A stretch of DNA of 36,778 nt from Candidatus Cloacimonadota bacterium (GTDB lineage: Bacteria > Cloacimonadota > Cloacimonadia > Cloacimonadales > TCS61): NCBI GenBank assembly GCA_018645365.1, contig JABGOP010000017.1, positions 1 through 36,778 of the forward strand, given 5' to 3'. The stretch's first letter is position 1; each line of letters opens with the position of its first letter. Both the position numbers and the translations under genes were made by a program. A model generated the notes under the pieces. It did no database searches, had not been told where the DNA came from, and saw only the letters and a list, made by a program, of their open reading frames with translations. Positions 1-36,778 of this stretch are shown here, piece after piece.

Positions 1-105
1 AAAAAGTAATATTATCCTAGGAAAAAGTAATATTATCCTAGGAAAAAGTAATATTGTCCTAGGAAAAAGTAATATTATCCTAGGAAAAAGTAATATTATC
101 CTAGG
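1..105. repeat. Five 21-bp tandem repeats at the left edge
   Basis: Five head-to-tail copies of a 21-base unit reading AAAAAGTAATATTATCCTAG plus G, at 1-21, 22-42, 43-63, 64-84 and 85-105. Only one base differs (A to G in copy 3). Each unit carries the 8-base palindrome TCCTAGGA across the junction with the next. The array starts at base 1, so it may continue outside the window. A short inverted repeat (AAAGTT CTC AACTTT, 106-120) follows directly. No gene is visible in 1-340. Function unknown. Confidence 0.95.
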
Positions 106-341
106 AAAGTTCTCAACTTTCTATGGGAATATTTCATCTTTCCAGAGTAAAAAACAAAAAATGTGATGAAATTTTTAAATAAATAATGTAAAATTTTGGT
201 GTTTATTATTGCTATCGGAAGATTTCCAAAGGTTAATTTTTTGTCAAGTGGAAAATTTTTTTAAAAGGAAATAAAAAAGAGAGTGAGAACATTGTTGGTA
301 AGCGTAGCTATTTACACAGTTTTGGTGTTTTATTGGTTAAC
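106..341. other. Non-coding stretch
   Basis: AT-rich intergenic DNA between the 21-bp repeat array and the terminator of the minus-strand operon. The only open frame is a 26-codon GTG-started frame at 283-363 encoding a hydrophobic peptide and running into the terminator. It has no good ribosome site spacing and no other support. No RNA gene was recognised. Confidence 0.6.
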
Positions 342-375
342 AAAAACCCCTCTTCAAGTTTGAAAAGGGGTTTTT
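342..375 (-). terminator. Intrinsic terminator of the tilS-hpt-ftsH operon
   Basis: AAAAACCCC and GGGGTTTTT arms form a stem, with partly pairing CTTCAAGTTTGAAAA between them. On the minus strand the stem is followed by a T run. It lies 22 bases past the DUF3795 stop codon, so it ends the five-gene minus-strand unit. Confidence 0.8.
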
Positions 376-396
376 ATATTTTGTCAATAATGGCTG

Positions 397-735
397 CTAA
401 TCTTCTTTTATTTTATCTAAAACAAGCTTTGCATCGGGAACATTTTCAAAAAAGTCTGAAATGGTTTGGCAGGGATAGTCTCTGCATTTTCCGCAATTTT
501 CCACATCTTCCGCAATTGCACATTCCCGCATATCGCATTCGTCGCAATGTGAGAATTTCACGCCATCCGTCATACAACCATTACAGTTGATGTCTGTTGA
601 TAAAATGTTTGCACCGTAAATGTTAGACCACAATTCGGCGGTTTGTTTGCGTAGATTATCGTCATTTTCTTGAGTGGCTCTGTATGCCAAACAATCGGAA
701 CAGATAAGCCCGCATGCACTAATGATTTTTTCCAT
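397..735 (-). CDS. DUF3795 cysteine-rich protein
   Basis: A 112-residue protein that opens with the family signature CGLICSDCLAYRAT and has further cysteine pairs: CNGC (52-55), CDEC (64-67), C72, and CGKC...C (81-89). This spacing is typical of DUF3795, a small, probably metal-binding cytosolic family of unknown function. The start ATG follows AAGGAG at good distance. It is the last gene of the tilS-hpt-ftsH-lipoprotein run (21 bases after the previous stop), followed by a terminator. Family assignment is from the cysteine pattern; no biochemical role can be read from sequence or context. Confidence 0.85.
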   Translation of the reverse strand: MEKIISACGLICSDCLAYRATQENDDNLRKQTAELWSNIYGANILSTDINCNGCMTDGVKFSHCDECDMRECAIAEDVENCGKCRDYPCQTISDFFENVPDAKLVLDKIKED

Positions 736-756
736 TTTAATCTCCTTTTTGTCAGA

Positions 757-1656
757 TTATTTTATTTTAATTAAGCTATCTATTGGTAGCCTAAAAATTT
801 CCATTTGTTCATTTGTGATGACAAGCGTGTCTGCATCGAAACAAATAGCTTCACACTGTTTTGCATAGATAGGAAGCCAACTGATTTTACCTTTGAAATA
901 GTCATCATTTTCATTTTCAAAGAGCCAAACAGCATTGTAGGTGAGAATTGCTAATTTTTCACCATTGGGAGAGGCATCTGCCGCAGTAACCATGCCACCA
1001 ATATCGAATGATGCCATTTTTGTCAGTGGATTATTTTCGAGCGGGTTCATTTGTGCAAATTTATATAAAACTGTTTTGGTATCGGCACGGTGTTTGGTGA
1101 GAAGATAGAGATTGTCTTTTGCCCAAAATATAGCTTCGGAATCAAAGTTATTTGGAGTTGCAGGAAATGTGGTTTGTTCTGGGTAATGGAAGTTGATTGT
1201 TTGGAAAGTACGCGTTTTTCCCGTTGAAGTGGGGAAGGGGTCTTTCAAAATATAAATTGCTAAATCTCGCCTTAAGTTATCGTTATTGCCGCACGCACCG
1301 ATGTACAGATTGCCGTTATTGTCGGTTGCCATTTCTTCCCAATCGATATTTACAGCATCATCTATGTAAACACCGCCTTCATTTTCATCGTACCATTTTG
1401 CCCGTAAAATTTCGCCATTTTCATTGAATGGAAAAATTCTATTTTTGCCACCGCTATCGTTTAGAGTCCAATAAACATTTTCCCAAACTCTACTCTTCAC
1501 AATGGCGGAAGATTCATCAATTTCCGCAAAATCGAAAGTGGCAAAAGGAGAGAGCACGACCGTTTCTGTTTTGGGCAATTCAACGCTGTATTCGGGTGCT
1601 ATCTTTGGGGTGCAAGATAGTAGCAAAATAAGAAGTAAAAAACTAAGCTGTTTCAT
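757..1656 (-). CDS. Predicted lipoprotein with beta-propeller-like fold
   Basis: A 299-residue protein with a lipoprotein signal peptide: MKQ, a leucine-rich core and lipobox LLSC, so the mature protein would begin at Cys15 and be lipid-anchored. The rest has repeated short strands with motifs such as WTLNDSGGKNRIFPF, WEEMATDNNGNLYIGACGNN and FDSEAIFW. These resemble propeller-type proteins of the esterase-like/SMP-30-like kind that read out a polypeptide ring of blades. No catalytic residue could be assigned. The start overlaps the ftsH stop by 14 bases, so it is translated from the same mRNA. Function unknown; the propeller reading is a moderate-confidence fold guess. Confidence 0.7.
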   Translation of the reverse strand: MKQLSFLLLILLLSCTPKIAPEYSVELPKTETVVLSPFATFDFAEIDESSAIVKSRVWENVYWTLNDSGGKNRIFPFNENGEILRAKWYDENEGGVYIDDAVNIDWEEMATDNNGNLYIGACGNNDNLRRDLAIYILKDPFPTSTGKTRTFQTINFHYPEQTTFPATPNNFDSEAIFWAKDNLYLLTKHRADTKTVLYKFAQMNPLENNPLTKMASFDIGGMVTAADASPNGEKLAILTYNAVWLFENENDDYFKGKISWLPIYAKQCEAICFDADTLVITNEQMEIFRLPIDSLIKIK

Positions 1657-3619
1657 TTTTTTCTGCCTCTTTCGCTTTAGCTCGTTTCTTTGCTGCTGCC
1701 TGTTTTTTACGACGAATAGCAGCTTTTGCTCTTCTTTCTGCTTTTTTGATGTCGTTATCTAAATCTTTTATTTTTTGCATCTTTTTATCGACGATTGGTT
1801 TTTCATTTTCAGCAATAAACGGAATGCTTATTGTAAAAATTTCTTTTGCTTCGATGGTTTCTTTTTCGAGTAAAACGTCAGCTAACTTTTCCAGAAGTTC
1901 ACGTTTTGAAGTAAGAATGTTTTCGGCAGTTTCGTGTGCTTTTGAAATGATGTTTTTCACTTCACTATCAATGATTTTAGCAGTTTCTTCACTGATGTTA
2001 TCGTGTTGCGAAATGTCTCTTCCCAAAAACATTTGGCTCTGTTTTTGAGCAAGCTTAATTGGTCCTATTTTTTCGCTCATTCCCCAATTGCAAACCATCT
2101 GTTTTGCAAGGTCTGTAGCGCGTTCAATGTCGTTTGAAGCACCGGTAGAAACATCATTGAAGATTACCTCTTCTGCTGCACGACCACCGAGAAGCCCTAC
2201 CAAAGATTCTGTCATATAACTCTTCAAATAATGTGTTTTGTCGGTTTGCAGAAAGTGAGTTGCACCTGCTGTGAAACCACGTGGAATGATGGTAACTTTG
2301 TGAATTGGTTCTACTTTTTCTAAAAACATAGAACAGATAACATGTCCAATTTCGTGAACTGCTGTAATTTTTTTATCTTCTTCGGTAATCACTCTGCTTT
2401 TGCGTGCTTTACCTAGTGTAACTTTATCTTTTGCTTCTTCAAAATCATTCATTTCGATTTTTTTCTTTCCTTTACGTGCTGCTAAGAGGGCAGCTTCATT
2501 AACTAAGTTTGCCAAATCTGCTCCGCTAAAACCTGGTGTAACTCGAGCGATAATATTCAAAACTACCCCAGCGGAAATAGGTAGTTTACGAGTGTGAACT
2601 TTGAGGATTTCTTCTCTTCCTTTGATGTCTGGAAGGTCCACCATTATTTGTCTGTCAAATCTACCAGGACGCAGTAGTGCTGGATCTAAAACATCTGGTC
2701 TGTTTGTGGCAGCAATGATAATGACAGAATCATTTGGGTCAAAACCATCCATTTCTACCAAGAGTTGATTTAAAGTTTGTTCGCGTTCATCGTGTCCACC
2801 GCCGAGACCAGAACCACGATGTCTTCCAACTGCATCGATCTCATCGATAAAAGCGATACAAGGCGCATTTTTTTTGGCATCTGCAAACATATTACGCACA
2901 CGGGATGCACCTACACCGACAAACATTTCTACGAAATCGGAACCACTAATGCTGTAAAATGGAACTTTTGCTTCTCCAGCAACTGCTTTTGCTAAAAGTG
3001 TTTTCCCTGTTCCTGGTCTGCCAAGAAGTAGAACACCACGCGGTATTCTGCCACCTAATTTTTGAAATTTTTTCGGGTTTTTCAGAAATTCAACAATTTC
3101 TTCCAATTCTTCTTTTGCTTCGTCCACGCCAGCTACATCTGTAAAGGTGATTTTGGTTTTTCCACTAATCGATAATTTAGCTTTATTTTTCCCGAAACTA
3201 AAGGCGGCACTTCCGCCACCACCACGCATTCCGCGCATCAAAAATACCCAAATGCCGATAAAAATTATAAATGGTAAAAAATTAATGAAAAATCCGAACC
3301 ATTTTGATGGTTTATGAGCACTAACGGCGATATTTGCCTTTTCTAACTCGGTTACCAATTGTGGATCTTCAAAAGGTAAGCGTGAAGTTAGTTTTTTGTT
3401 TTCTATTGTTGTGAATCCAATATTTTTTCCATCAAAGTTGACATGTAAAACTTGTCCACTTGTGACCAATTGTTTGAATTCACTGTATGTTTTCTCGGTA
3501 GCTTTGGCGGTGTTTTTAGAAAACTGAAACATAATTACGGTAATTAAAAGTAGCACAATCCAAAATGTGATGGAATGTGATTTTTTCATTTTTGGAAGTT
3601 GTTTTTTAGGTGTTTGCAT
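1643..3619 (-). CDS. ftsH: ATP-dependent zinc metalloprotease FtsH
   Basis: Membrane-anchored AAA+ protease that degrades unneeded or damaged membrane and cytosolic proteins. Of 658 residues: two membrane segments (about 17-33 and 110-128) flank a periplasmic domain. An AAA module follows with Walker A GRPGTGKT (200-207), Walker B IAFIDE (256-261) and second-region-of-homology RPGRFDRQ (317-324). The zinc site is HEIGH (422-426; most homologues have HEAGH), with a likely third ligand at D497 in ASNDIERA. The C-terminal 35 residues are a Lys/Ala/Arg-rich, probably coiled tail. Its ATG overlaps the hpt stop by one base (TAATG), with AAGGAG inside the hpt end, so translation is probably coupled. 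Length matches the family. Confidence 0.98.
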
Positions 3620-4155
3620 TAACTGTAAATCTCCTTTTTTAGAATACCAATAAATGGTAAATTTCTGTATTTTTGAGCAAAGTCTAAACCGTAACCGACC
3701 ACAAATTCATTGCCAACATCGAAGCCAACATAATCAATTTTTAAGTCAGTTTTATGTGCGTTTGGTTTGTCTAATAATGTGCAGATTTTGATAGAAGCGG
3801 GATTGTGTTTTTCGAAATAATCGTTGATGTATTTCAACGTAAGCCCAGTATCTACGATATCTTCGACGATGATAACATGCCGTTTTGTAATGTCTGTATC
3901 GATGTCTTTTTTTATTTTCACAACGCCCGATGATTTGGTGCTGTCTCCGTAACTCGAAAGGGACATGAAATCAATTTCCAGTGGAATGGAAAGTTCTTTC
4001 GTTAAATCGGTTGCGAAAAAAATAGCACCGCGTAAAATGCAAACCACGACGGGATTTTTCTCTGAATATTCAGCGTCAATTTTTTTGGCTAATTCGTCAA
4101 CTCTCATCTTAATTTCATTTTCTGAAATGATGATTTTTTCAATGTCTTTTCTCAT
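3619..4155 (-). CDS. hpt: Hypoxanthine phosphoribosyltransferase
   Basis: Purine salvage enzyme joining hypoxanthine or guanine to PRPP. The 178-residue length is usual for bacterial Hpt. The PRPP-binding signature VEDIVDTGLT is at about 96-105. An upstream LRGAIFFATDL loop and a C-terminal VGFDVGNEFVVGYGLDF segment, which contacts the base, are typical. It lies 15 bases after tilS and shares one base with ftsH, giving the common tilS-hpt-ftsH order. In Firmicutes TilS and Hpt act together; whether that holds here is not shown by sequence. Confidence 0.97.
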   Translation of the reverse strand: MRKDIEKIIISENEIKMRVDELAKKIDAEYSEKNPVVVCILRGAIFFATDLTKELSIPLEIDFMSLSSYGDSTKSSGVVKIKKDIDTDITKRHVIIVEDIVDTGLTLKYINDYFEKHNPASIKICTLLDKPNAHKTDLKIDYVGFDVGNEFVVGYGLDFAQKYRNLPFIGILKKEIYS

Positions 4156-4170
4156 TTATTCCGTCCATTT

Positions 4171-5586
4171 TTATTTAAATCTTTCGGCTGCTCGCATTTT
4201 TTTTCTGGAAATCTTTTCAATTTCCAACATCAAAATGTTTTTAGTTTCGGCGGTAGCTACAACGCGATTATCAGCTCGAAATCCGCCCACCCAAATAATT
4301 TTTTCACTATCCCAAAAGATTAGAATTTTACTTCTTTCAAATTTTGGGATTTTCTCGTCAATAAAAAATTTCTTCAATTTTTTGGAATGCTCCATTCCCT
4401 GCGGAAAAAAGCTGTCACCGGCTTGTCGATGCCTTAAATAAATTGGAAAAACAATTTTATCAAGATCGAGATAAACAGTGTTTTTATATTCATTTATGTT
4501 TCGTTTGTGCGGAATTATTTTCAACTTTTTCATCGTGATACGACAATCTTCAAAAACGGTGCGTCGTCGAATTCGCTCGATAATTTTTTCCTCTTCTAAA
4601 ATCTGATTTTGAGAAATATCTTCGTCGGAAAATAGCAATTCATCATATTGCTTAAACACGAAAACGTTTTTGGAAATTTTTATTTTTTTACTACCATTTG
4701 CCACTAAAATGGCTTCGATTTCTTCAAAATGGGCGTGGTAAAATCCGTTTGCATCACCAACAATTTCCGCAAAAAGGTGCTTATAGATGTAAAAGCGTAA
4801 AACTTTCTGCACTTTTTTCAATTTGTGAATTTCCATTGCTAAATGATTTTTGTGTTTTTGAATTTTCTGCAAACGACGCATTGCCAATGTTTCTAAAATT
4901 TCGTCTGTTTCAGTGAAAATTTGCGATGCTTGAAAAAGTTTTTCGACCACATTTCCGTTCAGGTTTTCTTGCACCCATGGCAACAGTTCGTTGCGAATGC
5001 GATTGCGAGAAAATTCGTTGTTTTGGTTAGAAATATCTTCGCACCAATTGATGTTTTGTGATTGCAAGTAACTTTCAATTTCGTTGCGGGAGAACGGCAA
5101 AAGTGGATGGATTACATTGCCTATTTTTGGCGCGATACCCTTTATTCCTGTGTAGCCAGCACCACGAAACAACCTGAAAATCATCGTTTCCGCTTGATCT
5201 TTTTTGTTGTGTCCTAACACAATTTTGTCGATCTTGTAGAGTTTTCGCAAATCATTAAAATAATCAAAGCGAATTTTTCGAGTATGATTTTCGCTATTTT
5301 TTTCTATTTGGACATTTTTGACAACGAGTGAGATATTTCGCTTAAAACAGAAGTTTTTGACAAATTCTTCGTCTCGCAGTGAATCTTCATCGCGTAAATT
5401 ATAGTTTACATGAGCCACCAAAAAGGAGAGATGATATTTGGTTTTTAGATGCCACAAAGCACAAAGAAGTGCGGTGGAATCTGCTCCACCCGAAAATCCA
5501 ACGAGTAGTTTGTCATTTTTTTGAATTAGTTTATTTGCCAAAATAAAATTTTCAAATCGGTCGATAAAACTCAAATTATTTTTCAT
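4171..5586 (-). CDS. tilS: tRNA(Ile)-lysidine synthase
   Basis: Modifies C34 of the CAU-anticodon isoleucine tRNA to lysidine using ATP and lysine, so the tRNA reads AUA. The PP-loop SGGADST is near the N-terminus (about 32-38 of 471 residues), followed by HVNYNLRDEDS, the family's HxxHxLR-like region, and LGHNKKDQAETMIFRLFRGAG. The C-terminal part (RHRQAGDSFFPQGM, IWVGGFRADNR) matches the TilS tRNA-binding domain. An open frame extends upstream to 5661, but a promoter-like site lies inside that extension, and AAAGGA is six bases before the ATG at 5586, so I chose this start. First gene of a five-gene operon and divergent from iorA. Confidence 0.96.
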   Translation of the reverse strand: MKNNLSFIDRFENFILANKLIQKNDKLLVGFSGGADSTALLCALWHLKTKYHLSFLVAHVNYNLRDEDSLRDEEFVKNFCFKRNISLVVKNVQIEKNSENHTRKIRFDYFNDLRKLYKIDKIVLGHNKKDQAETMIFRLFRGAGYTGIKGIAPKIGNVIHPLLPFSRNEIESYLQSQNINWCEDISNQNNEFSRNRIRNELLPWVQENLNGNVVEKLFQASQIFTETDEILETLAMRRLQKIQKHKNHLAMEIHKLKKVQKVLRFYIYKHLFAEIVGDANGFYHAHFEEIEAILVANGSKKIKISKNVFVFKQYDELLFSDEDISQNQILEEEKIIERIRRRTVFEDCRITMKKLKIIPHKRNINEYKNTVYLDLDKIVFPIYLRHRQAGDSFFPQGMEHSKKLKKFFIDEKIPKFERSKILIFWDSEKIIWVGGFRADNRVVATAETKNILMLEIEKISRKKMRAAERFK

Positions 5587-5610
5587 TTTCATTCCTTTTT
5601 TTCGATGCTT

Positions 5611-5641
5611 CAAGATTTTAAAGGTTAGAAATAGTGTCAAA
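5611..5641 (-). promoter_or_regulatory. Promoter-like site for the tilS operon
   Basis: On the minus strand TTTGACA (5635-5641) is followed by CTTG ending at 5611, with TTTAAAAT just before it. The spacing matches the motif shared by about ten upstream regions in the window. The predicted start of transcription lies only about 20 bases before the tilS ATG. It is back-to-back with the iorA promoter (its TTGTCG at 5652-5657). Confidence 0.55.
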
Positions 5642-5651
5642 TAAAAAAAAC

Positions 5652-5681
5652 TTGTCGGCAAATGTCAAAAATATTTTTTGG
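5652..5681 (+). promoter_or_regulatory. Promoter-like site for iorAB
   Basis: TTGTCG (5652-5657) followed after 19 bases by TTTG inside TATTTTTTG (5672-5680). This resembles the Bacteroidetes TTTG/TAnnTTTG promoter layout. It lies about 30 bases before the iorA start and its AAAGGAG ribosome site. Confidence 0.45.
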
Positions 5682-5711
5682 AACAAAATTGATATTCAAA
5701 AGGAGATTTAG

Positions 5712-7292
5712 ATGAAAAAGTTATTACTTTTGGGCGATGAAGCTATTGCTCAAGGCGCTTTAGATGCTGGTTTATCAGGTGCATATGGTTATCCTGGAAC
5801 TCCATCTACCGAAATTGTTGAATACATTCAGCGTAATCCCGAAGCAATCGAAAAAAATATTCATCGAACTTGGTCTGCAAATGAAAAGACAGCTCTCGAA
5901 GCAGCACTCGGAATGTCTTATGCTGGCAAAAGAACCATCGTTACAATGAAACACGTGGGACTAAATGTGGCGGCAGATTCATACATGAATTCCGCTTTAA
6001 CTGGTGCAAATGGCGGTGTAATCGTGGCAGTGGCAGATGACCCTTCGATGCACTCTTCCCAAAACGAACAAGATTCTCGTTTTTACTCAAAATTTGCGTT
6101 ACTTCCAGCTTTTGAGCCTTCCGATCAACAAGAAGCTTACAATATGTGTTTCGAAGCTTTTACGCTTTCAGAAAAATATAATCTGCCAATTATGATGAGA
6201 TTGACGACTCGTCTTGCACATTCGCGTGCAGGCGTTGCAAGAAAGAAAGTTTTAGCCGAAAATGAAATGTCTTTCCCCCAAAATCGTGACCAATTTATGC
6301 TTTTACCTTCATTTTCACGAAAGAAATACCAAAAATTGTTGGATACACAACCTGAACTCGTGAAGGAATCTGAAAACTCAAAATACAATGAATATTTTGA
6401 TGGAAACGATAAATCTTGCGGAGTTATCGCGTGTGGTTTGGCTTACAATTATTTGATGGAAAATATTTCTGATAAAGATGATTTCCCTATTTTGAAGATT
6501 GGGCAATATCCACTGCCGCGAAAACAAATTGAAAAAATCATGGCAGAATGTGATGAAGTCTTAGTACTCGAAGAGGGAATGCCACTCGTGGAAGAGATGT
6601 TGAAAGGATATATTCCTACGGGAACAAAAATAAAAGGTCGTCTGGATGGAACCATTTCGCGTGCTGGCGAATTGAATCCTAAAACTGTGCGAAAAGCTCT
6701 TGGCTTACCAGAAATTCCAAGCGAAGAAATTCCCACCAGTGTAGTTGGCAGGCCACCAGCATTGTGCGATGGTTGCCCACACATAGATACTTACAATGCG
6801 ATCAATGAAATTACCAAAAAATGTGGTAAAGGTCATGTGTTTTCTGATATTGGTTGCTACACTCTCGGCTATCTTCCACCGTATAACGCAATTGATACTT
6901 GCGTCGATATGGGTGCTTCCATTACGATGGCGATTGGGGCGGCAGATGCTGGTTTGTTCCCATCTATCGCGACAATTGGTGATTCCACTTTTGGACATTC
7001 TGGAATTACCGGTTTGCTTGATGCTGTCGATAAAAAAGCGAACATTGTAGTGGTGATTATGGATAATGACACAACTGCAATGACTGGAATGCAAGATTCT
7101 CAAGTTAACGGTAGAATTGAAAAAATTTGTTTGGGCATTGGTGTTGATGAAAAACACATTCGTGTTGTTACACCACTTGCCAAAAATCATGCAGAAAATG
7201 TGAAAATCTTTCAAGAAGAAGTAGATTATAACGGTGTTTCTGTAATCATTCCACGTAGAGATTGTATTCACCTTTTCAAAAAAAGGAGATAA
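5712..7292 (+). CDS. iorA: Indolepyruvate ferredoxin oxidoreductase alpha subunit, short form without ferredoxin domain
   Basis: Thiamine-diphosphate enzyme that oxidatively decarboxylates aryl pyruvates to acyl-CoA with ferredoxin as acceptor, in anaerobic amino-acid fermentation. The N-terminal pyrimidine-binding domain has GAYGYPGTPSTEIVEYI (23-39) and HVGLNVAADSYMNSA. The C-terminal diphosphate-binding domain has CDGCPH, then GDSTFGHSG at about 423 and NDTTAMTG at about 452. It has 526 residues and ends in IIPRRDCIHLFKKRR. The roughly 100-residue extension with two CxxCxxC iron-sulfur motifs that ends usual IorA proteins is absent, and no frameshifted remnant is seen before iorB. RBS AAAGGAG precedes the ATG. 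Paired with iorB one base downstream. Confidence 0.93.
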   Translation: MKKLLLLGDEAIAQGALDAGLSGAYGYPGTPSTEIVEYIQRNPEAIEKNIHRTWSANEKTALEAALGMSYAGKRTIVTMKHVGLNVAADSYMNSALTGANGGVIVAVADDPSMHSSQNEQDSRFYSKFALLPAFEPSDQQEAYNMCFEAFTLSEKYNLPIMMRLTTRLAHSRAGVARKKVLAENEMSFPQNRDQFMLLPSFSRKKYQKLLDTQPELVKESENSKYNEYFDGNDKSCGVIACGLAYNYLMENISDKDDFPILKIGQYPLPRKQIEKIMAECDEVLVLEEGMPLVEEMLKGYIPTGTKIKGRLDGTISRAGELNPKTVRKALGLPEIPSEEIPTSVVGRPPALCDGCPHIDTYNAINEITKKCGKGHVFSDIGCYTLGYLPPYNAIDTCVDMGASITMAIGAADAGLFPSIATIGDSTFGHSGITGLLDAVDKKANIVVVIMDNDTTAMTGMQDSQVNGRIEKICLGIGVDEKHIRVVTPLAKNHAENVKIFQEEVDYNGVSVIIPRRDCIHLFKKRR

Positions 7293-7293
7293 A

Positions 7294-7875
7294 ATGAAAA
7301 AAGATATAATTCTTGCTGGAGTTGGCGGACAGGGTATTTTGTCGATTGCAACCATTATTGGTTATGCTGCAATCGAAAGTGGTTTGAAATTGAAGCAGGC
7401 AGAAGTTCATGGTATGAGTCAACGTGGGGGAGATGTGCAATCTCATCTTCGTATTTCGGATAGCAATGTTTTTTCCGATTTGATTCCACACGGTGCTGCT
7501 GACATTATTATTTCCGTAGAGCCGATGGAAGCATTGCGTTACAAACCGTATCTTTCCGAGAACGGTTGGTTTATCACAAATAGTGTTCCATTTGTAAATA
7601 TTCCGAACTATCCTGCTATTGAAAATGTGATTTCAGACATTCAAAATTGTAAGAATAACATCGTTTTTGATGCCAATCAAATAGCGAAAGATTTAGGTTC
7701 ATCGCGCTCAATGAATATGGTTATTCTCGGTGCTGCGTCATTGTTCTTGGACATTGCCTATGAAAAATTGGAAGAGGGCATTAAATTTATTTTTGGCAGA
7801 AAAGGTGAAAAAATTGTGGAAACAAATTTGAATGCACTCGCTGCTGGTAGAAAATTTGCCGAAGAGAATAGCTAG
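7294..7875 (+). CDS. iorB: Indolepyruvate ferredoxin oxidoreductase beta subunit
   Basis: Partner of IorA; this subunit corresponds to the gamma domain of pyruvate:ferredoxin oxidoreductases and contributes to CoA binding. Of 193 residues, the N-terminus ILAGVGGQGILSIATIIG is the typical GVGGQG loop, followed by VHGMSQRGGDVQSHLRI, also diagnostic. The start is one base after the iorA stop, with GGAG inside the iorA end, so the subunits are co-translated. A strong terminator follows within 25 bases. Length and motifs are normal for the family. Confidence 0.95.
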   Translation: MKKDIILAGVGGQGILSIATIIGYAAIESGLKLKQAEVHGMSQRGGDVQSHLRISDSNVFSDLIPHGAADIIISVEPMEALRYKPYLSENGWFITNSVPFVNIPNYPAIENVISDIQNCKNNIVFDANQIAKDLGSSRSMNMVILGAASLFLDIAYEKLEEGIKFIFGRKGEKIVETNLNALAAGRKFAEENS

Positions 7876-7896
7876 AAATAACTATTTAATATGATC

Positions 7897-7926
7897 AAAA
7901 CCGCCCCTTTTTGGGGCGGTTTTTTT
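7897..7926 (+). terminator. Strong intrinsic terminator after iorB (cassette copy A)
   Basis: AAAACCGCCCC, loop TTTTT, GGGGCGGTTTT, then a T run. The stem is 11 bp with a 7-bp GC-rich core. The same hairpin, with closely similar flanks, ends the gene at 31542 (copy at 31493-31520). It is therefore part of a repeated cassette, not a private terminator. Confidence 0.93.
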
Positions 7927-8183
7927 ATTTGATAAGAGCTCTGAGTATCGATTTCTTAGCAGAAGAATGGAATCCTAGAGCTCTGAGTATCGATTTCCGA
8001 GCAGAAGAATGGAATCCTAGAGCTCTGAGTGTCGATTTCTTAGCAGAAGAATGGAATCCTAGAGCTCTGAGTGTCGATTTCCGAGCAGAGAAATGGAGTC
8101 CTAGAGCTCTGAGTATCGATTCCTCTCCTCATGAATGCAGTTTTCAGTACTTAAAAGTCGATTTGCCACTTACTAAAATAACA

Positions 8184-8214
8184 TTTGACAGAAACTTTTC
8201 CTGATTTTTTTTCG
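8184..8214 (+). promoter_or_regulatory. Promoter-like site at the end of cassette A
   Basis: TTTGACA (8184-8190) followed after 20 bases by TTCG (8211-8214). It has the same spacing as the other sites of this type and the same place within cassette copy B. It would drive the alkyltransferase-like gene 52 bases downstream. Confidence 0.5.
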
Positions 8215-8265
8215 GATTGTTCAATGTTCCATCAAAAAAAATAGTCGTTTTGAGATAATAAAATT

Positions 8266-8568
8266 ATGACATTAAATTTATATCAAAGAATTTATGAAGT
8301 TGTAGCACAAATCCCCAAAGGGAAAGTGGCAACTTATGGACAAATTTCTAAAATTGTAGAATGTAATCCACGCGTGGTTGGTTATGCCATGCGCAATATT
8401 ACAGAAAAGATGAATTTACCTTGGTACAGAGTAATTAATAGTCGCGGGAAAATTAGTTTTCCGTTGGATAGTGATGCTTACTTTGAACAACGCTCTCTTT
8501 TAGAAACTGAAGGTGTTACTTTTTCGGAAAAGAATGTAATTAGTTTAGATAAGTTTAGTTTTTTTTGA
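8266..8568 (+). CDS. Alkyltransferase-like DNA repair protein (ATL)
   Basis: A 100-residue relative of the O6-methylguanine-DNA methyltransferase C-terminal domain. It has YQRIYEVVAQIPKGKVATYGQI, the helix-turn-helix with NPRVVGYAMR (34-43), and PWYRVI (52-57). Active methyltransferases have PCHRV here. The acceptor cysteine is replaced by Trp53, the hallmark of ATL proteins, which bind O6-alkylguanine and flag it for nucleotide excision repair rather than removing the alkyl group. The conserved Tyr24 and the arginine finger (R36) are present. It stands alone behind the repeat cassette and converges with the gene at 8596. No good Shine-Dalgarno sequence was seen. Confidence 0.92.
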   Translation: MTLNLYQRIYEVVAQIPKGKVATYGQISKIVECNPRVVGYAMRNITEKMNLPWYRVINSRGKISFPLDSDAYFEQRSLLETEGVTFSEKNVISLDKFSFF

Positions 8569-8595
8569 TTTATTTACATTTATTTGTTTATTTGT

Positions 8596-9174
8596 TTATA
8601 ATCTTTGTCTTGGTTTTGCAATTATTTCTCTAATTTCGAGATCAAAAAAATTATTCATATGGGCAGCTTTCAATACAATTGCTGAGTCTGCTCCAGAGCC
8701 ACTTCCACCAATGGCAATTATTTCTTCATACGTTGGAACAAGTCCTGAATCAGCTGCCATGATAGATATTTCAACGGCTACTTTTATCCCTTCACTAAAT
8801 AACCTTAAAGTTTGTGCAATAATTTCAAGTTGATTTACTCCACCAATTTTTTTTGAAATTGATCGTCCTATTCCACTGAAAGAATGAGATGCAGTTAAAA
8901 CTTTAATGCCTTTACTCTCCATTTCGTTCTTCCTCTTTTCAGTTAAAGCAGTTGCGTCTTTTCCATAAAACCCGCTATGCTCGGTAACTGAAATTAATTT
9001 GCAATCTGAATTTTGCAATTCAGTCCATAAATTCAACCCTGTTATTCCGCTACTTGAAGCAATAACAACATATTTGATTCCAAGTTCTTGTATTTTTTCT
9101 TTTACTGTATTTAATACATCCTGAGTATTTTGAACTCCTGAATGACTGAAATACTGAATTTGTTTTTTTACCAT
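8596..9174 (-). CDS. Pyruvate kinase alpha/beta (C-terminal) domain-like protein
   Basis: About 192 residues. The fold signature resembles the stand-alone pyruvate kinase C-terminal (PK_C) domain family: YVVIASSSGITGLNLW, LISVTEHSGFYG, a central GIKVLTASHSFSGIGRSI, and the ending GGSGSGADSAIVLKAA. These stand-alone proteins are common in anaerobes and archaea, have no catalytic kinase barrel and have no established role. The frame opens at 9183, but GAGG lies directly against that ATG and at proper distance from the ATG at 9174, so the latter is preferred. The upstream region carries a 39-bp sequence nearly identical to that upstream of the VWA gene. Confidence 0.75.
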   Translation of the reverse strand: MVKKQIQYFSHSGVQNTQDVLNTVKEKIQELGIKYVVIASSSGITGLNLWTELQNSDCKLISVTEHSGFYGKDATALTEKRKNEMESKGIKVLTASHSFSGIGRSISKKIGGVNQLEIIAQTLRLFSEGIKVAVEISIMAADSGLVPTYEEIIAIGGSGSGADSAIVLKAAHMNNFFDLEIREIIAKPRQRL

Positions 9175-9227
9175 TAATACCATCCTCTAAGGGCAATTAT
9201 AAATTTTTATATTCATCACTTTTAAAC

Positions 9228-9266
9228 CCTCACCACCGAAACTTATAATCTCTCTTTGGGTGTCAA
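9228..9266 (-). repeat. 39-bp promoter-bearing repeat, copy 1
   Basis: Matches 11490-11528 at 38 of 39 bases (by eye). On the minus strand it reads TTGACACCCAAAGAGAGATT, then ATAAGTTTCG and GGTGAGG. It includes the promoter-like motif (TTGACA 9261-9266, TTCG 9237-9240) and lies about 55 bases before the start at 9174. Identity extends over the non-conserved spacer, so it reflects duplication, not just shared promoter consensus. Confidence 0.85.
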
Positions 9267-9330
9267 ATGGTTTTTCAGAAAACAAATTAATGAGGCTTTT
9301 GTGGGTAGCATCTCTTTCAATGTCTGAACA

Positions 9331-9468
9331 CTATTTCAACAGCAAACACTTTTTCATTGCTTCAGTTTTGCCATTAACATTTAGCATATACAGATAAACA
9401 CCTGAGCTTGCTTCTCCAACAATACAGTCACCATCATATGTACGGTATGCAATTTTTTCTAACCGTAA
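9331..9468 (-). pseudogene. Remnant of a C-terminal sorting domain
   Basis: Untracked minus-strand frame of 45 residues, with in-frame stops at both ends and no start codon context. It ends SSGVYLYMLNVNGKTEAMKK then CLLLK. This matches the end of the sorting-type domain of the gene at 29755 (ASGVYFYKLVVDG...TKKMILLK). It begins 48 bases after the VWA stop codon and is in the same reading frame, separated by two stops (9517 and 9469). It could be the decayed tail of the VWA gene or the end of another lost secreted-protein gene. Confidence 0.75.
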
Positions 9469-9516
9469 TTAACTAATAGTTATAACAAAAAATATACTAA
9501 AATTTTTCCAGAGAAG

Positions 9517-11436
9517 TTATTCCAAAGTTTCTATCAATTCTGCTTTTTCCAGCAGTTGAATGAATTCTGCTCTATAACCAAATTCATCTTTTCCTTTAGA
9601 TTTTTTAGCTAGATCAATCAGGATTTCATATGTAACATTACCCTTGAATGTTGAGTTTCTAAGAAGCTGACCAAATCCTGCAACAGCTGCAGAAAATTTA
9701 AAATTATCAGATGCTTGCTCGAATTTCACAAAAGTATTATTAATAGGAAATTCCATTAGCTTGCTCGTATCTACATCCGGTTGCTTGTAGCGTAGTTTCA
9801 ATGTAATAATTTCATTTGTTTGCTTTGCGGCATTTGTAACCTTTTTTATTTGGTATTTAAGTTCATCAACATCTGGAAGCTCTACTTCAATATTTTCTTC
9901 CTGTAGGATTAATTCATAAAGGGCAGTTACAGTATGCCCTGCACCAAGTTCACCAGCATCTTTAGTATCATCATTAAAATCTTCTTTATTCAAAAGCCGG
10001 TTTTCATAACCAACCAATCGGTAGGCATAAATAGTTACTGGGTTAAATTCCAATTGTAATTTCACATCTTTGGCAATAGTAAAGAGAGTTCCACCTAACT
10101 CATTTACAAATACTTTTTTTGCTTCTAGGATGTTGTCGATATAATAGTAATTTCCGTTTCCTTTATCTGCTAGTTGTTCCATTTTCTCATCTTTATAATT
10201 TCCCGTTCCAAAACCAAGTGTAGTAAGAAAGACTCCATTTTCCCTCTCTTCTTCAATGTATTTCACCAGTTCAGAAGTATCGGAAACACCAATATTAAAA
10301 TCTCCATCAGTTGCTAAAATAATTCGATTATTCCCTTGCTCAATGAAATTTTCTTTTGCTATTTGATAGGCTAGTTTGATTCCTGCTCCACCAGCAGTTG
10401 ATCCACCGGCACTTAGTCTATCAATTGCAGCAAGTATCACATCTTTATTATTTCCGTTAGTGGGAGGAAGTACTAATCCTGCAGCTCCTGCATAAACTAC
10501 GATTGATACACGGTCTGTCGGTTTAAGATTTTTTACAAGCAGTTTAAATGCCTTTTTTACAAGACCTAATTTATTTATAGAATTCATAGAACCTGATACA
10601 TCCAGCAGAAAGACCAGGTTGCTTTGGGGTGTTTCGCTGAGATCAAGTTTCTTACCCTGTAAACCGATATGCATCAATTTGAAAGCCTTATTCCAAGGAC
10701 AATCAGATATTTCTGTATAAACAGAGAATGGATCTTCACCTTGAGGTTGAGGATAATCATAATCGAAATAATTTATCATTTCTTCAATGCGAACAGCACC
10801 GTGATTTGGAAGTTGGCCCATATTAATAAAACGTCTAGTATTGGCATAAGAAGCCGCATCTACATCGATGGAAAAAGTGGAAAGGGGTGTGTCTAAAACT
10901 TTTTTAAATTCATTTTCTATGATCGTGCCATACTCCTCAGTATTCCAGTTTTTTGTCCGATGATCAGATACAGACATTCCGTCTAACCCATAAACAACTT
11001 CGTTAGCGTGACCACCAGGAAAATGCAATCCGCTCTTGGAAATAGATACTCCAGCCTCAAGTGCAAGAATACTTTCTATGTAATGGTTAGTTCCAACATC
11101 GAAGCCATCAATTATTATTATAGTTTTTTTAATGGTAAAATTCAAGATTGTGGTAAGGTCCACATTAATTACAACATCCGTTTTTTTAGCAGGAATAAAG
11201 CCACCTTTTTGACAAACAACTTCATAAGTTCCTGGTGGAATATTGATAATTATATAAGTTCCTTTGTCGTCAGTTTGAGCTCCCAATTCCGTTCCGGTAA
11301 GTATAACATTGACAAATGGAATCGGAGAACCGTTTTGATTTTTAACCTTTCCTACTAATTTACCTGTAGTTCCAGCATTAGCAAAACAGCTAATTAATAA
11401 CAGAATTCCTAAACATACTAAGTGAAGCTTTTTCAT
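9517..11436 (-). CDS. Secreted VWA-domain protein with regulatory-like and TonB-plug-like N-terminal parts
   Basis: A 639-residue exported protein. A signal peptide (about 1-21) is followed by a carboxypeptidase-regulatory-like beta domain (about 26-105: GKLVGKVKNQNGSPIPFVNV...GTYIIINIPPGTYEV). Next is a stretch resembling part of a TonB receptor plug (LHFPGGHANEVVYGLDGMSV), and then a YfbK-type module. That module has a conserved lead-in (TPLSTFSIDVDAASYANTRR) and a VWA domain with the metal-ion site DVSGSMN at about 279-285. A C-terminal YfbK-like domain follows. GGAGG lies well before the ATG. YfbK-like proteins are widespread but poorly understood; adhesion or envelope organisation is a guess. 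Immediately downstream is a sorting-domain remnant, and 39-bp direct repeats bracket the locus. Confidence 0.85.
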   Translation of the reverse strand: MKKLHLVCLGILLLISCFANAGTTGKLVGKVKNQNGSPIPFVNVILTGTELGAQTDDKGTYIIINIPPGTYEVVCQKGGFIPAKKTDVVINVDLTTILNFTIKKTIIIIDGFDVGTNHYIESILALEAGVSISKSGLHFPGGHANEVVYGLDGMSVSDHRTKNWNTEEYGTIIENEFKKVLDTPLSTFSIDVDAASYANTRRFINMGQLPNHGAVRIEEMINYFDYDYPQPQGEDPFSVYTEISDCPWNKAFKLMHIGLQGKKLDLSETPQSNLVFLLDVSGSMNSINKLGLVKKAFKLLVKNLKPTDRVSIVVYAGAAGLVLPPTNGNNKDVILAAIDRLSAGGSTAGGAGIKLAYQIAKENFIEQGNNRIILATDGDFNIGVSDTSELVKYIEEERENGVFLTTLGFGTGNYKDEKMEQLADKGNGNYYYIDNILEAKKVFVNELGGTLFTIAKDVKLQLEFNPVTIYAYRLVGYENRLLNKEDFNDDTKDAGELGAGHTVTALYELILQEENIEVELPDVDELKYQIKKVTNAAKQTNEIITLKLRYKQPDVDTSKLMEFPINNTFVKFEQASDNFKFSAAVAGFGQLLRNSTFKGNVTYEILIDLAKKSKGKDEFGYRAEFIQLLEKAELIETLE

Positions 11437-11489
11437 TCTAATCCTCCAGAGATATTATTATTTACTTCTAACACATTTAACTCTTCTTA

Positions 11490-11528
11490 CCTCACCATCG
11501 AAACTTATAATCTCTCTTTGGGTGTCAA
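11490..11528 (-). repeat. 39-bp promoter-bearing repeat, copy 2
   Basis: Direct repeat of 9228-9266 in the same orientation, 38 of 39 bases identical. It contains TTGACA (11523-11528) and TTCG (11499-11502) on the minus strand and lies about 55 bases upstream of the VWA start, the same relative position as copy 1 before its gene. Confidence 0.85.
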
Positions 11529-11577
11529 TAATTTTTTCTGTATTTATCAGCGTTAAGTTGCTTTTTGCTTTTAATTC

Positions 11578-12789
11578 TTAATTTAACTTTCGAAAATCAT
11601 TCCCAGTTGGGTTTTGGAAAATACGCAAATCAAACTCTGGAACAATCGCCAAAATATGGTCAAAAATATCTGATTGAATTGCTTCGTAGTTTGCCCAAAC
11701 TGTATCATTTGCAAAAACATAAATTTCGATTGGCAATCCCGTTGGTGCAGGTGGTAATTGTCGAATCAAGAAAGTCATTTCGTTTTTAATTTTTGGATGA
11801 TTCTTTAAATACGCATAAATATACGCGCGTAAAGTACCGATATTAGTAAGTTTTCTTCCATTTGAAGTTAGCTTGTTGTCAAAATTATTTTCTTTGTTAA
11901 ATTTGTTAATTTCTTCTTTTTTAGTTTTGATGTAATCTGTGATAAGTTGCATCTCAGAAAAATTTTCCAACATATTTTCATCACAAAACTTAATGCTAGA
12001 AATATCAATGTGAATAGCTCTTTTGATGCGCCTTCCACCCGATTTTTGCATTCCACTCCAATTTTTGAAAGAGCCATCAATCAATTTGTGAGTTGGAATG
12101 GTAGAAATTGTTTTATCCCAATTTTGGATTTTCACAGAATGAAGTGCGATGTCGATAACTTCACCATCTGCATTGAACTCTGGCACTTCCAACCAGTCAC
12201 CATTTTGGATTAAATCGTTAAAAGAAATTTGCAAACTGGCGATGAGTGATAGGATGGTATCTTTGAAAATTAGCAAAATGATTGCCGTCATTGCTCCTAA
12301 ACCACTCAACAAAATTAAAGGAGATTTGTTAGTCAAAATAGCAATGATGATGATGCTTCCGAATAAAAAGAAGATGATTGAAATTATTTGCAAATAACCT
12401 TTAATAGGATGTTTTTTGGAAATTCTATGCGTTTTGAAAATATCGTTAATTGCGTTCAAAAAAGAATTAACCGTCAGAAGTACAAACCACACGATGAAAA
12501 TAAGTGAGATTTTTTGGATAAGGTTTTGGAAATTACCAAAAAGATAGGAAAAATAATGGAATATTAAAAATGGAAAAATGTACGCAATTTTTTGCAAAAC
12601 ATTTCGTTCCATAATGGCGTCGTCCCATTTTGTTTTTGTTTTTTTTGCAATTTTCCAAATGATTTTCACAACGATGTTTTTGACAATTAGAAATGTAAGG
12701 AATGCGAGGATAAGCACGCCCAAAAATGCTATTAATTGTGCATTTAGCATGGAAACATTTGACCAATTTTGAATGTTTGTAAGTGTCAT
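11578..12789 (-). CDS. ybdG: MscS-family mechanosensitive channel, YbdG/MscM type
   Basis: Inner-membrane channel expected to open under membrane tension. It has 403 residues, close to E. coli YbdG. About five hydrophobic segments lie in the first 190 residues. The pore-lining helix and beta domain follow: LLSGLGAMTAIILLIFKDTI, then GDWLEVPEFNADGEVIDIAL, VKIQNWDKTISTIPTHKLID and SFKNWSGMQKSGGRRIKR. The last two are characteristic of the YbdG branch, not of small MscS. RBS AGGAG precedes the ATG. It follows pyrG by 31 bases on the same strand and is probably the last gene of the murI operon. No clear terminator was found after it. Confidence 0.92.
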   Translation of the reverse strand: MTLTNIQNWSNVSMLNAQLIAFLGVLILAFLTFLIVKNIVVKIIWKIAKKTKTKWDDAIMERNVLQKIAYIFPFLIFHYFSYLFGNFQNLIQKISLIFIVWFVLLTVNSFLNAINDIFKTHRISKKHPIKGYLQIISIIFFLFGSIIIIAILTNKSPLILLSGLGAMTAIILLIFKDTILSLIASLQISFNDLIQNGDWLEVPEFNADGEVIDIALHSVKIQNWDKTISTIPTHKLIDGSFKNWSGMQKSGGRRIKRAIHIDISSIKFCDENMLENFSEMQLITDYIKTKKEEINKFNKENNFDNKLTSNGRKLTNIGTLRAYIYAYLKNHPKIKNEMTFLIRQLPPAPTGLPIEIYVFANDTVWANYEAIQSDIFDHILAIVPEFDLRIFQNPTGNDFRKLN

Positions 12790-12820
12790 ATCTTTCTCCT
12801 ATTTGCTTATTAAATTATGT

Positions 12821-14413
12821 TTATTCCATTGCAGATTTTCTAATGAATTCTCGGAAAATTGGGTGTGGGTTATCTGGTCTAGATTTGAATTCTGGATGAT
12901 ACTGAACTGCAATGTAGAAGGGATGTTCAGCAATTTCCACTACTTCCACCAGTAAATTATCGGGTGAAGTTCCTGAAATTGTCATTCCATTTTCCTCAAT
13001 TATGTTTCGATATTTATTGTTGAATTCGTAACGGTGGCGATGTCGTTCTGAAATTTCCTCATTTTGATAAATATTTTGAGCTAAAGATTTTTTTGTTAAT
13101 TTACACGGATAAGCACCCAACCGCATTGAACCGCCCATCATCTCAATGTATTTTTGCTCGACCATCAAATCGATGATTGGATTTTGACAATTTTCCTGAA
13201 ACTCGCTACTGTATGCACCTTCAAGGTTGCAAATGTTTTGTGCAAACTCGATAACCGCAATTTGCATTCCAAGACAAATCCCGAAAAATGGGATTTTATT
13301 TTCGCGCGCAAATTTTGCTATGGCAATTTTGCCATCAATACCGCGTACTCCAAAACCACCAGGAATTAGGATTCCATCAACGTCATCAAGTTCGTTCTTA
13401 ATTTTTGTTGAACTATCGATTTTTTCTGAATCGACCCATTTAATGTTTAGTTTTAGTTTGTGAAAAGCAGCTGCGTGGATGAGTGCAGCACCGACGCTTT
13501 TGTACGCATCCTGATGTTCTACATATTTTCCGCAAACTGCAATTTTCACCTCTTTCTCAGGATTTTTTATGTTATCAATGATTGTTTGCCACTCTGTAAA
13601 ATCAATTTTTCGTTCCGTTAAGTTAAAGTGTTGATTTATTAAGCTTGGGAAATCTGCATCCATCAAAACTTTTGGGACTTCATAAATTGTTTCAACATCA
13701 AAAGCATTGATAACTCGATTTTTTTTCACATTCGTAAAAAGAGCAATTTTGTCGCGAATCTGTGAATCAAATGGTTTTTCCGAACGACAAATCAAAATAT
13801 CTGGTTGAATACCAATTTCACGTAATTTATTGGCTGCGTGCTGGGTAGGTTTGGTCTTAATTTCGCCAGCAGCCCTAATGTACGGTACATAAGTCAAAAA
13901 AATGAAAAGTGGTTCATCGGTATCAGCATCTAATTTAAATTGACGAACAGCTTCCAAAAAAGGCAAACTTTCGATGTCCCCGACAGTTCCACCTAATTCG
14001 GTGATAACGAAATCATTATCGGCTTCTATGTTTCTGAAAAGTCGCTTTATTTCGTCAGTGATATGTGGGATAATTTGCACGGTTTTTCCAAGATAATCTC
14101 CACGCCGCTCTTTTTTTAAAACGGTATCGTAAATTTGACCAGAAGTGGCATTGGATTTCCTGGTTAGTGGAACGCCGATAAATCTCTCATAATGTCCCAG
14201 ATCAAGGTCAGTTTCAGCACCGTCGTCCGTTACAAATACTTCGCCGTGTTGGAATGGGCTCATCGTGCCGGGGTCAACATTTAGATAAGGATCTAATTTT
14301 TGCATCACCACTTTGTATCCCATTTTTTTTAATAATAATCCGATTGAAGAAGCTGCAATTCCCTTTCCGAGCGACGATAAAACGCCACCCATTACAAAAA
14401 TGTGTTTAGCCAT
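12821..14413 (-). CDS. pyrG: CTP synthase
   Basis: Converts UTP to CTP using ATP and glutamine. The N-terminal synthetase domain starts MAKHIFVMGGVLSSLGKGIAA (start chosen there: AAAGGA is six bases upstream). Other motifs are LDPYLNVDPGTMSPFQHGEV and TELGGTVGDIES. The C-terminal glutamine amidotransferase domain has the nucleophile loop FFGICLGMQ and the catalytic His-Glu pair in QYHPEFKSRP. About 530 residues, the usual length. The upstream gene's stop overlaps the AAAGGA/ATG region by two to four bases, so it is translated from the same message. Confidence 0.98.
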   Translation of the reverse strand: MAKHIFVMGGVLSSLGKGIAASSIGLLLKKMGYKVVMQKLDPYLNVDPGTMSPFQHGEVFVTDDGAETDLDLGHYERFIGVPLTRKSNATSGQIYDTVLKKERRGDYLGKTVQIIPHITDEIKRLFRNIEADNDFVITELGGTVGDIESLPFLEAVRQFKLDADTDEPLFIFLTYVPYIRAAGEIKTKPTQHAANKLREIGIQPDILICRSEKPFDSQIRDKIALFTNVKKNRVINAFDVETIYEVPKVLMDADFPSLINQHFNLTERKIDFTEWQTIIDNIKNPEKEVKIAVCGKYVEHQDAYKSVGAALIHAAAFHKLKLNIKWVDSEKIDSSTKIKNELDDVDGILIPGGFGVRGIDGKIAIAKFARENKIPFFGICLGMQIAVIEFAQNICNLEGAYSSEFQENCQNPIIDLMVEQKYIEMMGGSMRLGAYPCKLTKKSLAQNIYQNEEISERHRHRYEFNNKYRNIIEENGMTISGTSPDNLLVEVVEIAEHPFYIAVQYHPEFKSRPDNPHPIFREFIRKSAME

Positions 14414-14415
14414 TT

Positions 14416-15414
14416 TCATTCCTTTATCTTTTTTATTTTTAACTTTGTGTTTGAAAAATAGATAGGTGCAGAATTTTGGTCATAAAAAATTAGCGAAATG
14501 TTATTTTCGAGACAACGATCATAATAGATATGATTTGAAAAATGAATTATTTTTTCATTGAATCCAAAATTTATTTTACAATCGGGAACAATGTTTACCA
14601 AAGCATTTTGGAGCAATATGTTACCCTCTTTTTCTTCATTAAAAATAGCGTATTTTATGTTGCCATTTTCAAATTTGATCTTCACATTTTCAAAAACATT
14701 ATTTTGATAATATGCTTTTTCTGCCCAAAAAAATCCATCTAAAAACTCGCGCTCTAATTTCATCTCAATAAAGCCAGTCGGTAACACAATTATTTGTTCT
14801 TTATCAATGTTACCGCAAACGATTTTTAATAAATTTGATTCAATTTTAATTTTTAATTTTTCAGTTTCAGAAGATAACAAAAAATATTGTGATTTGGAAA
14901 GAAAATCAGCTTGTTTTTTGCTAACGTTACTTAATTTTGAAAAATCACAATCAATTGATCGCCAATAATTTTCGATTAATTTATCAATTGATAAACCAGT
15001 TTGAAATGATAATTTTTCAGTTGGGAAGTTTAGAAAAATAATGTTTTTGCCATTTTTGTAAAGATTCGACAGGAAATCTTTGGTAAAATCATTCAGTTTA
15101 TCCGAAAAATTATGCCAACCGACAATCAAAAAATAATCGATGTTTTTTATTTTATTTTGATAATAATCTGAAGCGAAAAGTTCGGTTCGATTTGCCCATT
15201 TTTCCGAAAATATTCGTTTAATATTTTGAGTATAAAAATCCAAATTTGGAATGGCATTTTGGCGGCGAATAGCAACTGCTAAATCTTCGATAAACGGAAG
15301 TGTATATTGATGGTTGTCTATTTCAGCAAAAATTGAGACAACTTCACCTTCTTTAATTTTTAATAGATTTTTTAAGAAGTTGGAAAGAATTTCAGAATTC
15401 AAGAGAGATACCAA
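14416..15414 (-). CDS. Divergent M29-like aminopeptidase-family protein, probably lacking metal ligands
   Basis: A 332-residue protein between murI and pyrG. The start NLLKIKEGEVVSIFAE and the centre VLPTGFIEMKLEREFLDGFF follow the outline of thermophilic (M29) aminopeptidases. In that family a NLPSGEVF-like segment gives a metal-binding glutamate, later histidine-containing segments (HIALG, SSIHWD) bind two metals, and the usual length is near 370-410. Here the glutamate has shifted (GFIE), and the segment aligning with the last His motif reads SLIFYD. A non-catalytic role is likely. The frame begins with TTG overlapping the murI end by 16 bases; a second TTG at 15402 overlaps the murI stop. 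Assignment is by eye and uncertain. Confidence 0.5.
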   Translation of the reverse strand: MVSLLNSEILSNFLKNLLKIKEGEVVSIFAEIDNHQYTLPFIEDLAVAIRRQNAIPNLDFYTQNIKRIFSEKWANRTELFASDYYQNKIKNIDYFLIVGWHNFSDKLNDFTKDFLSNLYKNGKNIIFLNFPTEKLSFQTGLSIDKLIENYWRSIDCDFSKLSNVSKKQADFLSKSQYFLLSSETEKLKIKIESNLLKIVCGNIDKEQIIVLPTGFIEMKLEREFLDGFFWAEKAYYQNNVFENVKIKFENGNIKYAIFNEEKEGNILLQNALVNIVPDCKINFGFNEKIIHFSNHIYYDRCLENNISLIFYDQNSAPIYFSNTKLKIKKIKE

Positions 15415-16205
15415 CTTTCACCGAGTTTTACTTTTGTTAATTGTTCAAGAGATTTATTCAAAATATTTTGGGCAATTTTACGAAATTTATCTTCGTTATC
15501 ACTCACGAAAAAACTATTTTTTCCGCTAACATTTACCTCTGGATTTGGTAATATATTTTGTAATTCTAAAGCTACTGAAATAGCACTATCAACGAGTTTT
15601 ACAGATTTACCTACGGTTTGTTGAATGATGTTTTTCAAAATAGGGTAGTGGGTGCAACCCAAAACGAGAGTGTCTATCTCATTTTGCAAAAGCGGATTGA
15701 GATAAAAATCGGCGACAGATTTTGTGATGGTGCTATTTATCCAACCTTCTTCTGCAAGTGGAACGAAAAGTGGGCAAGCCTCGCTGAATATTTCAGTTTG
15801 CTTATTTAGCATTTTAATTGCTTTTTTATATGCTTCACTTTTGATGGTACCTTCCGTACCGATGACGCCAATTTTGCCATTTTGAGAAGCGTAATTTGCT
15901 GCAATTGCACCAGGTTGGATAACGCCAACAATTGGAATGTTGAGTGTTTTTTGCAGTTTTTTTAGTGCCACCGCTGACGAAGTATTACAGGCGATTACTA
16001 TTATTTTTGCACCTTGTTGCATCAAAAATCTAGCATTTTGGATGGAGTACTCGATAACTGTATTTTCTGATTTTGGACCGTAAGGAACGCGAGCAGTATC
16101 ACCAAAATAGATGATATCTTCAAAAGGAAATTTTTTTCTAATTTCCTTAAACACTGTTAAACCGCCAACTCCAGAATCAAAAATGCCAATTGGTCTTTTA
16201 TTCAA
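15399..16205 (-). CDS. murI: Glutamate racemase
   Basis: Makes D-glutamate for peptidoglycan. It has 268 residues, with IGIFDSGVGGLTV at the start (Asp10) and the two catalytic cysteines in ACNTSSA (Cys73) and LGCTHYP (Cys184). The phosphate-like loop YFGDTARVPYG is also present. It is the first gene of the minus-strand unit murI - M29-like - pyrG - ybdG, with GAGGAG before the ATG and a promoter-like site 25-54 bases upstream. Its stop lies inside the next gene. Together with ddl and patatin nearby it makes this a cell-envelope-rich stretch. Confidence 0.97.
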   Translation of the reverse strand: MNKRPIGIFDSGVGGLTVFKEIRKKFPFEDIIYFGDTARVPYGPKSENTVIEYSIQNARFLMQQGAKIIVIACNTSSAVALKKLQKTLNIPIVGVIQPGAIAANYASQNGKIGVIGTEGTIKSEAYKKAIKMLNKQTEIFSEACPLFVPLAEEGWINSTITKSVADFYLNPLLQNEIDTLVLGCTHYPILKNIIQQTVGKSVKLVDSAISVALELQNILPNPEVNVSGKNSFFVSDNEDKFRKIAQNILNKSLEQLTKVKLGESWYLS

Positions 16206-16229
16206 AATTTAATCTCCTCATCATTTTTA

Positions 16230-16259
16230 CAAAAATCGAATTGAACTTTTTCTTGTCAA
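16230..16259 (-). promoter_or_regulatory. Promoter-like site for the murI operon
   Basis: On the minus strand TTGACA (16254-16259) is followed after 20 bases by TTTG (16230-16233) within GATTTTTG. It overlaps, in opposite orientation, a possible site for the patatin gene (16241-16269). Confidence 0.5.
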
Positions 16260-16269
16260 GAATGGTTTG
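16241..16269 (+). promoter_or_regulatory. Possible promoter for the patatin-like gene
   Basis: TTGAAC (16241-16246), then 19 bases, then TTTG (16266-16269) in AATGGTTTG. Spacing is one base shorter than the commonest form in this window, like the iorA site. It overlaps the murI promoter-like site, so the two may compete. Confidence 0.35.
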
Positions 16270-16305
16270 ATTTTTTTAAGTAAATTTATTAAAAATGGAG
16301 TGAAT

Positions 16306-17211
16306 ATGAAAAAGATTGGACTTACTTTAGGTGGCGGTGGCGCACGCGGAATTGCTCATATTGAGTTTTTAAAAATTCTGGATAAAAATAATATTGTGCC
16401 TTCCGTAATTTCGGGAACAAGTATTGGCGCATTAATCGGTGCATTTTATGCTGCTGGTTTTTCTGCAAATGAGATTTCAGCACTAATTGATGAAATAGAT
16501 TTGAATAATATGCAAAAAAAAAGAGATGCGTTTGCTCCGCAAAAAATGAGTGAAATCGGGAAAGAAATTGCCGAATTTGTGAGCGATAAATTTTCTGAGA
16601 TAAAGGAATTTTATTGTAAAATTGATGAAATTAAGAAAATGATAGATTTCTCATTTTTAAATTTTTCGAGTTTTTTAAAAGGCAAAGGGGTCGAAAAATA
16701 TTTGCAAGAAAATCTACCAGTTCAAACATTTGAAGATTTGGAAATTCCTCTCAAAATTGTGGCGACAGATTTTTGGAGTGGTGAAAAAATTGTCTTCGAT
16801 TCAGGCGACTTAGTACCAGCAATTCGTGCTAGCATCTCCATCCCTGCTATTTTTGAACCATATATCTTTCAAGATAGAGTACTCGTTGATGGCGGTATTT
16901 CCGATAATCTTCCTTTCGAATTAATTAAGGACTTATGTGATTTTTTGATTGCGATTGATGTCTCTGGTTCGCGTTCTATTTTACCAGATTTACAAATTCC
17001 CAATATGTTTGATAGTGTGATTTCCAGTTTTGAAATTATGCAGTCTAAAATGATTGAAAAAAATATGCAAAATAGTGCTCCTAATATTTATGTTAAGCCA
17101 AATTTAGTTGACATAGGCATATTGGATTTTCATAAGGTTAATGAAATTATGGAGGATATTCAATCTGATTTGCAAAAATTCGACAAGCAAATGAAGCCGC
17201 TTAAAATTTAA
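16306..17211 (+). CDS. Patatin-like phospholipase (RssA/NTE type)
   Basis: Predicted serine-aspartate acyl hydrolase of about 301 residues. The oxyanion loop GGGGARG (9-15), nucleophile elbow GTSIGA (Ser39) and catalytic aspartate in DGG (Asp195) are all present. The charged region between 60 and 120 (KKRDAFAPQKM...) is family-typical filler. The frame opens 39 bases earlier, but GGAGTG sits just before the ATG at 16306 and the family begins at this MKKIGLTLGGGG. No signal peptide, so it probably acts from the cytoplasm on membrane lipids. Substrate unknown. Its stop codon overlaps the converging RRM gene stop by three bases (TTAA). Confidence 0.92.
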   Translation: MKKIGLTLGGGGARGIAHIEFLKILDKNNIVPSVISGTSIGALIGAFYAAGFSANEISALIDEIDLNNMQKKRDAFAPQKMSEIGKEIAEFVSDKFSEIKEFYCKIDEIKKMIDFSFLNFSSFLKGKGVEKYLQENLPVQTFEDLEIPLKIVATDFWSGEKIVFDSGDLVPAIRASISIPAIFEPYIFQDRVLVDGGISDNLPFELIKDLCDFLIAIDVSGSRSILPDLQIPNMFDSVISSFEIMQSKMIEKNMQNSAPNIYVKPNLVDIGILDFHKVNEIMEDIQSDLQKFDKQMKPLKI

Positions 17212-17504
17212 AAATCTGTTGCTCTTCGACCGCTGATTCTATCTTCGTCTCGTCTACCATTCTCATTGGTGCGAGCTTTATTCAGTTGAATGTTTTTGCC
17301 CTTAAACATGGTGTGGTTTAGCTTATTGATAGCGAATTCAGCTTCAGCTTGAATGGGCATATCAACGATGGCAAATTTAACCAACTCACCTTCAATTATT
17401 TTTTTCACTAAGGCTATAGAAATCACTTTTCCATAACGCTCCATTATTTCTTGGATTTCAATTTTTTCTGTATCTGCGGGCAGTAATCCGATGTAAATAT
17501 TCAT
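17208..17504 (-). CDS. Small RRM RNA-binding protein (second of a tandem pair)
   Basis: A 98-residue single RNA recognition motif: MNIYIGLLPADTEKIEIQEI with the RNP2-like strand NIYIGLL near the start and a weak RNP1 strand KFAIVDM at about 42-48. It ends in a basic Arg-rich tail (NGRRDEDRISGRRATDF). RNP1 is degenerate compared with the usual K/R-G-F-G-F-V. It starts directly after the stop of its paralogue (TAG then ATG), so it is probably co-translated. Small one-RRM proteins occur in cyanobacteria and FCB bacteria, where RNA chaperone roles are suspected; the target here is unknown. Confidence 0.88.
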   Translation of the reverse strand: MNIYIGLLPADTEKIEIQEIMERYGKVISIALVKKIIEGELVKFAIVDMPIQAEAEFAINKLNHTMFKGKNIQLNKARTNENGRRDEDRISGRRATDF

Positions 17505-17819
17505 CTAATTCTCCTCTAAATGGTTTGGTGGTGAATCATAAATTCTTCTTCCTCCACCTCGTTTTGCAGACCTTCTATCTTTTGTGCGCCATCTTGCAAT
17601 GTGTACAGTTAAAACGTTGTTGTCAATAAGTTTAGCATCTAATTTATCAATAACTTCTTGGTGATTGTTGAGTACGTCAACAATAGCAAAAGTACGCCAA
17701 ATGTTGTTGAGCTTATCCGTTAAAAGCTCAAATGAACCAACTTCACCAACATCGGAGATTAATTGCACTAATTGATCTTTATTTATGTGCTTCGGTAAAC
17801 TTCCCAAAAATATATTCAT
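17505..17819 (-). CDS. Small RRM RNA-binding protein (first of a tandem pair)
   Basis: A 104-residue single RRM protein: MNIFLGSLPKHINKDQLVQL with RNP2-like NIFLGSL, then degenerate RNP1 RTFAIVDVL at about 42-50. The C-terminus is basic (RWRTKDRRSAKRGGGRR) and likely contacts RNA. It is clearly paralogous to its downstream neighbour and probably arose by tandem duplication, since diverged. The ATG follows AAAGGGATGTT. A promoter-like site lies 25-55 bases upstream. Like the second copy it lacks the aromatic residues of a classical RNP1, so affinity or target may differ. Confidence 0.88.
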   Translation of the reverse strand: MNIFLGSLPKHINKDQLVQLISDVGEVGSFELLTDKLNNIWRTFAIVDVLNNHQEVIDKLDAKLIDNNVLTVHIARWRTKDRRSAKRGGGRRIYDSPPNHLEEN

Positions 17820-17842
17820 AACATCCCTTTAATATCTGAAAA

Positions 17843-17872
17843 CGAAACTTATCAGAAGCTTTTGTCTGTCAA
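17843..17872 (-). promoter_or_regulatory. Promoter-like site for the RRM pair
   Basis: Minus strand TTGACA (17867-17872), 20 bases, then TTCG (17843-17846) in GATAAGTTTCG. The last ten bases, ATAAGTTTCG, are the same as in both 39-bp repeats, with identical spacing, although the spacer itself is unrelated. Confidence 0.55.
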
Positions 17873-17967
17873 GTTGAAATATTTTCTTTACAAAATACAA
17901 TCTATTTTAAAAAAGCAAAATGATTTCTAATAATAATGGAAAATTAAGTTAAAAGGTGGAGAATTTG

Positions 17968-19194
17968 ATGGAAATAGAAGGCTCAAAATCGATTATAAAT
18001 AGAGTGTTAATTATCTCTTCATTTTTACAAAAACCTTTAAAAATTAAGAATATTTCGCATTGCGATGATGTCCAAACACTGATTGAAAATTTGAAGATTT
18101 TCGGTATGAAATTTGAAATAAATGAAGATAAAATGCTTATTATTCCCACGCAGAAATTTGAAAATCATCAATCTTATTTTATCAAAGATGCGGGAACAGC
18201 TTTTCGTTTTTTGCTCGCAAAATTTAGGACAACTTCAAAATTTATGGGTAAAATGAATATCTCAAATCAGCTGAAAAATCGACCAATTAAACCGTTAACT
18301 GATTTATTGGAAATAGATGTTTTTGATTATCCATTTGAGTTACTCGGCAAAAAAATAACGAAATCCCATTTTGAAATAAAAGGAGATATTAGTAGCCAAT
18401 TCATCTCCTCATTACTATTGTCTGTACCAAATTTCCCGAATGATTTGCAAATTATTCAAAAAGGAAAAATGGTTTCGCAAAAATACGTGGATATGACCAT
18501 CTCAATTATGAATGATTTTGGTATAAAAGTAGAAAAAAATGGTCGAAATATTTTTGTGAAAGCAGGTCAAAATTATAAAAATTTAACAACATATGAAGTT
18601 GAGCCAGATTTTTCTTCAGCTTGTTATTTTTGGGCGTTTAGTGCTTTAACTGGTAAGAAAATAGAAATAAAAACGAGCGTGAAAAAAAGCATTCAACCTG
18701 ATTTTAATTTTTTGCAAATTTTAGGAAAAATGGGTGCTAAAATTAACTTTCAAAATAATGTAATTTGGATAGAAAAAGACAGATTAAATGGGATAGAAAT
18801 TGATATGTCAACAATGCCAGATCAAGTGCCAACTCTTAGCATCTTGGCGTTATTTGCATCCTCGAAAACGGTGATTAAAAACATTTCACATTTACAGTTT
18901 AAAGAGTCAAATAGAATCGAAAATTTGATCTTTGAACTTTCTAAAATTGGTGCAAAAATTGTGTTCCAAAATGGCAAATTGATGATTGAACCATTAAATA
19001 ATATTTTGAAAAATGCTAAATTAAAAACTTTCAACGACCACCGCCTGGTGATGTCTTTTCATCTTTTAAAAGCGTTAATTCCAAATATACAAATAGAAAA
19101 TTTTAATGCGGAAAATAAATCTTTTCCAAAGTTTTTCGAAGAATTTAATAAACTGTTGACACAAAAAGATGTTATTGTAAAAAGAAAAGTATGA
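17968..19194 (+). CDS. aroA: 3-phosphoshikimate 1-carboxyvinyltransferase (EPSP synthase)
   Basis: Shikimate-pathway enzyme joining shikimate-3-phosphate and PEP. About 408 residues with EGSKSIINRVLIISSF at the start, DAGTAFRFLLA (PEP site), GDISSQFISSLLLSVP, FKESNRIENL and FNDHRLVMSF near the end. All correspond to standard AroA blocks with conservative changes, such as AFRF for AMRF and ESNRI for ESDRI. A GTG-started frame begins at 17956, but GGTGGAG lies correctly spaced before the ATG at 17968. It is first in an overlapping aroA-ddl-cyclase unit. Other shikimate genes are not in the window. Confidence 0.93.
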   Translation: MEIEGSKSIINRVLIISSFLQKPLKIKNISHCDDVQTLIENLKIFGMKFEINEDKMLIIPTQKFENHQSYFIKDAGTAFRFLLAKFRTTSKFMGKMNISNQLKNRPIKPLTDLLEIDVFDYPFELLGKKITKSHFEIKGDISSQFISSLLLSVPNFPNDLQIIQKGKMVSQKYVDMTISIMNDFGIKVEKNGRNIFVKAGQNYKNLTTYEVEPDFSSACYFWAFSALTGKKIEIKTSVKKSIQPDFNFLQILGKMGAKINFQNNVIWIEKDRLNGIEIDMSTMPDQVPTLSILALFASSKTVIKNISHLQFKESNRIENLIFELSKIGAKIVFQNGKLMIEPLNNILKNAKLKTFNDHRLVMSFHLLKALIPNIQIENFNAENKSFPKFFEEFNKLLTQKDVIVKRKV

Positions 19195-20114
19195 AAAAAA
19201 CAATTGTGATATTATCTGGCGGAAATTCTGACGAATCTGAGATTTCGAGAGTGACTTCTATTGAAATTCAAAAAGCATTAAATAATAATTATCAAACAAT
19301 TTTAGTTAATCCAGTTGATTTTTCGTCTATTTCAAAAATGGTGAATAAAATTAAAGAAATAATGCCATTTATTGTTTTCAATGGTTTGCACGGTGCGGAA
19401 GGTGAAAATGGTAGCATTCAAGCTGCTTTATCATTAGAAAATATTTATTTTACTGGTTCTGGAAGCAAATCAAGCGCCATTGCGATGGATAAATTCCTTT
19501 CGGGAAAATTGGTAAAATCGATTGGAATTCCTGTTCCTAAACAAGTTTTTTTAACCAATTTGAATCTTGACTGGAGTAAACTAGAAGACTTGAATTTTCC
19601 AATTGTCGTAAAACCAAATGATTCTGGTTCTTCAGTTGGAATTTCAATTGTTAAAGAAAGAGAAAAACTCGCAGAAGCAATTGAAGATGCGTTCAAATTT
19701 AGCAAAAATGTAATTTGTGAGAATTACATTTCAGGTCGGGAGTTGACCGTTACGATTTTAGGTGATGAAGCGTTGCCAGTGGTCGAAATTATCCCCAAAA
19801 ATGGTTGGTACGATTTTGTAAATAAATACACAAAAGGGACAACTATTTACGAGGTTCCAGCAAAATTATCCACGCAAGAAATGTCCGAAATCCAACAAAA
19901 AGCTTTGCAGATTTTCAAATTATTTAAATGTTCAGTTTACGCTCGTATTGATTTTCGTTTTGATGGCACAAGTTTTTATTTTTTAGAGGTTAACACACTT
20001 CCCGGTATGACCCCACTCAGTTTAACGCCGATGGCAGTAAAAAAATCTGGACTCAATTTTAACGAATTATTAGAAAAAATAATCAGGTTATCAATGGGGA
20101 AATATGAAAAATAA
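19191..20114 (+). CDS. ddl: D-alanine--D-alanine ligase
   Basis: ATP-grasp ligase making D-Ala-D-Ala for peptidoglycan. It has 307 residues. LSGGNSDESEISRVTS matches the N-terminal GGxSxExxVS block (with N and D changes). NGLHGAEGENGSIQAAL, VVKPNDSGSSVGISIV, and the metal-binding end YFLEVNTLPGMTPLS are diagnostic. It starts inside the end of aroA (ATGA overlap), so the two are co-translated. With murI in the window it supports a normal cell wall. Confidence 0.95.
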   Translation: MKKTIVILSGGNSDESEISRVTSIEIQKALNNNYQTILVNPVDFSSISKMVNKIKEIMPFIVFNGLHGAEGENGSIQAALSLENIYFTGSGSKSSAIAMDKFLSGKLVKSIGIPVPKQVFLTNLNLDWSKLEDLNFPIVVKPNDSGSSVGISIVKEREKLAEAIEDAFKFSKNVICENYISGRELTVTILGDEALPVVEIIPKNGWYDFVNKYTKGTTIYEVPAKLSTQEMSEIQQKALQIFKLFKCSVYARIDFRFDGTSFYFLEVNTLPGMTPLSLTPMAVKKSGLNFNELLEKIIRLSMGKYEK

Positions 20115-21951
20115 ACTAATTTTTCCGATAATTCTTTTTATTATTTTACAGTTAATATTTATCTCAAATTTTTGGAACAATTTAGAAAATAAAGCGAAAG
20201 ATACTTTTTTTTCCATTCGTGGTAAACGAGAAATATCGAACAAAATTGTCATCTTAGAAATTGGTGATGAAACATTTAGTGTATTGAATGAACGCTGGCC
20301 ATTTCCTCGCAGTTATCATGCGAGATTGATTGAGAATTTAGAGAAAGCTGGTGCAAAAGTAATTATTTTTGATGTTGAATTTACCGAACACACAGATAAA
20401 ATAAACGATGAACTTTTAGCAGAAACTTGCCGTAAATATGACAATATTATTTTTGCTGGAAAACTAGTTGTAACGGAATTCGATAGCTCAACACGCGAAC
20501 AATTTTTGCTCCCGACAAAAACATTAATGGATGCAAATGTACAATGGGGAACTGTCAATATTGCTGCTGAAAATGATGGGTTTGTTCGCAAATATGAATT
20601 GTTTCAAAAACGAAATGAAACGATAAAAACTTCACTGGGGGTTGCATCATTACAAAATATTTATCCACAAAAAAACATCAAAAATACAGATAAAACTTTT
20701 AATTTTGGAAATACTTTAATTCCCAAAATTGACGCAAAATCATGTTGGATAAATTATTATGGACCTGCTAGAACTTTTAAGATGCTTGATTACTCGATAA
20801 TTTTGGATGACTCAACATTTTCTACCTTTATCGAACAAGAACTCAATAGTGATTTTAATGAATTTTATTTGCATCAAAATGAGATAAAAGATAAAATTGT
20901 TTTGGTGGGATTAACTTCAGAAGAGATGCATGATGTACATTTTATGCCATTTTCAGCATACTCACATAAACAAATGGCGGGCGTGGAGATTCACGCTAAT
21001 TTTATTGAAATGGTTTTGAATGATGATTTTTTATACGAATTTTCACACATCTTTTATTTGTTGATTTTCTTTGTTTTAAGCATAATTTTATTTATACTTA
21101 ATGTAAATATTAGACTGATTTCGGCTTCATTTATAACTGCTATTCTGCTGATTTTCTATCTCATGTTTTCATACAATATTTTTTTGAGAAATTCCATTCT
21201 AATTCCAATTTTAGAAATTCCATTTTTACTTTTGAGTAGTTATATAATGGGACTTGCTTTTCAATATGTCAAAACATCACAAGAGAAGCAATTCATTAAA
21301 AATGCGTTTAACCACTACATCGCACCCGATTTGGTGAATGAGTTAATTGCAAATCCATCAAAACTGGTTTATGGTGGTGAACAGAAAGAGATCAGTGTTA
21401 TTTTTTCAGATATAGTGTCATTCACATCATATGCGGAAAGTCACACACCAAAAGAAACTGTCGATATTTTGCGAGAATATCTCAGCGAAATGGTGAAAAT
21501 AATTAAACAAAATAAAGGTACAATCGATAAATTTATGGGTGATGAAATAATTGCTCTATTTGGAGCTCCACTCGAAATGGATGACCATGCATTTTGGGCT
21601 TGCAAAGCAGCTTTAGAAATGCAGGAAAAATTATCATTTCTGCAAAAAAAATGGCAACGAGAACGAAAAGATATTTTTGAAATTGGCATTGGAATTAATA
21701 GTGGTATAATGACAGTTGGTAATTTGGGATCAGATCAAATATTTGATTTTACAGCCATCGGTGATAATATGAATATTGGTGCTAGATTAGAGAATTTGAC
21801 TAGGACTTATCCAACGAAACACAATATTATCATCAGTGAAATGACAGTAAATTCTACAAAAAATAAAATTGTAGTAAAATTTATTGAGGAAGTAAATGTG
21901 AAAGGCAAACTTTCAAAAATCAAAATATTTGAACTTTTAGATTTGAATTAG
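20104..21951 (+). CDS. CHASE2 sensor - class III adenylate cyclase
   Basis: Membrane receptor cyclase, 615 residues. A membrane helix (5-22) is followed by an extracytoplasmic CHASE2 sensor (about 28-310) containing WPFPRSYHARLIENLEKAGA. Three membrane helices follow (315-333, 337-357, 362-388). After a linker, the cyclase domain spans about 428-590. Catalytic residues are present: metal ligands D436 (FSDIVSFT) and D480 (KFMGDE), adenine-selecting K476 and D548, and transition-state N557 and R561 (NMNIGARLE). It should therefore make cAMP. The start overlaps ddl by 11 bases with GGGGAAAT before the ATG. The CHASE2 ligand is unknown. A terminator follows. Confidence 0.93.
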   Translation: MKNKLIFPIILFIILQLIFISNFWNNLENKAKDTFFSIRGKREISNKIVILEIGDETFSVLNERWPFPRSYHARLIENLEKAGAKVIIFDVEFTEHTDKINDELLAETCRKYDNIIFAGKLVVTEFDSSTREQFLLPTKTLMDANVQWGTVNIAAENDGFVRKYELFQKRNETIKTSLGVASLQNIYPQKNIKNTDKTFNFGNTLIPKIDAKSCWINYYGPARTFKMLDYSIILDDSTFSTFIEQELNSDFNEFYLHQNEIKDKIVLVGLTSEEMHDVHFMPFSAYSHKQMAGVEIHANFIEMVLNDDFLYEFSHIFYLLIFFVLSIILFILNVNIRLISASFITAILLIFYLMFSYNIFLRNSILIPILEIPFLLLSSYIMGLAFQYVKTSQEKQFIKNAFNHYIAPDLVNELIANPSKLVYGGEQKEISVIFSDIVSFTSYAESHTPKETVDILREYLSEMVKIIKQNKGTIDKFMGDEIIALFGAPLEMDDHAFWACKAALEMQEKLSFLQKKWQRERKDIFEIGIGINSGIMTVGNLGSDQIFDFTAIGDNMNIGARLENLTRTYPTKHNIIISEMTVNSTKNKIVVKFIEEVNVKGKLSKIKIFELLDLN

Positions 21952-21961
21952 CCGAGTGAGT

Positions 21962-21993
21962 GGAAATATTTAATAATGAATTTCCTTTTTTTT
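21962..21993 (+). terminator. Intrinsic terminator after the cyclase gene
   Basis: GGAAAT (21962-21967) pairs with ATTTCC (21980-21985) across an AT-rich loop and is followed by eight T residues. It lies ten bases past the stop of the cyclase and ends the aroA-ddl-cyclase unit. Confidence 0.7.
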
Positions 21994-22163
21994 CATTTTT
22001 TTATTTTTATTTTAGAAAGGATTGTTTTTTAAAAATAAAAAAAAGTGGTAACTGTACGAATATGAAGATGTTATCTGTATTGTGCTGATTGGTAACTATT
22101 CTGAAAATAAGGTTGGATATTTAGCATAAAGTCGCATTAAATGACAGTTTTTGTTTTTTTTTA
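21994..22163. other. Non-coding leader region before HU
   Basis: About 170 bases of AT-rich DNA without a supported gene. It contains a direct repeat of TGGTAACT about 50 bases apart (near 22047 and 22089). No riboswitch or RNA gene was recognised. Confidence 0.5.
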
Positions 22164-22193
22164 TTGACAGTTCTAGAGCTCTATAAAACTTAG
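22164..22193 (+). promoter_or_regulatory. Promoter-like site for HU
   Basis: TTGACA (22164-22169), then 20 bases containing TATAAAAC, then TTAG (22190-22193). It has the spacing of the shared promoter motif. The spacer holds the palindrome AGAGCTCT, also found in the type 1 42-bp units; probably chance. A strong ribosome site, AAGGAGG, precedes the HU ATG. Confidence 0.5.
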
Positions 22194-22232
22194 GGGAGTG
22201 TTGTTCACAAAATAATTTTAAGGAGGATGTAA

Positions 22233-22505
22233 ATGAACAGACAAGATTTAGTTGAAAAGGTTGCAGGTGATGTAGGTTTATCAAAAAAGGATGCTAATTT
22301 GGCTTTAGCCGCTGTACTCGAAGGAATTCAGGTGGCACTTGAAAAAGGTGACAAGGTATCATTGGTTGGTTTCGGTACATTTAGCGTTGTTTTGCGTGCA
22401 GCAAGAAAAGGCATCAATCCAAAAACTGGTGCGAAAATTGACATTGCAGCAAGAAAAGCTCCAAAATTCAAAGCTGGTAAGAAACTCAAAGACGCTGTAA
22501 ACTAA
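22233..22505 (+). CDS. HU-family DNA-binding protein
   Basis: Nucleoid protein of 90 residues that bends DNA as a dimer. MNRQDLVEKVAGDVGLSKKD opens the helical body. The family signature around GFGTFSVVLRAARKGINPKT covers the DNA-binding arms, and the C-terminus PKFKAGKKLKDAVN is standard. AAGGAGG seven bases before the ATG suggests strong translation, fitting an abundant protein. It is a monocistronic unit with its own promoter-like site and terminator. Confidence 0.97.
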   Translation: MNRQDLVEKVAGDVGLSKKDANLALAAVLEGIQVALEKGDKVSLVGFGTFSVVLRAARKGINPKTGAKIDIAARKAPKFKAGKKLKDAVN

Positions 22506-22520
22506 AAAATGTAATTTTTT

Positions 22521-22558
22521 GAGAAGCAAGAGTTTTTCTGCTCTTGCTTTTCTTTTTT
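22521..22558 (+). terminator. Intrinsic terminator after HU
   Basis: A 12-bp stem: GAGAAGCAAGAG (22521-22532) pairs with CTCTTGCTTTTC (22541-22552) with one G-T pair and an 8-base loop, then six T residues. It separates HU from dnaN, which starts only 37 bases further. Confidence 0.92.
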
Positions 22559-22595
22559 ATTATTAGAAAAAAAACAAAAAATACGAGAGGTTAAA

Positions 22596-23714
22596 ATGAA
22601 ATTTTCAATAGAAAAAAGTGATTTGCAAGCTAATATTCAGAGTTTATACAATATCGTGCCTAGTAAAAACACAATGCCAATTTTAACAAATTATCTGATT
22701 GAAGCAAATTCAGAAAATAATAAAATGAAATTTACGGCTACAGATTTAGAAATAACCGTTGTGGTTGAATTCGAAGCAAGTATCGCTGAAAGTGGTAAAA
22801 TAGCTGTTTCTGCGAAAAATCTTAATGAGATTATTACTACACTTCCAGAAGCGATTGTCCATTTTATTTTGGAAGAAGATAATTTGAAAATTTTGTGTGA
22901 AAAATCTAAATTTAATCTTTTGTGTGCTGACCATTCCCAATTTCCATTAATTCCACAAAGTGATATGAATAATGTGATTGAATTAGATGCGAAAATGTTC
23001 AAAAAAATGATTGATAATACTCATTTTGCTGTTTCGAATGAAATTAATCGACCTATTTTTACTGGAATTTATTGGAAAATGGATGCGGATAAACAAATTA
23101 TGGTGGCGACAGATGGAAAGAAAATTGCTGAATTCAAATTGAATAAACAAATTGATATTCCAGAAGCAATTGACCAAATTATTCCAACCAAAGGCTTGCT
23201 TTTTCTAGATAAAGTGATCTCAGAAAATATTCCGATAGTTTCAGTGTTGATAGAATCTAACAGGGTGATGTTTACATATGGAAACTACATTATTTTTACC
23301 CACATCATCGAAGGTCGTTTTCCAGATTATACAAAGGCGATTCCAGTTGCCAACAATAATATCCTCAAAATCAATAAAAATTCGTTAAAAAATGCCGTAA
23401 AAAGGGTTTCCTTACTTGCATCAGAAGAGACATATAAAATTAAGTTTAATGTCTCTCAAAGCCAATTAGAGATTAACTCTATGAAGCGTGAAGAGGGTAA
23501 AGCAAACGAAATTATCGATGACTTTAAATATGAAGGCGATGATTTGGAAATTGCATTTAATTATCGTTATTTAATTTCAATTTTGAATGTGATTGAATCT
23601 GCCGAAATCGAGATTAGAATGGGGAAATCAAACGAGCCAGCTCTTTTTTTCAATGCTGAAAAATTTGAAGAGTATGATGCTCGATTTTTGCTGATGCCAC
23701 TTCGGTTAGTTTAA
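22596..23714 (+). CDS. dnaN: DNA polymerase III beta sliding clamp
   Basis: Ring-shaped processivity factor of replication. The 372 residues cover all three clamp domains. MKFSIEKSDLQANIQSLYNI, MPILTNYLIEA and FTATDLEITV mark domain I; IEGRFPDYTKAIP marks domain II; the end (YDARFLLMPLRLV) is the usual MPMR-type C-terminus, with L for M. A GAGAGG ribosome site precedes the ATG. No dnaA is next to it; HU takes that place, but recF follows directly as in many bacteria. No promoter was found in the 37 bases after the HU terminator. Confidence 0.98.
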   Translation: MKFSIEKSDLQANIQSLYNIVPSKNTMPILTNYLIEANSENNKMKFTATDLEITVVVEFEASIAESGKIAVSAKNLNEIITTLPEAIVHFILEEDNLKILCEKSKFNLLCADHSQFPLIPQSDMNNVIELDAKMFKKMIDNTHFAVSNEINRPIFTGIYWKMDADKQIMVATDGKKIAEFKLNKQIDIPEAIDQIIPTKGLLFLDKVISENIPIVSVLIESNRVMFTYGNYIIFTHIIEGRFPDYTKAIPVANNNILKINKNSLKNAVKRVSLLASEETYKIKFNVSQSQLEINSMKREEGKANEIIDDFKYEGDDLEIAFNYRYLISILNVIESAEIEIRMGKSNEPALFFNAEKFEEYDARFLLMPLRLV

Positions 23715-24785
23715 TTGGAAATATCATCATTAAAATTAAAAAATTATCGAAATTTTGCCGATTATGAAATAAATTTTAATTCGGTTGGTGCGCTTATTTC
23801 AGGTAAAAACGGAGTTGGTAAAACTAATCTCTTAGAGGCAATTGCATACTTTGCTTTTGGAAAATCATTCAACACAAATCAAGATGAGGAGTTGATTAAT
23901 TTTTCAAAAGCATTTTTTCATATTTCTGCTAAATTTAATCTTAAAAATAGAGTTTATCAGTTTGACGTAGGTTGCGATAAAAATAGAAAAAACATTAAGA
24001 TTGATGGCAAAAATATTTCCAAAATTAGTGAGTTGTATCAGTTTCTTAAAATTATCTATTTTTCACCGAATGACATTAGGATTATTGACGGTTCACCATC
24101 ACTTCGAAGAATTTTTATCAATCAAGCCACAGCACAATATTCGTTTAATTATCTCGATTCTTTGCGACGCTACAAGCACATTTTGAAGCAACGCAATTCA
24201 ATTCTCAAAACAAATTTCGATACTTCTGAAAAGAAAATTTGGGATCAACAATTTTTTAAAAGTGCGATTGAAATCATTAAAATACGGATTGATTATTTGC
24301 AAAAATTTAGTCCCATTTTAGCAGAAAAATATTTTCAAATTAGTGGTGAGCGTGAAAAGTTGAAAACAAAATATCTTTTTTCATTTCCGCAAAAATTGGA
24401 GAGTATCGAAGAAAATTTTTCCGAACAAATGAAAAAAAATGAACATCAAGAAAAAATTCAACAACGCTCTTTAATTGGACCACATTTAGATGATATAGAT
24501 TTTGAGATTGATGATAAATCTGCTCGAAAATATGCTTCACAAGGTCAAAAGAGGTCGTTGGCAATTGCGGTGCGTTTTGTGCAAGCAGATTTGATTTTAA
24601 AAAAAGGCAACGAACCGCCAATCTTAATGTTTGACGATGTTCTCGCTGATTTAGATAGAGATAGAGTTGGCGAAATTATTCAAATGTTAGAAAAAAATCA
24701 TCAAATATTTATTGCTACTCCCAATGCTACAATTTATCAAAATTATGAGTTGCCAATTGTTAAATTAGAAGGTTTTAGTGAATAA
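23715..24785 (+). CDS. recF: DNA replication and repair protein RecF
   Basis: SMC-like ATPase that loads RecA at gaps. Of 356 residues: N-terminal LKLKNYRNF then Walker A GKNGVGKTNLLEAI (about 30-43), ABC-type signature SQGQKRSLAIAVR (about 276) and Walker B ILMFDDVLADLD. The start must be near 23715 to keep the conserved LKNYRNF strand. The only candidate is TTG, placed immediately after the dnaN stop, without a clear ribosome site, so translation presumably depends on dnaN. The end overlaps the next gene by eight bases. Confidence 0.95.
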   Translation: MEISSLKLKNYRNFADYEINFNSVGALISGKNGVGKTNLLEAIAYFAFGKSFNTNQDEELINFSKAFFHISAKFNLKNRVYQFDVGCDKNRKNIKIDGKNISKISELYQFLKIIYFSPNDIRIIDGSPSLRRIFINQATAQYSFNYLDSLRRYKHILKQRNSILKTNFDTSEKKIWDQQFFKSAIEIIKIRIDYLQKFSPILAEKYFQISGEREKLKTKYLFSFPQKLESIEENFSEQMKKNEHQEKIQQRSLIGPHLDDIDFEIDDKSARKYASQGQKRSLAIAVRFVQADLILKKGNEPPILMFDDVLADLDRDRVGEIIQMLEKNHQIFIATPNATIYQNYELPIVKLEGFSE

Positions 24786-26004
24786 AAAAATATTTGGCTG
24801 GATGATGTATGATTTTGCAAATTCATCGTTTACCACGATAATTGTAACCGTTGTTTACAGCGTCTATTTTGTCAATAATGTGGTGGGCGATGTCGATTTA
24901 GGTTCCGCATTGTGGGGGAGAGCGGTGGCTATCTCGATGCTTCTTGTTGCTATTTCGGCACCAATTTTTGGAGCAGTAGCAGATCATTCACGAGCTAAAA
25001 AAAGATTTCTTTTTTTCCACACATATTTGACGATTATTTTCACAGCTTTGCTTTTTTTCGTGAGAAGTGGTGACATTTCAAAAGGAATGTTTTATTTTAT
25101 TATTGCTAATTTTGGGTTTCACAGTGCCAATGTTTTTTACAATGCACTTTTACCAGAAATTGTCAATCGAGATAAAATTGGAAAAATTTCTGGTTGGGGC
25201 TGGGCAATTGGTTATTTTGGTGGAATGCTTTCACTTTTCATCATTTTACCGTTTATTCATAATGATTTAACCCGTTATGTTTTCCCTGTGGTTGCTTTCT
25301 TTTTCGCAATATTTTCTGTATTTATTTTTATTTGGATTAAGGAAGTGAAAGCTCCATCTCGTCCAACAAATTATTTCAAAGTAGCATATCATCGCATCAG
25401 ATTTTCGTTTCAAAATATTAAAAAATTTACTGATTTGAAAAAATTTATTTTCAGTTATTTTATTTATAACGATGCAATTACGACAATAATTACATTTGGT
25501 GCAATATTTGGCAAAGAAGAATTTGCAATGTCAACGAAAGATTTGCTGATATATTTTATTATTTTACAGATTGCATCGATGTTTGGTGCGTTTGTTTTCA
25601 GTTTCATAATTCAAAAAATCGGAGCAAAAAAGACAATTACAATAACTCTATTTTTGTGGATTTTTGCCGTCATTTGGGCGTTTATGTGTAAAAGTGCAAA
25701 CGAGTTTTATGGCGTTGGAGTTTTGGCTGGAATTGCAATCGGGTCAAGTCAGTCGAGTAGTCGTACAATGTTGGCACTTCTCACTCCCTCTGGGAAAATG
25801 GCGGAATTTTTTGGATTTTACGCATTTTCAGGAAAATTAGCTGCCATCATTGGTCCATTGATTTATGGTGAAATTGTACGTCAAACCAGTTCTCAAAAAT
25901 TTGCAATTCTTTCCGTATTGATATTTTTCATTATTGGCATCATAGTGTTACAAAGTGTTGATGAGGAAAAAGGAAAGCAAGTTGCCATAATTTGGGATAA
26001 ATAA
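24778..26004 (+). CDS. MFS transporter of the UMF1 (Atg22-like) family
   Basis: A 408-residue membrane protein with about 12 hydrophobic segments. The N-terminal GWMMYDFANSSFTTIIVT and the loop NALLPEIVNRDKIGKISGWG, followed by GWAIGYFGG, are typical of the UMF1 branch of the major facilitator superfamily. Related eukaryotic Atg22 exports amino acids from vacuoles; the bacterial substrate is unknown. It uses GTG as start, with AGAAGG five bases before it, inside the end of recF. Followed 58 bases later by panD; the gene link to recF is positional only. Confidence 0.9.
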   Translation: MNKKIFGWMMYDFANSSFTTIIVTVVYSVYFVNNVVGDVDLGSALWGRAVAISMLLVAISAPIFGAVADHSRAKKRFLFFHTYLTIIFTALLFFVRSGDISKGMFYFIIANFGFHSANVFYNALLPEIVNRDKIGKISGWGWAIGYFGGMLSLFIILPFIHNDLTRYVFPVVAFFFAIFSVFIFIWIKEVKAPSRPTNYFKVAYHRIRFSFQNIKKFTDLKKFIFSYFIYNDAITTIITFGAIFGKEEFAMSTKDLLIYFIILQIASMFGAFVFSFIIQKIGAKKTITITLFLWIFAVIWAFMCKSANEFYGVGVLAGIAIGSSQSSSRTMLALLTPSGKMAEFFGFYAFSGKLAAIIGPLIYGEIVRQTSSQKFAILSVLIFFIIGIIVLQSVDEEKGKQVAIIWDK

Positions 26005-26062
26005 GTTTACAAAAAAAATGATGTAAAAAAAAATTGCGTTAAGTTTCAAATTGGGAGGAAAA

Positions 26063-26428
26063 ATGTTAAGGACAATGCTTTTGTCAAAAATCCATCGAGC
26101 AGAGGTAAATCAGCGCGATTTGAACTATGTGGGAAGCATCACAATCGATAAAAATCTTTTAAAAGCTACGGGAATGAAACCAAACGAAAAAGTCGAAATT
26201 TTCAATATTGATAACGGTAATCGATTTGCAACTTACATTTTGGAAGGTGAAGCAGGCTCTGGAATTATCGGCATAAATGGTGCAGCAGCAAGGCTTGTGT
26301 CGATTGGAGATAAATTGATTATCATCAATTATGGTCAATTAAACGAAATAGAAATGAAAAACCATCAAGCACAAATAGTTGTAGTGGAAAACGACGAAAA
26401 TACAAAATTTTACGAAATATGCAAATAA
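26063..26428 (+). CDS. panD: Aspartate 1-decarboxylase precursor
   Basis: Makes beta-alanine from aspartate for pantothenate and CoA. About 121 residues. The self-cleavage site lies in YVGSITID, where cleavage between Gly and Ser creates the pyruvoyl group on Ser25. MLRTMLLSKIHRAEVN is a standard N-terminus. NGAAARLVSIGDKLIIINYG is also conserved. GGGAGGA precedes the ATG at 26063; the frame's earlier TTG is not needed. The end overlaps panC by ten bases. Confidence 0.97.
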   Translation: MLRTMLLSKIHRAEVNQRDLNYVGSITIDKNLLKATGMKPNEKVEIFNIDNGNRFATYILEGEAGSGIIGINGAAARLVSIGDKLIIINYGQLNEIEMKNHQAQIVVVENDENTKFYEICK

Positions 26429-27240
26429 TTAAATCTGTTACCGAAATGCAAAATATTTCCCAAAAATTAAATGGAAAAATTGGTTTTGTGCCAACGATGG
26501 GATTTTTGCACGAAGGTCATCTTAGTTTGGTGAAAGAAGCCCATAAAAAATGTGATTTCGTGATAGTTAGCATTTTCGTAAATCCATCTCAGTTTTTGCC
26601 AAACGAAGATTTAGATAGTTATCCTCGTAATTTTGAGCAAGATGTAAAATTACTTTCTGATATTGATTTTATTTTCTTTCCCCAAAATGAAGACATCTAT
26701 CCAAACGATTACAAAACTTGGATAACAGTTGAAAAAATATCTGCAGAATTTTGTGGAAAATCTCGCCCAACTCATTTCAAAGGCGTAGCGACAATTGTTT
26801 GCAAATTACTCAATATTGTAAATGCTGATTTTCTTTTTTTGGGTGAGAAAGATTTTCAACAATTAGTAGTTTTAAAACAAATGACAAAAGATTTAAATTT
26901 CAAAACTGAAGTTATTGGCTGCCCGATTGTGCGCGAAAAAAGCGGTTTAGCATTGAGCTCACGCAATAAATATTTATCAGAAATTGAACGAAAAAATGCA
27001 CTTTCACTTTTTGAAGCTTTGCAATTGGCAAAAATAAATTTTAAAAATGGCATAGTGGATTCCCAAAAAAATATTTCACAAATGCAAAGATTGATTGAAG
27101 AAAAGGGTGGAGTTGTTGATTATATCGAAATAATTGATTCCCAAAATTTAGAAAAAATATCGAAATTAAAAGAAAGATGTCGCGTTCTCATTGCAGTATT
27201 TATTGATAAAACAAGATTAATTGACAATATAGAAATTTAA
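26419..27240 (+). CDS. panC: Pantoate--beta-alanine ligase
   Basis: Joins pantoate and beta-alanine using ATP, the step that uses the PanD product. Of 273 residues, the nucleotide-binding PTMGFLHEGHLSLV (HxGH form) and FVNPSQF are at the N-terminus. FKGVATIVCKLLNIV and FLGEKDFQQLVVLKQM follow, then the KMSKS-like region SGLALSSRNKYLS. It overlaps panD upstream and shares one base with the oxidoreductase downstream. panB is not in this window. Confidence 0.97.
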   Translation: MQIIKSVTEMQNISQKLNGKIGFVPTMGFLHEGHLSLVKEAHKKCDFVIVSIFVNPSQFLPNEDLDSYPRNFEQDVKLLSDIDFIFFPQNEDIYPNDYKTWITVEKISAEFCGKSRPTHFKGVATIVCKLLNIVNADFLFLGEKDFQQLVVLKQMTKDLNFKTEVIGCPIVREKSGLALSSRNKYLSEIERKNALSLFEALQLAKINFKNGIVDSQKNISQMQRLIEEKGGVVDYIEIIDSQNLEKISKLKERCRVLIAVFIDKTRLIDNIEI

Positions 27241-28334
27241 TGGAACAAGTAAATATTCTCGTTATTGGTGCAGGGGTTGTGGGACTTTCCATTGCCCAAA
27301 AACTATCGGAAAACTTTGAAGATATTGTCGTTGTAGAGACAGAAAAATCTTTTGGTCGGCACACCAGCAGTCGCAACAGCGAAGTAATCCATTCTGGAAT
27401 TTATTATCCGCAAAATTCTTTGAAAGCAGAACTTTGTGTGAATGGTAATAAATTACTATATGAATTTGCTAAAATTAATAAAATCCCACACCAAAAATGT
27501 GGGAAATATGTAGTGGCGACCGCAGAAAACGAAGAACAAAAATTATTTAAATTACAGCAGAATGGTGTTCAGAACAGTGTGGAAAATTTAACTATAATTA
27601 GCAATCAAGAAATCTTAGCGGATATTCCACAATTAAATACAACAAAAGCACTTATGGTTCCATCAACGGGTATCATAGACACCCATAAATTGATGGAAAA
27701 ATTGGGTAAAATCGCAGAAAAAAATGGAGCTTTCATTATTTATGAAATGGAAGTTATTGCCATAAAACAAAGTGGTGATAAATATGAAATTAAATTTTCT
27801 AATGGTGAAATATTTCTGGCAAATTATGTGATAAACTCTGCTGGCTTATTTTCCGATAAAATTGCGGAAATGGTCGGTATTAATCTTCAAAAAAATAATT
27901 TAAAATTACATTGGTGCAAAGGTGAATATTACAAAACCACCAAACTAAAAGGAATTAAAAAACTGATTTATCCACTTCCTTCCGAACAATTTTTGGGTAT
28001 TCATCTTACCATAAATTTGAATGGAGAAGTTCGCTTTGGTCCGAATGCGTATTTTGTGGACGACTTAAATTACAAAATGAATGAAAACAATAAAGATGAA
28101 TTTTTGCGAGCGATTAACCGTTATTTACCCATTTCTGTCGAAAATTTACAATTAGATGATTGTGGAATCAGAGCAAAATTGCAAACTGAAAACGAATCTT
28201 TTCGAGATTTTTACATCGCAGAAGAAACTGCGAAAGGTTACCCTAATTTTATAAATTTAATCGGAATAGAATCACCTGGACTAACAAGTTGTTTGAGTAT
28301 TGCTGAAAAGGTGAAAAAGTTAATTGAACACTAA
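27240..28334 (+). CDS. FAD-dependent oxidoreductase, L-2-hydroxyglutarate dehydrogenase-like
   Basis: A 364-residue member of the DAO superfamily. The dinucleotide loop IGAGVVGLSIAQKL is near residue 9, followed by HTSSRNSEVIHSGIYYPQNSLKA, which is the LhgO-type signature (SSxNSxVxHxGIYY). Later INSAGLFSDKIA and CGIRAKL fit the same group. Homologues oxidise L-2-hydroxyglutarate and pass electrons to quinone, but many in this clade are uncharacterised, so the substrate is an inference. The ATG shares one base with the panC stop (TAATG), so it is coupled to the pan genes. Confidence 0.85.
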   Translation: MEQVNILVIGAGVVGLSIAQKLSENFEDIVVVETEKSFGRHTSSRNSEVIHSGIYYPQNSLKAELCVNGNKLLYEFAKINKIPHQKCGKYVVATAENEEQKLFKLQQNGVQNSVENLTIISNQEILADIPQLNTTKALMVPSTGIIDTHKLMEKLGKIAEKNGAFIIYEMEVIAIKQSGDKYEIKFSNGEIFLANYVINSAGLFSDKIAEMVGINLQKNNLKLHWCKGEYYKTTKLKGIKKLIYPLPSEQFLGIHLTINLNGEVRFGPNAYFVDDLNYKMNENNKDEFLRAINRYLPISVENLQLDDCGIRAKLQTENESFRDFYIAEETAKGYPNFINLIGIESPGLTSCLSIAEKVKKLIEH

Positions 28335-28393
28335 AAAGACGCAGGTTAGTTAAAAGAAACATCAGTTAAATTATGTGGCGAAATGGAGGGGAA

Positions 28394-29707
28394 ATGAAAA
28401 TTTCCGAGAATTTTCTGTATCACATTTGGGAAGCACAACACTTAACAAATAACCTTAAAACCGTTTCTGGAAAAAATTTAAAAATAACATATTCGGGAAG
28501 ATTTAGCTATGATGCTGGACCAGATTTTCGCGATGCAATTATAGAAATTTCTGGTAAAAAATTAAAGGGTGATATCGAAATTGACAAAAATACTTATAAC
28601 TGGAAATCGCATCATCATCACGAAAATAAAAAATTTAATAATGTGATTTTACACATCGTATTTAAAAATAATTTGAAAGATATATTTACAATTAATGAAG
28701 ATGGTGAACCAATTGAAATTTTTGAAATGGAAAGTTTTATCGAACCTGAAATTAGTAAACTATTGAAAACATATTCTACCAAAAAATTTATCGAAAAAGA
28801 AAAGAAGTGTCCTATTTTTGAAAATAAATCTCTTTTGAAAACTGAGGATATGTTGAGGAAATTAGGAATGATGCGATTCGAAAATAAAGTGAAAAGATTC
28901 AAGACAGAACACTATTTTTACGATTTTGATCAGCTTCTTTTTCAAGGGATTTTTGAGGCATTGGGTTACAGTAAAAATAAATATCAAATGCTTAAATTAG
29001 CTCAAAATATAAAGTATAAACAACTGAAAACCCTTTTTGGGAATGGTATGACGCGTGATGAGATGATCTCCTATTTTCTTTGTTCAAGCGGATTAATCGC
29101 TCATTTCCCCAAAAATTTCCCGAACGAAATTATCCATAAATGGATAACATTATTCCGTGAAGATATTTTTGCGAAATATGATTATAATTGGCAATTATTT
29201 CGAATTCGCCCCGCAAATCATCCTGCTGTCCGCATCGCACAATTGAGTAAATTCCTTTACAATAGTTTTGAAACTTCGATTTTTCAACAAATTGCAAAAA
29301 TATTTTCAATACCTTCTAATGATGTTAACCTTGAAAAGTTTAAAAAGAATTTATATACTTTATTTCGCCAAAAGTCCGATTTTCTGCCAGAAAAATATGT
29401 TGTAGGAAAATCGCGAATTGATGCAATCTTTATCAATGTGATTTTACCGCTCATCATCACTTATGCTCGTGAAAAAAACTATGAAAACTTAGAAGATGTG
29501 GCAATTCAAATTTATGAGAATCACAAATCACTTGCGGAAAATTATGTTTCTAAATACATGAAATTATTTATGAATATTGAACAAAAAAAAATGATTTCGC
29601 GAAAAGAAATATTGCAACAAGGTATTTTGAAATTGTATTTTAACCAGTGTAAGGAGCATGATTGTGCTGAGTGTGAGATGCAAATGGAAACGGCAATGCT
29701 TCCTTAA
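28394..29707 (+). CDS. DUF2851 family protein
   Basis: A protein of about 437 residues, best known from Bacteroidetes and relatives. ENFLYHIWEAQHL opens the protein, then AGPDFRDAIIEISG and GDIEIDKNTYNWKSHHHH...YNNVILHIV-like (here FNNVILHIVF). The C-terminal cysteine cluster GILKLYFNQCKEHDCAECEM is another family mark. No function is established. The frame starts at 28373, but GGAGGGG sits just before the ATG at 28394, which is preferred. Presumably the last gene of the dnaN unit. A small hairpin (CCTTC...GAAGG, 29730-29743) follows but has no T run. Confidence 0.85.
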   Translation: MKISENFLYHIWEAQHLTNNLKTVSGKNLKITYSGRFSYDAGPDFRDAIIEISGKKLKGDIEIDKNTYNWKSHHHHENKKFNNVILHIVFKNNLKDIFTINEDGEPIEIFEMESFIEPEISKLLKTYSTKKFIEKEKKCPIFENKSLLKTEDMLRKLGMMRFENKVKRFKTEHYFYDFDQLLFQGIFEALGYSKNKYQMLKLAQNIKYKQLKTLFGNGMTRDEMISYFLCSSGLIAHFPKNFPNEIIHKWITLFREDIFAKYDYNWQLFRIRPANHPAVRIAQLSKFLYNSFETSIFQQIAKIFSIPSNDVNLEKFKKNLYTLFRQKSDFLPEKYVVGKSRIDAIFINVILPLIITYAREKNYENLEDVAIQIYENHKSLAENYVSKYMKLFMNIEQKKMISRKEILQQGILKLYFNQCKEHDCAECEMQMETAMLP

Positions 29708-29754
29708 TAAAAAAGAATAGTTGCCCCTTCCCAAGAAGGTCTGAGCTAAATCCC

Positions 29755-31245
29755 TTACTTCAACAATATCATCTTTTTGGTATCAACAGGGTTACCATCG
29801 ACAACAAGTTTGTAGAAGTAAACACCACTTGCTTGTTTCTCTGCATTCCAAATAATTTGCTGATTTGGTGAATTTGTGATTTGGAGAGTTTCCACAAGTT
29901 GACCTTTGATGTTAAATATCTTAATCTCTGCGTTTTCCATATTCTCGGCGGAGAGAGAAAAACTTATCGTGGTGGTTGGATTGAAGGGATTAGGATAGTT
30001 GGCTAGTTGGTAATTAGTAACTGCTAATTCGTTATCATTTATTCCAACATCTTGATGATAATAAAACGCTCCCATATCTGCAATGGTGCCATCTGGGTCG
30101 AACGGTGAAGTGGGATCACCTGCATCGATGCAAGGTGAAAATTCGGTAAGATGATAATCCCCATTGGCTGCATCTACGAAAAGTGGATCTAAATCAATAT
30201 TGCCTTCCCCTGCATAGCCACCTTGAATGTCGGAATAGGCAATCAAGATTGAATTAGGAGCATAATTTGTATCAAAATAAATCTCATCTGGTGAATCATT
30301 CCACAGGATACAATTTGCCAAATTTATCTCAGAAACCAAACTATAAATTCCACTGCCATCGTCAGCTGAATTATCCGTTATTGTTACATTAGTTAACATC
30401 GGATATGAATAATAACTATAAATTCCACCACCACAAGGAGCAGAATTATTACTTATCATCACATTTTCAAAACTAGGACCGGCATCACCACACCCTACTC
30501 CACCACCACCATTAGAAGCCGAATTACCTGTTATTTTTACATTAACTAAACTTGCCTCGGAACAATCAAAATCTATACCACCACCGGTACTTGCCGAATT
30601 ATCACTGATTAGTACATTTTCTAAAGTTGTGCAAAGATAAGCAACACATTGAATTCCACCACCATAACGCCCAGCTACATTTCCGCTAATTATCATATTT
30701 TCAAAACTTGAAGTGGAGTGCCGACAATAAATTCCACCGCCATCATAAGAAGCCGAATTATTTGTAACTGTCACATTTTCTAAACTTGGGTTCGAATACT
30801 CGATGGAAATCCCACCACCTCTTGCCAAAGTTCCTGTCGCATTGTTGCCCGTTATCGTTAAATTCACCAAGCTCGGGCTGGAATAGCCACAATAGATTCC
30901 ACCACCACCCCAACAATCTGGATAAACTACATTTACATGACCATTTTGAATAGTAAATTTAGAAATTAAAAAACCAACTCCAGTAATAGTTATAACACGT
31001 CCATTTTCATTTCCGTCAATTATACAATCCTCTTCACCACTACCAATCAGTTTAATGCCATTCACAGCAGGCCAAATAATGTTTTCAACATAAGTGCCGG
31101 CGGCAACGAGAACGCTGTCGCCTTCCGTTGCGACATCCAGCCCCGCTTGGATGGTCTCATAGTCGGCGGGGACATTAATAACAATTGCGTTTAACCACGA
31201 ATTTGTACAAAATAATACTAAAATAACTAAAAATGTTTTTTTCAT
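29755..31245 (-). CDS. Secreted right-handed beta-helix protein with C-terminal sorting domain
   Basis: About 496 residues: signal peptide (about 1-20), then a pectate-lyase-like beta-helix. The helix starts at VINVPADYETIQAGLDVA and continues through many turns of the type GGGIYC.YSSPSLENVTITGNSA (about 100-310). A short spacer follows (CIDAGDPTSPFDPDGTIADM, typical of choice-of-anchor Q), and then an 80-residue C-terminal domain with NYPNPFNPTTTISFSL, IKIFNIKGQLVETL and SGVYFYKLVVDG. Such tails direct secretion and surface attachment in FCB bacteria. GAGGAGG precedes the ATG at 31245. Catalytic residues of polysaccharide lyases were not identified; it may bind or cleave glycans. Confidence 0.9.
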   Translation of the reverse strand: MKKTFLVILVLFCTNSWLNAIVINVPADYETIQAGLDVATEGDSVLVAAGTYVENIIWPAVNGIKLIGSGEEDCIIDGNENGRVITITGVGFLISKFTIQNGHVNVVYPDCWGGGGIYCGYSSPSLVNLTITGNNATGTLARGGGISIEYSNPSLENVTVTNNSASYDGGGIYCRHSTSSFENMIISGNVAGRYGGGIQCVAYLCTTLENVLISDNSASTGGGIDFDCSEASLVNVKITGNSASNGGGGVGCGDAGPSFENVMISNNSAPCGGGIYSYYSYPMLTNVTITDNSADDGSGIYSLVSEINLANCILWNDSPDEIYFDTNYAPNSILIAYSDIQGGYAGEGNIDLDPLFVDAANGDYHLTEFSPCIDAGDPTSPFDPDGTIADMGAFYYHQDVGINDNELAVTNYQLANYPNPFNPTTTISFSLSAENMENAEIKIFNIKGQLVETLQITNSPNQQIIWNAEKQASGVYFYKLVVDGNPVDTKKMILLK

Positions 31246-31330
31246 TTGTTTCCTCCTCAATAAAGATAAAAAGAATCAACTACACAACAAACAATAACTG
31301 CGATATTAACACACGGTGTTACGAACAGTC

Positions 31331-31361
31331 CGAAGAAAAAATAGATAAAATTTTTGTCAAA
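31331..31361 (-). promoter_or_regulatory. Promoter-like site at the end of cassette B
   Basis: Minus strand TTTGACA (31355-31361), 20 bases, TTCG (31331-31334). It is in the same position relative to the 42-bp units as in cassette A and would drive the beta-helix gene 85 bases downstream. Confidence 0.5.
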
Positions 31362-31492
31362 TGTTATTTTGGTAGGTGGCAAATCCACTTTTAAGTGCTG
31401 AAAACCGCATTCACGAGGAGAGGAATCGACTTTTAAGTGCTGAAAACCGCATTTGCGAGGAGGAGAATCGACACTCAGAGTTCTTATAAAAC

Positions 31493-31520
31493 AAAAAACC
31501 GCCCCAAAAAGGGGCGGTTT
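31493..31520 (-). terminator. Strong intrinsic terminator after the 1697-residue gene (cassette copy B)
   Basis: Minus strand: AAACCGCCCC, loop TTTTT, GGGGCGGTTT, TTT. It begins 21 bases past the stop codon at 31542 and is the same hairpin as at 7897-7926. Confidence 0.93.
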
Positions 31521-31541
31521 AGCTTGTTGAACCTTAGTTAC

Positions 31542-34500
31542 TTAGTTACTCGCAGTAACTTTGTAGAATTTAATTGCAGATGCACCTTCTGAACTGAAAG
31601 TGGTTCCTGTAATAGGTTCAGTATTAATCTGTACCCATTCGCCATTTACAGTATCACAAGCGTAAACTGTGTAATACATGGCACTTTCTACAGCTTCCCA
31701 AGTGAGGGTTCTGAGAACATGTCCACCTTCAAGTTGGGTTACTTCGATTTGAATTGATGGAGCTACCGGTGGAAGTGGAGAAACCATAATGTCATCCATC
31801 ATTTGGAAACCAGCTGTTGTCAGAATGATTTCTGCGTTAGCGATGTTTCCAGTTGCCACTTCTTGTACACGGATGTGTAAAGTTTCACCTTCATTCCATT
31901 GTGATGCGAATGTACCGCACTGAACTACCAACAAGCCTGGTCCTGCGAGTGGATCGCCATAACCACAACCAGTTGATGTTTCTGTGAGTACTTCGTCTGG
32001 ACGCTCTAAAATCCAAGCTTCGTATGTGATAGCATCAGGGTAAGGAATTCCATCTTCTACTGTGAATTCTACAGGAATTACTACATCGTCACCACCATCA
32101 CTAGCGATTACGATATTTGCTGTATAGAATCCTGCTACAAGATCAGTACTATCAAAACTTAATGTAATCGCATCTGACGCACCATAAGCTACATCACCAG
32201 AAATTGGAGTGATTGTTAACCACTCTTCTCTCACAGTTGGCACATAACACAATACATTAGCGTAAACTGGATGTGGTGTTGGTCTATCTCTGTCCATTGA
32301 CTTAATTTGAGGAATTGAACTTAGCATTGTGTAACCTGATGTGATTGCATAGTTAAGAACTGAACCTTCTTCTCCAACATTAGAAATATTGAAGATTGCA
32401 TCGCCGTTACCTGCTTGTGTAATTGATGTTACATCTACATCGATTACTGGAACTGGTGTAGCCATTTCCACGATGTCATTTGCATCGCGAGGTTCAAGTT
32501 TGAATGCACCGTATGAATAAGTAAGAACACCAGTAACATTATATCCAGTGCCTACAACAGGAGTAAATGCAAACATCTTGTCATCAATTGTCGCTACGCC
32601 GGTACCATCATCGATAGACCATTCGCCGTTACCCATATCTGCATTGTCGCATGTACCAGATGTAGTTAGAAGAACACTTTCGTAAGCTTCGTCATTACAT
32701 TGAAGAGTAGAAATCACAACTGGTTCTGGTAAGGCATTACCAGATGAAGTAACAGTATATGTTTGAACATTTATCAGTTCCGTCAAATCATAATACTCTG
32801 TTACTTCAGCAACAACAGTAATCTCATCCCCAACGACAGGTGTGTTGCTAGAATCATAGAACATAATACCATTCCATGCACCTGCTCCATCTTGCAGCCA
32901 ATAATTACTGCCACTAACAGCTGTAATGATACCACTTGTTTGAACATATTCGCCAGCAAATGGAGAAGCGTCTGCTTCGCCTTGAATTTCTGTAATTGTA
33001 TAAGTTGTTGGGAATGTGTAAGTAGTTGCTACTACCGAACTTGGAAGATAACCAAGAGCAAGTGCAATTGCTCTTACTGTGGTATTTTCTGAAACGGTAA
33101 ATGGTGCTTCGAATAATGTTGAATTTACATCTGGGTCGCTACCATCGAGGGTGTAATAAATACCAGCACCAGCTGTTTCAGAAGTTAAAGAAACTTCTTG
33201 TGGAGCAAGATACAATCCGCCTTCTGGTGAGAATACAGGGTTTGCACAAATTTCTGAAAGTGCATTTCCAGTAAGTTGAACATTATCTAATTCCCAAGTT
33301 GCGGAACCAGCTTCATCTGATGTGTAATGGAAACCAATATAAACACTTTCGCCAGCATAACCAGAAAGGTCAATTTCGCCAGAGCTTGTCCAAGCCCAAC
33401 CTGGATCAGCAAGGGTGCAAGTAATATCTGTCCAAGTTGCAGTTGTTGGATCGCCTGCATAATCTGTGGAAATTTTAACTTCCACGATAGGACCGTCATA
33501 ATTTGTGGCAGTTTCGAATGTTAAAATTTCATTTTCATAAATATCGAGATTGAAAGCAGGTGACATCATCCAATCATCACACAATACATCTGCTCCATAT
33601 CCACTGATTTTCATAAATTTAGCATCACCATAATGTGAAAGGTGCCAATCTTCGTTACTTGCTACACTGTAAGTTGTCCACATTCCTTGATCAATTTGGA
33701 AATCTTGGAAATGAATAATGTCAACAAATTCAATAACTGTTACGATAATTTCGTCAGTTGATTCAAGTTCGCCATCATTAACTGTAAGTGTGAATGTGTA
33801 AACGCCAACTTCAAGTTCAGTTGCAAATGATGCTTCTGTTGAAACTTCTATTTCGTTCAAAGCCCAAGAGTATGTGATAGCATCACCATCTGGGTCGTAT
33901 GAAGAAGAACCATCAAGAGTTACAGAAATTAATCCTGCTTCATCTGCCATAACTTCTACATCATCGCCAGCATTAGCGATAGGTGCAAGGTTTCCAGATG
34001 TAACGGTGTGTAAACCGAGATTATCAATTGTATCTTGAGCATAAACCATCCATTCGGAATCGACTTCGCTAGTTCCAGCAGCACTTGCCCAATCGATATT
34101 ACCGCTGAGAACATTAGATTTTCTCACGAGAGTATGATTCGCAGTTCCATTTATAACGCCAGCAACTTCCCAACCAGAACCAGGATCTGCACCTTCGGTA
34201 CCGACTACATCTAGTATTTGTCCATTAAAAGCGAGTGCCATTGCGTCATCGCCATTAAAATAAGTAGCACTTGTACCAATTACATCAGAAACGGCTTGAA
34301 TCTCTGCATTTGCGCTAGAATTACAAATAACGAATACATCGCCTGCTTCAAGAGTACCTTCGAGAGCAACTGCATTTCCTGCACCTTCTGTCCAGTCTCC
34401 ACCGTTAGAAATACGCCAGATTTCAAGACCAGCAAGGTCGATAGCTGTTTCACCTGCGTTGTATATTTCGAGAGCTTTATTGTTGCTGCTACCTTCGATG

Positions 34501-36635
34501 TACTCAGAGAAGAATACATCTGGAGCAGGTGCTGCGTTTTCCCAATAAACTACATCTATAATTTGTTCTGTATTTGTATCATCAATTGAGAAAGTACGAT
34601 TGTCAACGTTTTCCCAATTCCAAGCTACATCACCATCACAGCGAGTAAATTTGAATTCTACATCTCTTACCGAACCAGCTGGGAAGAGTACATCAACCCA
34701 ATAAATTGCGTCCGTTTCTGGATCTGCAAGTGTGATGCTACCAGCACTCCAATCGAGTGGAGCAACACTACCTTGAACTGCAACACCATTTACATAAGCC
34801 GCTGCATTGAGTTGGCTCATATCTACTTGGAAAGTAACAGTTACATCTTGTGTTGTAGGTGGAATTGGTGCTTCGTCATTAAAATAAACCGCATCCAAAA
34901 CTTGAGTTGCTTCTATGTCATCAATTGTGAAAGTACGATTAGCAATATCTTCCCAATCTGTTCCATTTTTGATGAATTTGAATTGATGGTCATAAGCTGA
35001 TAACGCAGGGAATAAAACATCAACTGTGTAGATGTTATCTTCATCAGCATCAGCCATTTCGATTGGTGCGTCACTCCAGTTTGTGAAATCTCCAACTAAA
35101 AATACAGATTCAACTGGAAGTTGAGCAGCCATATCTACTTGGAAAGTAACTGTTACATCCTGAGCAATTCCGAAAGGAACAGCGTATGTAAGAGTTTGTG
35201 GAGTTTCATCAAGAATTTGGAATGTCCAGTTGCCATCAATCCATTGATGGTCAACATCATTCACGCCCCATTCCCAAGAGTTACTACCGCCGTCTGCGAT
35301 TAAGTCTATAACAGTTGTGAAAATGTGGTCACCAGCTGTTACATCCCCATTTGTACCATCATCTAACATTGCAGTTTCAGCACCATCATTCCAACCCATA
35401 TCGTAGTTACCTGTTTCTGCATTGAAAGTTCCCTTCAAATAGAAAGCTGTGTTTGATTGACCATTAGAATCATCTACAATAAAAGTAATGGGAGCAGTTG
35501 CTGGAGCAAGAGCTTCCACGATAGTTGCGTTGGTAGCAAAATTATACTTGATAACGGTTTCTGTTACACCATCAGAAGCAAAGGCAATGTTTCCACCGCA
35601 AGGATCTTGATCCCAATTACCGTTGAAGGTAATTTTTGTTTGCCAAGTTCCTTCTGTGATTAAACCACTCCATTCGTAAATGTCGTCGCCATCTTCATCG
35701 AACATTGTTCCCATACCATCTGTAGGATCCCAGTTAACACCTTCAAATTGGTCAATAAAGTCACCAACTATTACAGGATAATCAACGAACACAAAATTAT
35801 CGGTTGTATTTGCATGGAATGTTATTTCTGTGTCTGGCATAATGTTAAGTGGTTGATTATTTTCAGGATAATTTTCTGCATCCCAAGTGTCACCTTCGAT
35901 TAATTTGTAACCGTAAGTGCCTTCGGAAACGATGCGTGTTAATTCATAAACGCCATTGTCATTCAAAGTAAGTCCCCATTCTGTATCACCAGGAGTCCAA
36001 CCATTCATATCACCAACGATGTAAGCATCGTATGTTTCGGGAGTTGAACCTGCTCCAATCCATGTACCTGGATCAAAATCTTCTGGTGCATACTGTGGAC
36101 CATCGCCACCGCCAGAATCGTTATCAACATTCCATTCTGCAACATCCCATACTGGGTTACTTGCAATTACAAAATCAGCTCTTTCTGCACGTCCGTTTTC
36201 AAATTCGTGACCTGTGCCTGAACCATCTTCACCTGGAACGCCGAAGATATCAACTACAACGCCTAATTCATTAACAATAGCAACATTATCATCACCATTA
36301 CTATCAGCAGGACCACCTGTTCCGATACTTTGGTCTGCTTCAAACCCGTAAGTTGTTGAGAAAAAAGATGCATTATTACAAACAATATAAAAAGCACCGG
36401 CGGGGATAATTCCTGTTAAAGCAACAGGTGTACTCGGGTCAGCATTACCATTTGTCCATCTTTGAATAAGCCAGCCAGTTGAAAAATCTACATCTGTCTC
36501 ACCATTGTTGTAAAGCTCTACAAACCTTCCTGCGGTTGATGAGTTTTGAGGATCTGCCAATTCTGTAATAAGTACATCTGCCATTACAAATTGAGCTAAT
36601 CCTAAAATAAGTAGTAATAAAAATATTTTTTTCAT
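31542..36635 (-). CDS. Giant multidomain secreted protein (lamin-tail, carbohydrate-binding-like, PKD, OB-type domains)
   Basis: 1697 residues. Signal peptide 1-19; first lamin-tail domain 20-195 (VLITELADP...GRFVELYN). Carbohydrate-binding-like beta-sandwiches lie at about 200-375 (YIVGDMNGW) and 380-490. Two related starch-binding-like modules each begin DVTVTFQVDM (493-590, 597-700). A second lamin-tail domain (706-880: FFSEYIEGSSNNKALEIYN) precedes a PKD domain (883-968). Then come a choice-of-anchor-J-like region (970-1125), a chitobiase-type beta domain (1130-1210), an OB-type nucleic-acid/sugar-binding-like domain (1211-1391) and a BACON-like domain (1394-1527). The end is fibronectin-III-like (1630-1697). 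It lacks the NYPNPFNP sorting tail of its neighbour and shows no catalytic motif. RBS AAGGAG precedes the ATG. A surface adhesin or scaffold is the likeliest role. Confidence 0.88.
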   Translation of the reverse strand: MKKIFLLLLILGLAQFVMADVLITELADPQNSSTAGRFVELYNNGETDVDFSTGWLIQRWTNGNADPSTPVALTGIIPAGAFYIVCNNASFFSTTYGFEADQSIGTGGPADSNGDDNVAIVNELGVVVDIFGVPGEDGSGTGHEFENGRAERADFVIASNPVWDVAEWNVDNDSGGGDGPQYAPEDFDPGTWIGAGSTPETYDAYIVGDMNGWTPGDTEWGLTLNDNGVYELTRIVSEGTYGYKLIEGDTWDAENYPENNQPLNIMPDTEITFHANTTDNFVFVDYPVIVGDFIDQFEGVNWDPTDGMGTMFDEDGDDIYEWSGLITEGTWQTKITFNGNWDQDPCGGNIAFASDGVTETVIKYNFATNATIVEALAPATAPITFIVDDSNGQSNTAFYLKGTFNAETGNYDMGWNDGAETAMLDDGTNGDVTAGDHIFTTVIDLIADGGSNSWEWGVNDVDHQWIDGNWTFQILDETPQTLTYAVPFGIAQDVTVTFQVDMAAQLPVESVFLVGDFTNWSDAPIEMADADEDNIYTVDVLFPALSAYDHQFKFIKNGTDWEDIANRTFTIDDIEATQVLDAVYFNDEAPIPPTTQDVTVTFQVDMSQLNAAAYVNGVAVQGSVAPLDWSAGSITLADPETDAIYWVDVLFPAGSVRDVEFKFTRCDGDVAWNWENVDNRTFSIDDTNTEQIIDVVYWENAAPAPDVFFSEYIEGSSNNKALEIYNAGETAIDLAGLEIWRISNGGDWTEGAGNAVALEGTLEAGDVFVICNSSANAEIQAVSDVIGTSATYFNGDDAMALAFNGQILDVVGTEGADPGSGWEVAGVINGTANHTLVRKSNVLSGNIDWASAAGTSEVDSEWMVYAQDTIDNLGLHTVTSGNLAPIANAGDDVEVMADEAGLISVTLDGSSSYDPDGDAITYSWALNEIEVSTEASFATELEVGVYTFTLTVNDGELESTDEIIVTVIEFVDIIHFQDFQIDQGMWTTYSVASNEDWHLSHYGDAKFMKISGYGADVLCDDWMMSPAFNLDIYENEILTFETATNYDGPIVEVKISTDYAGDPTTATWTDITCTLADPGWAWTSSGEIDLSGYAGESVYIGFHYTSDEAGSATWELDNVQLTGNALSEICANPVFSPEGGLYLAPQEVSLTSETAGAGIYYTLDGSDPDVNSTLFEAPFTVSENTTVRAIALALGYLPSSVVATTYTFPTTYTITEIQGEADASPFAGEYVQTSGIITAVSGSNYWLQDGAGAWNGIMFYDSSNTPVVGDEITVVAEVTEYYDLTELINVQTYTVTSSGNALPEPVVISTLQCNDEAYESVLLTTSGTCDNADMGNGEWSIDDGTGVATIDDKMFAFTPVVGTGYNVTGVLTYSYGAFKLEPRDANDIVEMATPVPVIDVDVTSITQAGNGDAIFNISNVGEEGSVLNYAITSGYTMLSSIPQIKSMDRDRPTPHPVYANVLCYVPTVREEWLTITPISGDVAYGASDAITLSFDSTDLVAGFYTANIVIASDGGDDVVIPVEFTVEDGIPYPDAITYEAWILERPDEVLTETSTGCGYGDPLAGPGLLVVQCGTFASQWNEGETLHIRVQEVATGNIANAEIILTTAGFQMMDDIMVSPLPPVAPSIQIEVTQLEGGHVLRTLTWEAVESAMYYTVYACDTVNGEWVQINTEPITGTTFSSEGASAIKFYKVTASN

Positions 36636-36650
36636 TTTTTAACTCCTTTT

Positions 36651-36778
36651 TTATTTTCTAACGCTGTTTGCGTTAGTATTTGCATTTCTACCAACAGGCC
36701 ATGTTACATCTGCTGTAACATTAACCATAAGTGGCATTCCAATTTCAATCGCAAAGTCACCAGCCCACATAAAGCCTA
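36651..36778 (-). CDS. C-terminal end of an upstream gene cut by the window edge
   Basis: The last 41 codons of a minus-strand frame (GFMWAGDFAIEIGMPLMVNV...WPVGRNANTNANSVRK), ending TAA at 36651. It stops 15 bases before the ATG of the 1697-residue gene, whose AAGGAG lies between, so the two are probably co-transcribed. Too short to name; the beta-strand-like pattern suggests a surface or envelope protein, but this is weak. Confidence 0.7.
   Translation of the reverse strand, partial: GFMWAGDFAIEIGMPLMVNVTADVTWPVGRNANTNANSVRK

Follow-up and report, generated by a model that had tools for sequence, protein, structure and literature searches.

Downstream of an oxidoreductase gene in the genome of a Candidatus Cloacimonadota bacterium, two different repeat bodies of equal length follow each other on one 42-bp period, which raises the question of what keeps the geometry of an intergenic array while its sequence changes. 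The window, i.e., the whole analysed stretch of 36,778 nucleotides, holds two such arrays, referred to as copy A and copy B. They were followed through the genome they belong to (1.79 Mb, 59 contigs, 97% complete, 0.4% contamination), sought in related genomes and compared with known repeat systems.

Anatomy of the two arrays in the window

Copy A lies on the plus strand, as do the genes on both of its sides. The upstream gene (7294-7875), an ORF with a match to Pfam POR (PF01558, E=3e-35), encodes an IorB-like subunit of a 2-oxoacid:ferredoxin oxidoreductase and is followed at 7897-7923 by an intrinsic terminator, AAAACCGCCCC-TTTTT-GGGGCGGTTTT with a T run. The array is entered through the tail of a type-1 unit (AGAGCTCTGAGT, 7935-7946) and continues with four type-1 units of 42 bp (7947-7988, 7989-8030, 8031-8072, and 8073-8114) and one 42-bp unit of type 2a (8115-8156). 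A 3' module common to other loci closes the element at 8157-8219. It starts with a last partial unit, GTCGATT, continues with TGCCACTTACTAAAATAACATTTGACAG...TTTCGGATTG, and includes TTGACA at 8185-8190 as a putative -35 hexamer, with TTTCGG 19 nt further on (8210-8215). The product of the downstream gene (8266-8568) is ATL-like and carries the DNA-binding domain of 6-O-methylguanine DNA methyltransferase (PF01035). The sequence-only reading had described a CGATT lattice with steps of exactly 42, type 1 in four periods, type 2 in one, and no indel in either copy. All of this was reproduced, with CGATT starting at 7949, 7991, 8033, 8075, 8117, and 8159, type 1 filling 7947-8114 and type 2 filling 8115-8156, and TRF returning period 42 with 0% indels (scores 311 and 147). 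The interval given at that time, 7897-8222, does contain the array, but it joins three things, namely the terminator (7897-7923), the array itself (7935-8163) and the promoter-like segment (8185-8215).

Copy B is found on the minus strand with all of its parts. Here, the upstream gene (31542-36635) encodes a large secreted multidomain protein (PF00932, PF13290, and others), the intrinsic terminator spans 31496-31520, and the two units at 31472-31431 and 31430-31389 are both of type 2, as already described, and more precisely of type 2a. The 3' module (GTGGATTTGCCACC..., 31330-31388) holds TTGACA at 31360-31355 and CTTCGG at 31335-31330, and the downstream gene (29755-31260) encodes a secreted beta-helix-like protein with a type IX sorting tail (PF02415, PF18962). 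In addition, an array of different sequence, with 5.1 copies of the 21-bp unit AAAAAGTAATATTATCCTAGG, occupies positions 1-108 at the contig end. It belongs to the family F2 and lies, on the minus strand, beyond the terminator that follows the gene 735-397.

The 42-bp family between terminators and promoter-like modules

The family was collected with copies A and B as blastn queries, and the loci were then read individually. Far from being confined to the two loci of the window, the copies belong to a dispersed family with related elements on about 16 contigs, and 40 complete 42-bp units were counted at 14 locus entries, with a spacing of exactly 42 bp within the arrays throughout. Four body types are distinguished, type 1 (T1) and the type-2 (T2) subtypes 2a, 2b, and 2c, which have the first ~29 bases in common and differ in the last 13. 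The unit order is 1,1,1,1,2a in copy A, 2a,2a in copy B and at each of the loci C12, C41, and C58, 2c,2c at C21, 2a,2a,2a,2c,2b at C51, 2c,2b,2b,2b,2c,2b at C49, 2b,2c,2b,2b at C16, five type-1 units at C13 and one 2b unit at C57; many arrays stop at contig ends of the fragmented assembly, so that orders and also lengths at those loci are provisional. Mixed arrays in one register were sought elsewhere in the genome and found at C51, C49, and C16 besides copy A. The proposal of interchangeable cassettes on one lattice is thereby supported and extends to four body types, and at C49 the 42-bp lattice even carries a spliced-on 21-bp family (F3). Two details of the earlier description had to be revised. 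CGATT is not invariant, as GGATT stands in many units and also at lattice position three of copy B, and the conserved core of a lattice position is TSGATT. Moreover, the two bodies, which had been called unrelated, are partly alike in layout, each retaining GATT...AATG and a dyad with its centre at unit position 34.5.

No relatives of the 42-bp unit were detected in 58-98 related genomes by BLAST, lattice-pattern and translated searches. A weak DNA match in the genome G005 was rejected, being terminator sequence and not a 42-bp unit, and a translated match in G042 is marginal. The exact type-2 pattern did not occur in GTDB genomes or IMG/VR, nor the exact type-1 pattern in IMG/VR, and blastn of copy A against phage and plasmid collections gave no match. 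Judged by the iorB-like gene, the nearest named relatives are Candidatus Tenebribacter davisii and another Candidatus Cloacimonadota genome, and no array was found downstream of iorB in either. Likewise, no account of comparable repeats in Cloacimonadota was found in the open-licence literature, which is weak evidence of novelty. Among the surroundings of the arrays, two further observations were made. The C16 array (36951-37140) is located about 100 bp past a gene (35867-36847) with an FGE-sulfatase domain (PF03781), the product of which has a C-terminus similar to variable proteins of diversity-generating retroelements. The array flanks at L075 and L076 have a common repeat, CCCCTCTAAAAAGAGGGGTGGATTGCGAAGCAAGACGGGGTGTGT, which adjoins the arrays and is possibly a MITE-like element.

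At most loci, the upstream gene and a GC-rich terminator are followed after 19-21 bp by the units and then by GTSGATTTGCCACYTACYAAAATAACATTTGACAG...TTCGG, a leader and the next gene. The gap between terminator and first unit measures 19-21 bp at seven of eight loci; at C21, where the first unit is diverged, it is 63 bp. Terminators precede most, not all, of the 42-bp arrays, and similar ones occur without arrays. Near-identical CCGCCCC-loop-GGGGCGG terminators were seen at many genes, with or without arrays (C12:17936, C22:216, C24:1850, C30:1646 and 8050, C35:20480, C54:65977). On the other side of the units, TTTGACA follows the last lattice position (GTSGATT) at a distance of 27 bp in 11 of the twelve 42-bp loci that were measured, with C22 (65 bp) as a degenerate exception. 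For the F3 array at C14, the distance is 26 bp by equivalence from C49, where F3 and T2 units stand in one register. Integral-turn spacing, in units of 42 and 21 bp, is thus combined with a fixed phase to the predicted promoter. One unit separates terminator and promoter at C57, two do so in copy B and at C12, C41, and C58, and five in copy A and at C51; as L077 consists of terminator and promoter without a unit, the series spans 0 to 6 units. The arrays at C13 and C16 have no promoter module, and the F3 array at C39 has neither terminator nor TTTGACA.

The gene downstream is co-directional with the array in all 13 resolved 42-bp loci (binomial p=2e-4), a result to which common descent contributes in part, as several loci have promoter, leader and signal peptide in common. 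Twelve of these loci were evaluated by automatic ORF picking, and C22 was read from the sequence because automatic picking yielded a spurious antisense frame there. The genes upstream are mostly, not always, co-directional. Secreted proteins with type IX sorting tails are frequent among the downstream products, which also comprise the ATL-like protein, KilA-N and an elongation-factor-G-like GTPase, the last recognised by eye from its N-terminus alone.

A sigma-70 consensus scan revealed no good promoter at the TTGACA of copies A and B and no canonical -10 box; the -10 element was therefore sought empirically. In intergenic samples totalling 17 kb, TTGACA occurs 50 times vs 4.2 times in shuffles, i.e., it is about 12-fold enriched, and TTTCG/TTTG peaks at +19 nt after intergenic TTGACA, as in TTGACA-N15-TAAGTTTCG. 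The modules of copy A (TTGACA-N19-TTTCGG) and copy B (TTGACA-N19-CTTCGG) both fit this spacing, and the pattern resembles the -33/-7 promoter type of Bacteroidetes. TTGACA-N15-TAAGTTTCG is apparently a genome-wide promoter pattern, which would make it useful for the annotation of Cloacimonadota.

Periods of 21 bp in other repeat families

Unit lengths of 21 or 42 recur in this genome in no fewer than five further repeat families, most of them unrelated. Family F1 (GGGGAAACGATATTCCCTATG, 21 bp) is present on seven contigs, F2 (21 bp, with CCTAGG) at positions 1-108 of the window and at C8 and C23, and F3, with the 21-bp units CACTTTGAGTAGGAGCAACTA and TGTTTCAAATGAGGGCAACTA, at L078 (C14) together with the same promoter module as at the 42-bp arrays. 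F6 (GAGACTATGCGACAGAATCCC) and F7 (TACAGGTTGTCTGTAGACCTC) are further 21-bp families, and F8 is a diverged 42-bp family. Every adjacent spacing in F3 (16+11) and in the three longest arrays of the unrelated family F1 (11+3+2) is 21. Non-coding tandem arrays with a TRF score of at least 75 have a period of 21, 42 or 63 in eight of nine cases in 753 kb of the genome, a sample (of 1.79 Mb) for which contigs were picked by length and number, some of them for terminator or element matches, and which includes the window itself with copies A, B and F2. Multiples of 21 account for two of 50 in a comparison set sampled from eight relatives and 80 other loci (Fisher p = 1.8e-7; by sequence families 5/6, p = 3e-5). 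As TRF reports small indels in two of the eight multiple-of-21 arrays, the rule is strong, not absolute. The independence of the families is uncertain, as some of them occur joined to one another. F3 and T2 adjoin directly at C49, and F6 is joined to F1 at C12/C15, so that there are perhaps fewer families than is apparent.

A fixed period is not simply the default for repeats in the phylum, since the palindromic repeat of the relatives G096 and G097 is freely spaced, with spacings of 42, 48, 55, 69, and 83. A 42-bp TGGATT array in G096 was considered as a homologue and rejected, as it represents a hairpin repeat with free spacing. About 50-90 copies per genome of the REP-like hairpin repeat TGGATACGTCTCGTGTCCA were seen in G096 and G097 (L091, L361, L362), again with variable spacing. 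In the complete genome of a further relative (G048), 30 intergenic tandem arrays in 400 kb show no preference for any period, markedly unlike those of the genome studied here. An unrelated intergenic array of 21-bp units (ATTTCACGAAGCCTAACTTGC, 10.8 copies) occurs in another uncultured bacterium (AlinenLipids_bin-6511, L203:6930-7155).

Candidate explanations and known repeat systems

The arrays combine a strict lattice with exchange of unit types, and their position, their orientation and their fixed phase to the promoter-like module are established. On this basis, they are tentatively regarded as a modular interspersed intergenic element, the units of which may be helically phased protein-binding sites upstream of promoters, a reading that is plausible and somewhat short of probable. 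The geometry and the position ahead of promoters suggest such a gene-control element in preference to ordinary satellite DNA. A dyad is centred at position 34.5 in T1, 2a, 2b, and 2c (p=0.004, a value which overstates independence because 2a, 2b, and 2c are related). Over nine arrays, the dyads give a combined p=0.001, being imperfect and mostly non-significant family by family. The earlier suggestion that 42 bp places the repeated motif on one face of the DNA, at four helical turns, gains strong circumstantial support from the 21n periods in other families, and it is strengthened by the fact that these periods are kept while no reading frame shows purifying selection. The selected property would be the position on the DNA helix. 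Each unit would offer one or two imperfect dyads, separated from the following unit by two or four helical turns, and a putative protein, either a dimeric regulator or a nucleoid protein, could stack on one DNA face upstream of the -35 box. The stacked protein might tune or insulate the promoter with unit number and type as the variable dial, and spread and unit exchange would proceed via recombination between copies. Several points count against phased sites: the imperfect dyads, the arrays at C13, C16 and C39 with no promoter module or TTTGACA, the common descent behind part of the co-orientation, the arrays that stop at contig ends, the lack of a canonical -10 box in copies A and B, and the absence of the element from the same-genus genomes searched. 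A further-reaching claim is that a two-helical-turn (21 bp) rule at the DNA level governs nearly all non-coding tandem arrays of this genome whatever their sequence, which would imply a shared factor or copying mechanism that responds to helical spacing and not to sequence. The arrays would then act as interchangeable elements, either phased spacers or activator stacks, placed between terminators and promoters; this is considered rather unlikely.

The foremost competing explanation is a modular repeat, neutral or selfish, of the BOX, STAR or MIRU kind, spreading and expanding by unequal recombination and gene conversion without any host function, which is a realistic possibility with the balance leaning against it. 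The lattice would then be kept by descent and register-dependent recombination, and 21n would stem from the copying mechanism or from an ancestral 21-bp repeat. Such a repeat explains the mosaic way in which terminator, array, promoter, and leader are combined from locus to locus as well as the restriction to one species, this genome being the only one with the element among the relatives searched, and the arrays at C13 and C16, carried without terminator or promoter, and the direct joins of F3 to T2 and F6 to F1 speak in its favour. Nevertheless, it accounts for the common period only with a shared ancestor or a 21-bp copying ruler, and T1/T2, F1, F2, F7, and F8 all obey 21n despite the lack of evident similarity. 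The free spacing (42-83) in G096/G097 and the co-direction of every resolved 42-bp array with its downstream gene also argue against it.

Three other explanations are given much less weight. An array of transcribed RNA hairpins, serving as leader, attenuator or stability element, is suggested by the 2b and 2c units, which can pair TTTATC/GATAAA and TTTCT/AGAAA, and by AGAGCTCT in type 1; it is improbable in view of folding energies of whole arrays and unit trimers that differ by less than 2 SD from dinucleotide shuffles on both strands (z -2 to +1.5), the absence of an Rfam match in the window and the location of the putative promoter downstream of the array. As 21 and 42 are codon multiples, the arrays might instead encode peptide repeats of 7 or 14 residues, and frame 1, which gives VDSSPRECGFQHLK, IDFRAEKWSPRALS, and TLSENNY, is indeed open in most arrays, the periods are multiples of seven codons, and F3 and T2 share a frame at C49. 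A coding minisatellite was rejected and this explanation is held to be very improbable, because none of the six frames has an excess of synonymous changes (10 in frame 1 vs 14 expected), F1 and F3 are likewise without clear synonymous excess, type 1 at C13 has an in-frame TGA in frame 1, the array comes directly after the terminator in copies A and B, and any multiple of 3 would do, not 21 alone. An assembly or binning artefact of the metagenome-assembled genome could be seen in the arrays at contig ends and in the identical two-unit array of C12, C41, and C58. It is scarcely credible for copies A, B and others, which lie well within contigs and are flanked by genes, and for a genome of the completeness and low contamination given above.

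If the 21n rule is a product of selection, the loci form a natural series, with 0 to 6 units, four body types and one promoter module, that would let one measure promoter tuning by helically phased upstream sites in a phylum where molecular genetics is almost lacking. If 21n is mechanistic, it indicates that repeats are copied by a process with a two-turn ruler. In both cases, repeat sequence is separated from repeat geometry, which is not the case in ordinary interspersed repeats.

The sequence-only reading held that neither CRISPR nor REP nor usual satellite DNA explains two alternating bodies. This stands for CRISPR, which was rejected since the whole 42-bp unit recurs and there are no unique spacers. 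In REP/BIME elements, palindromic units are mobilised by a RAYT (Y1_Tnp) transposase; the units here have only imperfect dyads, and one partial PF01797 match was found in an open frame of 1245 codons, which is not a typical RAYT. Iterons and helically phased operators are direct repeats about two helical turns apart, each iteron array being made up of one sequence and placed at a replication origin, whereas the Cloacimonadota arrays occur on about 16 contigs and in many sequence families. The MIRU of Mycobacterium tuberculosis are tandem intergenic repeats oriented with their flanking genes, and they are coding-frame repeats between the genes of operons. The arrays described here share the orientation with the gene, but they have no coding signal and usually a terminator ahead.

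STAR elements of Staphylococcus aureus are intergenic direct repeats of 1-7 units per locus with unknown function, in which a 14-bp GC-rich motif, T(G/A/T)TGTTG(G/T)GGCCC(C/A), alternates with variable, locus-specific spacers of 40-44 bp, and in some strains two or more spacer types occur at a single locus (PMC3532100). The Cloacimonadota arrays are intergenic direct repeats as well, but their units have no STAR motif, the whole unit is fixed at 42 bp and the types are shared between loci. That nothing known resembles the arrays is not supported in view of BOX, which are modular intergenic repeats with internal modules variable in number and kind (PMC3049150). In Streptococcus pneumoniae and S. 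suis, these dispersed intergenic composites have modules at their ends and, between them, internal tandem modules in varying number, of which S. suis has more than one type; boxA and boxC were reported to stimulate downstream genes, and stem-loops are predicted for BOX RNA (PMC3049150). Judged by organisation, not by sequence, BOX appears to be the closest known system, as the Cloacimonadota element similarly features a terminator-side entry, 0-6 internal units and a promoter-side exit. It differs from BOX in the strict 42-bp spacing, in several body types within one register, in the absence of an RNA fold signal (z-scores -2 to +1.5) and in the genome-wide 21n rule across families.
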